Positions 1 to 39,814 of a stretch of DNA of 39,814 nucleotides are shown piece after piece (position 1 is the first letter of the stretch; each line of letters begins with the position of its first letter). The stretch lies in assembly GCA_903951425.1 (NCBI GenBank), contig CAJBBX010000172.1:1-39814 (forward strand), read 5' to 3'. Made by a program: the position numbers and the translations under genes. The notes beneath the pieces were generated by a model. The model searched no databases, was not told where the DNA came from, and worked only from the letters and a program-made list of their open reading frames with translations. This stretch comes from an uncultured Chthonomonas sp. (GTDB taxonomy: Bacteria > Armatimonadota > Chthonomonadetes > Chthonomonadales > CAJBBX01).

Positions 1-18
1 CTGAGTCTACCCGCAGGG

Positions 19-82
19 GTGAGGAGGTGAGGAGGTGAGGAGGTGAGGAGGTGAGGAGGTGAACGGGTGACGGGGGTGAACG
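19..82. repeat. 8-nt tandem minisatellite (GTGAGGAG)n
   Basis: Five perfect copies of GTGAGGAG run from 19 to 58. They pass into degenerate units GTGAACGG, GTGACGGG and GGTGAACGG up to about 82. The unit is too short and has no spacers, so it is not CRISPR. It lies beyond the 3' end of the decayed gene at 252-626 and shares GGTGAACGGG with the opposite-strand repeat at 205-244. Confidence 0.9.
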
Positions 83-204
83 GAATGAGCAGATTGGCGG
101 GGTGATAGGTATTCGTCGCAGGGACCCAAGCCGTCGGTCGAGTGACGGACCGCCGCCAGGCGGGCCGTCGTATCGAGACCACGGCCGCACCGCGCCGCCG
201 TTGC

Positions 205-244
205 CCCCTTCTTCCCTTCTCCCCTTCTCCCGTTCACCCCTTCG
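205..244. repeat. 8-nt degenerate tandem repeat (CCCCTTCT)n
   Basis: Five 8-nt units follow one another: CCCCTTCT, TCCCTTCT, CCCCTTCT, CCCGTTCA, CCCCTTCG. Read on the minus strand it contains GGTGAACGGG, which also occurs in the 19-82 array, so the two arrays are partly inverted copies. It begins a few bases past the stop codon of the minus-strand gene remnant. The 120 bases between the arrays hold no recognisable gene. Confidence 0.8.
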
Positions 245-251
245 GTGCCCC

Positions 252-626
252 TCACGGCGTCACGGTCAGCACCCCGCTGCTTCCGTTCGCCAGGTAGGTG
301 GCGTCGCCCCCGAAGGTGGCTACCATGGTGTGGCCGCCCAGGGCCATGCCGGCGGGCGCGTTGTAGAGCAGGGAGGCGCAGCCGGAGGCGTCGGTGGTCG
401 CGGAACCCAGGGCCACGCCGTCGAGCTAGTAGCTCACCGGCTTTCCGGGCAGCCAGACGTAGTCGGGCAGGCGCCGCAGGTAGGAGCGCAGGTAGGCCGC
501 TCCGCCCTACTTGATGGTCCGCGAGGCGAGCCAGAGGTAGGACGGGGCGCGGGAGATCCAGAGCGCCGCCGAGCCGCTGGAGGCCAGGTAGCCGCTGGTC
601 AGCCAGGGCCCCGCGAGTGTCCTCCA
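252..626 (-). pseudogene. Decayed bacterial Ig-like (Big-type) repeat domain, C-terminal remnant
   Basis: One minus-strand frame reads like the end of a secreted protein with bacterial Ig-like repeats. Near its end it has LDGVALGSATTDASG, then a GGHTMVATFGGDATYLANGS stretch, finishing in LTVTP and TGA (252-254). This is the usual last repeat of Big-type Ig domains in secreted proteins of Armatimonadota and relatives (recalled, not searched). The frame has two in-frame TAG codons, at 507-509 and 426-428, the latter where the family usually has Lys or Gln before LDG. Upstream the frame closes at a TGA around 627-629 and has no start codon. An ATG with a GGGAGGG ribosome site near 631 is in another frame. 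It is best read as a 3' gene fragment inactivated by nonsense mutation. Confidence 0.6.
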
Positions 627-933
627 TCATCGTTCAGTCCCTCCCAACGCAAAAACGCCCCGCCACAGGCAGAGCCCGGCCGTTTCGGCCAAGCATCATG
701 CCCGTAGCGGAGCGTGGAAAAGGGCTCCTTAGGAGGCGTTCCCGATATTCAGTTCCTCACGTACCCAGACAGACTACTCCCTCGCGTCCCCGGTGTCAAC
801 CCCACCAGACTCGTCTATGGCGTCTTCTCGCCGCGGTCCACCGGGTAGACTGCTCCTGTTAAGGCTACCCGTGCGGCTGATCCGGTTGGCACCCGCTGAC
901 ATGCCCGGGACGGCTACGTCCGAGGTGATCTCC
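627..933. other. Intergenic region upstream of the R-M operon
   Basis: No convincing gene is seen here. Near 680-695 there is a short hairpin GGCCG-TTT-CGGCC, and at 725-735 a small palindrome CTCCT-T-AGGAG. A -10-like hexamer TAGACT at 846-851 lies 82 bases before the methylase start, but no good -35 accompanies it. The reading frame of the methylase is open back to 793; that part is low-complexity Arg/Leu/Pro sequence and is not counted as coding. Confidence 0.4.
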
Positions 934-2619
934 ATGAACCAGTTGCGTCTGTTTCAGCTGCCACTTCTGCCTCTCACCCCGCCGGGGGTAGCGGCTGGCG
1001 CGGTCTTCACGAGGCCTTGGGTCGTGAGTCTCATCCTTGACCTCGTCGGCTACACGGTAGATCAGGACCTCGCGGGTAAGCTGATCATTGAGCCGTCGGC
1101 GGGGCATGGTGCGTTCCTCGGCGAGATCGTGAGGCGGCTCTTGGCGTCCTGCGCCCGCCGCGGCCTGGACGTGACGGTGGCGGCCAACGCCATCCTTGCC
1201 TGTGAGCTTGACGCCCGATCAGCGGCATCGGCGCGGAGCTTGGCCACTGGGCTAGTGGCAGCATCAGGATCGTCTCAGACCGACGCTCTGGAGTTAGGCG
1301 CCGCATGGGTGAAGACGTGTGACTACCTTCTGGAGTGCGACCCGCCAGCTCCGGCTGACTTCGTGGTTGGCAACCCGCCGTATATCCGGCTCGAAGACAT
1401 GGAGGAGCGGGCGGCGCGCTACAGGTCGGAGTACCCGACCATGGTGGGCCGGGCTGACATCTATGTGGCCTTCCTCGAAGCGGGCCTGCGGCAGCTCGCT
1501 CCCGGCGGCAAACTGGGCTTCATCTGCGCAGACCGCTGGATGCGCAATCAGTACGGTGCAGGCATCCGTCGCTTCGTGACGTCGGGATTCGCAGTGAACG
1601 CCATCGTGGAGATGCACAACGCCGTTGCCTTTGATGACGATGTCAGCGCCTACCCTGCGGTAGTCAGCTTGGAGCGAAGCGCCCAAGGCCCCGCAGTTGT
1701 GGCATGGGCTCAGGCAGGCGTTGAGGTCACAGGCGGGGCGCGCATTGCGCGGCATCTGCAAGCGGTGCGCGAGCATACGTCCGTCCCGCCCTTGGAGGGC
1801 ATCAGCGCTGCCCGTATTGACCAGTGGTTCACGGGTGACGACCCTTGGCCGTTAGTGGAACCGCAAAGGCTGGCCCTGCTCAGGCGGTTGGAACGGGCAT
1901 TCCCTAGCATCGAAGCGTCCGGAGCGGTGGTCGGCATCGGCGTCGCCACCGGTGCGGACGGCGTCTTTGTTACCAAGGACACCCAGGCGGTTGAGGCAGA
2001 CCGCTTGCTGCCCCTGGCCATGGCCAAAGACGCCCGAGGGGATGCGTTCGCTTGGTCGGGCCACTACCTCGTCAACCCTTGGGCTGACCACGGTCTGGCC
2101 GATCTGAATGCGTTTCCGCGGCTCCGCGCCTACTTCGAGCGGCATGCATGTGTGTTACGCGCCCGACACGTGGCGAGGAAGGGCGGCGGCTGGTTTCGCA
2201 CTATAGACCGTGTGGATACCCGACTAACCTCGCGGTCCAAGCTCTACCTGCCAGATTTCGCCGCTAGATCGTCGCCCATGTTGGATCCAGGTGGAACCTA
2301 TCCCCACCACAATGTCTACTTTATCTGCTCCGACGTGTGGGACTTGCAGGTCCTCGGCGGATTGCTGCTCTCGGATATAGCGCAGATGTACCTCGAGGCG
2401 TTCTGCGTCCGCATGCGTGGCGGCTATCTTCGTTTCCAGGCGCAGTACCTGCGGCGGCTCCGCGTGCCAAGGCCTGAGGCCCTCTCCGAGGCCCTGCGTG
2501 GCTCGCTGCGTGAGGCGTTCGTCAAGCGTGATACACGGCTAGCTACCCAGGTTGCGTTCGAGGCCTACGGCCTATCAGAGGAGGACCGCCATGCCGTCGG
2601 ATCTGTCTGCACGCTTTGA
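934..2619 (+). CDS. N6-adenine DNA methyltransferase of a type II R-M system (Eco57I-like fold)
   Basis: This protein of about 561 residues is predicted to methylate adenine N6 in DNA, protecting host sites from the nuclease encoded next. An S-adenosylmethionine-binding motif I is visible as EPSAGHGAFL (residues 53-62). The catalytic motif IV is GNPPYIR (NPPY at 147-150). This motif order (I before NPPY) fits the gamma/Eco57I-like class. Residues after about 350 would hold the target-recognition part. The start at 934 is chosen because GAGGTGATC (922-930), complementary to the 16S rRNA tail, sits just upstream; the frame is open to 793 without a comparable site. The 3' end overlaps the restriction gene by 29 bases, so the two are translated together. 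The sequence partner implies CTCGAG specificity; that is inferred from the nuclease, not from the methylase. Confidence 0.9.
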   Translation: MNQLRLFQLPLLPLTPPGVAAGAVFTRPWVVSLILDLVGYTVDQDLAGKLIIEPSAGHGAFLGEIVRRLLASCARRGLDVTVAANAILACELDARSAASARSLATGLVAASGSSQTDALELGAAWVKTCDYLLECDPPAPADFVVGNPPYIRLEDMEERAARYRSEYPTMVGRADIYVAFLEAGLRQLAPGGKLGFICADRWMRNQYGAGIRRFVTSGFAVNAIVEMHNAVAFDDDVSAYPAVVSLERSAQGPAVVAWAQAGVEVTGGARIARHLQAVREHTSVPPLEGISAARIDQWFTGDDPWPLVEPQRLALLRRLERAFPSIEASGAVVGIGVATGADGVFVTKDTQAVEADRLLPLAMAKDARGDAFAWSGHYLVNPWADHGLADLNAFPRLRAYFERHACVLRARHVARKGGGWFRTIDRVDTRLTSRSKLYLPDFAARSSPMLDPGGTYPHHNVYFICSDVWDLQVLGGLLLSDIAQMYLEAFCVRMRGGYLRFQAQYLRRLRVPRPEALSEALRGSLREAFVKRDTRLATQVAFEAYGLSEEDRHAVGSVCTL

Positions 2620-3328
2620 GGCTGCCGTCCAGAGCTTCTGGGCGACCCGCGATGCGCAATCGGACAAGCAGGCAGCCGGCGGCAAGCCCGATGCAGGCTC
2701 CAGAGGCTCCGTGACCGCCGGCGAGCACATGAATGGACTTGTGCACCTGGTAGTAGATATCCTCAAAGGCGCGGGCATCGAGGACTGCTGCATCCAGACA
2801 AAGGCCCATCTCGCGTTGCCCGGCTACTTCCGACCAGAAAAGAAGTGGGATCTGATCGTCGTCAAACACACGCAGTTGCTCTTCGCCATCGAGTTAAAAA
2901 GTCAGGTTGGTAGTGTCGCCAAAAACCTCAACAACCGGGCCGAGGAGGCAATTGGTAGCGCTGTGGACCTCTGGACCGCGTACCGCGAGGGACGCTTTGG
3001 CCAAGGGGCGCCGGCACCCTTCCTTGGCTATTTCTTCCTGCTTGAGGACTGCGAAGAGGTCCACAAACCGGTGAAGAGTATGGAGCCACACTTCGCAGTC
3101 GATCGCGTCTTCAAGGGCGCGAGCTACAGCCAGCGGTATGAGTGCCTGTGTCGTCGCCTAGTGCTGGAGCGGAAGTATAGCGCTGCGTGCCTTACACTCG
3201 CCACGAACGGCACACCCGCCCGCATCTCACACCCGTGCGAGGACCTTTCGTTTGGGCGATTCGTCGCTGAACTTCGCGGTGCGGCGGCCCGGTTTGCCGA
3301 AATCGGTAACCCGAGTACACCAGCCTAA
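2591..3328 (+). CDS. PaeR7I/XhoI-type restriction endonuclease
   Basis: The product has 245 residues, close to the length of PaeR7I, and the central region matches that family by eye. GYFRPEKKWDLIVV is followed by LLFAIELKSQVGSVAKNLNN, then the long AEEAIGSAVDLWTAYREG and PFLGYFFLLED blocks. The PD-(D/E)xK active site is D87 with E101-L-K103. Known members (PaeR7I, XhoI) cut CTCGAG, so that specificity is the prediction. The start at 2591 is supported by AGAGGAGG (2577-2584) six bases upstream, which lies inside the end of the methylase gene. The methylase-first order and the overlap fit a system where protection should appear before cutting. No control (C) gene was seen. Confidence 0.88.
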   Translation: MPSDLSARFEAAVQSFWATRDAQSDKQAAGGKPDAGSRGSVTAGEHMNGLVHLVVDILKGAGIEDCCIQTKAHLALPGYFRPEKKWDLIVVKHTQLLFAIELKSQVGSVAKNLNNRAEEAIGSAVDLWTAYREGRFGQGAPAPFLGYFFLLEDCEEVHKPVKSMEPHFAVDRVFKGASYSQRYECLCRRLVLERKYSAACLTLATNGTPARISHPCEDLSFGRFVAELRGAAARFAEIGNPSTPA

Positions 3329-3452
3329 GCCGCCACTGGTCGGCCAAGTCCGGCCATTACAGCCTCGCCATCGCTCACGCGCCAACCTGCGGCGACACCC
3401 GCAGCCAGGCGACGCCCGGCACGTGCGTCTCTCGCTCAGCCCACAGGGTCGC

Positions 3453-3638
3453 CTAATCGTACTGGGTCTCGCTCAGGAATGTGGTGTACATGCGCCGCAG
3501 CAGCATCAGGACGGCGAACACGAACATGGTCGCGCTCGCGTACAGAATGGCTGACACTCTGGCCAGGGCCACCTGCGCCCCCGCCACACCCGCCGCCACA
3601 CAGACCAGACCAACCGCCCAGAGCATTCGTCGAAGCAT
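3453..3638 (-). CDS. Small two-helix membrane protein, unknown function
   Basis: This is a 61-residue hypothetical protein. Residues about 5-27 (LWAVGLVCVAAGVAGAQVAL) and about 30-48 (ILYASATMFVFAVLMLL) form two hydrophobic helices with an Arg-rich start (MLRRM) and a short polar tail (RRMYTTFLSETQYD). The translation signal is good: GGAGGT lies seven bases before the ATG at 3638. It points away from the iron genes and converges on the restriction gene. No family was recognised. The ribosome site and two clean membrane segments are the only reasons to call it a gene. Confidence 0.6.
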   Translation of the reverse strand: MLRRMLWAVGLVCVAAGVAGAQVALARVSAILYASATMFVFAVLMLLRRMYTTFLSETQYD

Positions 3639-3802
3639 CTCAGCGACCTCCGTAGGTATCGGCTTTCGGTCAAGGCATGGAGGTTAGCGAGCCCATGCCC
3701 TCTCGCCACATTACCCTACTATGCCGGCGACCCCGGAAACGGAAGGCGCCCCCGGTGAATCTCTGCGGAATGCGCGGGAGGCCCACGGCGCCGGGCAAGC
3801 CA

Positions 3803-3845
3803 CCCCGTCGAGGGAGTCGGGGTCCTTCACTTCGTTCAGGACGAC
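3803..3845 (-). repeat. Dispersed short repeat, copy A
   Basis: Read on the minus strand this begins GTCGTCCTGAACGAAGTGAA. Thirty-two of its first 40 bases match copy B at 39770-39809. A third, shorter copy lies at 39429-39447. The family shape CCTGAxCxAxGxGAAGGxCC is found in intergenic DNA only in this window. Confidence 0.75.
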
Positions 3846-3867
3846 GTCAACGGCGCCGTGTCCCCCG

Positions 3868-3895
3868 CCACTCCCTACTCGCCACTCGCTACTCC
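3868..3895. repeat. 7-nt tandem repeat (CYACTCS)4
   Basis: Four consecutive 7-nt units: CCACTCC, CTACTCG, CCACTCG, CTACTCC. It lies between the dispersed repeat and the iron-block promoter. Confidence 0.75.
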
Positions 3896-3943
3896 TTGGA
3901 ACACCAGGCCGCCCTCTGCCCGAAGGACCCCCTGTGCCTGGTG

Positions 3944-3960
3944 CTGCGAACAAGTCGCAA
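3944..3960. promoter_or_regulatory. Candidate Fur-family operator O1
   Basis: CTGCGAACAAGTCGCAA matches 13 of 17 positions of the perfect palindrome at 4510-4526 and keeps the right arm AGTCGCAA intact. It abuts the -35 box of the promoter at 3961, where a bound repressor would block RNA polymerase. Confidence 0.5.
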
Positions 3961-3990
3961 TTGACCTGGCGGGTCGCGCTGGGGTAGACT
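3961..3990 (+). promoter_or_regulatory. Sigma70-type promoter of the Fur-family gene
   Basis: TTGACC (3961-3966) and TAGACT (3985-3990) are separated by 18 bases, giving a predicted transcription start near 3997. It is bracketed by operator copies at 3944-3960 and 4002-4018, which points to autoregulation of the gene starting at 4033. Confidence 0.6.
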
Positions 3991-4001
3991 ACCGGTTGTG
4001 A

Positions 4002-4018
4002 ATGCAACTGAGTCGCAA
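4002..4018. promoter_or_regulatory. Candidate Fur-family operator O2
   Basis: ATGCAACTGAGTCGCAA matches 15 of 17 positions of the perfect palindrome upstream of feoB. It lies just after the predicted transcription start and before the start codon at 4033, a typical repressor position. Confidence 0.65.
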
Positions 4019-4032
4019 CTGAGAGTGCAGCC

Positions 4033-4482
4033 ATGGCCTTAGCCGCCCGGGGATCGCTGGCCGAGGCGCTTAGCCTTCGCGGCATCCGGCTGACGCGCCA
4101 GCGGCGCCTCCTGCTGGAGGTGCTTGACAACGCCCCCGGCCACCTCAACGCTCGGGAGCTCCTCCAGGCCGCGCGTCGCACCGATCCCACCATCGACCGC
4201 GCCACCGTCTACCGCACCCTCCACCTGCTGAAGACCAGCGGCCTCGTCGACGAACTGGACCTCCTCCACCTGGAGGGCGAGGAGCACTACTACGAGCGCC
4301 GCCGCACCGGCGACCATGTACACCTCGGTTGCCCCCAATGCGGAACCATCAGCGAGTTCGAAACGGACCTTGTCTTGAAGCTCGCGCAGGAAGTGGCCCG
4401 GCGCGAGGGCTTCACGGCCACGGGTATCCGCATCGAGGTCCGCGGCATCTGCAAGGCGTGCAGCGAGGCACAGGTTCGATGA
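4033..4482 (+). CDS. fur: Fur-family metal-responsive transcriptional repressor
   Basis: The product is a 149-residue cytoplasmic DNA-binding protein. The N-terminal winged helix is visible as RGIRLTRQRRLLLEVL, then the recognition-helix region IDRATVYRTLHLLKTSGLV (about 54-72). The C-terminal dimerisation domain has GDHVHLGCPQCG (C100, C103) and ICKACSE (C140, C143), the two CxxC pairs that hold the structural zinc in Fur, Zur and PerR. Sequence alone does not tell which metal is sensed. The downstream feoB, sharing the same operator, argues for ferrous iron. Tandem operators around its own promoter indicate autoregulation. No strong ribosome site precedes the ATG. The gene is followed after 61 bases by feoB, with another operator in the gap. 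Confidence 0.9.
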   Translation: MALAARGSLAEALSLRGIRLTRQRRLLLEVLDNAPGHLNARELLQAARRTDPTIDRATVYRTLHLLKTSGLVDELDLLHLEGEEHYYERRRTGDHVHLGCPQCGTISEFETDLVLKLAQEVARREGFTATGIRIEVRGICKACSEAQVR

Positions 4483-4509
4483 GCATGGGGCGTTACCTTG
4501 TGCTTGGAT

Positions 4510-4526
4510 TTGCGACTGAGTCGCAA
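4510..4526. promoter_or_regulatory. Perfect 17-bp palindromic operator upstream of feoB (O3)
   Basis: TTGCGACT-G-AGTCGCAA is a perfect inverted repeat with a single central base. The inner TGCGACT-G-AGTCGCA has the 7-1-7 architecture of Fur boxes, although the bases differ from the E. coli consensus. It lies 17 bases before the feoB start, and near-copies flank the fur promoter, so the Fur-family protein is the natural candidate ligand. Confidence 0.75.
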
Positions 4527-4543
4527 CGGGAGGGCGGTCGACC

Positions 4544-6607
4544 ATGACGGTGACGCGAACTCAGGAGGCGCAGGCGCCTGGCCGCGACTTCCTGGCACGG
4601 GCCGGCGGCTGGGTTGCGAACACCCTCCGCTCGGCCGGCCGCACCGGCATCCGCGACGAGAAGGAGGCCGATCCCGGCGGCCGCAAGCGCGTCCTCATCG
4701 TCGGTAGCCCCAACGTGGGCAAGAGCGTCCTCTTCAACCGCCTGACGGGCCGCTACGTCGTCGTCTCCAACTACCCAGGCACCACGGTCGAGGTCTCCCG
4801 TAGCCGCATGACGCTGGACGGCGAGGAGGTCGACGTCGTCGATACGCCGGGCATGTACTCCCTCCGGCCCATCTCCGACGAGGAGCGCGTGGGCCGGCGG
4901 CTGCTCCTGAACGAGCCCGCCGACGTGGTCCTGCACGTCGTCGACGCCAAGAACCTGACCCGGATGCTCCCCTTCACGCTGCAGCTCATCGAGTGTGGAC
5001 TACCCGTAGCGCTCGTGGTGAACATGCTCGACGAAGCGGAGCGGCTGGGCATCACCGTTGACCTGAAGCGCCTGCGGGACGCGCTGGGCATCCCGGTGGC
5101 GGGCATCTCGGCCCTGCGCAATGCAGGGATGGACCAGGTGCGCGCCCTCATCCGCGCGCCTCGGTCCACGCCCACGCAGGCGGCGCCGGTGACCTATGAC
5201 GACGCCGTTGAGGCCGCTGTGGGCGCGGTGGCCGGCGCGCTTCCCGGGGGAGACCCCATCGCGCCGCGAGGCCTGGCGCTGCTCCTGCTGCAGGACGACC
5301 CTGAGCTGGCGCAGAGCCGCGCCACCGACGGCGGCGCCGGGCGCGCGCTGGCGGCGGGCCGCGATGCGCTGGGCGATGGCGTGGAGACCACGGTGGCGCT
5401 GCGCCGCCACGCCGCGGCCAGGGAGCTGGCGGAGTCCGCCATGCACCTCGCGGGATCGGGCAAGGTGGGCCTCGCCGAGCGCCTCAGCAGGCTCTGCACG
5501 TCGCCGGTGACCGGCGTGCCCGTGCTGGCGCTGGTGGTCTGGTTCGGGCTGTACCAGTTCGTCGGCGTCTTCGGCGGCGGGACGCTGGTGGGTCTGCTGG
5601 AGAAGAGCCTCTTCCAAGGGGTCATCAATCCGTGGGTCGAGGCGCACGTCCGCCAGTGGGTGCCCTGGCCATGGCTGGCGAGCCTCTTCGTGGGCGACTA
5701 CGGGATCTGGACGCTGGGCGTGACGTACGCCGTCGCGCTGGTCTTCCCCATCGTCGGCACCTTCTTCCTGGCCTTCTCCGTGCTGGAGGATAGCGGCTAC
5801 CTGCCCCGGCTGGCCATGCTGGTGGACCGGCTCTTCAAGTCCATCGGCATGAGCGGCAAGGCCGTGATCCCCATCGTGCTGGGCTTTGGGTGCGACACCA
5901 TGGCCACGCTAGTGACGCGCATCCTGGAGACGCGGCGGGAGAGGGTCATCGCTACGTTCCTGCTCTCGCTGGCGATCCCCTGCTCCGCGCAACTGGGCGT
6001 GATGACGGCCCTGCTGGCGGGCCACTCGCTGGCGTTCGGGCTCTGGACCGGCATCATGGTCGGCATCTTCATGCTGGTGGGTTACCTATCGGCGCGGCTC
6101 ATGCCCGGCGAGGCGGCCCAGTTCGCCATCGAACTGCCTCCGCTCCGCCTTCCGAGCCCGGCCAACGTGGCCATCAAGACCCTCTCGCGGATGCACTGGT
6201 ACTTCCTCGAGGTGCTGCCCCTGTTCGTCATCGCCAGCGTCGGCATCTGGCTGGCGCAGATGGCGGGCCTATTCGACCTGGTGATCCGGGGCTTGCATCC
6301 GGTGGTCCACCTGCTCGGCCTGCCGCCGGCTTCCGCCGAGGCCTTCCTGTTCGGCTTCTTCCGCCGCGACTACGGCGCTGCGGGCCTCTACCGCCTGCAC
6401 CAGTCCGGCGGTCTCGACGGGCGGCAGCTACTGGTGAGCGTGGTGGCGCTGACCATCTTCCTGCCCTGCGTCGCCCAGTTCCTGATGGTCAAGAAGGAGC
6501 GGGGGGCGCGCGCCGCGCTGGGGATGTCGGCCTTCATCTTCCCCTTCGCCGTGGGCGTCGGAGCGCTGCTGAACTGGGTGCTGACGACCCTGAGGATCGC
6601 GCTATGA
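4544..6607 (+). CDS. feoB: FeoB ferrous iron transporter
   Basis: This inner-membrane ferrous iron transporter of 687 residues has an N-terminal GTPase domain. G-motifs: G1 GSPNVGKS (54-61), G2 within VVVSNYPGTTVEV, G3 DTPGMYS, G4 NMLD, G5 SALRNAG. A roughly 150-residue linker leads to the Gate/nucleoside-recognition membrane domain. Membrane segments include GVTYAVALVFPIVGTFFLAF and the conserved VIPIVLGFGCDTMATLVTR; the last helix is near FIFPFAVGVGALLNWVL. About 48 residues precede G1, an unusual amphipathic/basic extension (DFLARAGGWVANTLRSAGRTG). The start at 4544 follows GGGAGG (4528-4533). FeoA is missing from the neighbourhood. The stop overlaps the ATG of the next small gene (ATGA). 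Confidence 0.95.
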   Translation: MTVTRTQEAQAPGRDFLARAGGWVANTLRSAGRTGIRDEKEADPGGRKRVLIVGSPNVGKSVLFNRLTGRYVVVSNYPGTTVEVSRSRMTLDGEEVDVVDTPGMYSLRPISDEERVGRRLLLNEPADVVLHVVDAKNLTRMLPFTLQLIECGLPVALVVNMLDEAERLGITVDLKRLRDALGIPVAGISALRNAGMDQVRALIRAPRSTPTQAAPVTYDDAVEAAVGAVAGALPGGDPIAPRGLALLLLQDDPELAQSRATDGGAGRALAAGRDALGDGVETTVALRRHAAARELAESAMHLAGSGKVGLAERLSRLCTSPVTGVPVLALVVWFGLYQFVGVFGGGTLVGLLEKSLFQGVINPWVEAHVRQWVPWPWLASLFVGDYGIWTLGVTYAVALVFPIVGTFFLAFSVLEDSGYLPRLAMLVDRLFKSIGMSGKAVIPIVLGFGCDTMATLVTRILETRRERVIATFLLSLAIPCSAQLGVMTALLAGHSLAFGLWTGIMVGIFMLVGYLSARLMPGEAAQFAIELPPLRLPSPANVAIKTLSRMHWYFLEVLPLFVIASVGIWLAQMAGLFDLVIRGLHPVVHLLGLPPASAEAFLFGFFRRDYGAAGLYRLHQSGGLDGRQLLVSVVALTIFLPCVAQFLMVKKERGARAALGMSAFIFPFAVGVGALLNWVLTTLRIAL

Positions 6608-6801
6608 CACCCGTGATGACCACCTGCGCCTTCTGCGGCCATCCCTTCACGGAGGAGGAGGGCGCCACCTCCTGCGGGGCCTGCGCCGCGTTCGGCGGAT
6701 GCCGCAAGGTGAAGTGCCCCGGCTGCGGCTACGAGACGCCCCAGACCTCGCCGCTGGTGCGGTGGCTCATGGCGCTCAAGGCGGGACGGAAGGCGGCGTA
6801 G
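6604..6801 (+). CDS. Small Cys-rich (zinc-ribbon-like) protein coupled to FeoB
   Basis: The 65-residue protein starts at the ATG that overlaps the feoB stop codon (ATGA), so it is translationally coupled to the transporter. It has seven cysteines in three CxxC pairs, CAFC (8-11), CGAC (24-27) and CPGC (38-41), plus C33. The short basic tail WLMALKAGRKAA has no membrane segment. The pattern could bind zinc or an Fe-S cluster. By position it resembles the small accessory proteins found after feoB in other phyla (FeoC or FeoB-associated Cys-rich proteins), but it is not recognisably homologous to them. A role as an iron- or redox-sensing partner of FeoB is inference. Confidence 0.75.
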   Translation: MTPVMTTCAFCGHPFTEEEGATSCGACAAFGGCRKVKCPGCGYETPQTSPLVRWLMALKAGRKAA

Positions 6802-6862
6802 GGCAGTGCGGGGCGGGCCGCCCACCCAGTCGCGGCGGGCATCAGCGCCATGATCGGCCATC

Positions 6863-7258
6863 ATGCTGCCCCGCGTATATGTTGAAATAACCGTGGTCAG
6901 CTATCTGGTCGCTTCGCAGGTAGTGCTGGAGGAGGCGTCCCAGGGCGACGCTGAGGCCGTCGAAGGCCGCCTTGCCGTGCTGGCAGCGATCCCCATGCTG
7001 GTTGCCGCAGAGGCAGTGCCGATGTTGGCGCGCGACCTGGCCGCCGCCGCAGCAACCCCAGCCAATGCTGTTCGAGACGCCCTGCATATTGCCATCGCCG
7101 CTGTGAGCAGGGTCGATTACCGGGTCACGTGGAACTGCAAGCACCTGGCTATCGCGACGTTGCGGGTCCGCATAGGGGAGGCGTGTCGGTCTGCCGGTTT
7201 AGAGCCTCGGATCATCTGCACACCGTATGAGCTAATGGCGGGCGACGCCAATGATTGA
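6863..7258 (+). CDS. PIN-domain toxin (VapC-like), internally shortened
   Basis: This protein of 131 residues is recognisable as a PIN-fold RNase toxin. It starts RVYVEITVVSYL, has SQVVLEEASQGDAEAV, and continues with AVRDALHIAIAAVSRVDYRVTWNCKHLAIA. In the relatives I recall, about 30 residues (a loop with a Trp-Trp/Arg-rich helix) separate the SYL end of strand 1 from the SQVVLEE helix. Here the join is direct (SYLVASQVV), so an in-frame deletion is likely. The acidic residues of the active site (E in YVE, E in VVLEE, D in DALH, D in VDY) remain. No clear ribosome site precedes the start. The downstream antitoxin gene overlaps by 8 bases. It may be inactive or weak. Confidence 0.75.
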   Translation: MLPRVYVEITVVSYLVASQVVLEEASQGDAEAVEGRLAVLAAIPMLVAAEAVPMLARDLAAAAATPANAVRDALHIAIAAVSRVDYRVTWNCKHLAIATLRVRIGEACRSAGLEPRIICTPYELMAGDAND

Positions 7259-7448
7259 CGATCCGATTGTCGCCGAGGTCCGCGCCATCCGTGCGAGGCT
7301 GGCAGGGAAGTATGACTACGATCCATTCAGGATATTCGCTGATATCAAGCGACAAGAACGTGAGAGCGGCCGTGAATACACCACCTTGCCCCCGCGCAAG
7401 GCATGCGGTGACACTGACCAGATGACCCCGCCCACGCCGCGCCCCTGA
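7251..7448 (+). CDS. Antitoxin partner of the PIN toxin
   Basis: The 65-residue protein has the pattern of antitoxins that follow this PIN subfamily: MIDDPIVAEVRAIRARLAG, then FADIKRQERESGREYTTLPPR. The helix-rich N-terminus and the ERxSGR...LPPR motif are the recognisable parts. The last 15 or so residues (GDTDQMTPPTPRP) look like unrelated read-on sequence. It overlaps the toxin gene by 8 bases, so both are made from one message with the toxin first. DNA binding by the antitoxin is not evident from sequence. Confidence 0.7.
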   Translation: MIDDPIVAEVRAIRARLAGKYDYDPFRIFADIKRQERESGREYTTLPPRKACGDTDQMTPPTPRP

Positions 7449-7502
7449 CGCCTGCCCGCCGCGCCAGGGGTAGCATAACGTCATCCCACCACGGAGGCGG
7501 CG

Positions 7503-10004
7503 ATGATGCGTGTGGCATGGTTGGCCGGGTTGGCTCTTCTGGTCGCGGCGGGGCAGGCGGTGGCCCGTTCTCTGACGCCCGAGCGCATGGCCGGGTGGTC
7601 CATCGTCTGCAGCCCGTCGGCGTCGCCGGCCGAGCGGCATGCGGCGGAGGAGTTCCAGGCCCACTTCCGGGGCCTCGCCGGCCTGACGCTGCCGATCCGA
7701 GCCGAGGCGAAGACGCGGGCCGTCTTCATCGGCCCCGACGCTGTGGCCGCCGCAGGCATCGCGCCGGAAGACGGCGCCATGGGCGACGAGGAGCTCCGCA
7801 TCACGGTCCGCGCTGGTGCGATCGGCATCGACGGCGGGCGGCCGCGCGGGACGCTCTACGGCGTCTACGAGTTCCTCGAGGAGCTGTGCGGCGTCCGCTT
7901 CCTCACCTTCGACCATACCTACTACCCGCCCGATGGCCGAGTCCGCGCCCTGCTGCCCGGTACGCGGCGCTTCAAGCCGACCTTCGACTTCCGCTGGTCC
8001 TACTACGGCGAGACGAGCCGCCGGCCCGAGTTCGCGGCGCGGCTGCGGACCAACACCGTATCCGACGACCCGGCTCTGGGCGGTCGCACGGGCTACCGGC
8101 TGGTCATGCACAACGTGGCCAACCTGGCGCCGCCTTCGGTCTACGGCGCGACGCATCCCGAGTACTTCGCACTGGTGGGCGGCGAGCGCAAGCTCGGACC
8201 CGAGGGCGGCGGCCCGCAGCTCTGCCTGACCAACCCGGCGGTTCTCGACATCGTCACGCAGGCCGTGCGCGCCGAGATCCGCCAGAACCCGACCGCGCGG
8301 AACATCAACATCGCGCAGATGGACAACGGCAACTACTGCACCTGCCCGGCCTGCGCGGAGCTGGACCGGCGCGAGGGCTCACACGCCGGCACCATGCTGG
8401 CGTTCGTCAACGCCGTCGCCGAGCGCATCGAGAGGGACCACCCCGATGTGCTCCTCAGCACTTTCGCCTACTGGTACACCCGCAAGCCGCCGAAAACGCT
8501 GCGCGCCCGCCGGAACGTGCTGATCCAGCTCTGCAGCATTGAGTGCTGCGACCTGCATGCCATCGACGACCCTTCTTGCGCACTCAACCGCACCTTCTGC
8601 CACGACATGGCGGTCTGGAAGACGCGGTGCGACCAGCTCCTCATCTGGCACTACAACACCAACTTCTCATGCTATATGCTCCCATTCCCGAACCTCAAGG
8701 GCATCGGCCGGAGCGTGGCCTTCTTCGCGCGCAACAACGGCCGCGGCGTCTTCATGCAGGCCGCGGGCAACGGCTTCTCCACCGAGATGAGCGACCTGCG
8801 GAACTACGTGATGTCGCGGTGCCTCTGGAAGCCGGGCCGCGATAGCTGGAAGGAGGCAGAGGAGTTTTGTCGGCTCCACTACGCCGAGGCCGCCGGGCCC
8901 ATCCTGAGGTACCTGCGTGGCTATCACCGAGGCGTCGAGGAGGCGGGTGTCCACCCGACCTGCTTCGCCACCGAGTCGGCGCTGGGCGTGACGCCGGAGA
9001 GTGCGCGCGTAGCCTACGGCGCCTTCCGCGATGCGATGGGCCTGGCCCGCTCCGATGCCGTCCGGACCCGCGTGGAGAAGGCCTCGCTCTGCGCCTACCG
9101 CGCCGCCCTGAGCGCCTCCAGCACCCAGTTGAGCGTGAAGGATGGCGTCTGCCGGCCCGACCTGTCGGGCTTCGAGCCGAACCTGCTGGACCGCTATGCC
9201 GAACTGGCGAGCCGCTACGGCGTGACCATGGAGAGCGAGATGACGCCGGCGACGGCCTACGTTGAGACGCTGCGGCGGCTCTTTGCGGGCCTGCCGGCAA
9301 TCACGCTGCAGGATAGGACCTGGCGCGTGGTGGTCCTGCCCGAGAGCAACGGCAAGGTGGTTGAGATGCGCCACAAGCCCTCCGGCCGCAACGTCATCCA
9401 GCAGCATCGGGCCTTCAACCGGTTCCGGTACGAGGACTGGGTGCGGAGCGGGCCCGGCCCCGGAGCCAACAGCATCCTCGCCTACCGCGTGGTCGATGCT
9501 CGACCGGACCGGCTGGAGATGGCCATGACCGCACCCGATGGCGCCGAGTTCACCCGGACCATCTCGCTGGCACGAGGCGCGGTGCGGTTCGACGCATCCG
9601 TCACCGCCGCCGCCGAGGCCAGGCCGCTGGACCTCTGGCTCCACCCCGAGTACGATGCCGCGACGACCTCGGGCGACCCCCGCACCTTGGGCATCTACGT
9701 CAAGGCGCCGGACTGGGTGCAGGCCAACAGGGGCTGGCGCGACGGCAAGCCGGCTTCGGGCCATGCCGACGTAGTCGCGGCCGGCGCTCCAGGCGGCGCC
9801 TTCGCCTACTACAATCACAAGGAGCGCTTCGGTGTGGAGCAGAGCTACGACCCGGCCCAGATCGCCGGCCTGGGCCTCTACTGGGAGCCGTCGCGGCTAC
9901 AGGTGAACCTGGAGATGACGCCCAGGGCCACAGCCCTGCGAGCAGGCGAGACCACCCGGTACGCCTACGAGGTCCGGTACCTGGCCGAGCCGCCGGTGAG
10001 GTAG
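7503..10004 (+). CDS. Secreted DUF4838-domain protein (putative glycosidase)
   Basis: An 833-residue exported protein. The signal peptide is MRVAWLAGLALLVAAGQAVA. Residues about 30-130 form an alpha/beta domain like the N-terminal domain of GH67/GH20-type glycosidases (EEFQAHFRGLAGL, then GTLYGVYEFLEELCGVRFLT). The DUF4838 barrel covers about 140-480, with the signature MDNGNYCTCPAC (C279, C281, C284). The rest, about 560-830, is a beta-sandwich (ITLQDRTWRVVVLPESNG onward). Carbohydrate hydrolysis is inferred from the fold and neighbours; the substrate is unknown. GGAGG (7493-7497) precedes the paired ATG codons at 7503/7506. It ends before a strong hairpin terminator, so it is its own transcription unit. 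Confidence 0.85.
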   Translation: MMRVAWLAGLALLVAAGQAVARSLTPERMAGWSIVCSPSASPAERHAAEEFQAHFRGLAGLTLPIRAEAKTRAVFIGPDAVAAAGIAPEDGAMGDEELRITVRAGAIGIDGGRPRGTLYGVYEFLEELCGVRFLTFDHTYYPPDGRVRALLPGTRRFKPTFDFRWSYYGETSRRPEFAARLRTNTVSDDPALGGRTGYRLVMHNVANLAPPSVYGATHPEYFALVGGERKLGPEGGGPQLCLTNPAVLDIVTQAVRAEIRQNPTARNINIAQMDNGNYCTCPACAELDRREGSHAGTMLAFVNAVAERIERDHPDVLLSTFAYWYTRKPPKTLRARRNVLIQLCSIECCDLHAIDDPSCALNRTFCHDMAVWKTRCDQLLIWHYNTNFSCYMLPFPNLKGIGRSVAFFARNNGRGVFMQAAGNGFSTEMSDLRNYVMSRCLWKPGRDSWKEAEEFCRLHYAEAAGPILRYLRGYHRGVEEAGVHPTCFATESALGVTPESARVAYGAFRDAMGLARSDAVRTRVEKASLCAYRAALSASSTQLSVKDGVCRPDLSGFEPNLLDRYAELASRYGVTMESEMTPATAYVETLRRLFAGLPAITLQDRTWRVVVLPESNGKVVEMRHKPSGRNVIQQHRAFNRFRYEDWVRSGPGPGANSILAYRVVDARPDRLEMAMTAPDGAEFTRTISLARGAVRFDASVTAAAEARPLDLWLHPEYDAATTSGDPRTLGIYVKAPDWVQANRGWRDGKPASGHADVVAAGAPGGAFAYYNHKERFGVEQSYDPAQIAGLGLYWEPSRLQVNLEMTPRATALRAGETTRYAYEVRYLAEPPVR

Positions 10005-10015
10005 CGACGCGGGCA

Positions 10016-10047
10016 GGCATCGGGCGTACACATCCTCGCCCGATGCC
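10016..10047. terminator. Strong hairpin after the DUF4838 gene
   Basis: GGCATCGGGCG (10016-10026) pairs perfectly with CGCCCGATGCC (10037-10047) across a 10-base loop, starting 12 bases after the stop codon. No long T-run follows, so termination may need Rho or rely on stem strength. It could also act on the minus-strand gene remnant ending at 10072. Confidence 0.75.
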
Positions 10048-10071
10048 CTGTTCCGCCCTCGCCCCGGCTCC

Positions 10072-10461
10072 CTACCTGATGACCGCCAGTTCGCGACCCG
10101 CCGTGGTCACTACGGTCACGCTGCAGCCGGCCGTGTCGGCCATCATGCCCTCCGACCAGTGGATGTGGACGTTGGCCAGCGCCGTGGTCACGCGCTGGGC
10201 CTGGTCCGCGGGGAGGACCGCCGCGCTCGCCGGCTGCGGCGCCATGTCGCAGCCCTGCGGGCTCATGCCGGCGAAGTAGAAGGCGCCGCTCGGCGCGTCA
10301 AAGCGCACATGGCACTGGGCGTCCGGCGGCGCCTCGTCCAGCCGCGTCGTGGTGCAGAGCGTGATGGGCTCCACGTTCAGGTAGGGGTAGTCGCGCGGGC
10401 AACCGCCCCAGACTCAGTCGGCGTACTCGGCGTCGCACTGGAGGAACGGCGGGGCCTCCAT
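10072..10461 (-). pseudogene. Small unknown gene interrupted by TGA at codon 16
   Basis: A minus-strand frame of 129 codons starts with ATG at 10461 after GAGG, reads MEAPPFLQCDAEYAD, meets TGA at 10414-10416, then continues VWGGCPRDYPYLNVEP for a further 113 codons to TAG. Both halves are compositionally protein-like. The stop sits where EYAD-W-VWGG would read naturally, so a TGG-to-TGA change is the simplest explanation. The second half is rich in beta-type segments (CHVRFDAPSGAFYFAGMS and HIHWSEGMMADTAGCSVTVV). I do not recognise the family. It is divergent from GH32, with a palindromic hairpin between. Selenocysteine was considered and not supported. Confidence 0.5.
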
Positions 10462-10483
10462 GTCGCCTCGCGGTAGACTCACG

Positions 10484-10511
10484 CCGGCGCGGCCGATCGG
10501 CCCTGCGCCGG
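10484..10511. promoter_or_regulatory. Nested palindrome in the GH32 leader
   Basis: The outer arms CCGGCGC (10484-10490) and GCGCCGG (10505-10511) enclose the perfect 12-bp palindrome GGCCGATCGGCC (10491-10502). The 3' arm ends on the first base of the GH32 ribosome site GGAGG (10511-10515). It lies in the 59-base gap between two divergent start codons. It could be an operator for both, or an RNA hairpin limiting GH32 translation. Confidence 0.5.
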
Positions 10512-10520
10512 GAGGTGGCG

Positions 10521-12185
10521 ATGTCCCTGACGAACCTGGGTCTGGCGCTTGCGGCGCTTGTGGTCGCATCGGCTGCGGCAATGGCCGCGCCGCAGGACGA
10601 CGCGGCGCGGACCGAGCAACTCATCAGCGATGCCTGGCGCCTCAAGGAGAAGCTCCGGAGCGACCCGCACAGGCCCCGGTACCACTTCCTGCCGCCCATG
10701 GGCTGGCTCAACGACATCAATGGCGCCATCCACTGGAAGGGCCGCTACCACATCTTCTACCAGCACAACCCGGATGGCGGCTACTGGAACCGCATGCAGT
10801 GGGGCCATGCATCGAGCGTCGACCTGATCCACTGGGTCCACCACCCCATCGCCCTCACGCCGACGCCCGGCGGCCCCGACCGCGACGGATGCTTCAGCGG
10901 CGGCGCGTTCCTGAGCAAGGAGGGCGTGCCCACATTCATCTACCACGGCGTGCCGGATGGGACCTGCCTGGCCACGAGCACGGACGACCTGCTGATCCAC
11001 TGGACCAAGCACCCGGCCAACCCCGTGATCCGGGTCCCGCGCCCAGGCGACCCGGGGTTCGGCGTCTACAGTGTCTTCGACCCCTGCGCGTGGTGGAGCG
11101 ACGGGCGCTACTACGCCGTGGAGGCCAACACCCCGTTCGCCACGCCGCAGTTCGGGCTTACCTCGACCAACGAGCATCGGGACCCGCTGGGCCGCATCCT
11201 GAAGCCCGAGGAGCTGGGCGACACGCTCTACCTGTTCCGGTCCGACGACCTGGTCCACTGGAGCTACGTCGCGCCGTTCTACCGGGCCAGGCCCAGGCCC
11301 ACGGAGGACGACGAGGATTGCGCCGTGCCGGACTTCTTCCCGCTCGGCAACAAGCATATGCTCCTGTTCGCCAGCCACCTCGCCGGCACGCAGTACTACC
11401 TGGGCCGCCTGGAGGGCGAGCGCTTCCTCCCTGAGACGCACGGGCGAATGAACTGGCAGGGAGGCCTCCTCTCCGGTGCGCGAACGCTGCTTGATCGGCG
11501 GGGCCGCCGTGTGCTGTTCGACTGGATCGGCGAGCACCGCGGGGTGCCGTGGGAGCGCGAGTCGGGCTGGTCGGGCGTAATGACGCTGCCCAAGCTCCTC
11601 TCGCTGAGCCCCCGCGGCGATCTCCGCATCGAGCCCGCGCCGGAGCTGAACGCACTACGGTACAACCACCGGCGCCTTCAGGGCATCACCGCCGCCGATG
11701 CCGAGACCGTACTGAAGCAAGTGCGCGGCGACAGCCTGGAGCTCAGCCTCACCATCGACACAGGTAGCGCCGGGCAGTGCGGGCTGAAGCTGCGCCGCTC
11801 GCCGGATGGGGCCGAGCAGACGGAGGTTCTCTTCGACCGGGCCGCCGCCACGCTCACCGTGGTGACTCGGAGGTCGGGCCACGACGCGCGCGTGACCTAT
11901 CCGGCCTACCGGTTCGACGGCGCACTGGCCCGGCTCCCGGAGGCGAAGCGCTTCCCCGGCGCCCAGGTGGCCCCGCTCAAGCTGGCACGTGGCGAGGCGC
12001 TGAGGCTGCGGGTCTACCTCGATCGCTCCGTGCTGGAGGTCTTCGCCAACGGTCGCCAGTGCATCACCCAGCGCATCTACCCAACCCGCCCCGACAGCCT
12101 CGGAGTGGCCTTCTTCGCCACCGACGGCGCCGCCCGCATCCGGACGATGGACGCCTGGGACATGGGACCGACGAACAGCGAGTGA
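10521..12185 (+). CDS. Secreted glycoside hydrolase family 32 (beta-fructosidase type)
   Basis: A 554-residue exported GH32 enzyme, expected to release fructose from fructans or sucrose-like sugars. The signal peptide is NLGLALAALVVASAAAMA. The five-bladed propeller carries the nucleophile motif WLNDING (D65), followed by GRYHIFYQHNPDG. The second conserved Asp is in SVFDPCAWW (D187, in place of RDP). The acid/base motif is unusual: EDCAVPDFFPLG instead of ECPDFF, so either E265 or D266 must serve. The C-terminal beta-sandwich includes LRVYLDRSVLEVFANGRQCIT, which is typical for GH32. The start at 10521 follows GGAGG (10511-10515). The GTG at 10515 overlaps that site and is rejected. The next glycosidase follows after 73 bases. 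Confidence 0.92.
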   Translation: MSLTNLGLALAALVVASAAAMAAPQDDAARTEQLISDAWRLKEKLRSDPHRPRYHFLPPMGWLNDINGAIHWKGRYHIFYQHNPDGGYWNRMQWGHASSVDLIHWVHHPIALTPTPGGPDRDGCFSGGAFLSKEGVPTFIYHGVPDGTCLATSTDDLLIHWTKHPANPVIRVPRPGDPGFGVYSVFDPCAWWSDGRYYAVEANTPFATPQFGLTSTNEHRDPLGRILKPEELGDTLYLFRSDDLVHWSYVAPFYRARPRPTEDDEDCAVPDFFPLGNKHMLLFASHLAGTQYYLGRLEGERFLPETHGRMNWQGGLLSGARTLLDRRGRRVLFDWIGEHRGVPWERESGWSGVMTLPKLLSLSPRGDLRIEPAPELNALRYNHRRLQGITAADAETVLKQVRGDSLELSLTIDTGSAGQCGLKLRRSPDGAEQTEVLFDRAAATLTVVTRRSGHDARVTYPAYRFDGALARLPEAKRFPGAQVAPLKLARGEALRLRVYLDRSVLEVFANGRQCITQRIYPTRPDSLGVAFFATDGAARIRTMDAWDMGPTNSE

Positions 12186-12258
12186 GCGGGGAGCGACGGC
12201 CGCCGCGCACTGGAGTACACTCGATGCACGCATCCATCCCACCGCCTCGGGAGACCCA

Positions 12259-14694
12259 ATGAGATCTGTGATCTGCCTCGCCGCCTTTGCCCTTGCCTGC
12301 CTGCCTGCGTTCGGCGGCGTCGAGACCGGCGTGAATGGGCACCCGTTGTCGCAGGAGGGCTACCTGCAGGCGCCCATCGCCGGGCAGCTTGACCTGGTGA
12401 AGCGGCTGGGGGCTCGGTGGTACCGGACCGACTGGGGCTCCGACGCGCCCGCCAGCGGGGCCGGCCGGGCCGAGATGCTGGTGCGCGAGGCGGCCAGGCG
12501 GGGACTGCAGGTGCTGCCGGTGATCTTCCCGCCGGTGGACATGGCCAAGGACACGGAGGCGTCAATCCGACAGGCGGCCCGCGACTATGCCCGCGCGCTG
12601 GCGATCCGTTTCAAGGGCCGCGTCACCGTATGGGAACTGCACAACGAGCTGGACAGCTACGCCATGATCCGCAAAGGCGAGAAGAACGCACGGGGCGAGG
12701 TCTGGCAGTGGGGCGACGCCGACGGGCAGCTGGCCGAGCACTTCGAGGAGGGGCGCTACGCCCGGGCCAGGGCCGTGCTACTCGGCCTGGCTGAGGGCAT
12801 CCGCGAGGGCGATCCGACCGCACGACGGCTCATCAACAGCTCGGGCTGGCTCCACTTCGGCTTCATCCAGCGGCTGGTGGCCGACGGCGTGCCGTTCGAG
12901 ATTCTCGGCTGGCACTGGTACTCCGAGATGGGCGACATCACGTCGGCAGCAGGCGTCAACGCGCTGGCGAGGATCACCGCGTTCGGCAAGCCGATCTGGA
13001 TCAACGAGTACAACCGGCGAGGCGGGAACGGCGGCGACAAGGGCGAGGCCGAACAGGCGACCGTGCTGGCGGCCATGACGCAGCAGTTCGCGGCGCTCTC
13101 GGCCACGTACCCGATCCGCGCGCTGATGGCCTACGAACTGCTCGACGAACCCTACTTCGGGCCCGACAACCCCGAGTCGCACTACGGCCTCGTGGGTCTT
13201 CGCAAGGACGCCGCCGGCCGGTGGGAGCCTGCCGCCGAGCATCCGGTGTTCGCCGCGTTGGCGAAGGAGTACAGAGCGCTTCAGAGCGGCAAGGCCAACG
13301 GCGCGGCGCAGAATCCGAGCATCGACGTACCCCTACGCCGCAGCTCCAACGCCATCCCTGCATCGCCGTTCGCCACGCTCACCTCCTTCGAGGTGCATGG
13401 CGAGGATGAGGACGCGGGCGTGGTGGCCTCCATGCGCGCGCTGGGCGTGAAGTGGGTGATGATGCACAACATCCACGGCAGCCTGCCCGACCCGGCCGAC
13501 CGTCGGCTCAACAACTGGCTGCGCATGTGCAAGGAGGCCGGCATCGGCGTCCGCTGCATCCTGGCGTCGCGCGATCTGGAGCTCTGGCGCAACGCCGTGC
13601 GGAACTACGGCGACCGGATCACAGCGTGGCACTTCCTGAACGAGCCCAACGCGCCCACCGACAACGACCACACGAGGCCGAACGTGGCTCCCGAGGCCTA
13701 CGTGGCCGAGGCCCGGGCCGTGCGCGACATCCTGCGCGCCGAGCGTCCGGGCACGCGCCTCTTTGGGCCCGAGACGGCCATGCTCCAGTGCATGGAGGAG
13801 CAACCCTACCCCTGGCTCAGGAAGGCGTTTGAAGCGGGCCTGGCCAACGCGGTGGATGGTTTCTCGATCCACCCCTACCGGCAGGCCTACAGCCCATCCA
13901 ACATCCCCGAGAACCCCAGCACCTTCGAGGGGCGGCCGGGCACGGGCTACCGAACCTACGAGGAGCAGGTGGCGGCCCTGCGCCGCATGGCGCCCGGCAA
14001 GCCCATCGCGGTGACCGAGGTGGGGTGGTCCACTGCGCCGTTGGGCCGGCTGAACGGCTCCACCCGCGAGCGCATCTCCGAACTGACGCAGGCCAAGTTC
14101 GCGCTACGGCAGCAGATTCAGGACTTCGCGATGGGCGTGGAGGTCGCCACCTACTTCCTGCTCCGCGAGCGGCACGACAACGCTCCGTTCCAGCCCGGCC
14201 ACATTGAGAACCAGTTCGGCATCGTCCACCCGGACAACAGGCCCAAGCCCGCCTGCACGGCCCTCCAGACGCTCTACGCCCAGCTCGACAGCCGCTGCAA
14301 GCGGGATACCAGGACCCCGGTGAAGCTCGGCACGCCGGGCGTGAAGTGGTACCTGTTCGAGGATCGATCCGGCCGGGTCCCGACGCGCAAGCTGGTCTAC
14401 TGGCAGCCCATCGCGGCCAGGGACGACTGCCCAGTACTCCGCACCAGCGTGACGCTGGCCGGCGTGCAGGTGCGAGGCGTGCCGCTGAGCGACGCCCCGC
14501 GCATCCTCCGGCTGCACCAGATCAAGAGCCGCTGGACAAGCCCCTGCGTGGTCGACCTGATGGCGCAGAGGGTGGAGTGGCTATACCGGACAGAAGCCGG
14601 GCGACGGAAGCGAGGCCTGGCGCGGTTCGCAAGCCTGCTTCGGGCACGCCACCGGGGGTGTGGGGGCGATGTCGGTCAGGCTTGCCGCACCTGA
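12259..14694 (+). CDS. Tandem two-barrel clan-A glycoside hydrolase, secreted
   Basis: An 811-residue exported protein made of two TIM barrels in a row. The signal peptide is MRSVICLAAFALACLPAFGG. Barrel 1 (about 25-345) has acid/base E130 in WELHNELD and nucleophile E250 in IWINEYNR. Barrel 2 (about 370-680) has E462 in FLNEPNAP and E587 in AVTEVGWST. All four are where GH-A enzymes such as GH5/GH39 keep them, so both halves look active. After about 690 comes a small beta-rich end. The last 35 residues or so (GRRKRGLARFASLLRARHRG onward) look like read-through past a lost stop. GGGAGA precedes the ATG. The 3' end overlaps the convergent DUF4276 gene by 19 bases. The substrate is unknown. Confidence 0.85.
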   Translation: MRSVICLAAFALACLPAFGGVETGVNGHPLSQEGYLQAPIAGQLDLVKRLGARWYRTDWGSDAPASGAGRAEMLVREAARRGLQVLPVIFPPVDMAKDTEASIRQAARDYARALAIRFKGRVTVWELHNELDSYAMIRKGEKNARGEVWQWGDADGQLAEHFEEGRYARARAVLLGLAEGIREGDPTARRLINSSGWLHFGFIQRLVADGVPFEILGWHWYSEMGDITSAAGVNALARITAFGKPIWINEYNRRGGNGGDKGEAEQATVLAAMTQQFAALSATYPIRALMAYELLDEPYFGPDNPESHYGLVGLRKDAAGRWEPAAEHPVFAALAKEYRALQSGKANGAAQNPSIDVPLRRSSNAIPASPFATLTSFEVHGEDEDAGVVASMRALGVKWVMMHNIHGSLPDPADRRLNNWLRMCKEAGIGVRCILASRDLELWRNAVRNYGDRITAWHFLNEPNAPTDNDHTRPNVAPEAYVAEARAVRDILRAERPGTRLFGPETAMLQCMEEQPYPWLRKAFEAGLANAVDGFSIHPYRQAYSPSNIPENPSTFEGRPGTGYRTYEEQVAALRRMAPGKPIAVTEVGWSTAPLGRLNGSTRERISELTQAKFALRQQIQDFAMGVEVATYFLLRERHDNAPFQPGHIENQFGIVHPDNRPKPACTALQTLYAQLDSRCKRDTRTPVKLGTPGVKWYLFEDRSGRVPTRKLVYWQPIAARDDCPVLRTSVTLAGVQVRGVPLSDAPRILRLHQIKSRWTSPCVVDLMAQRVEWLYRTEAGRRKRGLARFASLLRARHRGCGGDVGQACRT

Positions 14695-15419
14695 TCTGTC
14701 TGGCTGCTCGTTATATCCGAGCGCCTGCCGTCGCGCAGTTGGTACCGGTCGCTCGGATCGACACGCATCGCTGTCAGGCACCAATCGACCAGGGTCCGAA
14801 GGCTTGCGCAGGTAGACGCGTCGGCCAGGATGCGATCCAGGCAAAGGGCCTTCACGAGCTCCTTGCCGTCGGCGACCTCATCGAACCCGGGATACAGCTG
14901 CTTCATGCGGCCTTTGGGGTTCCTGATCTGCTCCACGTCACCAGCGTGTTTCGCCAGGCTGGTTCCGAGAGTGGCGTTGACGGCCTCCGGATCGGCGAGG
15001 TAGTACGCCTCAAGCATCATCACGAGGAAGTGGACCGATGCGTGAGCGGTGAGGCCCGTCGAGCCGCTGCCGAGGACCGAGTCCAAGGCTGCGCGGTACC
15101 GACCGTAGACCTCCGCAGCCTGGTCGGAACGTCCATACTCCAGGTCATCGACCAGGATTACGTAGTCGCCGCCCTCTTGCTGGAGAAACCGGTACGCCGC
15201 CAGGCCGATCTGCTCTGTGTCCTTGTCCGGAACCCGCCCCTGACCGCCGACGACTCGTAACTCCACGCGATGGCCCTTTCGTGGGCTCCGTTGGCCGACT
15301 TGCCGTATGACGGTGAACTCACACAGTGCGTCCGTGTGCAGGGAGCGGAAGAGGCCAACCAGGAAGCCACGCTCGCCTTCGCCGGTGACGATCAGCCCAA
15401 ACCTCCATGGGGTCTGCAT
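14676..15419 (-). CDS. DUF4276 (TOPRIM-like) protein, putative effector nuclease
   Basis: A 247-residue protein of the DUF4276 type. It opens RFGLIVTGEGERGFL, with the acidic turn G13-E-G-E16 of TOPRIM-like folds. The second acidic cluster is ILVDDLEYGR (D91, D92, E94). A conserved C-terminal helix reads HFLVMMLEAYYLADPEAV. TOPRIM-like proteins next to OLD-type ATPases often act as nucleases in phage defence (for example GajA and the PARIS module). That role here is by analogy. It starts 15 bases after the ATPase stop with no ribosome site of its own. Its ATG is inside a hairpin (15416-15449) that would open when the ATPase is translated. The C-terminus overlaps the convergent glycosidase by 19 bases. 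Confidence 0.8.
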   Translation of the reverse strand: MQTPWRFGLIVTGEGERGFLVGLFRSLHTDALCEFTVIRQVGQRSPRKGHRVELRVVGGQGRVPDKDTEQIGLAAYRFLQQEGGDYVILVDDLEYGRSDQAAEVYGRYRAALDSVLGSGSTGLTAHASVHFLVMMLEAYYLADPEAVNATLGTSLAKHAGDVEQIRNPKGRMKQLYPGFDEVADGKELVKALCLDRILADASTCASLRTLVDWCLTAMRVDPSDRYQLRDGRRSDITSSQTDQVRQA

Positions 15420-15449
15420 CGGTCTGTCGGCTTGTCAGATGACCGATGC
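15416..15449 (-). promoter_or_regulatory. Hairpin at the ATPase/DUF4276 junction, likely translational coupling
   Basis: GCATCGGTC (15416-15424) and GACCGATGC (15441-15449) are perfect 9-base inverted arms with a 16-base loop. On the mRNA the ATPase stop codon lies in the loop and the DUF4276 ATG lies in the 3' arm. The effector start is closed unless ribosomes finishing the ATPase melt the stem. Confidence 0.6.
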
Positions 15450-16637
15450 CGCCGGTGCGCCCAAGCTGGCTCCTGCGCTCTGGGGTCCGAGGACTTCAGC
15501 CATATAGAGGGAGCCTGCCGCGTAGTCGGCCAGCAGGCCGGCGACCTCGGGAATCTCACTTACCCTTGTAAGGGCTGTCCGGCCATCGCGGAGTTCCGTT
15601 ACCACCGACTCCTCCGGTGCGAACTGGCTGATCAGCACGGGCGAATGGGTTGCCAGCAGCACCTGCCGCCCGAAGTCATGCGTTGCATACCGCACGGCCT
15701 CGGCCAGGACCGCCAGCGCCCACGGGTGGAGGGAGGTCTCCGGCTCGTCAAGCAGGAGGAGCGGCTCGCGGTCCCTGGGTTCCGCGAACAGGCTCGTCAG
15801 CAGCAGGAGCATCTGCAGATGTCCATCTGAGACTCCGGATGCCCGGATGGGGTCCCGTCTCATGGTGTCGATGAAGCTGCAATAGACGGTGGTTGGACTG
15901 GTCTGCTCCATCTCAAGTCCATCAAAGCAGGGGAACGCACGCCGCATCAACCTGTCGATCATGCCATACCTGTCGTCACGCCCCGAGCGGTCCTTCAGGT
16001 TCCTCAGCACCGAGAAGAGGTTCTCGCCTCGGTCATACAGCCATGTCTCATGGCCCACCTCGGAGCCGAACTGCCCCAGGCGATGCAAGAGGAAGCCGCG
16101 GCAGTTGTACCTATGCACCGCGCGCAGTGCATGGTCCATACCGAGGGCAACGGCAGGGGGCGTCCCCATGTCCAGGTAGCGTTCCAAGCTCAGCCTTGTC
16201 GGGTCGCGCAGGTCAACGTCAATCCGCTTGCCCTGATCCGCCGACCAGACCGACGCGTTGGCACGACCGACAGGGCGCTGCAACAGCGGGGTTGGCCACC
16301 CGACCGCAGTCAGTCTCTCGCCGGGGTAGCTCTCGATGCGCCCGGATGATAGGCCGAACTCCAACCGGTACTCGGCGTCGACCGTAGCCAGAGTGATCTC
16401 CAGATTGTCTTCAGCTCCGGCTCCATCGAATAGAAGCCCTATGCCGTGGCTTCGTTGGCTGGAGGCCACGTCGACGCCGCGAATCGCACAGTCGCGCACG
16501 AACCAGACGGTGTCGAGGATTGATGACTTACCGGAACCATTCGGGCCAAACAGAGCCGTGATCGGGCCAAGCGGCAATGAGACATCCGCCAAAGCCCGGT
16601 AGTTGCGTATTCGGATGCTCGTGAACCCGGCGGACAT
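15435..16637 (-). CDS. OLD-like/AAA_21 ATPase, probable defence sensor
   Basis: A 400-residue ABC/SMC-type ATPase that begins SIRIRNYRALADVSLPLGPI, like OLD and RecF relatives. Walker A is GPNGSGKS (31-38). The signature is SGVSDGHLQ (about D271). Walker B is LLLLDEPETSLHP (D297, E298), and the switch His is in ATHSPVLI (H331). No TOPRIM domain is fused; the TOPRIM-like part is the separate downstream gene. Start at 16637 is chosen for GGAGGTGAGT directly before ATG. The frame is open further upstream without a site. By analogy with PARIS (ATPase plus DUF4435) and Gabija, it may sense phage and gate the effector. It lies 75 bases downstream of the alpha-galactosidase pair on the same strand but is functionally unrelated. 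Confidence 0.88.
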   Translation of the reverse strand: MSAGFTSIRIRNYRALADVSLPLGPITALFGPNGSGKSSILDTVWFVRDCAIRGVDVASSQRSHGIGLLFDGAGAEDNLEITLATVDAEYRLEFGLSSGRIESYPGERLTAVGWPTPLLQRPVGRANASVWSADQGKRIDVDLRDPTRLSLERYLDMGTPPAVALGMDHALRAVHRYNCRGFLLHRLGQFGSEVGHETWLYDRGENLFSVLRNLKDRSGRDDRYGMIDRLMRRAFPCFDGLEMEQTSPTTVYCSFIDTMRRDPIRASGVSDGHLQMLLLLTSLFAEPRDREPLLLLDEPETSLHPWALAVLAEAVRYATHDFGRQVLLATHSPVLISQFAPEESVVTELRDGRTALTRVSEIPEVAGLLADYAAGSLYMAEVLGPQSAGASLGAPAASVI

Positions 16638-16712
16638 ACTCACCTCCGGCCCGGCGTTGCGCTCTGCAGCCGCCGGCCGCACACCAAGCAGTGTACCAGT
16701 GTGCCGTCAGCC

Positions 16713-18854
16713 CTACTCCACCGCCTCGTAGACCAGTAGCTCGCTGGTCAGCGCGCCGTCGAGCCGCACCGTGAGGCCCTGGTCGGCCAAGTGCAAGCCC
16801 TCCACCTCGCACGCCTGGCCGCTGTTGTCGAAGGTGACCCGGTAGCGCTTCGAGCGGTCGATGCCACGGAGGCGGAGGAGGTACTCGGGCGGGGCCTGGC
16901 CCGCTAGCCGGAAGAGGCCGCAGATGCCCCGCAAGCCGTCGGCCGCGTCGAGTTCCAGCACGCCCCAGCCGCGCGGCTCGGGGTCGAGCACCTCGGGCGT
17001 GTGGTGGTACATGCGCCCTGTGGCCATGAAGGGCCGGACGAAGCCCTTGTAGAGGCCGATCCAGTGCTTCATGCGGGCCAGCATGTGCGGGTTCCACTGT
17101 GCGCCGCGGGGCTTGGGGAAGCCGATGGTGGGCCGCACGAAGAGCAGTTGCCGCGCCTGGAAGTCAAAATCCGCCGCCAGGTAGCCGCTCTGCCCGCCGA
17201 TCAGCCGATCCACGTATTCGGGCGGCAGCGCCATGGTCATGCCGTTGGTGATGGCGAAGGAGCGCGGCGCGATCTGCCAGTCGGTCACCCAGCTGTGGCT
17301 GAACCGGCTCACCATGCCCACGTCGGTGCGGCCGCCGCCACCGGCGCAGCTCTCGAAGATGACCTCCGGGAAGCGGGCCCGCAACCGGTCGTAGATGCCG
17401 TAGAGCGTGTCGTAGTATCGCCAGAAGCCGTTCTCGGCGAACCCGTCGCGCAGCGTCCGGGCGCCCATGCCCATGCCGCCCACGTTGTAGTCGAGGCGGA
17501 AGAACTCCAGCTGGTTCTCCTCGATGACCCGGGCGATCTGCCCTTCCATCCATCCCGCCACCTCGGGGTTCGTCAGGTCCAGCTGGCCTCCGAATGAACG
17601 CCGGCCGTCGTAGGCCGCCGCCTCCCAGTCGGGATGGGCCCTGGCGGGCCCGCTCTCGGAACCGCTCCTCTCGGCGTCCATCCAGAGCCCGAAGAGCATG
17701 CCGCGCTCGTGGGCGCGCCACCGGAACGGGTCCAGCCCCTCGGGGAAGCGCGTCAGATCCACCGTCCACTCGCCCACGGTGGACCACCAGTTGCTCTTCG
17801 GCGGGGCGTACCAGCTCGCGTCGATGAAGAAGACCTCGCAGCCCATGTCGGCGGCGCAGTCGATGGCGTGGACCACCTCGTCGGCTGTGATCTCGATCTC
17901 CGGCCCGATGCCCGACTCGACCCAGCCGCCGCGCCCGCGGGCCTGGGGCGTCATCACGCTGCGGCGCAGGTGGTCATGCATGGCCTGGACGCCGGTGTCG
18001 AGGTCGCCGAAGGTGAGGCCCAGGTGCATCTCGGGCGGGCTGACGGTCTCGCCGGGCGCGAGCACGCGTTGCGGGGCGGGTGCGTCGGGGCCAGCGCGGA
18101 AGAAGAGGCGGGCGTCGGCGTCGGAGGCGTCGGCGCTCAGGTCGAACTCGAAGCCGTAGCCGCCCGACCAGGCAAGCTGGCCCACGAGCATCTCACCCGT
18201 GGCGTTGTTGCGCAACGCGAACCACGGATGGCGGTGCCGGTCGCGGCGGTAGCGTCCGTCGACCCGATAGCCCGCCGCCGGCAGGTCATGCCAGCGGAAG
18301 CTGCCCTCGTGGCCCCAGTGCGGGTTCTCGGCATAGCCCAGCGAGAAGAGGGGCCCGGCCTCCTCGGGCAGCACGTCCCGCCAGCGGCGCACGGTCTGCA
18401 GCACGCCGCTCCATGAGCCGCACGCCGCAAGCGCGGCGGGGCGGTCGCCGGTGTTGGTGATCTCGAGCCACCGCGTGATGACCGGGGTCCCGTCCAGCAG
18501 CGTGTGGACCTTCAGGCTCACGGGCCGCACCGTATGCCGCAGGCTCACGATGACGTGCTTGCCGCGGGTCTCGTCGGTCACCTCGGCGCCCATCCACTCC
18601 CAGTCCGAAGCGAGGAGCTGGCCGTCGATCTCCAGCCAGAAGGCCTGCGGCATGGGATGCACCGAGGGGTCCATGCGGCCGTCGTAGTAGCTGACGTAGC
18701 CCGAGCCGTTCCACGCACGGCCCACGTAGCGGCCCAGCGTCAGCGACTCCTCGTAGACCACCATGCCGGTGCGGTAGACGACGACGGGCTCCGCGCCATC
18801 GGTGATGAGTACGTCGGACCAGTTTCGATCGACGGCTTCGGGTTGCGCTTCCAT
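16713..18854 (-). CDS. GH36-type alpha-galactosidase, cytoplasmic
   Basis: A 713-residue enzyme expected to remove terminal alpha-galactosyl (or related alpha-linked) residues. An N-terminal beta-supersandwich (about 20-330) includes WLEIDGQLL and SLRHTVRPVSLKVHTLLDG. It leads to the TIM barrel, with EVFFIDASWYAPP, the nucleophile in FFRLDYN (D455) and the acid/base in ESCAGGGGRTDVGM (D511). These are the two positions used by GH36. No signal peptide is seen, so it should act inside the cell on imported oligosaccharides. The start at 18854 is chosen for GGAGAGG before the ATG. Earlier in-frame codons lie within the upstream gene. It follows the exported paralogue by 20 bases, in one operon. 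Confidence 0.9.
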   Translation of the reverse strand: MEAQPEAVDRNWSDVLITDGAEPVVVYRTGMVVYEESLTLGRYVGRAWNGSGYVSYYDGRMDPSVHPMPQAFWLEIDGQLLASDWEWMGAEVTDETRGKHVIVSLRHTVRPVSLKVHTLLDGTPVITRWLEITNTGDRPAALAACGSWSGVLQTVRRWRDVLPEEAGPLFSLGYAENPHWGHEGSFRWHDLPAAGYRVDGRYRRDRHRHPWFALRNNATGEMLVGQLAWSGGYGFEFDLSADASDADARLFFRAGPDAPAPQRVLAPGETVSPPEMHLGLTFGDLDTGVQAMHDHLRRSVMTPQARGRGGWVESGIGPEIEITADEVVHAIDCAADMGCEVFFIDASWYAPPKSNWWSTVGEWTVDLTRFPEGLDPFRWRAHERGMLFGLWMDAERSGSESGPARAHPDWEAAAYDGRRSFGGQLDLTNPEVAGWMEGQIARVIEENQLEFFRLDYNVGGMGMGARTLRDGFAENGFWRYYDTLYGIYDRLRARFPEVIFESCAGGGGRTDVGMVSRFSHSWVTDWQIAPRSFAITNGMTMALPPEYVDRLIGGQSGYLAADFDFQARQLLFVRPTIGFPKPRGAQWNPHMLARMKHWIGLYKGFVRPFMATGRMYHHTPEVLDPEPRGWGVLELDAADGLRGICGLFRLAGQAPPEYLLRLRGIDRSKRYRVTFDNSGQACEVEGLHLADQGLTVRLDGALTSELLVYEAVE

Positions 18855-18874
18855 ATCCCTCTCCTGCGGCTTGC

Positions 18875-21373
18875 CTATCTGGCTCTTCGATAGCTGATGA
18901 CGACGGCGCCCGGCTGTCCCGCGATGGTGACCAGCAGGCCCTTCTCCATGAGCTGCTTGCCCGTGAACCGCCGGGCCTTGCCCTGGTCCAGGTCGGTCAC
19001 CTCGTAGCGTGCGGTGGGAACCAGCCCGCGGAGCTTCAGGCGGCCGGTCTCGAAGATGCACTTCTCGCGGCGGAAGGCCTGCACCATCCCCTCGCCGGTG
19101 TCCGGGCGGTCGAACTGCCACGCCATCCAGGTATCCGTAGCGGTGCTGTAGCTGGTCAGCGGGTAGTAGTCGCCGGTGTAGCATGGGGTGATCTTGCGCC
19201 ACTGGCCCACAAGCTTGCGCAGCAGGTTGTAGTCCAGCTTGGTGGTCCGGATGTCGAACAGGGCGTTGGTGAACGGCACCATATTGCTGCGGAAGGTGTA
19301 GGGGTCCGCATCGGCGGCGCCTGTGCCCGATAGCGGGATCCAGAGCGAGATGCCGTAGCTGGCCGACTGCGTGCCGATGGCGTCGCAGCGCCAGTCGGTG
19401 CGCCAGAGCGGGATGGCCCGGCGCATGGTCTCCAGGTCGTTTCGGCGGCCGCCGGACGCGCAGGAGTCGATGAACATGCCCGGGTGGCGCTTGAGAAGCT
19501 CGTCCCAGTAGGCCAGGTAGCCCTCGACGTGGCGGATCTCGGTGATGCCCTGGCGGTCCGGCGCATCGGCCTTGCGCCAGTAGTCGAGCGGGTCCATGTT
19601 GAAGTCCTGGCGGTAGAGGTCGATGCCCTGGGCCGTCATCAGCCGGTCAACGTGGTCGGTGAGCCACTCACGCGCCTCGGCGTTGCCCAGGTCCAGCAGG
19701 CCGCCGGCCGCGCCGCCGTGGATCCACTCCGGGTGGTTCTTGGTGAGCCAGGTATCGGGGTGGACGCGCTCGGGCTCGAACCAGAGGATGGTCTTGACGC
19801 CCTTGTCGTGGGCATGGTCGCTGATGGCGCGGAGGCCGTTGGGGAAGCGCTTGGCGTCCACCTCCCAGGTGCCGGTCTTGGGCCAGCCCACCGGCGCGAA
19901 GGGGTACCAGCCCGCGTCCATCCACCACCGGTCGATGCGGAGGCCCTCGGCCAGGTAGCGGTCGATGCAGGCCTTCTGGTTCTCCTCGTTGGCCTGCTCC
20001 ATCTCGCTGAAGATGTGCGAGCTGCAGCCGAACATCTCGGGCTCGGGCAGCTTGCCGCCGGGCCGCGGGACGTTATGGGCCAGCATCCAGCTACGCCAGA
20101 CGTTCTGCGCGCCGATCCAGTCACCGTTCCAGAACTGCAGGACCACCAGCGGCGAGCGCACCTCTTCGCCGGGCAGTAGGCGGAAGTGGGTTAGCTCCTG
20201 GCCTGCCTGCACGTGCAGCCCCGTGCCGGCGTCGCGGGTCCATGTGGAGGACCATTGGCCCGGCCAGCCGACCACCATGATGACGCCGTGGCCCGTGGCC
20301 GTCTCCAGGTTGAAATAGGACATATCGGAGTTGGTGGGCCGCCCGCCGGTGGCGCCGATCCGCTTCACGGTGGAGGGCGCCAGCGCGGTCTCCAGCGGGC
20401 CGTAGTCGTTCTGGGCGCAGGGGCTCCCCACGGCGTGATGCAGCAGGAACTCGCCGTAGTGGCCGCGCTGCAGCCGCAGGTCCAGCGCCTGGATGCCCTG
20501 GATGATGGGCGTCGCCGCCGATCCGGTGTTGCGGAAATGGAGCGTCCACTCTACGGTCGGGAAGCTCTTGTACGCGACGCCGGCCATTCGGACCACCAGG
20601 CCCGTCGCCGGGTCAGTCCAGGTGAGGGTCTGCTCGGTCCGCTGGTCATCGAGCCGCCGCGACGAGCGCGCCTGCTTCCACGATGGGAGCAACTCGTACG
20701 ACGGCTTTCCGTCGTACGTGAATGAGATCGGCGGGCTTGCGGGCTCAGCGATGGCTGGGCCGCCGGCGCTGGGCAGGTCGGAGAGCCAGATGCGCTTGCC
20801 GTCGGCCAGCGTGATGCGCGCATCCGCCCAGTCCGCCTGGTCGCAGGTGATGCCGTCGCCGCCGTCGCCGACGATGAGCTCGAACTCGGTGGCGCCCGCC
20901 AGGTCCACCTTCACGGCCATCGGGTCCATGCCCTCTGACAGGTTGCCGGAGCGGAACAGGTCGCGGAGGCCGACCTTCACGGTGAAGGTCACGCTGCCCC
21001 GGCCACCCACGGTCTGGTCATTGCTGTCGACGCCGATCAGCGCGTCGAACCGCTTGCCGGGGCCGGGCAACCGGACGATGATGCGGCTGGGCGCGTGGCA
21101 GAATAGGCCCTTCGAGTAGGTCGCGCCGGCCAGCTTCAGGGGCTTCCCGAAGCGGCCGTCCTTCTGCACCATGTCGTAGTTCGTCGCCACCTCGATGCCG
21201 GGGTTGGGCGCCGGCGCGGCGATGCCCTCGAACAGGGCGGCGGCAAACCGGCGCGCCTCGGCCATCGAATCGGGGGAGGGGGTCATGGCTCGCACTCCTT
21301 GGCCGGCGATCAGGATGCCCAGGCCCGCCAGGGCGCAGAGGCTTCGCACGGGGTTTCGGCTCGATTGGGGCAT
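18875..21373 (-). CDS. Secreted NPCBM-GH36/27-type alpha-galactosidase
   Basis: An 832-residue exported enzyme. The N-terminal signal is RNPVRSLCALAGLGILIAGQ. Residues about 35-210 form an NPCBM carbohydrate-binding domain (YDMVQKDGRFGKPLKLAG, then GLFCHAPSRIIVRLPG, RFDALIGVD). A beta-sandwich follows (about 215-430), then the catalytic barrel with WWMDAGWYPFAPVGWPKTG, nucleophile LYRQDFNMDP (D590) and acid/base DSCASGGRRNDLE (D646). A small C-terminal beta domain closes it. The start at 21373 follows GAGGTG with six bases between. A GTG at 21382 overlaps that site. It heads the operon with the cytoplasmic GH36 gene, a division into outside and inside steps. No clear promoter was found in the 175 bases upstream. 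Confidence 0.9.
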   Translation of the reverse strand: MPQSSRNPVRSLCALAGLGILIAGQGVRAMTPSPDSMAEARRFAAALFEGIAAPAPNPGIEVATNYDMVQKDGRFGKPLKLAGATYSKGLFCHAPSRIIVRLPGPGKRFDALIGVDSNDQTVGGRGSVTFTVKVGLRDLFRSGNLSEGMDPMAVKVDLAGATEFELIVGDGGDGITCDQADWADARITLADGKRIWLSDLPSAGGPAIAEPASPPISFTYDGKPSYELLPSWKQARSSRRLDDQRTEQTLTWTDPATGLVVRMAGVAYKSFPTVEWTLHFRNTGSAATPIIQGIQALDLRLQRGHYGEFLLHHAVGSPCAQNDYGPLETALAPSTVKRIGATGGRPTNSDMSYFNLETATGHGVIMVVGWPGQWSSTWTRDAGTGLHVQAGQELTHFRLLPGEEVRSPLVVLQFWNGDWIGAQNVWRSWMLAHNVPRPGGKLPEPEMFGCSSHIFSEMEQANEENQKACIDRYLAEGLRIDRWWMDAGWYPFAPVGWPKTGTWEVDAKRFPNGLRAISDHAHDKGVKTILWFEPERVHPDTWLTKNHPEWIHGGAAGGLLDLGNAEAREWLTDHVDRLMTAQGIDLYRQDFNMDPLDYWRKADAPDRQGITEIRHVEGYLAYWDELLKRHPGMFIDSCASGGRRNDLETMRRAIPLWRTDWRCDAIGTQSASYGISLWIPLSGTGAADADPYTFRSNMVPFTNALFDIRTTKLDYNLLRKLVGQWRKITPCYTGDYYPLTSYSTATDTWMAWQFDRPDTGEGMVQAFRREKCIFETGRLKLRGLVPTARYEVTDLDQGKARRFTGKQLMEKGLLVTIAGQPGAVVISYRRAR

Positions 21374-21547
21374 GGGTGGCACCTCGCTGAATGCCGCCCG
21401 AGTGACAACGCCGGTTCGGCGCCCTCACCTTCGACGGCGCGGCGGCAGATACCTGCGCGGTGGCCGAATCCCGCATTTCGGTTCAACGACGCTACTGTGT
21501 TCCCGGCACGTCACAGGCGGCGCGGCGCTCGACCCATGGAGGGTGGC

Positions 21548-21952
21548 TCAGCGGCGGGTCGGCCCGACCCGCTCCCGCAGGGCGACCAGCAGATGGGTGA
21601 GGAGCGCGGCGTGGGCGGGCAGGCGACGGGCGATCTGCTCGGCGATGGCCTCAACGTACGTGTGGGAGGTCAGGTGGCGGTCGCGGCTCAGGCCCAGGAG
21701 GCGCTCGGCATCTTCCGGCGACACGAGGCCTACCCGCAACGCCTCGCGGAAGCGCTGGTTGGGCGATGCGGCAGCGACCCCCTCCATATCGGCGAGGTAG
21801 GCCTTGAGCGCCTTCCAGCAGACTTCGTAGGTGTACTCGAACCGCTGGATCGAGGCATCGCGGACCACGACGCTCGAGGGCATGGTCAGTGCTTCGTTGA
21901 GGGTACCCAGAACCCTCTCCGCCGAGGCCAGCTGAGCCGTTACTCGGTCCAT
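21548..21952 (-). CDS. hepT: HepT-like HEPN toxin (HI0074 family)
   Basis: A 134-residue all-helical protein of the nucleotidyltransferase-substrate-binding/HEPN type. RFEYTYEVCWKALKAYLADM is the usual helix 1-2 block. It has the full RX4HXY motif, R92-HLTS-H97-T-Y99. In the studied MntA/HepT system (Shewanella) this motif is the RNase active site and Y99's equivalent is AMPylated by the antitoxin. The name follows that similarity and is not tested here. The gene overlaps the 3' end of the nucleotidyltransferase gene by 13 bases, so the antitoxin is translated first. It may be a toxin or simply a stable partner. Confidence 0.82.
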   Translation of the reverse strand: MDRVTAQLASAERVLGTLNEALTMPSSVVVRDASIQRFEYTYEVCWKALKAYLADMEGVAAASPNQRFREALRVGLVSPEDAERLLGLSRDRHLTSHTYVEAIAEQIARRLPAHAALLTHLLVALRERVGPTRR

Positions 21953-22257
21953 AGGACGATGCCCTCCCGTAGGGCCTTGGCGCGGAATTCGGCGTCGGCC
22001 ACAGCCAAGTCGACCAGGTCCACCATGAACGGGATGGTAGATGTCTCAAGCGCACCCATGGCGCGGCGGATCTGCCTCTCGATGCCCTGCTCGGAATCGA
22101 GCGCGATGTCGTAATCCGATCCTATCCGCGCCCTGCCCGTGGCGCGCGAACCGAAGAGGAAGGCGCGCGACGGCGTGCCGCCCATGGCCTCCCGCACTGT
22201 GGCGACGATGCGCGGGAGGTAAGTATCCGATGCAAGGTGCGGCGGCAGGTCGATCAT
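21940..22257 (-). CDS. mntA: MntA-like minimal nucleotidyltransferase antitoxin (HI0073 family)
   Basis: A 105-residue minimal nucleotidyltransferase. The catalytic motif GSX10DXD is complete: GSRATGRARIGSDYD (G36-S37, D48, D50), followed by IALD. A further acidic residue lies in FMVDLVDL. In MntA/HepT pairs this enzyme adds AMP to the HEPN partner's Tyr and silences it. The motif in the downstream gene (RHLTSHTY) fits that role. The start ATG at 22257 has only a weak ribosome site. It is the first gene of a two-gene unit, 56 bases after the DUF1801 gene on the same strand. Confidence 0.85.
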   Translation of the reverse strand: MIDLPPHLASDTYLPRIVATVREAMGGTPSRAFLFGSRATGRARIGSDYDIALDSEQGIERQIRRAMGALETSTIPFMVDLVDLAVADAEFRAKALREGIVLWTE

Positions 22258-22313
22258 GCCGACATGATGCGCCTGGACGCGGCGGGCGTCAACCGGGCGG
22301 CGTGCCGCATGCG

Positions 22314-22706
22314 CTACTCTGGCTGCTTGGCCGAAGACCTCGGCTTGGCCGCTCGGGCTTCGTTCTCGGCCAGGCGGGCCAGCACGATCGACCGGACCGC
22401 CTCCGGGGGCAGCGGCTTCTCCGGCGTGAAGCGGATCGTACCGGGGCTGCAGTCGAAGCCCGCCAGCTCGGCCTCATGTTCGGCTACGGTGCGGGCGCTC
22501 ATGGGATAGAGCGCGCAATGGCCGGCCCAGGCGGCGAAGCCCACCAGCAGCTTGCCGCGGCGGAACGCGGGCATCTGCCAGGCGATGCACTCCACGGCGT
22601 CCGGCACGGCGTCCAGGATGGCCTCGCGCAGGGCCTGGAGCGCTGCGCGCTGCTCTGGGCTGACGCCGTCGAGGTACTCGTCAATTGTCGTGAACGTTGC
22701 CGGCAT
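22314..22706 (-). CDS. DUF1801-family small protein
   Basis: A 130-residue cytoplasmic protein of the DUF1801/YdhG fold: TIDEYLDGVSPEQRAALQAL, ECIAWQMPAFRRGKLLVGFA, HCALYPMS, then the typical GTIRFTPEKPLPPEAVRSIV. Members are related to the frataxin/CyaY-like fold; their function is not established. The start at 22706 is chosen because GGGAGGAG lies just upstream; an ATG 14 codons earlier has no site. It probably belongs to no pathway shown here. Confidence 0.88.
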   Translation of the reverse strand: MPATFTTIDEYLDGVSPEQRAALQALREAILDAVPDAVECIAWQMPAFRRGKLLVGFAAWAGHCALYPMSARTVAEHEAELAGFDCSPGTIRFTPEKPLPPEAVRSIVLARLAENEARAAKPRSSAKQPE

Positions 22707-22839
22707 AGCGCTCCTCCCATGGGTGCGATCACCCATTATGACTGACACGCCGACCCCGCGATCCTGTCCGTGCGGCCCATCACGGGTCGGTATGCGCCAT
22801 CTGGTAGCGGTAACTTAGCAGACATACTATGCTGATGCC

Positions 22840-23424
22840 ATGAAGTGGGAGGCACTGCTCAACCTGATCGGCAACGAACCCGTGTTCCACTCCTCGCTCC
22901 TGCTTGCAGGCAAGGCGTCGGTCTCCCAGACTCGTGTGCAGCTTCCGAGATGGGTGGCAACGGGCCGGCGGCTGCAGATTCGGCGCGGCCTCTACGCTCC
23001 GGCGCCTTACTGGCGCAAGGTCGTACCGCATCCGTCGTACGTTCTCGCCGTCAAGGTGGAGGTCTATACCAGCCCACCTGCGGGAGGTGTGACTACGGCG
23101 ACATTGGTTCGGAAGCATGTGACGCTGAACCTATGCCACCATAATCTGTCCTCACTCCTCGCCGGCAAGCTGCACGCGCTGCTCAGTCGGCTGTTGATCA
23201 AAGGGCGCGACCTCCACGAGCTGATCTGGCGCCTCTCCGGCCGGGCCTGGCCGGAGCCGAGCTCCGCGATGCTCAACAACGCCCTCGCCCGGACCCAGTG
23301 GCCGGGTCCGCCAATGGAAAGCGCCAACCGGCGGCAGGAGCTGCTCCGTCATCCGGCAGCAGTGGACTGGGCTGCCGCGCGTGCAGACCTTCGTCCCTTC
23401 TTGGCGAGGGTACAGGGACCTTGA
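22840..23424 (+). CDS. In-frame fusion remnant of AbiEi antitoxin and AbiEii toxin
   Basis: A 194-residue chimera. Residues 1-67 or so (MKWEALLNLIGNEPVFHSSL, then QLPRWVATGRRLQIRRGLYA) match the winged-helix N-terminus of AbiEi-type regulators. From about residue 71 (VKVEVYTSPPAG) it becomes the C-terminal half of an AbiEii-type toxin: HNLSSLLAGKLHALL, IKGRDLHELIWRL, SAMLNNALARTQWPGP. The C-terminal part of AbiEi and the N-terminal nucleotidyltransferase half of AbiEii, including its GS...DxD active site, are gone. The join, near 23032-23056, keeps the frame. As it stands it could bind DNA but cannot transfer nucleotides. No strong ribosome site precedes the ATG. The upstream TACTAT near 22827 could be a -10 box. 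Confidence 0.7.
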   Translation: MKWEALLNLIGNEPVFHSSLLLAGKASVSQTRVQLPRWVATGRRLQIRRGLYAPAPYWRKVVPHPSYVLAVKVEVYTSPPAGGVTTATLVRKHVTLNLCHHNLSSLLAGKLHALLSRLLIKGRDLHELIWRLSGRAWPEPSSAMLNNALARTQWPGPPMESANRRQELLRHPAAVDWAAARADLRPFLARVQGP

Positions 23425-23545
23425 CCTGCTGAACTACGATGTCCTGAGGAACCTACCGGCATAGGATCGTGGCTCGGCTACCCACGGTCGTGTTCGGGGC
23501 ACGCGCCCGGTGACGCTACCCGCCGCTGTCTGATCGTCGGGCCGC

Positions 23546-24397
23546 TTACTCGTCAGCGCCCGCCTCGCCCGACCAGATAGCCTGTGCCGTGACTGCCGCG
23601 TCAGCGCACATGCGATCCGTGAAGTCGGCCGGGGTCTCCTGGCCGCGCCAGAGCGGGAACGGGCCGAGACCGTGCGCCGCGCACACGAGCCCCTTGGGGA
23701 GCGGCGAGGCGGCGAGCAGGCCGGGCGGTATGGGCTTGGCGGCCCAGAACGCCTGAGCGTCGCAAGGCAGTGGCTCCTCCGGGTCGGTGGCGGCCTCGGT
23801 CTCCGCGGCCGCGCCGGCGCCGGCGGCCGGGGCGATCCGATGCAGGATGCCCTGCCGGTCCATGCCGCGTAGCTGCAGCAGGACGAACGGGTCGCGGTGG
23901 AGCTCCTCGGCGATCAGGTAGCAGACAGCCGCTGAGTGCTTGCAGGGGTTCTCCCAGTCGGGGCACGAGCAGGCGGTGGCCAGGTCGTTTGACGCGGGAA
24001 AGAGCGCGGCGCCCTCCTCGGCGAACAGGGGCTCCAGGCTGTCCGGGAGGTCGCCGGCCATCATGCGGGCCACGATGCCGATGTCGCCCTCCAGCCGTGC
24101 GAGGAGGCGGTCCCACACCTCCGGCGGGTTCACCTTCAGGCGGAGCGTAACCCGGTACGGCGTCGGACGACTGCCCTGAACGTCGGACTGCACCTGCCCG
24201 GATGCCACATTGATGGAAAGCACCTGGCCGCTTCGGGCGTAGGTTCGGCCGCGCGTGAGCCGAGAGCCCAGTCCGACCTGCTGGAGCGCCTCCAGCCAGC
24301 GCTTCGCCCACCAGTTCATCCGGTGTACCGTCGTCTGGGACTTGATGCCGTCGGCCACGCGGATCCTGCTGCGTTTCTCGAATTCCGAGTAGCTCAT
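23546..24397 (-). CDS. SWIM zinc-finger protein
   Basis: A 283-residue cytoplasmic protein with a SWIM motif CSCPDWENPCKH (C143, C145, C152, H154), the CxCx(n)CxH metal site of this family. The front part has the conserved MNWWAKRWLEALQ and RLTRGRTYARSGQVLSI blocks. A helical region with an acidic linker makes up the rest. It follows the SNF2 helicase by 13 bases in the same operon, an arrangement seen in many bacteria. The pair probably acts on DNA or chromatin-like complexes; the exact role is unknown. GAGAGGG precedes the start. Confidence 0.9.
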   Translation of the reverse strand: MSYSEFEKRSRIRVADGIKSQTTVHRMNWWAKRWLEALQQVGLGSRLTRGRTYARSGQVLSINVASGQVQSDVQGSRPTPYRVTLRLKVNPPEVWDRLLARLEGDIGIVARMMAGDLPDSLEPLFAEEGAALFPASNDLATACSCPDWENPCKHSAAVCYLIAEELHRDPFVLLQLRGMDRQGILHRIAPAAGAGAAAETEAATDPEEPLPCDAQAFWAAKPIPPGLLAASPLPKGLVCAAHGLGPFPLWRGQETPADFTDRMCADAAVTAQAIWSGEAGADE

Positions 24398-24410
24398 CGC
24401 AGGCGCCCTC

Positions 24411-27400
24411 TCACTCCATGACCGCCTTCGGGTCCAGCGCGAAGAGCGTGCGCAACTCGTTGCCGGATAGCTCGGTCAGCCACTGCTCGCCTGTGCCGAC
24501 CACCGCGCCGGCGATCTCGAGCTTGGACTCGATCAGCCCGTCGATGCGCTCCTCAACGGTGCCGGAGCAGATCATCTTATGCACCTGCACGTTCTTCGTC
24601 TGGCCTATCCGGAACGCACGGTCGGTCGCCTGGTTCTCGACGGCCGGGTTCCACCAGCGGTCGAAATGGAACACATGGTTCGCCGCCGTGAGGTTGAGGC
24701 CCACGCCCCCGGCCTTGAGGGAGAGCACGAAGACGGCGGCGTCGGGGTCCTCCTGGAACTGCTGAACCATAGCGTCGCGGCGCGCCTTGGGCACGCCTCC
24801 GTGCAGAAGCAGCACGTCGCGGCCGATGACGGACCGCAGGTAGCCCTGCAGCATTTCGCCCATCTCAGCGAACTGGGTGAAGACCAACGCCTTGTCGCCG
24901 GCCGCCACCGCCTCTGCCAGCATCTCGCAGAGCCGCTCGGTCTTCCCGGATCGGTTGGGCATCTCGGAGTTGTCGCCGAGATAGTGCGCCGGATGGTTGC
25001 AGACCTGCTTCAGCCGGGTAAGGGCTGCCAGAACCGCGCCGCGCCGTTCGATCCCGTCAGCCTTGTCGATGATCTGGGTTGAATCGCGAACCACCGCCTC
25101 GTAGAGCGTTGCCTGCTCTCGGGTCAGGTTGCAGAAGACCTTCATTTCCAGCTTGTCCGGGAGGTCATTGATGATGGATCTGTCTGTCTTAAGCCTGCGC
25201 ATGATGAAGGGCGCGGTGACCTTCCGCAGCCCCTCGGCGGCCTCCATGTTCCGGTCGAGCTGGATGGGGAGGTAGTACTGCTTTCGAAAGCGGTCCCGCG
25301 TGCCGAGGAAGCCGGGGTTCAGGAACTGCATGAGAGACCAGAGCTCGCCGATGTGGTTCTCCACAGGCGTGCCCGTCATGGCCACACGCGAACGGGTCTG
25401 GAGGGCTCGCGCGGCGAGCGCCTGCCGGGTCGCCGCGTTCTTGATGTTCTGCGCCTCGTCCAGGGCGACCACCGCCCACTCGATCCCCGTGAGGAGATCG
25501 GCGTCCCGCTGCATCAGCGAATAGCTGGTGACCACGAGGTCGTGCCGGTCGGCGGCAAACGCCAGGGCGTCGCCCCTTGCCCTGCCCGGGCCGTGGTGTA
25601 CCAAGACGCGGAGCTCCGGCGCGAAGCGGGCCGCCTCGCGTTGCCAGTTCCCGACGACCGAGGTCGGGCATACCACCAGCGCCGGACCCTCGCTGCGACG
25701 GGCATGGACCGAAGCAAGGAACTGGACCGTCTTGCCGAGGCCCATATCGTCGGCCAGGCACGCGCCAAGGCCCATGGAGCGCATGAAGTTGAGCCAGGCG
25801 AGGCCCCGGCGCTGGTAGGGACGCAGATCGCACACGAAGCCCGGACCGAGATCGGGCTCCACCACGGGCTCCTTGCCGAGTAGCCGGGCGAGAGCAGTGC
25901 CCAACGCGCCTTCGGCGTCGATCCTGTCGACTGGTAGCCCGCCGGGCCCGCTTCCCAGGCCGATCGCCAGGCGCATCAGCTCATCGGCCGCCACCTTCGG
26001 GACCTTGCGTGTCTTCCAGAACTTCACCGCGGCGGCAATCTCGTCGGGCGTCAGGTGGACCCACTGCCCGCGGATGCGCACCAGCGCCGACTTCTCGCTG
26101 GCCAGCCGCTCGAGCTCCGCCCTGTCCAAGGCTGTGTCGCCCAAGACGACCGACCACTCCACCGATGCCAGCACGTCGAGCCCCGGCGCGCCGGTCGGGC
26201 CGGTGGTGGATTTCACGGCGCCGCGAAGCGCCAGCTTGGCGCGCGGTCCTTTCCGCGCCCACCAGGCCGGCAGCAGCACATTGAAACCCATCTGCCGGAG
26301 CGCCGCCGCGCGCTCAGACAGGAACTCGAGGGCCTGAGGCGTTGCCAGGGAATGCCCCTCCGTTGCGGCGGACACGCGGAGCGCCCCATCGATCTCTGGG
26401 CACACGCGGGCGGCACGACCCAGCGAAGTGAGCACATGCTGCCTCGGTTGGTAGCCGGGCCTCGCAAGGAGCCGGGCGTCCCTCTGGCGGTTCGACCAGG
26501 CCCGGGAAGCCTCAATCAGCAGGCTCGGGTCGGTGACGGAACGGAGCAGGTAGCGGACGAACCACGGCGCGTCCTCGCCGTCACCGACCGGGTCCTCCAG
26601 GCGGAACGTGAGCCGGAAGGGCGCCCCGGAGGTCGTCGCCATCGGTCGCTGCCATTCGCGCACGGTGGATACAAACTCGCCGGCCTCAGTCGCCGTGGCG
26701 TCGCAGGCGACGTCCGGTGTACGGAGTGCGGCCAGCCACCGATCCGCGATGGGCAGCCGAACTCGTCGGCGAGAAGCCGGTTCCAGGTTCGGGAGGCGCA
26801 CCAGCAGGTCGGTCAGCGCCGCTACGAACTCGGTCAGCACGGCTGCGGGACGGCGCGCAGGACACGCCGCATCGATGTCACCGAGCGCCCGGCAGGCTGC
26901 CGGCATGCACTCAGCCAGTTCAATCAGGACATCGGCGTCGTCGCCGGCGATCACAGGCCTCCACCGCGCGGCGAGGCCCGCCTCGCCCAGCTCCGCCGAC
27001 GGGACCACAAGCCTCCTGGCCACCAGGGACGCGGCCAGTCTGGTTGCGCTCGCCCAGAACGCCAGCGTGGCCCCGCATCGGTACTCGCTGGTCTGCTCGC
27101 CTTCGGCCAGAGCCGCAGACAGGCATGCGACCAGAGCGGCGCCGTCCGCGCATACGGCAGCGATCCGGTAGGGCGCAAGCGCCGCCTCGCCGCTCGGCTG
27201 CGGTGGCGCCGCAAGGAGAGGGGCTCCCGCGACCGTGGGCAGCCAGACAGCGAGGTCCCGGCGAACAACCGCCGAACTCCTGCCTGCCGGGATGCCGGGC
27301 ATCTCGGGGCAGGCGGCGATAGCCTTGGTGAGATCAGCGCCCGAGGCGGCTTCCGGAAGGCGCGGAATCTGTGATGCGTCGGAAGCCCGCCGGCGCGACG

Positions 27401-27473
27401 GGGCGGGCGCGTCACTGCGGGCGATCCCCCAGAACCAGAGCGAGCCGCCGTGCAGGCTTGCGTGCAGAATCAC
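24411..27473 (-). CDS. SNF2-family DEAD/DEAH helicase
   Basis: A 1020-residue SNF2-type ATPase. Residues about 1-480 are the family's bacterial N-terminal extension. The motor begins with CDLRPYQRRGLAWLNFMRSM and Walker A DDMGLGKT (K581). It has the DEAQ box (LDEAQNIKN, D672), motif III MTGTPVEN, and in the second RecA domain QATDRAFRIGQ (948-958). The GTG start at 27473 is preferred because AGAGGT lies five bases upstream and the protein then opens VILHASLHGGSLWFWG, as relatives do. Extending to 28007 would overlap the divergent YkgJ gene. A TATAAT box lies at 27540-27545. The SWIM gene follows. It may act in DNA repair or defence; sequence does not decide. Confidence 0.92.
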   Translation of the reverse strand: MILHASLHGGSLWFWGIARSDAPAPSRRRASDASQIPRLPEAASGADLTKAIAACPEMPGIPAGRSSAVVRRDLAVWLPTVAGAPLLAAPPQPSGEAALAPYRIAAVCADGAALVACLSAALAEGEQTSEYRCGATLAFWASATRLAASLVARRLVVPSAELGEAGLAARWRPVIAGDDADVLIELAECMPAACRALGDIDAACPARRPAAVLTEFVAALTDLLVRLPNLEPASRRRVRLPIADRWLAALRTPDVACDATATEAGEFVSTVREWQRPMATTSGAPFRLTFRLEDPVGDGEDAPWFVRYLLRSVTDPSLLIEASRAWSNRQRDARLLARPGYQPRQHVLTSLGRAARVCPEIDGALRVSAATEGHSLATPQALEFLSERAAALRQMGFNVLLPAWWARKGPRAKLALRGAVKSTTGPTGAPGLDVLASVEWSVVLGDTALDRAELERLASEKSALVRIRGQWVHLTPDEIAAAVKFWKTRKVPKVAADELMRLAIGLGSGPGGLPVDRIDAEGALGTALARLLGKEPVVEPDLGPGFVCDLRPYQRRGLAWLNFMRSMGLGACLADDMGLGKTVQFLASVHARRSEGPALVVCPTSVVGNWQREAARFAPELRVLVHHGPGRARGDALAFAADRHDLVVTSYSLMQRDADLLTGIEWAVVALDEAQNIKNAATRQALAARALQTRSRVAMTGTPVENHIGELWSLMQFLNPGFLGTRDRFRKQYYLPIQLDRNMEAAEGLRKVTAPFIMRRLKTDRSIINDLPDKLEMKVFCNLTREQATLYEAVVRDSTQIIDKADGIERRGAVLAALTRLKQVCNHPAHYLGDNSEMPNRSGKTERLCEMLAEAVAAGDKALVFTQFAEMGEMLQGYLRSVIGRDVLLLHGGVPKARRDAMVQQFQEDPDAAVFVLSLKAGGVGLNLTAANHVFHFDRWWNPAVENQATDRAFRIGQTKNVQVHKMICSGTVEERIDGLIESKLEIAGAVVGTGEQWLTELSGNELRTLFALDPKAVME

Positions 27474-27539
27474 ATTCGACCTCTGCTGGAGCGCCGTGAC
27501 AGGCACAGTCGTGCCGGCCAAGCGTGCGCGGTTAGGTGC

Positions 27540-27545
27540 ATTATA
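27540..27545 (-). promoter_or_regulatory. -10 box of the SNF2-SWIM operon
   Basis: The minus strand carries a perfect TATAAT here, about 67 bases before the GTG start. No good -35 is found 17 bases further up (CCCAGC), so an activator or weak promoter is possible. Confidence 0.5.
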
Positions 27546-27608
27546 GCCGCGGGGGCGCACAGGCTGGGACGGGCCCAGCAGGCTGCAGCAGCCTTTCCGG
27601 CCATCTAC

Positions 27609-27639
27609 TTGACCATGCCGGCAGGTGAACGAGTATGCT
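27609..27639 (+). promoter_or_regulatory. Candidate promoter of the YkgJ-type gene
   Basis: TTGACC (27609-27614) and TATGCT (27634-27639) are 19 bases apart, slightly long for sigma70. The predicted start would be near 27646, with the GTG start codon at 27673. Confidence 0.4.
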
Positions 27640-27672
27640 GAACCGATCCGCCATCTTCCCTGAGGTGCGCCC

Positions 27673-28248
27673 GTGGACCAGCCATCCGAGGAGCCGACCG
27701 AGCAGCCCCGCCCGGCAACGCTGGATGTGATCATAACCGATCCCGACATCGTCGAACGACGAGCCACCGATCTGACCGACCAGACCATGCGCTTCCGGTC
27801 ATGGATCAAGAGCGAGTGCATGATGCCGGACGACGAGCTGGACGGCCTCGTGGCCGCCACGGCCCGGTACATGGCCGGCGTGATCGACTGCCGGAAGTGC
27901 GGACGCTGCTGCACGCTCCCCTCGATCGGCGTGAACGAAGCCGACTCTGCAAGGCTGGCCCGGCGGCTCGGGATGAGCCAGGCCGCCTTCGGCCGGAAGT
28001 ACGTCACCGTCTACGAGGCCGAAGAGGGCATCACCGGACCGTGCCCCTTCCTCAAGGATCTGAGCTGCAAGGTCTACGAAGACCGGCCCGACACCTGCCG
28101 CGGCTTCCCCTACCTCGAGGCGCCTGGCTTCCGCCGGCGGATGCTGATGCTCCTGAGCGCCTCGTTCTACTGCCCGCTGGTCTTCAACACGCTGGAGGCC
28201 CTGAAGCGAAGGCTCCCCTGGCGCGCCAAGCGAAGGCGCAGCAGGTAG
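27673..28248 (+). CDS. YkgJ-family cysteine cluster protein
   Basis: A 191-residue protein with the CxxCxxCC cluster CRKCGRCC (C73, C76, C79, C80), followed by GPCPFLKDLSCKVYEDRPDTC and RGFPYLE. The eight or so cysteines are those used in this family (YkgJ/FliB-related) to bind a metal or Fe-S cluster. Function in the family is poorly defined. GTG is taken as start because GAGGTG lies five bases upstream. It is divergent from the SNF2 operon and is followed after 17 bases by a truncated ATPase gene. Confidence 0.9.
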   Translation: MDQPSEEPTEQPRPATLDVIITDPDIVERRATDLTDQTMRFRSWIKSECMMPDDELDGLVAATARYMAGVIDCRKCGRCCTLPSIGVNEADSARLARRLGMSQAAFGRKYVTVYEAEEGITGPCPFLKDLSCKVYEDRPDTCRGFPYLEAPGFRRRMLMLLSASFYCPLVFNTLEALKRRLPWRAKRRRSR

Positions 28249-28265
28249 CGACGGTCTTGATCGGG

Positions 28266-29288
28266 ATGGCTTCGGCCGTTGACGTCATCCTGAGGCGGCC
28301 GTGCGCAGGCGCGACGACGGACGACCCTGATCTGCTCGCGCTACGTGAGGCTCTGGTGCGGATGGGTCTCCACGGCCGCATCGGCGCGGAGGAGTACCTC
28401 TCGGACGTCGAGCAGCTCCATGCGCTGGTGCCCCCGCTCTGTGCAAGGGAGGCGCTCACAGGTGTGCTACGGCCGCGCAACTTCGCGCCGCTGCTCTTCG
28501 GCCGGAACCCGCAGCGGTTCATACCGGGCTCCTTTGCCTACCTGTCGCGCTATCCGGGGCGCGACCGGACTGCCGACTTCGCGGAGCGGCACGAGCTGAC
28601 GGGCCCGCTTACGCAACAGGCCGACACGCTGCGTCGCCTGGTGGCGGAGCAGGCGCCGCTGATGATGGACAAGACGGACTCGGACCGGCCCAACAACCTC
28701 CGGTACCCCGTGAGGGCACTGCAGGAGGCCCTCGGCAACGTTCTCGCCCACCGCGACTATGGCCTGCACGATCCCACGCGCATCACGGTCTTCGCCGGTC
28801 GAATCGAGTTCCATTCGCCGGGCGCCCTGCCGACCGGCAGTACCTTGGCCGGTCTGCGCCGAGGCGATCTGGCGCCCCGCTGGCGAAACCAGACGCTGGC
28901 GTGGGTCTTCATGAAGCTCGGTCTGGCACAGGGCGAAGGACAGGGGCTTGCCACGATCCGCGAGCAGATGCGCCTCGCGGGGTGCCCACAACCCCAATAC
29001 ATCGCCGACGAGGTAAGTGTGACCTGTACGCTGAGGGCCCATCCCTCAACGTCCAAGGGCGACGGTACCCCGGCCCGCTACCGCACCGCCACCGTCCCCT
29101 CCACCCCATACAGCCGCAGCCCAACGCCGCCGGGGATGTCCGCCGTGCCCTGCACCTCGTGGAACGGCTCGGCAGGCTTGCCCTCGTCATCGAGCCTGGC
29201 AACACGGTGGGCGCCGGGCCCGAGGGCAAGGCGGCAGGTGTCGGTGGTCTCCACCAGGATGTGCGTTCGCCCGTTGCCGCCGGGGTAG
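28266..29288 (+). pseudogene. Truncated HATPase_c_4 transcriptional regulator-like protein
   Basis: The 340-codon frame holds the ATP-binding half of the AlbA_2/HATPase_c_4 family: FAPLLFGRNPQRFIPG, LSRYPGRDRTADFAER, QAPLMMDKTDSDRPNNL, the N-box EALGNVLAHRDYG, IEFHSPGALPTG, and the end GEGQGLATIREQMRLAGCPQ. Relatives begin with a Schlafen-like AlbA_2 domain, which is absent here. The family usually ends soon after the VTCTLRAHP equivalent; here the frame runs on for about 85 residues antisense to the adjacent glycosidase, suggesting a lost stop. The 3' end overlaps that convergent gene by 211 bases. The start at 28266 is weak. It is probably decaying. Confidence 0.6.
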
Positions 29289-31735
29289 ATGAAGGCGCGG
29301 CCGTTCACGGTGACGCCCCCGACCGCCCGAAGGCGGTCCGTGCGCACGAAGAGGCGATCGGCCGCACGGACCACCGTCACCGGCGAGCCGCCCACCAGCG
29401 TGCGCGACTGCGTGACGCCGGGGGCGGTCGCCACAAAGCCGTGCGGCGCGAGGAGCGCGCCCGAGCCGGGCATCCGGTAGGGCGCCTTCCCGTAGTTCAC
29501 CGTGACGCGGCCGCCGCCGGCGAAGCGGGTCTCCTGCACCATGCCGTCCTGCGTCAGGAAGCGGTGCGAGGTCATCTTGGCGAAGCCGATCTGCTTGTGG
29601 AGGCTGGAAGCGAGCCAGTAGCTCTCCAGCAGTCGCGCCCGGTGCCGGTCCCAGCCGTAGCCAAGGTGGTTCACCCAGAAGAGCGGAACCGCGCCGTAGA
29701 GCATGGCGCTCAGGTCTTGGAACTCGTCCAGCTCCGGCGCGACGTCGGTGTAGTATCCGCTGCAGTCGCCCCAGTACCAGGTGTTTACCATGCAGTCATG
29801 GAACGCCAGGTCCCAGAGCGGGATGCGGGCGGCGGGGTTGACGCCCCAGCGTAGGTAGTTGGTCTTGATGTCGGCGCGGGTCTTGGGCGCCTTCAGGTAG
29901 CCGGCGGGCATTTCCCACCAGAAGGGGCCGCTCAGCTTGCCCTCGGCGTAGTCCACCACCGGAAGAGACCAGGCCTTGGCGTGTTCGCCGCCCACCACCA
30001 GCCCCAGCGAGCTGATGTAGCCGTAGAGCTGCAGGCGGTTGCGCAGGTCGCCGCGCTTGTCGTAGCCCTGCGTGGGGCTGTAGTCCTCCATCAGATCCAC
30101 GGTGCAGGTGACGTCGAGGAAGCGCGCCGAGAAGGGCCGGCGCCTGAGCATGGCCGGAACGACCTCGCGCGCCACGCCGGTGACGACCGAGGTCGAGCGG
30201 CGGTACATCTGCGAGCCGTCCTCGTTGACCCATCCCGTGGCCTTGGCGCCGCCCTGAAGGCGGAGGGCGTGATTCTCAACCGGACCGGACGTGATGCCGA
30301 TGGGTCCTTCGCGCACGTCGTCGTAGTTGTCGTACTCGCCGGTAAGGAACCCCATGGCGTTGAGCGCAGGGATCGCGGCATCGGGCACGTCCATGGCCAG
30401 GTTCAGGAGTGCCGGGAAGAGCCCGTGGGCCTTCATCTGGGCGGCCATGCGGACGGCGGGGATGGGATCGCCCATGCCGCCGGGGAGGCCCCAGATGCTG
30501 GCAGAGCCCAGAAGCTCGGACACACGCGGGCGGGCGGCGGCCTTCTGCGCCAGTGTCCGCGTGAGGCCCGTGGCGTCGGTGTAGCGCCGGTAGAGCTGCG
30601 CCTGGGCCGCGTAGCCGCCCGACGGCGTGAAGCGGTAGGAGGCCGCCCGGGTGTAGGCGAAGGCGCCTTTGGCGGGCGACCAGTGCGCCTGCGGCCACAT
30701 GCGCCCGTGCGGGTCGCGCTCGAAGGAGACGAAGGCGTCGCAGGGCGTCTCAAGCAGCAGCATGGCGCCGTCGCCTCGCGCGCGGTCCACCACGCCCACC
30801 CAGGGCATATCGAGGCCCAGGTTGCCGTAGCTCCCCAGCGCAGCCACCGGGTAGTCGGTGACGCCCTGGCCCACGAGTTGGCCGCAGGAGCGGTTGGTGA
30901 AGACGAGCGCCCCGTCGGTCAGCTCGGAGCGGAGCGCCGGCGGGAAGGAGAAGCGGGTGAATGCGGCGCGCCGATCAGCTGCCTTCAGGGCGAAGCGCAC
31001 GGAGCCGTCGTCGGCGGCCTGGATGCTGCAGCCGGCGGCGAGGCCGGACGAGATGTCGCGCAATGCGACCTCCATGGCCGATGCGCCGAGCTACCGTGCC
31101 GACGTGACCGCCAGGCCGCGGAAGCGGTCCGAGCGCCACAGGCGGCGGGTGCGGGCATCGCGCACCGAGAGGGTGCGGCCGCGCGGGTCCAGCGTCACGG
31201 AGATGGGGCCTGCAGCCACCGTGACCGGCTTCGCCGCGCCGCCCAAGGTTCCGGTGGGTTCGGCCACGCGGAGGGGCTCCACGGCAACCCAGTCGAACTC
31301 GGTGGCGCCCGCGGCCTTGCCGGGGTCGATCCGGATTTGGGTGATGACGCCGTCCACGTCCACGGGCACGGTGACCTCGCGCCACTGGTTGTCGTGCGCC
31401 ACATCGAAGTAGACCACGGCGTTCTCGCCCCAGGCAGAGGAGACCAGCGAGGGCTGCAGCACGGTCCAGTAGAGCCGAGCCTGCCCGGCCGTGGCGAAGC
31501 GCACCCGCATCCGCACCTGCACGGGGCCCTGAACGCGCATTGCCGGGGAGTAGACCCACGGGTCGGGCCCGGTGGAGGTGACGCGCAACGAGCCGTCCGA
31601 GGCGGCCAGGCTGCACTCATGGCCCGACGTCCAGCCATCGACGCCGGCATTGAAGTCCCAGCGGAGTGGCGGCGCCGCCGAGGCCCGCAGCCCCAGCCAG
31701 AACGTCAGCACAAGTACGAGGGTGTTTGCGCGCAT
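29078..31735 (-). pseudogene. Secreted glycosidase-like gene (DUF5696-like) interrupted by one TAG
   Basis: The 886-codon frame has one internal TAG, at 31091-31093 (codon 215). It begins with a signal peptide (MRANTLVLVLTFWLGLRASA) after AGGAGGT. Codons about 30-180 form a galactose-binding-like domain (PPLRWDFNAGVDGWTSGHE, RVTSTGPDPWVYSPAMRV). A beta domain continues across the stop (VRDARTRRLWRSDRF, stop, GASAMEVALRDI), so both sides are one protein. The barrel includes FLDVTCTVDLMEDYSP and SSLGLVVGGEHAKAW, like DUF5696/GH101-related proteins (recalled similarity). Apart from the TAG, no frameshift is visible. An internal ATG at 31075 lacks a ribosome site. It may be a recent nonsense mutation or a sequencing error. 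Confidence 0.75.
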
Positions 31736-31742
31736 AGGACCT

Positions 31743-31757
31743 CCTAACGGCGTTAGG
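31743..31757. promoter_or_regulatory. 15-bp palindrome before the interrupted glycosidase gene
   Basis: CCTAACG-G-CGTTAGG is a perfect inverted repeat with one central base. On the minus strand its second arm runs into the ribosome site AGGAGGT (31738-31744). It could be an operator (a LacI-like AACG/CGTT shape) or an RNA stem hiding the ribosome site. A -10-like TAGACT lies upstream at 31797-31802 (minus). Confidence 0.55.
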
Positions 31758-31922
31758 CATCGCCCTCCCCGGTGAAGGCCGCGAGCGAGCAGACATAGTC
31801 TACGCGATGTCGGCGGGGCAACATGACCGGCACACCCGGCATGACGGTCGGTCGTCGTATATACTGGTACAGAATGCGACCTTGCAGTCTGAGCCGGCAT
31901 CGATGGAGCGCCACTCGAGCCT

Positions 31923-32306
31923 ATGAACGACGAGCACCCGCGCATACGCGAAGGCGTACTGCGTGACCCGCAGTACCCGGTCAGCAGGATAGCCGACGAC
32001 CTGCTGCCCTACCTGCGCGTCCTCGTCGATCAGTTCTCCCCGCGTCAGGTGATCCTCTTCGGCTCATACGCCTATGGCAACCCCGACCGTCACAGCGACG
32101 TGGACCTGCTCGTCGTGAAAGATCTCACGGTATCACCGTGCCGTGAGGCAACGCGTATCCGCAGATCGTGGCGACCCGTCCGGGCTGTCGGTGCCAACCT
32201 GGGCGTCGACCTGCTGGTGGAGTGCCCGGCCGGCCACGAGCAGCGCCTGGCCGATGGCGGCGCCTACTACCGCGAGATCACATCGCGGGGGATACGGCTC
32301 GTATGA
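31923..32306 (+). CDS. Minimal nucleotidyltransferase (MNT), antitoxin-like
   Basis: A 127-residue MNT-type protein with the complete GSX10DXD motif GSYAYGNPDRHSDVD (G47-S48, D59, D61) followed by LLVVKD. A third acidic residue lies in GVDLLVE. It is the first gene of a pair with a HEPN-domain gene; the stop overlaps the next ATG (ATGA). No clear ribosome site precedes the start. A TATATACT stretch around 31859-31866 could be a -10 box. Divergent from the interrupted glycosidase gene. Confidence 0.85.
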   Translation: MNDEHPRIREGVLRDPQYPVSRIADDLLPYLRVLVDQFSPRQVILFGSYAYGNPDRHSDVDLLVVKDLTVSPCREATRIRRSWRPVRAVGANLGVDLLVECPAGHEQRLADGGAYYREITSRGIRLV

Positions 32307-32722
32307 GGACAAGCGAGACCAATCCCGCCGACTGGTTCATGCTCGCTGATGATCGGTTGAAGGTTGCCGATGCATCGTACGAGGGCGCTGGGGCCACGTA
32401 CACCGGTGTCGAGCTCCTTCAGGAAGCGGCGGAGCGGTATCTGAAGGGCTACCTGATCGGCCGCGGCTGGGACCTCAAGCGGACACACGACCTCTCCGAG
32501 CTAGTCCGTGAGGCGATGCGGCAAGATGCCAGGTTCGCCGACTTCGAGGACCTCGCGGAGGACCTGACCGACCAGTTCTGGGCGCAGCACTACCCGGGCG
32601 GCGACCTGACTGACGTTGGCGGGAACTACGCCGACTTGCGTGCAGGCATTCAGCACCTCGCGATCCCTGTGAGGTCAGACCCCGAACAGGCAGGAGGCCC
32701 GATCGGCTCTGTAACGGGTTAG
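32303..32722 (+). CDS. HEPN-domain protein, partner of the MNT enzyme
   Basis: A 139-residue helical protein of the classic HEPN family. ADWFMLADDRLKVADASYEG leads into GVELLQEAAERYLKGYLIGR and then KRTHDLSELV, the conserved THDL helix. Near the end FWAQHYPGGDL replaces the usual tRYPG; the Arg is His. The RX4HXY motif of HepT is not seen, so the control may differ from that of the 21548-22257 pair. Translation is coupled to the upstream gene by ATGA. It may be an RNase toxin by analogy, or only a substrate-binding partner. Confidence 0.82.
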   Translation: MRTSETNPADWFMLADDRLKVADASYEGAGATYTGVELLQEAAERYLKGYLIGRGWDLKRTHDLSELVREAMRQDARFADFEDLAEDLTDQFWAQHYPGGDLTDVGGNYADLRAGIQHLAIPVRSDPEQAGGPIGSVTG

Positions 32723-32858
32723 CCGCGGCGTTCGGCGCAGGCTTGGTCCACCGTCGCGAGATGGGGTCCGATAGTGGACGCCGGTGGCGAGGCGCAGGCT
32801 AAACTGACGCGAAGCTTGCGCAACGATGTTGAGCCATCGCGCCGGACAAGGAGCGACC

Positions 32859-34577
32859 ATGGTCATGCTGGCGTTGAGCCTTCTTGCGGCGACGGCGATG
32901 GAGCCGCGAGCCGCTGGACCCGCGCTGTCGCGGTCGGACGTGGTGTTCATGTACCAGGCCGACCGGAAGACCTATGCGGACTACGGCGCCACTGTGCTGG
33001 CATGGGGCGGCAAGCCCGACGCCAAGGCGCTGGCCGAGGCCAAGGGCGTGCGGTGGCTCGGCAGCGTCGGCATGGTCACCGAGTTCAATCGCTACCATGA
33101 CCGCTTCCCGGAGACCTACGCCGAGGCGCTCTGCCGGGACATCGACGGCAAGCCCGTCAAGGTGCCGTGGCTAACCGACCACCAGCACAAGGGCATCCCC
33201 TACTGGTGGTGCTGCACCAACCAGCCGCAGTTTCGCACCTACCTCCGCGAGCGCGTCATCGAGACCATCAAGGCCGGAGCCGAGGGTCTCCACGTCGATG
33301 ACCACATGGGCACGTCCGGCGGGCTCTGGCTGGGCGTCTGCTTCTGCGACCGGTGCGTGGCGGGCTTCCGGGGCCACCTCGCCGCGCAGCCGCCGGATCG
33401 CCGGGGCGCGCTCGCGAAGGCCGACGCCGCCACGTACGACTTCCGAGCCGATGTGCGGGCCTGGCTGGCCGCGGCGCCCGGCAGACAGCCCTCGCAGCAT
33501 CCCGCCTGGCCGGTCTGGACCGCCTACCAGTGCAAGGCCGCCGCCGCCCTCATGGCCGAGCTCCGCGCGACAGCCGAGGCGGCCGCCGGCAAGCCGGTGC
33601 CCGTCGGCGCCAACGCCGGGCTCCTCTGGCCGCTCCACCTGGCCGACTACAAGGTGCTTGATCTCTTCAGCGCCGAGACCGACCACCATGCCGCCGGCGG
33701 CAGACCCAGTGACGCGCCAATCCTTGCCTACCGCCTGGCCGACGCGGTGGGCCGCCCCTATGCCGCCACGGCAAGCGGCGGGGACTGGGCCTACGTCCAG
33801 GAGAAGCAGCTACACGGCTTGGTGCGCCACTGGATCGCGCTGGGCTATGCGGCGGGCCATCGCCTGATGGCGCCGCACCGCCAGTGGTGCTACACGCCCG
33901 AGAAGGGCACCCACTGGTACCAGGGCCCGGCGGAGCGGTTCGCGCCGCTCTACCGGTTCGTGCGCGAGAACGCCTGGCTGTTCGACGGCTACGAGGCCTA
34001 TGCCGACGTGGACCTGCTCATGCCGCACCGCTCCTTCCGCAACGGTCCGCAGCCATGGATCGACGCGGCGTCCCGGCTGGCCGCGGCCAACGTCGCGTTC
34101 CGGCTCGTGCTGGCGGGCGACGAGATTGTGCACAAGCCGTTGGCAACCGGCGAGCTATCCACGAGGCGTCCGCTGGTCGCGCCGGACCGCGACAAGCTCG
34201 ACCCGGCGGACGCCCGCCTGCTGGAGCGTCGAGCCACGCGCGGAGGGGTCTACGACACGGTGGATGCCGCCATGGCCACGCTGCATCCCGCAGTCAAGGC
34301 GGTCGCGCCGGGCGCCGTGCGAGCGTTCTCGAGGGTGAAGCGCGGCTCAGCCGTGGTACACCTGCTGAACTACGCCTACGACGACAAGGCCGATGACGTG
34401 ACGCCCCAAGCCAACGTGACGCTGACGCTCGACCTGAAGGCGCTGGGAGTTCCCGCCGCCCGTGAGGCCCGGGTCTACGCGCCGGGACGCGAGCCGCAGA
34501 CACTGCCGGTCCGCGACGGTCGCGTGGTAGTGCCAACCCTCGGGCTATGGGCCATCGTGGCGCTGGGCAAGCCGTGA
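32859..34577 (+). CDS. Secreted TIM-barrel glycosidase-like protein
   Basis: A 572-residue exported protein with signal sequence MVMLALSLLAATAMEPRAAG. The barrel includes EGLHVDDHMGTSGGLWLGVC, a paired CFCDRC site, DLFSAETDHHAAGG, and HRLMAPHRQWCYTPEKGTHW. A C-terminal beta part (GAVRAFSRVKRGSAVVHLLN and TLDLKALG) resembles the last domain of many GH-A enzymes. I do not recognise the family; acidic residues in HVDDH and SAETD are catalytic candidates only. AAGGAG (32848-32853) lies five bases before the chosen ATG; the frame's earlier ATG at 32826 has none. It is followed after 36 bases by the propeller gene. Confidence 0.75.
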   Translation: MVMLALSLLAATAMEPRAAGPALSRSDVVFMYQADRKTYADYGATVLAWGGKPDAKALAEAKGVRWLGSVGMVTEFNRYHDRFPETYAEALCRDIDGKPVKVPWLTDHQHKGIPYWWCCTNQPQFRTYLRERVIETIKAGAEGLHVDDHMGTSGGLWLGVCFCDRCVAGFRGHLAAQPPDRRGALAKADAATYDFRADVRAWLAAAPGRQPSQHPAWPVWTAYQCKAAAALMAELRATAEAAAGKPVPVGANAGLLWPLHLADYKVLDLFSAETDHHAAGGRPSDAPILAYRLADAVGRPYAATASGGDWAYVQEKQLHGLVRHWIALGYAAGHRLMAPHRQWCYTPEKGTHWYQGPAERFAPLYRFVRENAWLFDGYEAYADVDLLMPHRSFRNGPQPWIDAASRLAAANVAFRLVLAGDEIVHKPLATGELSTRRPLVAPDRDKLDPADARLLERRATRGGVYDTVDAAMATLHPAVKAVAPGAVRAFSRVKRGSAVVHLLNYAYDDKADDVTPQANVTLTLDLKALGVPAAREARVYAPGREPQTLPVRDGRVVVPTLGLWAIVALGKP

Positions 34578-34613
34578 TGGGTGGATGGGGCACACCACAA
34601 GGTGGAGTATCTG

Positions 34614-35996
34614 ATGACCCACGAACTCAGCCGCCGTGAACTGGCCGCTTCCGCCGTCGTTGCTGCGGCGGGGCTGTCGGGCTCGGCCGACGGCCTGGGC
34701 GATGCTCCGATGAAGCTGGGGCTCGGCCCGCACCTGCTGCTGGACGATGTGCTGATCGAGACCTCGCAGGGCCTTGAGCGCGTCGTGACGCCGCCGGATC
34801 GGTTGCCGGAGCCGGTGGTGACCGGGCCGGAGGATAAGTGCTTCCAGCCCTACGTCACCGTGCTGCGCGAGCCCGGCGGACGCTTCCGCATCTGGTACGG
34901 CGTACCCGAGAGCGCTTCGCAGTCGCATCTGGCCACCATGGCCTCGGACGACGGCGTCCATTGGGAGCGGCCACACCGCGTGCTGCCGGACCCGGGGCAC
35001 ATCCAGTTCGGCGTCAGTATCCTCGACGACGGCGCACGCGAGCGCGACCCGGCGCGGCGCTTCAAGTACGGGTACTGGGACGACGGCGGCCTACAGATCG
35101 CCACGTCGCCCGATGGCCTCGACTGGACGCGCGTGGCTGGTGGGCCCGTGATCCGCCACGACCACGATATCAACAGCATCCACTGGGACCCCATCCGGAA
35201 GCGATACCTGGCCCTGGTCTCCAGCTACACGACAGGGCCCACCTGGACCGGGCAGCGCCGCATCCCCATGCAGAGCGTCAGTGATGACCTGGTCCATTGG
35301 CGCGAGCCATGGCGGGTCATCACGCCAGAGGCCGACGACCCCGGCGAGATGCAGTTCTACTGCATGTCAGGAGTGCTGGCGCGGGGCGGGCTCCTCATCG
35401 GCCTCGTCAAGGTGTTGCGCGACGACCTGAAGGTGGAGAACGCGCCGCCGGGCGGCTACGGGCTCGGCTACACCACGCTGGCATGGAGCCGCGACGGTGA
35501 ACGCTGGACCCGCGACCGGACGCCCTTCATGGACCGCAACCCGCGCGTAGGCGCTTGGGATCATGCCATGGCATGGGGCGACTGCCAACTGCTCGTAGGC
35601 GACCGCGCCTACATCTATTATGGGGGCTACGCCCGCGGGCACAAGGTCGAGCGCTTCATGGAGCGGCAGATCGGCCTGGCGCGAATGCCCCGAGACCGCT
35701 ATGTGGCCCGGCGCGCCGGCGAGGACGCAGGCACGCTCCGAACGCCACTGCTGCTGCCGTCCGGCACGTCCCTGACCGTCAATGCCGCCGTCGCGGGCGA
35801 ACTCACCGTGTGCCTGCTGGACGCGGCGGGCAAGCCACTCCCCGGCTACACCCATGCGGAGTGCGTCGCGGTGCGCGGCGACGGCATATCCCTGCCCCTC
35901 CGCTGGCGCCGCCGTCCGCGCCTTCCGGCCGGCAAGCCGGCGCGGCTGGAGGTGCGTCTGCGGCAGGGGAGCCTCTGGGCGCTGGACTTGGCCTGA
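34614..35996 (+). CDS. Tat-exported five-bladed propeller protein (GH32/43-like)
   Basis: A 460-residue protein with a twin-arginine-like leader, ELSRRELAASAVVAAAGLSG. The rest is a beta-propeller with repeated S-D-D-G-x-x-W blades (MASDDGVHWERP, TSPDGLDWTRV, VSDDLVHWREP, AWSRDGERWTRD), a layout common to GH32/GH43/GH68-like proteins. The usual catalytic WxNDPNG and ECPD motifs are not seen, so it may be a sugar-binding or atypical enzyme. A C-terminal beta-sandwich follows (SLTVNAAVAGELTVCLLDAA). GGTGGAG (34601-34607) supports the start at 34614. It is in an operon with the upstream glycosidase-like gene and ends 29 bases before the convergent GH106-like gene. Confidence 0.75.
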   Translation: MTHELSRRELAASAVVAAAGLSGSADGLGDAPMKLGLGPHLLLDDVLIETSQGLERVVTPPDRLPEPVVTGPEDKCFQPYVTVLREPGGRFRIWYGVPESASQSHLATMASDDGVHWERPHRVLPDPGHIQFGVSILDDGARERDPARRFKYGYWDDGGLQIATSPDGLDWTRVAGGPVIRHDHDINSIHWDPIRKRYLALVSSYTTGPTWTGQRRIPMQSVSDDLVHWREPWRVITPEADDPGEMQFYCMSGVLARGGLLIGLVKVLRDDLKVENAPPGGYGLGYTTLAWSRDGERWTRDRTPFMDRNPRVGAWDHAMAWGDCQLLVGDRAYIYYGGYARGHKVERFMERQIGLARMPRDRYVARRAGEDAGTLRTPLLLPSGTSLTVNAAVAGELTVCLLDAAGKPLPGYTHAECVAVRGDGISLPLRWRRRPRLPAGKPARLEVRLRQGSLWALDLA

Positions 35997-36024
35997 GGAC
36001 CGGCCCAGCGCCCATCGCTTGACG

Positions 36025-39000
36025 CTACGGCACGGTGACCCGCACGCTGACCGGGCCGATCAGGCCCGACGGGCGGAGGTCGCCGTAGCTGTTGTTGGCC
36101 AGGTTGGCCACGCGGACTCCCAGCACGTTGGCGCCGGGGCGGGCCGCGTCGGTGATGTCGACGGTGTGCGGGGCCCAGATGCGGGCGCCGCAGGGCTTGC
36201 CGTTCACCGTGACGGCCGCCACGTGGTGTACCGTGCCCAGGTCCAGCGTCAGGCGCATGCCCGGCTGGGCATTGAGTTTCACCGTGGTGCGGTAGGTGAG
36301 CACGCCGCTGAAGCGGGCCGACATCCAGCGTGACCAATCCTCCAGCGGCTTCTCCACCCCCGAGGCGAACTCGGCCGGCGCGGCCACGGGATCATCGACC
36401 ACGGGCTGCAGGCCGGGCTCGCAGCGGACGGTCCACGGACCCGTTACCGGCACGACGCCTGCCACGCCCGGGCTACGCTCGGTGGCCACGGCCGCCCGCT
36501 TCGGGTCAAAGGCGAGCCAGAAGCCCTCGTAGGGGCCGAAGCGAAGCGAGACCCGGCTCCCGGTGGCGTCGCGTCTCGAGGCCACGAGCCGCGTGGCGCC
36601 GGTCTCGGCGTCCCAAAGCTCGGCCGCCCCGCGGGCTCCGGCCAGGTGGAGGCGGCACTCCTGCGCCTTGCCGGTGTTGTTGGCCAGCCAGTAGAGATCG
36701 CGGCCGTCCACGTTCATGCGCCGCTGCAGCATGGCGAAGCCGCCCTGCTCGAAGCGGACCGGACTGGTCAGGCCGGGTGCGCCGGCGGCCAGGAGCGGCG
36801 CCAGCCCGAACCCGGCGGAGCCCTCGACGATGGCGCCGGGGCCATACTCCCAGCGCGACCGGGTGGCGGCAGGCTCGGCGGGGCATTGCGTGAAGGTGCG
36901 TGCGGCCGCCAGGCGGGCCATGAGCGCAGCCATCTCCGGGTCGGCCACCCCGCGCTCGGCCGAGGCGCGCGGCAGCTCGCCCAGCGCGTAGACCCGCCCG
37001 CCTGCCTCGGCGAAGGCCGCCAGCTTCCGGGCCACCGCCAGCGGCAACACCTCCAGCGGCGGCAGGGCCACGGCGCCGAACGCGAAGGGCCCGGTCACCA
37101 GCTTGCCGCCGCGGACCTGCATCCCGCCCAGGTAGTGGCGGTCGCCGATGAGGAACTCCACGCGGGCGTCGGTCAGGTCCTGCATGGCCTTGCTGTAGGC
37201 GCGGTCGATGGCGTTGGCGCGGCGCCCGTTGGCGTTGTCCTCGGGCCAGGTCCAGACGAGGCCCGGCAGGTTGCGCTGGGCATGGAGCAGGTTGTGGTCG
37301 GCCAGCGTCCAGAGGCTCTCCAGCGGGTTGTAGAGCAGCACGTCGGGCACGGCATGGCCGTGGCTGTTGACGTAGCTGGTGCGCCGCACGAAGTCGTTCC
37401 AGACCCGCAGCCAGGGGAACATGGGGTTCGACTCGTAGAAGTCGGGCATCCAGGGGTTGCCGGTGAGCTTGCGCTGGGCGAAGACGGCATGGGGGATGAC
37501 GTGCCCCATGCCCCACGCGGTGCAGGCGTTGATCGACTGCTTCAGGAACCCGGGGGTCATGACGCCCCAGCCGCCGGCGCCCATGAGCTCGGTGACCGCT
37601 CGCCGCCCGCCGAACTCGGCCACGGAGGCGACCTCCTTGAAGTCGTGCACCAGCACGGCCTTGGTCCCCAGGCAGTCCTGGCCCGGCATGGTGAGCGACC
37701 GGAGCAGCCGCATGTGGTCGCCCACGGCGTAGGCCTGGGCCGGCAGGCTCTCCTCCCAGACGTGGGCCGTGGTGTACATGCCCCGCTTCTCATGCCAGGC
37801 GGTGACCTGGGCGAACTGGCCCGAGTAGAGCTCCGAGACGAGGTCGTACCAGCGCCAGCGGAGCGCCGGGTAGAAGCCCTCGGCGTCGACGTCGGCCATG
37901 AGGGGCAGCAGGGCCCGCAGGTCGGCGCCATAGCGGGACTTGTACCGGGCCGCCAGGGCGTCAGACCAGGCCAGCCGCCAACCGTACGCGCCTTCGTGGT
38001 CGATGAAGTCGCCCGGAATGCCCTTGCCCATCTTCCCGGCCATGCGCCGGGCGTAGGGCTCCAGCGCGATCTGGATGAAGGCCGGCGCCAGCTTCGGATC
38101 GAGGCAGTTCACCTGGCCGCCGTCCACGCCCGCATGGTCGTAGAGGGTGAACGCGTAGACGCGCCAATCGGAGCCCGCCGGCGCGGTCCAGCGGAAGGGC
38201 TTGCCGCCGCCGATGACGCGGAGCGAGGCCGACCGGATCGTCGCGGGCACGTGCAGATCGGCCGGCCCGGGCGAGAGGTTCCAGGGCGCCGCGCCCGCCT
38301 CGGCGATGACCGCCGCGCCGCGCCAGCCGCTGTCATCGAACCCCGGCTCCGACCAGCCCGGCGCCGCCTGCAGGCTGGTGCGCCAGCTGCCATCGGTGAG
38401 GATGAGCTGCGATCGACCGCCTCCGAAGTCCAGCAGCACCCCCGCGGTGAGGCCGAAGCCGCCGTCCACGTTCCGCGCCTCCACGGCCACCGTGTGCGGG
38501 CCCGGCGCCATGCGGGCGGTGATATCGACCTCCTGCACCACGTGCCAGTCGTCGGACGCCGCCGCCTCGCGGCCGTCGATGAAGAGGCGGAATGCGTTGT
38601 CGGCGGTGATGCGCACGGCGGCCCGGCGCAATGGACGGTCGGCCGGCACGTCCACGCGCTTGCGGAACCAGCAGCGATGCTCGATGGGCTGGGCCTCGGG
38701 GTGCCAGATCCAGCGGCCGAGGCGGGTCTCGGCGGGTGTCTCGCCGGCGTCCGGCGCGGGCTCAAGCCGCTTGGCCGCGCTGACGAACAGGGAGGACGGG
38801 GCCGTGAGCGCGGCGCCGCCCTTCACGTCGTAGCACTTCCAGGCCAGCGACACGGCCTTCAGCCCGGGATGCTGGTTCAGCACGCGGCCGTTTGCCTGGA
38901 AGCTGGGCCACCAGTACTCGTCGCAGTAGCCCAGGTAGGCGCCGCGCTTCTCGGCCTCGCCCAGCGCCGCGCCGAAGGTCTTGAACCAGAGGTCGCCCAG

Positions 39001-39306
39001 CCACTGCTCGCCGGGCAGCGGCGGCGTGCCGACCATGGACATGCGGGCGTGCGCGTAGCCGGGGTTCATGCCCCCCTCGGCCATGCGGGCGGCCATGCGG
39101 GTCATCTTGGCGGCCTGGATGGGCTCATCCCAGAACCAGAAGGCGAAGGGCGCATAGAGCATGTCCGGCTGCGCGAAGCCGCCGCGGAGCGCCTCGAAGC
39201 TGATGGGCCGCTTGTACCCGGGGTTCGCGGGCCGGGCTGGGGCGGCCAGTGCGGCCATCGGTGCGGCAAGGGCCAGCACGGCCAGGGCCCTGTGTACGAG
39301 CGTCAT
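36025..39306 (-). CDS. Secreted GH106-like glycosidase (alpha-L-rhamnosidase type)
   Basis: A 1093-residue exported protein. Signal peptide MTLVHRALAVLALAAPMAALA. The catalytic start reads PFAFWFWDEPIQAAKMTRMA, then AEGGMNPGYAHARMSM and GYCDEYWWPSF, like GH106. A jelly-roll insert follows (about 225-325: RWIWHPEAQPIEHRCWFRKR, ITADNAFRLFIDGREA). The barrel continues with DFIDHEGAYGWRLAWSD and YTTAHVWEESLPAQAYAVGD. The C-terminal jelly roll (MRLTLDLGTVHHVAAVTVNG) is typical of GH106 and GH2-like enzymes. Length fits GH106. The start ATG at 39306 follows a weak site. Rhamnose release is the family's known activity; substrate here is unproven. It converges on the propeller gene. Confidence 0.82.
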   Translation of the reverse strand: MTLVHRALAVLALAAPMAALAAPARPANPGYKRPISFEALRGGFAQPDMLYAPFAFWFWDEPIQAAKMTRMAARMAEGGMNPGYAHARMSMVGTPPLPGEQWLGDLWFKTFGAALGEAEKRGAYLGYCDEYWWPSFQANGRVLNQHPGLKAVSLAWKCYDVKGGAALTAPSSLFVSAAKRLEPAPDAGETPAETRLGRWIWHPEAQPIEHRCWFRKRVDVPADRPLRRAAVRITADNAFRLFIDGREAAASDDWHVVQEVDITARMAPGPHTVAVEARNVDGGFGLTAGVLLDFGGGRSQLILTDGSWRTSLQAAPGWSEPGFDDSGWRGAAVIAEAGAAPWNLSPGPADLHVPATIRSASLRVIGGGKPFRWTAPAGSDWRVYAFTLYDHAGVDGGQVNCLDPKLAPAFIQIALEPYARRMAGKMGKGIPGDFIDHEGAYGWRLAWSDALAARYKSRYGADLRALLPLMADVDAEGFYPALRWRWYDLVSELYSGQFAQVTAWHEKRGMYTTAHVWEESLPAQAYAVGDHMRLLRSLTMPGQDCLGTKAVLVHDFKEVASVAEFGGRRAVTELMGAGGWGVMTPGFLKQSINACTAWGMGHVIPHAVFAQRKLTGNPWMPDFYESNPMFPWLRVWNDFVRRTSYVNSHGHAVPDVLLYNPLESLWTLADHNLLHAQRNLPGLVWTWPEDNANGRRANAIDRAYSKAMQDLTDARVEFLIGDRHYLGGMQVRGGKLVTGPFAFGAVALPPLEVLPLAVARKLAAFAEAGGRVYALGELPRASAERGVADPEMAALMARLAAARTFTQCPAEPAATRSRWEYGPGAIVEGSAGFGLAPLLAAGAPGLTSPVRFEQGGFAMLQRRMNVDGRDLYWLANNTGKAQECRLHLAGARGAAELWDAETGATRLVASRRDATGSRVSLRFGPYEGFWLAFDPKRAAVATERSPGVAGVVPVTGPWTVRCEPGLQPVVDDPVAAPAEFASGVEKPLEDWSRWMSARFSGVLTYRTTVKLNAQPGMRLTLDLGTVHHVAAVTVNGKPCGARIWAPHTVDITDAARPGANVLGVRVANLANNSYGDLRPSGLIGPVSVRVTVP

Positions 39307-39544
39307 GGGTGGCGATCCGCCTGCGTGGGGGATGGCCGCCGCTGGGCGGCCTCGGGGCAGAGAGTTCACCGCGGCGGGTCGCGCTTCCTGCCCCGCGCGG
39401 AGGCGCCTCGCCGGCGGGCGCCGCCGCTCTGAGCAACGCGAAGGGCCTCGACGCCGGCGCCGCGCCCATGCGCCCCGACGGACGATCTGCCCCGGCATTC
39501 ACGCGGCCTCGGGGGGCAAGCTCGCGGAGCGCCCGATTTGCCCC
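39307..39544. other. Intergenic region between divergent units
   Basis: No gene is supported. It contains repeat copy C (39429-39447) and a nested hairpin: GGGGCAA (39513-39519) with TTGCCCC (39538-39544), enclosing GCTC-GCG-GAGC. The hairpin ends directly before the promoter at 39545. Confidence 0.5.
39429..39447 (+). repeat. Dispersed short repeat, copy C (partial)
   Basis: CTGAGCAACGCGAAGGGCC is identical over 19 bases to part of copy B at 39776-39794. The flanks diverge at once. Confidence 0.8.
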
Positions 39545-39573
39545 TTGACAAGCCAGATGCAACCCGCTATCAT
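39545..39573 (+). promoter_or_regulatory. Strong sigma70-type promoter
   Basis: TTGACA (39545-39550) and TATCAT (39568-39573) are exactly 17 bases apart, the best promoter match noticed in the window. Transcription would start near 39580 towards the right edge. Confidence 0.75.
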
Positions 39574-39584
39574 GTGCGTGCGTC

Positions 39585-39592
39585 AAGTACTT
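39585..39592. promoter_or_regulatory. AAGTACTT palindrome at the predicted transcription start
   Basis: A perfect 8-base palindrome lies a few bases after the predicted start of the strong promoter, a usual place for a repressor. It is short, so chance is possible. Confidence 0.3.
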
Positions 39593-39650
39593 AAAGTCTT
39601 CAGCAGGTCAGTGACGGGCTGGTTCGTGGTTCTCGTGGGATGAGCAGAGA

Positions 39651-39814
39651 TGCAAACGGCACGGTTAGTTCTCATGCCGGCGCTTGCCGGCGCGGCACAG
39701 TCAGGCGGATGCAGCCAACCGCCCTCCTCCACGCCTGCCTTCGCCACCCCCGCCCGCGCCGCCTTTGCCGTCGCCCTGAGCAACGCGAAGGGCCCCGACT
39801 CCATCGGCGCACCC
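39651..39814 (+). CDS. Partial ORF at the window edge, possible lipoprotein start
   Basis: From the ATG at 39651 a frame stays open to the end of the window (54 codons). It reads MQTARLVLMPALAGAAQSGG followed by CSQPPSSTPAF, loosely like a lipoprotein signal with Cys at 21, though the residues before the Cys do not make a good lipobox. The later part is the dispersed repeat copy B, so the frame may be chance. Support comes from the strong promoter 80-100 bases upstream. No good ribosome site precedes the ATG. Function unknown. Confidence 0.3.
39770..39809 (+). repeat. Dispersed short repeat, copy B
   Basis: It begins GTCGCCCTGAGCAACGCGAA. It matches copy A (3803-3845, opposite strand) at 32 of 40 positions, and copy C exactly over 19 bases. 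The window ends a few bases later. Confidence 0.75.

Follow-up and report, generated by a model that had tools for sequence, protein, structure and literature searches.

The Fur protein of Magnetospirillum gryphiswaldense MSR-1 (MgFur; PDB 4rb2, 4rb3) offers the closest described counterpart to the regulator and operators considered here. Its footprinted feoAB1 operator contains TCGCAACTCATTCGCAA, and Tyr56 and Arg57 read operator bases (PMC4506495). Regulatory metal site 1 of MgFur is formed by H33, E81, H88, H90, and E101, and Mn2+ fills this site too; a second metal site comprises H87, D89, E108, Q111, and H125, and MgFur lacking it bound DNA in vitro but lost repression in vivo (PMC4506495). 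A review gives the 7-1-7 inverted repeat as an accepted Fur-box unit, with a single Fur dimer using one such unit on the feoAB1 operator (PMC11353095). Within the same family, Nur of Streptomyces coelicolor is a nickel regulator of sodF and nikABCDE with a published box of tTGCaa-N5-ttGCAA. Our Fur-family comparisons follow four papers (PMC4506495, PMC3919588, PMC11353095, PMC7055735). A literature search, covering titles and the beginnings of abstracts, returned no report on Fur control in Armatimonadota.

The window, by which we mean the whole 39,814-nt stretch of DNA that was analyzed, comes from an Armatimonadota genome and forms contig C172 of its 6.08-Mb assembly (G000 in our comparisons). 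It carries a fur–feoB locus with three related 17-bp sites, which, read from the sequence, very probably let Fur switch off both fur and feoB in a conserved, autoregulated circuit. The parts of the locus are these:

3944-3960, unstranded: operator 1, CTGCGAACAAGTCGCAA, abutting the −35 element of the fur promoter and matching operator 3 at 13/17 positions
3961-3990, + strand: predicted fur promoter, TTGACC - 18 nt - TAGACT, with the −35 element at 3961-3966 and the −10 element at 3985-3990
4002-4018, unstranded: operator 2, ATGCAACTGAGTCGCAA, a 15/17 match directly 3′ of the predicted transcription start
4033-4482, + strand: fur, Fur-family metalloregulator of 149 aa (PF01475, E 1e-27)
4510-4526, unstranded: operator 3, TTGCGACTGAGTCGCAA, a perfect 8-1-8 palindrome inside the 61-bp fur–feoB gap
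4528-4534, + strand: likely feoB ribosome-binding site, GGGAGGG, directly 3′ of operator 3 (sequence reading)
4544-6607, + strand: feoB, ferrous iron transporter of 687 aa (TIGR00437, 418 bits; cut-off 315.65)
6604-6801, + strand: Cys-rich ORF of 65 aa whose start overlaps the feoB stop (ATGA)

The TTGACC-18-TAGACT promoter was the only sigma-70-like match within 3800-4600, where shuffled sequences average 0.1, and the same scan predicted no promoter belonging to feoB. A gap of 11 nt separates the −10 element from operator 2. The arrangement is as the first-pass annotation had described it, with copies matching at 13/17 and 15/17 flanking the promoter, one against the −35 element and the other after the transcription start; its broader proposal, that a Fur-family regulator has dedicated operators at both fur and feoB, is likewise supported. 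Downstream, the 65-aa Cys-rich ORF, which Pfam and NCBIfam searches at E 0.001 left unmatched, may be part of the feoB operon, and its product is perhaps a small protein that assists the iron transporter. Just 5′ of the locus, an Eco57I/N6-type DNA methylase (793-2619) and an XhoI-family restriction endonuclease (2552-3328) make up a restriction-modification pair.

We consider it likely that the locus forms an autoregulated repressor circuit in which Fe2+-loaded Fur dimers on the three operators repress fur and feoB. One dimer, with Fe2+ at a conserved 3-His/2-Glu site, would bind each 17-bp operator, each operator being read as one 7-1-7 box whose outer bases also match. With operators 1 and 2 on either side of the fur promoter, bound Fur would block RNA polymerase at the −35 element and at the transcription start. 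Operator 3, placed in the fur–feoB gap against the feoB ribosome-binding site, would repress or road-block feoB. At low iron, Fur would leave the DNA and FeoB would import ferrous iron. Mechanistically, the circuit is ordinary, and the locus is a clear case of it.

The recurrence of the operator in the window and its conservation in relatives both exceed chance. With up to 3 mismatches allowed, the window holds four strand-matches to the pattern, all at operators 2 and 3, against 0.11 expected; operator 1 has 4 mismatches to the exact pattern and so falls outside this count. In an alignment of three congeners, 46/51 site columns are identical, compared with 51/87 flanking columns, the latter counted outside the −35 and −10 hexamers. 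Operator 2 is identical throughout (17/17 columns), operator 1 at 14/17, and operator 3 at 15/17, with its changes at site positions 8 and 9. The fur promoter itself is identical at 5/6 columns of the −35 element and 6/6 of the −10 element.

Beyond the genus, the operator accompanies a single Fur subfamily. Among 31 genomes of the order, 22 contain a Fur-family match (E <= 0.001); in G000 there is a single PF01475 match. Orthologues of the window Fur, at 42-95% identity, are encoded in G001, G002, G006, G007 (two copies), G008, G010, and G012. A search of 251 genomes with an orthologue profile added G141 and G157, members of two more families, with E values under 1e-60, after which the next matches fall to 1e-51. 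The operator TTGCRACNNNGTYGCAA precedes fur in all 11 loci of this subfamily, spanning four family-level groups, and an additional operator precedes another gene at the locus in 10 of them. G006 is the exception, as its second operator is unlinked and precedes a methyltransferase gene elsewhere in the genome. Sites stand both before and after fur in G141 and G157, whose families lay outside both matrices used to scan the subfamily loci. A matrix built from the window genus only recovered operators in 7/8 subfamily Fur loci of other genera (10 matches versus 0.125 expected), missing those of G012. The motif thus recurs upstream of fur and feoB in relatives, where its absence would have told against the first-pass annotation.

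The association with the subfamily is close but not absolute, since weaker sites precede Furs just outside it: the 33 Fur loci beyond the subfamily gave three weaker matches (0.35 expected), all of them before such near neighbors of the clade. These weaker operators lie at L183 1366, L184 2003 (~60 bp before the start), and L176 1956; none was seen in the relatives L181 and L182. In a tree of 42 Furs, from which L056 and L063 were left out, the 11 site-bearing proteins are separated from all others by a branch of moderate support (84/82). On this tree the site trait requires one change, compared with a mean of 9.9 after shuffling, and 0/500 shuffles gave a value as low. Four Fur-family matches without a locus (in G006, G007, and G011) were outside both scan and tree. 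A control set of 60 loci at feoB-model or NRAMP-model matches of the order took in GTPase matches scoring under the feoB cut-off but none of the fur-linked transporters of G007, G008, G010, and G012. In this set, the three feoB loci of the window genus that are linked to fur were the only ones with strong sites, and one weak site lay elsewhere (14.3 bits).

The genes next to fur vary within the subfamily. feoB adjoins fur in G000, G001, and G002; in G007 it lies 5′ of fur and has its own pair of operators, spaced 265 bp apart, which a ferritin-like gene precedes. In G157 the neighbor is feoA (PF04023), followed by what its translation suggests is a transposase-like gene, and in G141 it encodes a protein containing a CPMCP...KCPKCGM segment. 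A methyltransferase gene lies 3′ of the second Fur of G007. A SAM-methyltransferase-like protein (L100 1750-2637; L026/L219) has the operator 5′ of its gene both beside this second Fur and at the unlinked site in G006, and its relative in G012 has no operator. In G008, G010, and G012, fur is adjoined by an NRAMP-family transporter gene (PF01566). The operator-controlled proteins of this family (L101 759-1955; L040, reverse strand; L037 2122-3321) carry ADVDAAS at the place of DPGN, the classical NRAMP motif, and may for this reason constitute a distinct transporter subfamily.

Because the controlled transporter of G008, G010, and G012 is NRAMP-like, iron is not certain as the signal. The same circuit could instead sense manganese or several divalent metals in the manner of Mur, the subfamily repressing an adjacent divalent-metal importer, although we judge this unlikely. 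It draws on these three NRAMP-like neighbors, on the occupancy of the same MgFur site by Mn2+ (PMC4506495), and on the Mur structures 5fd5 and 5fd6, which are among the closer matches in both sequence and fold, but the partner is feoB or feoA in G000, G001, G002, G007, and G157. Moreover, both NRAMP genes of G000 lie away from fur: the sole site of one, at 2 mismatches, overlaps the stop codon of the gene, and the second has no site at 14 bits or more.

An iron-responsive Fur is the reading that we prefer. The window Fur scored 97.1 bits against PF01475 (cut-off 23.1). Its predicted model (pLDDT 86) has a winged-helix plus dimerization fold that matches PerR, Fur, and Mur structures, with TMt values of 0.79-0.85 against six chains of DNA-bound MgFur. 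Within the family, the assignment as Fur rests on residues and context, since all nine NCBIfam models listed, Zur and PerR included, fell below cut-off (the best, NF051892, at 77 bits versus 220) and the best single structure match by E-value was PerR, by both sequence and fold. Sequence matches to structures were PerR at 87.9 bits, Zur at 86.5, and C. jejuni Fur at 86.0, the last of these serving to map the MgFur residues onto the window protein. All 11 subfamily proteins keep the five-residue iron site (H37, E88, H95, H97, and E108), and all 11 likewise conserve the residues that correspond to MgFur Tyr56 and Arg57. In the residue alignment, Asp takes the place of both iron-site Glu residues in PerR, and Zur of M. 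tuberculosis has Phe and Arg at the positions of H37 and E88. The second MgFur metal site is not kept, its positions being D94, V96, L115, A118, and I132 in the window Fur; across the 11 proteins, positions 94, 115, and 118 vary (Glu at 115 in 4/11), and 96 and 132 are hydrophobic. Its absence weakens the Fur assignment without excluding it, because MgFur lacking the second site still bound DNA in vitro but lost repression in vivo.

The fit of the subfamily sites to TTGCRA-N5-TYGCAA, and so to the published Nur box, might suggest a Nur-type nickel regulator acting on a Nur box, which we regard as highly improbable. Nur (3eyy, 83.2 bits) is no closer to the window protein than PerR, Zur, or Fur, and its residues at the metal positions differ. 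The Nur histidines that we take to bind nickel correspond to E74 and R133 in 11/11 subfamily proteins, and Nur has His where all 11 keep Glu at iron-site position 88. The neighboring genes include iron genes, with no nickel gene recognized among them.

That the sites are chance palindromes, or serve an unrelated regulator, is barely credible and was rejected: one perfect 8-1-8 palindrome is expected in such a window (3 seen versus 2.2 expected from 20 shuffles), but the repetition of the sites, their conservation above the flanks, and the way they accompany a single Fur clade across four family-level groups all argue against it. The perfect palindrome first noted before feoB is indeed present at 4510-4526, but it is 8-1-8 rather than 7-1-7, and with the count at chance level, a single perfect palindrome is insufficient as evidence.

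The first-pass annotation had also proposed that the motif could be used to find the whole iron regulon, which the scans do not support. In G000, two sites match with up to 1 mismatch, both at the fur–feoB locus (mirrored control, 0). Allowing 2 mismatches raises the count to 19, including three at the locus (mirrored controls, 25), and a stricter motif at up to 3 mismatches gave five, again with three at the locus (control, 4). A background in coding sequence, which would also have told against the first-pass annotation, exists for loose matches but not for close ones in this genome. At up to 1 mismatch, ten genomes bearing the subfamily gave 31 matches (control, 9), 20 at fur loci and 11 elsewhere, and ten genomes without it gave 25 (control, 16). 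The exact motif occurs in 11 of 251 genomes across the phylum, at subfamily fur loci in five and elsewhere in six, and its mirrored control in seven genomes. Because matches outside fur loci stay near control counts, we take the operator to mark a local circuit; it is possible that divergent sites fall below the sensitivity of the scan.

Individual matches yielded no convincing wider regulon. All 17 loose matches outside the locus in G000 were inspected (16 with up to 2 mismatches plus one from the stricter-motif scan), and 14 lie inside longer mechanical open frames. In the ten genomes bearing the subfamily, the same holds for 9 of the 11 non-fur matches at up to 1 mismatch; mechanical frames overlap the other two as well, yet recognizable proteins stand 3′ of them. 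One loose match in G000 overlaps the stop codon of an NRAMP gene, with 2 mismatches and an opposite-strand mechanical frame also covering it, and another lies between two response-regulator-like genes. A third, identical in three congeners, sits ~280 bp 5′ of a gene that we take from its translation to encode a pyruvate:ferredoxin-oxidoreductase-like protein, and was discounted because the surrounding stretch is conserved throughout. This intergenic stretch (L082 900-1300; L204 and L205 in congeners) has 90% mean column identity over three species and includes an invariant hairpin-like segment, possibly a regulatory RNA or terminator. Of the two matches before recognizable proteins, one precedes the methyltransferase gene of G006 and gives a target in trans in a relative. 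The other, a 1-mismatch operator in G002 (L031 1501-1517; G002:C82), lies ~180 bp 5′ of the gene for a hybrid-cluster protein; G000 and G001 lack it. Loose counts in G004 (e.g., C29, C37, C43, C53) are inflated by an unrelated repeat, TTGCGAGGGAGGCGCAA: most of the listed members of its 45 matches are copies of this sequence or its complement, in short arrays spaced 32-37 bp, several at contig starts.

The partners found under the operator (feoB, feoA, an NRAMP-like transporter, a methyltransferase, and a metal-binding-domain protein) also allow a more speculative view, which we put forward tentatively. The subfamily Fur and its operator might constitute an almost private cassette in which the operator stays fixed upstream of fur and of its neighbor while the adjoining gene is exchanged, with hardly any targets elsewhere and with the sensed metal possibly changing along with the partner. 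If so, a "global" iron regulator would have been reduced to a one-operon local switch. The scans also counsel caution, in that a Fur box at fur and feoB need not open a genome-wide regulon.

Compared with known systems, the window operators belong to an established type. Like them, the MgFur feoAB1 operator is a single 7-1-7 box before a feo gene, and its sequence TCGCAACTCATTCGCAA agrees with the window motif TTGCRACTNAGTYGCAA at 14/16 defined positions. On a 24-site matrix it scores 15.3, a value reached by 0/40,002 composition shuffles, although lower than the weakest training site (18.8). The two proteins share iron-site ligands, the base-reading Tyr and Arg, and a similar fold at ~30% identity, whereas in the window Fur an Arg aligns with MgFur Lys15 and the second metal site is lacking. 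The DNA also differs, in that the window has three separate operators serving fur and feoB, with G-C rather than A-T near the center. S. coelicolor Nur, another Fur-family member, has the half-site TTGC(A/G)A and the 5-bp spacer in common with the window sites. The Fur box of E. coli and B. subtilis shares the 7-1-7 inverted-repeat layout (PMC11353095) but is AT-rich and of the GATAAT type; the E. coli box scores −36 on the motif, bearing out the earlier remark that the window sites are unlike that consensus. The labels "non-canonical" and "lineage-specific" do not stand, the first because 7-1-7 is an accepted unit and the second because of the MgFur and Nur agreement. Since the MgFur operator, the 7-1-7 unit, and the Nur half-site and spacing all agree, we regard the motif as a Fur-family operator of an already known type, here in a new host. 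Armatimonadota thereby gain a testable operator for iron control, and the TGC(A/G)A...T(C/T)GCA operator, described previously in the structure of an alphaproteobacterial Fur, is extended to a distant lineage, which suggests that there are several Fur codes, the GATAAT-type box being just one of them.
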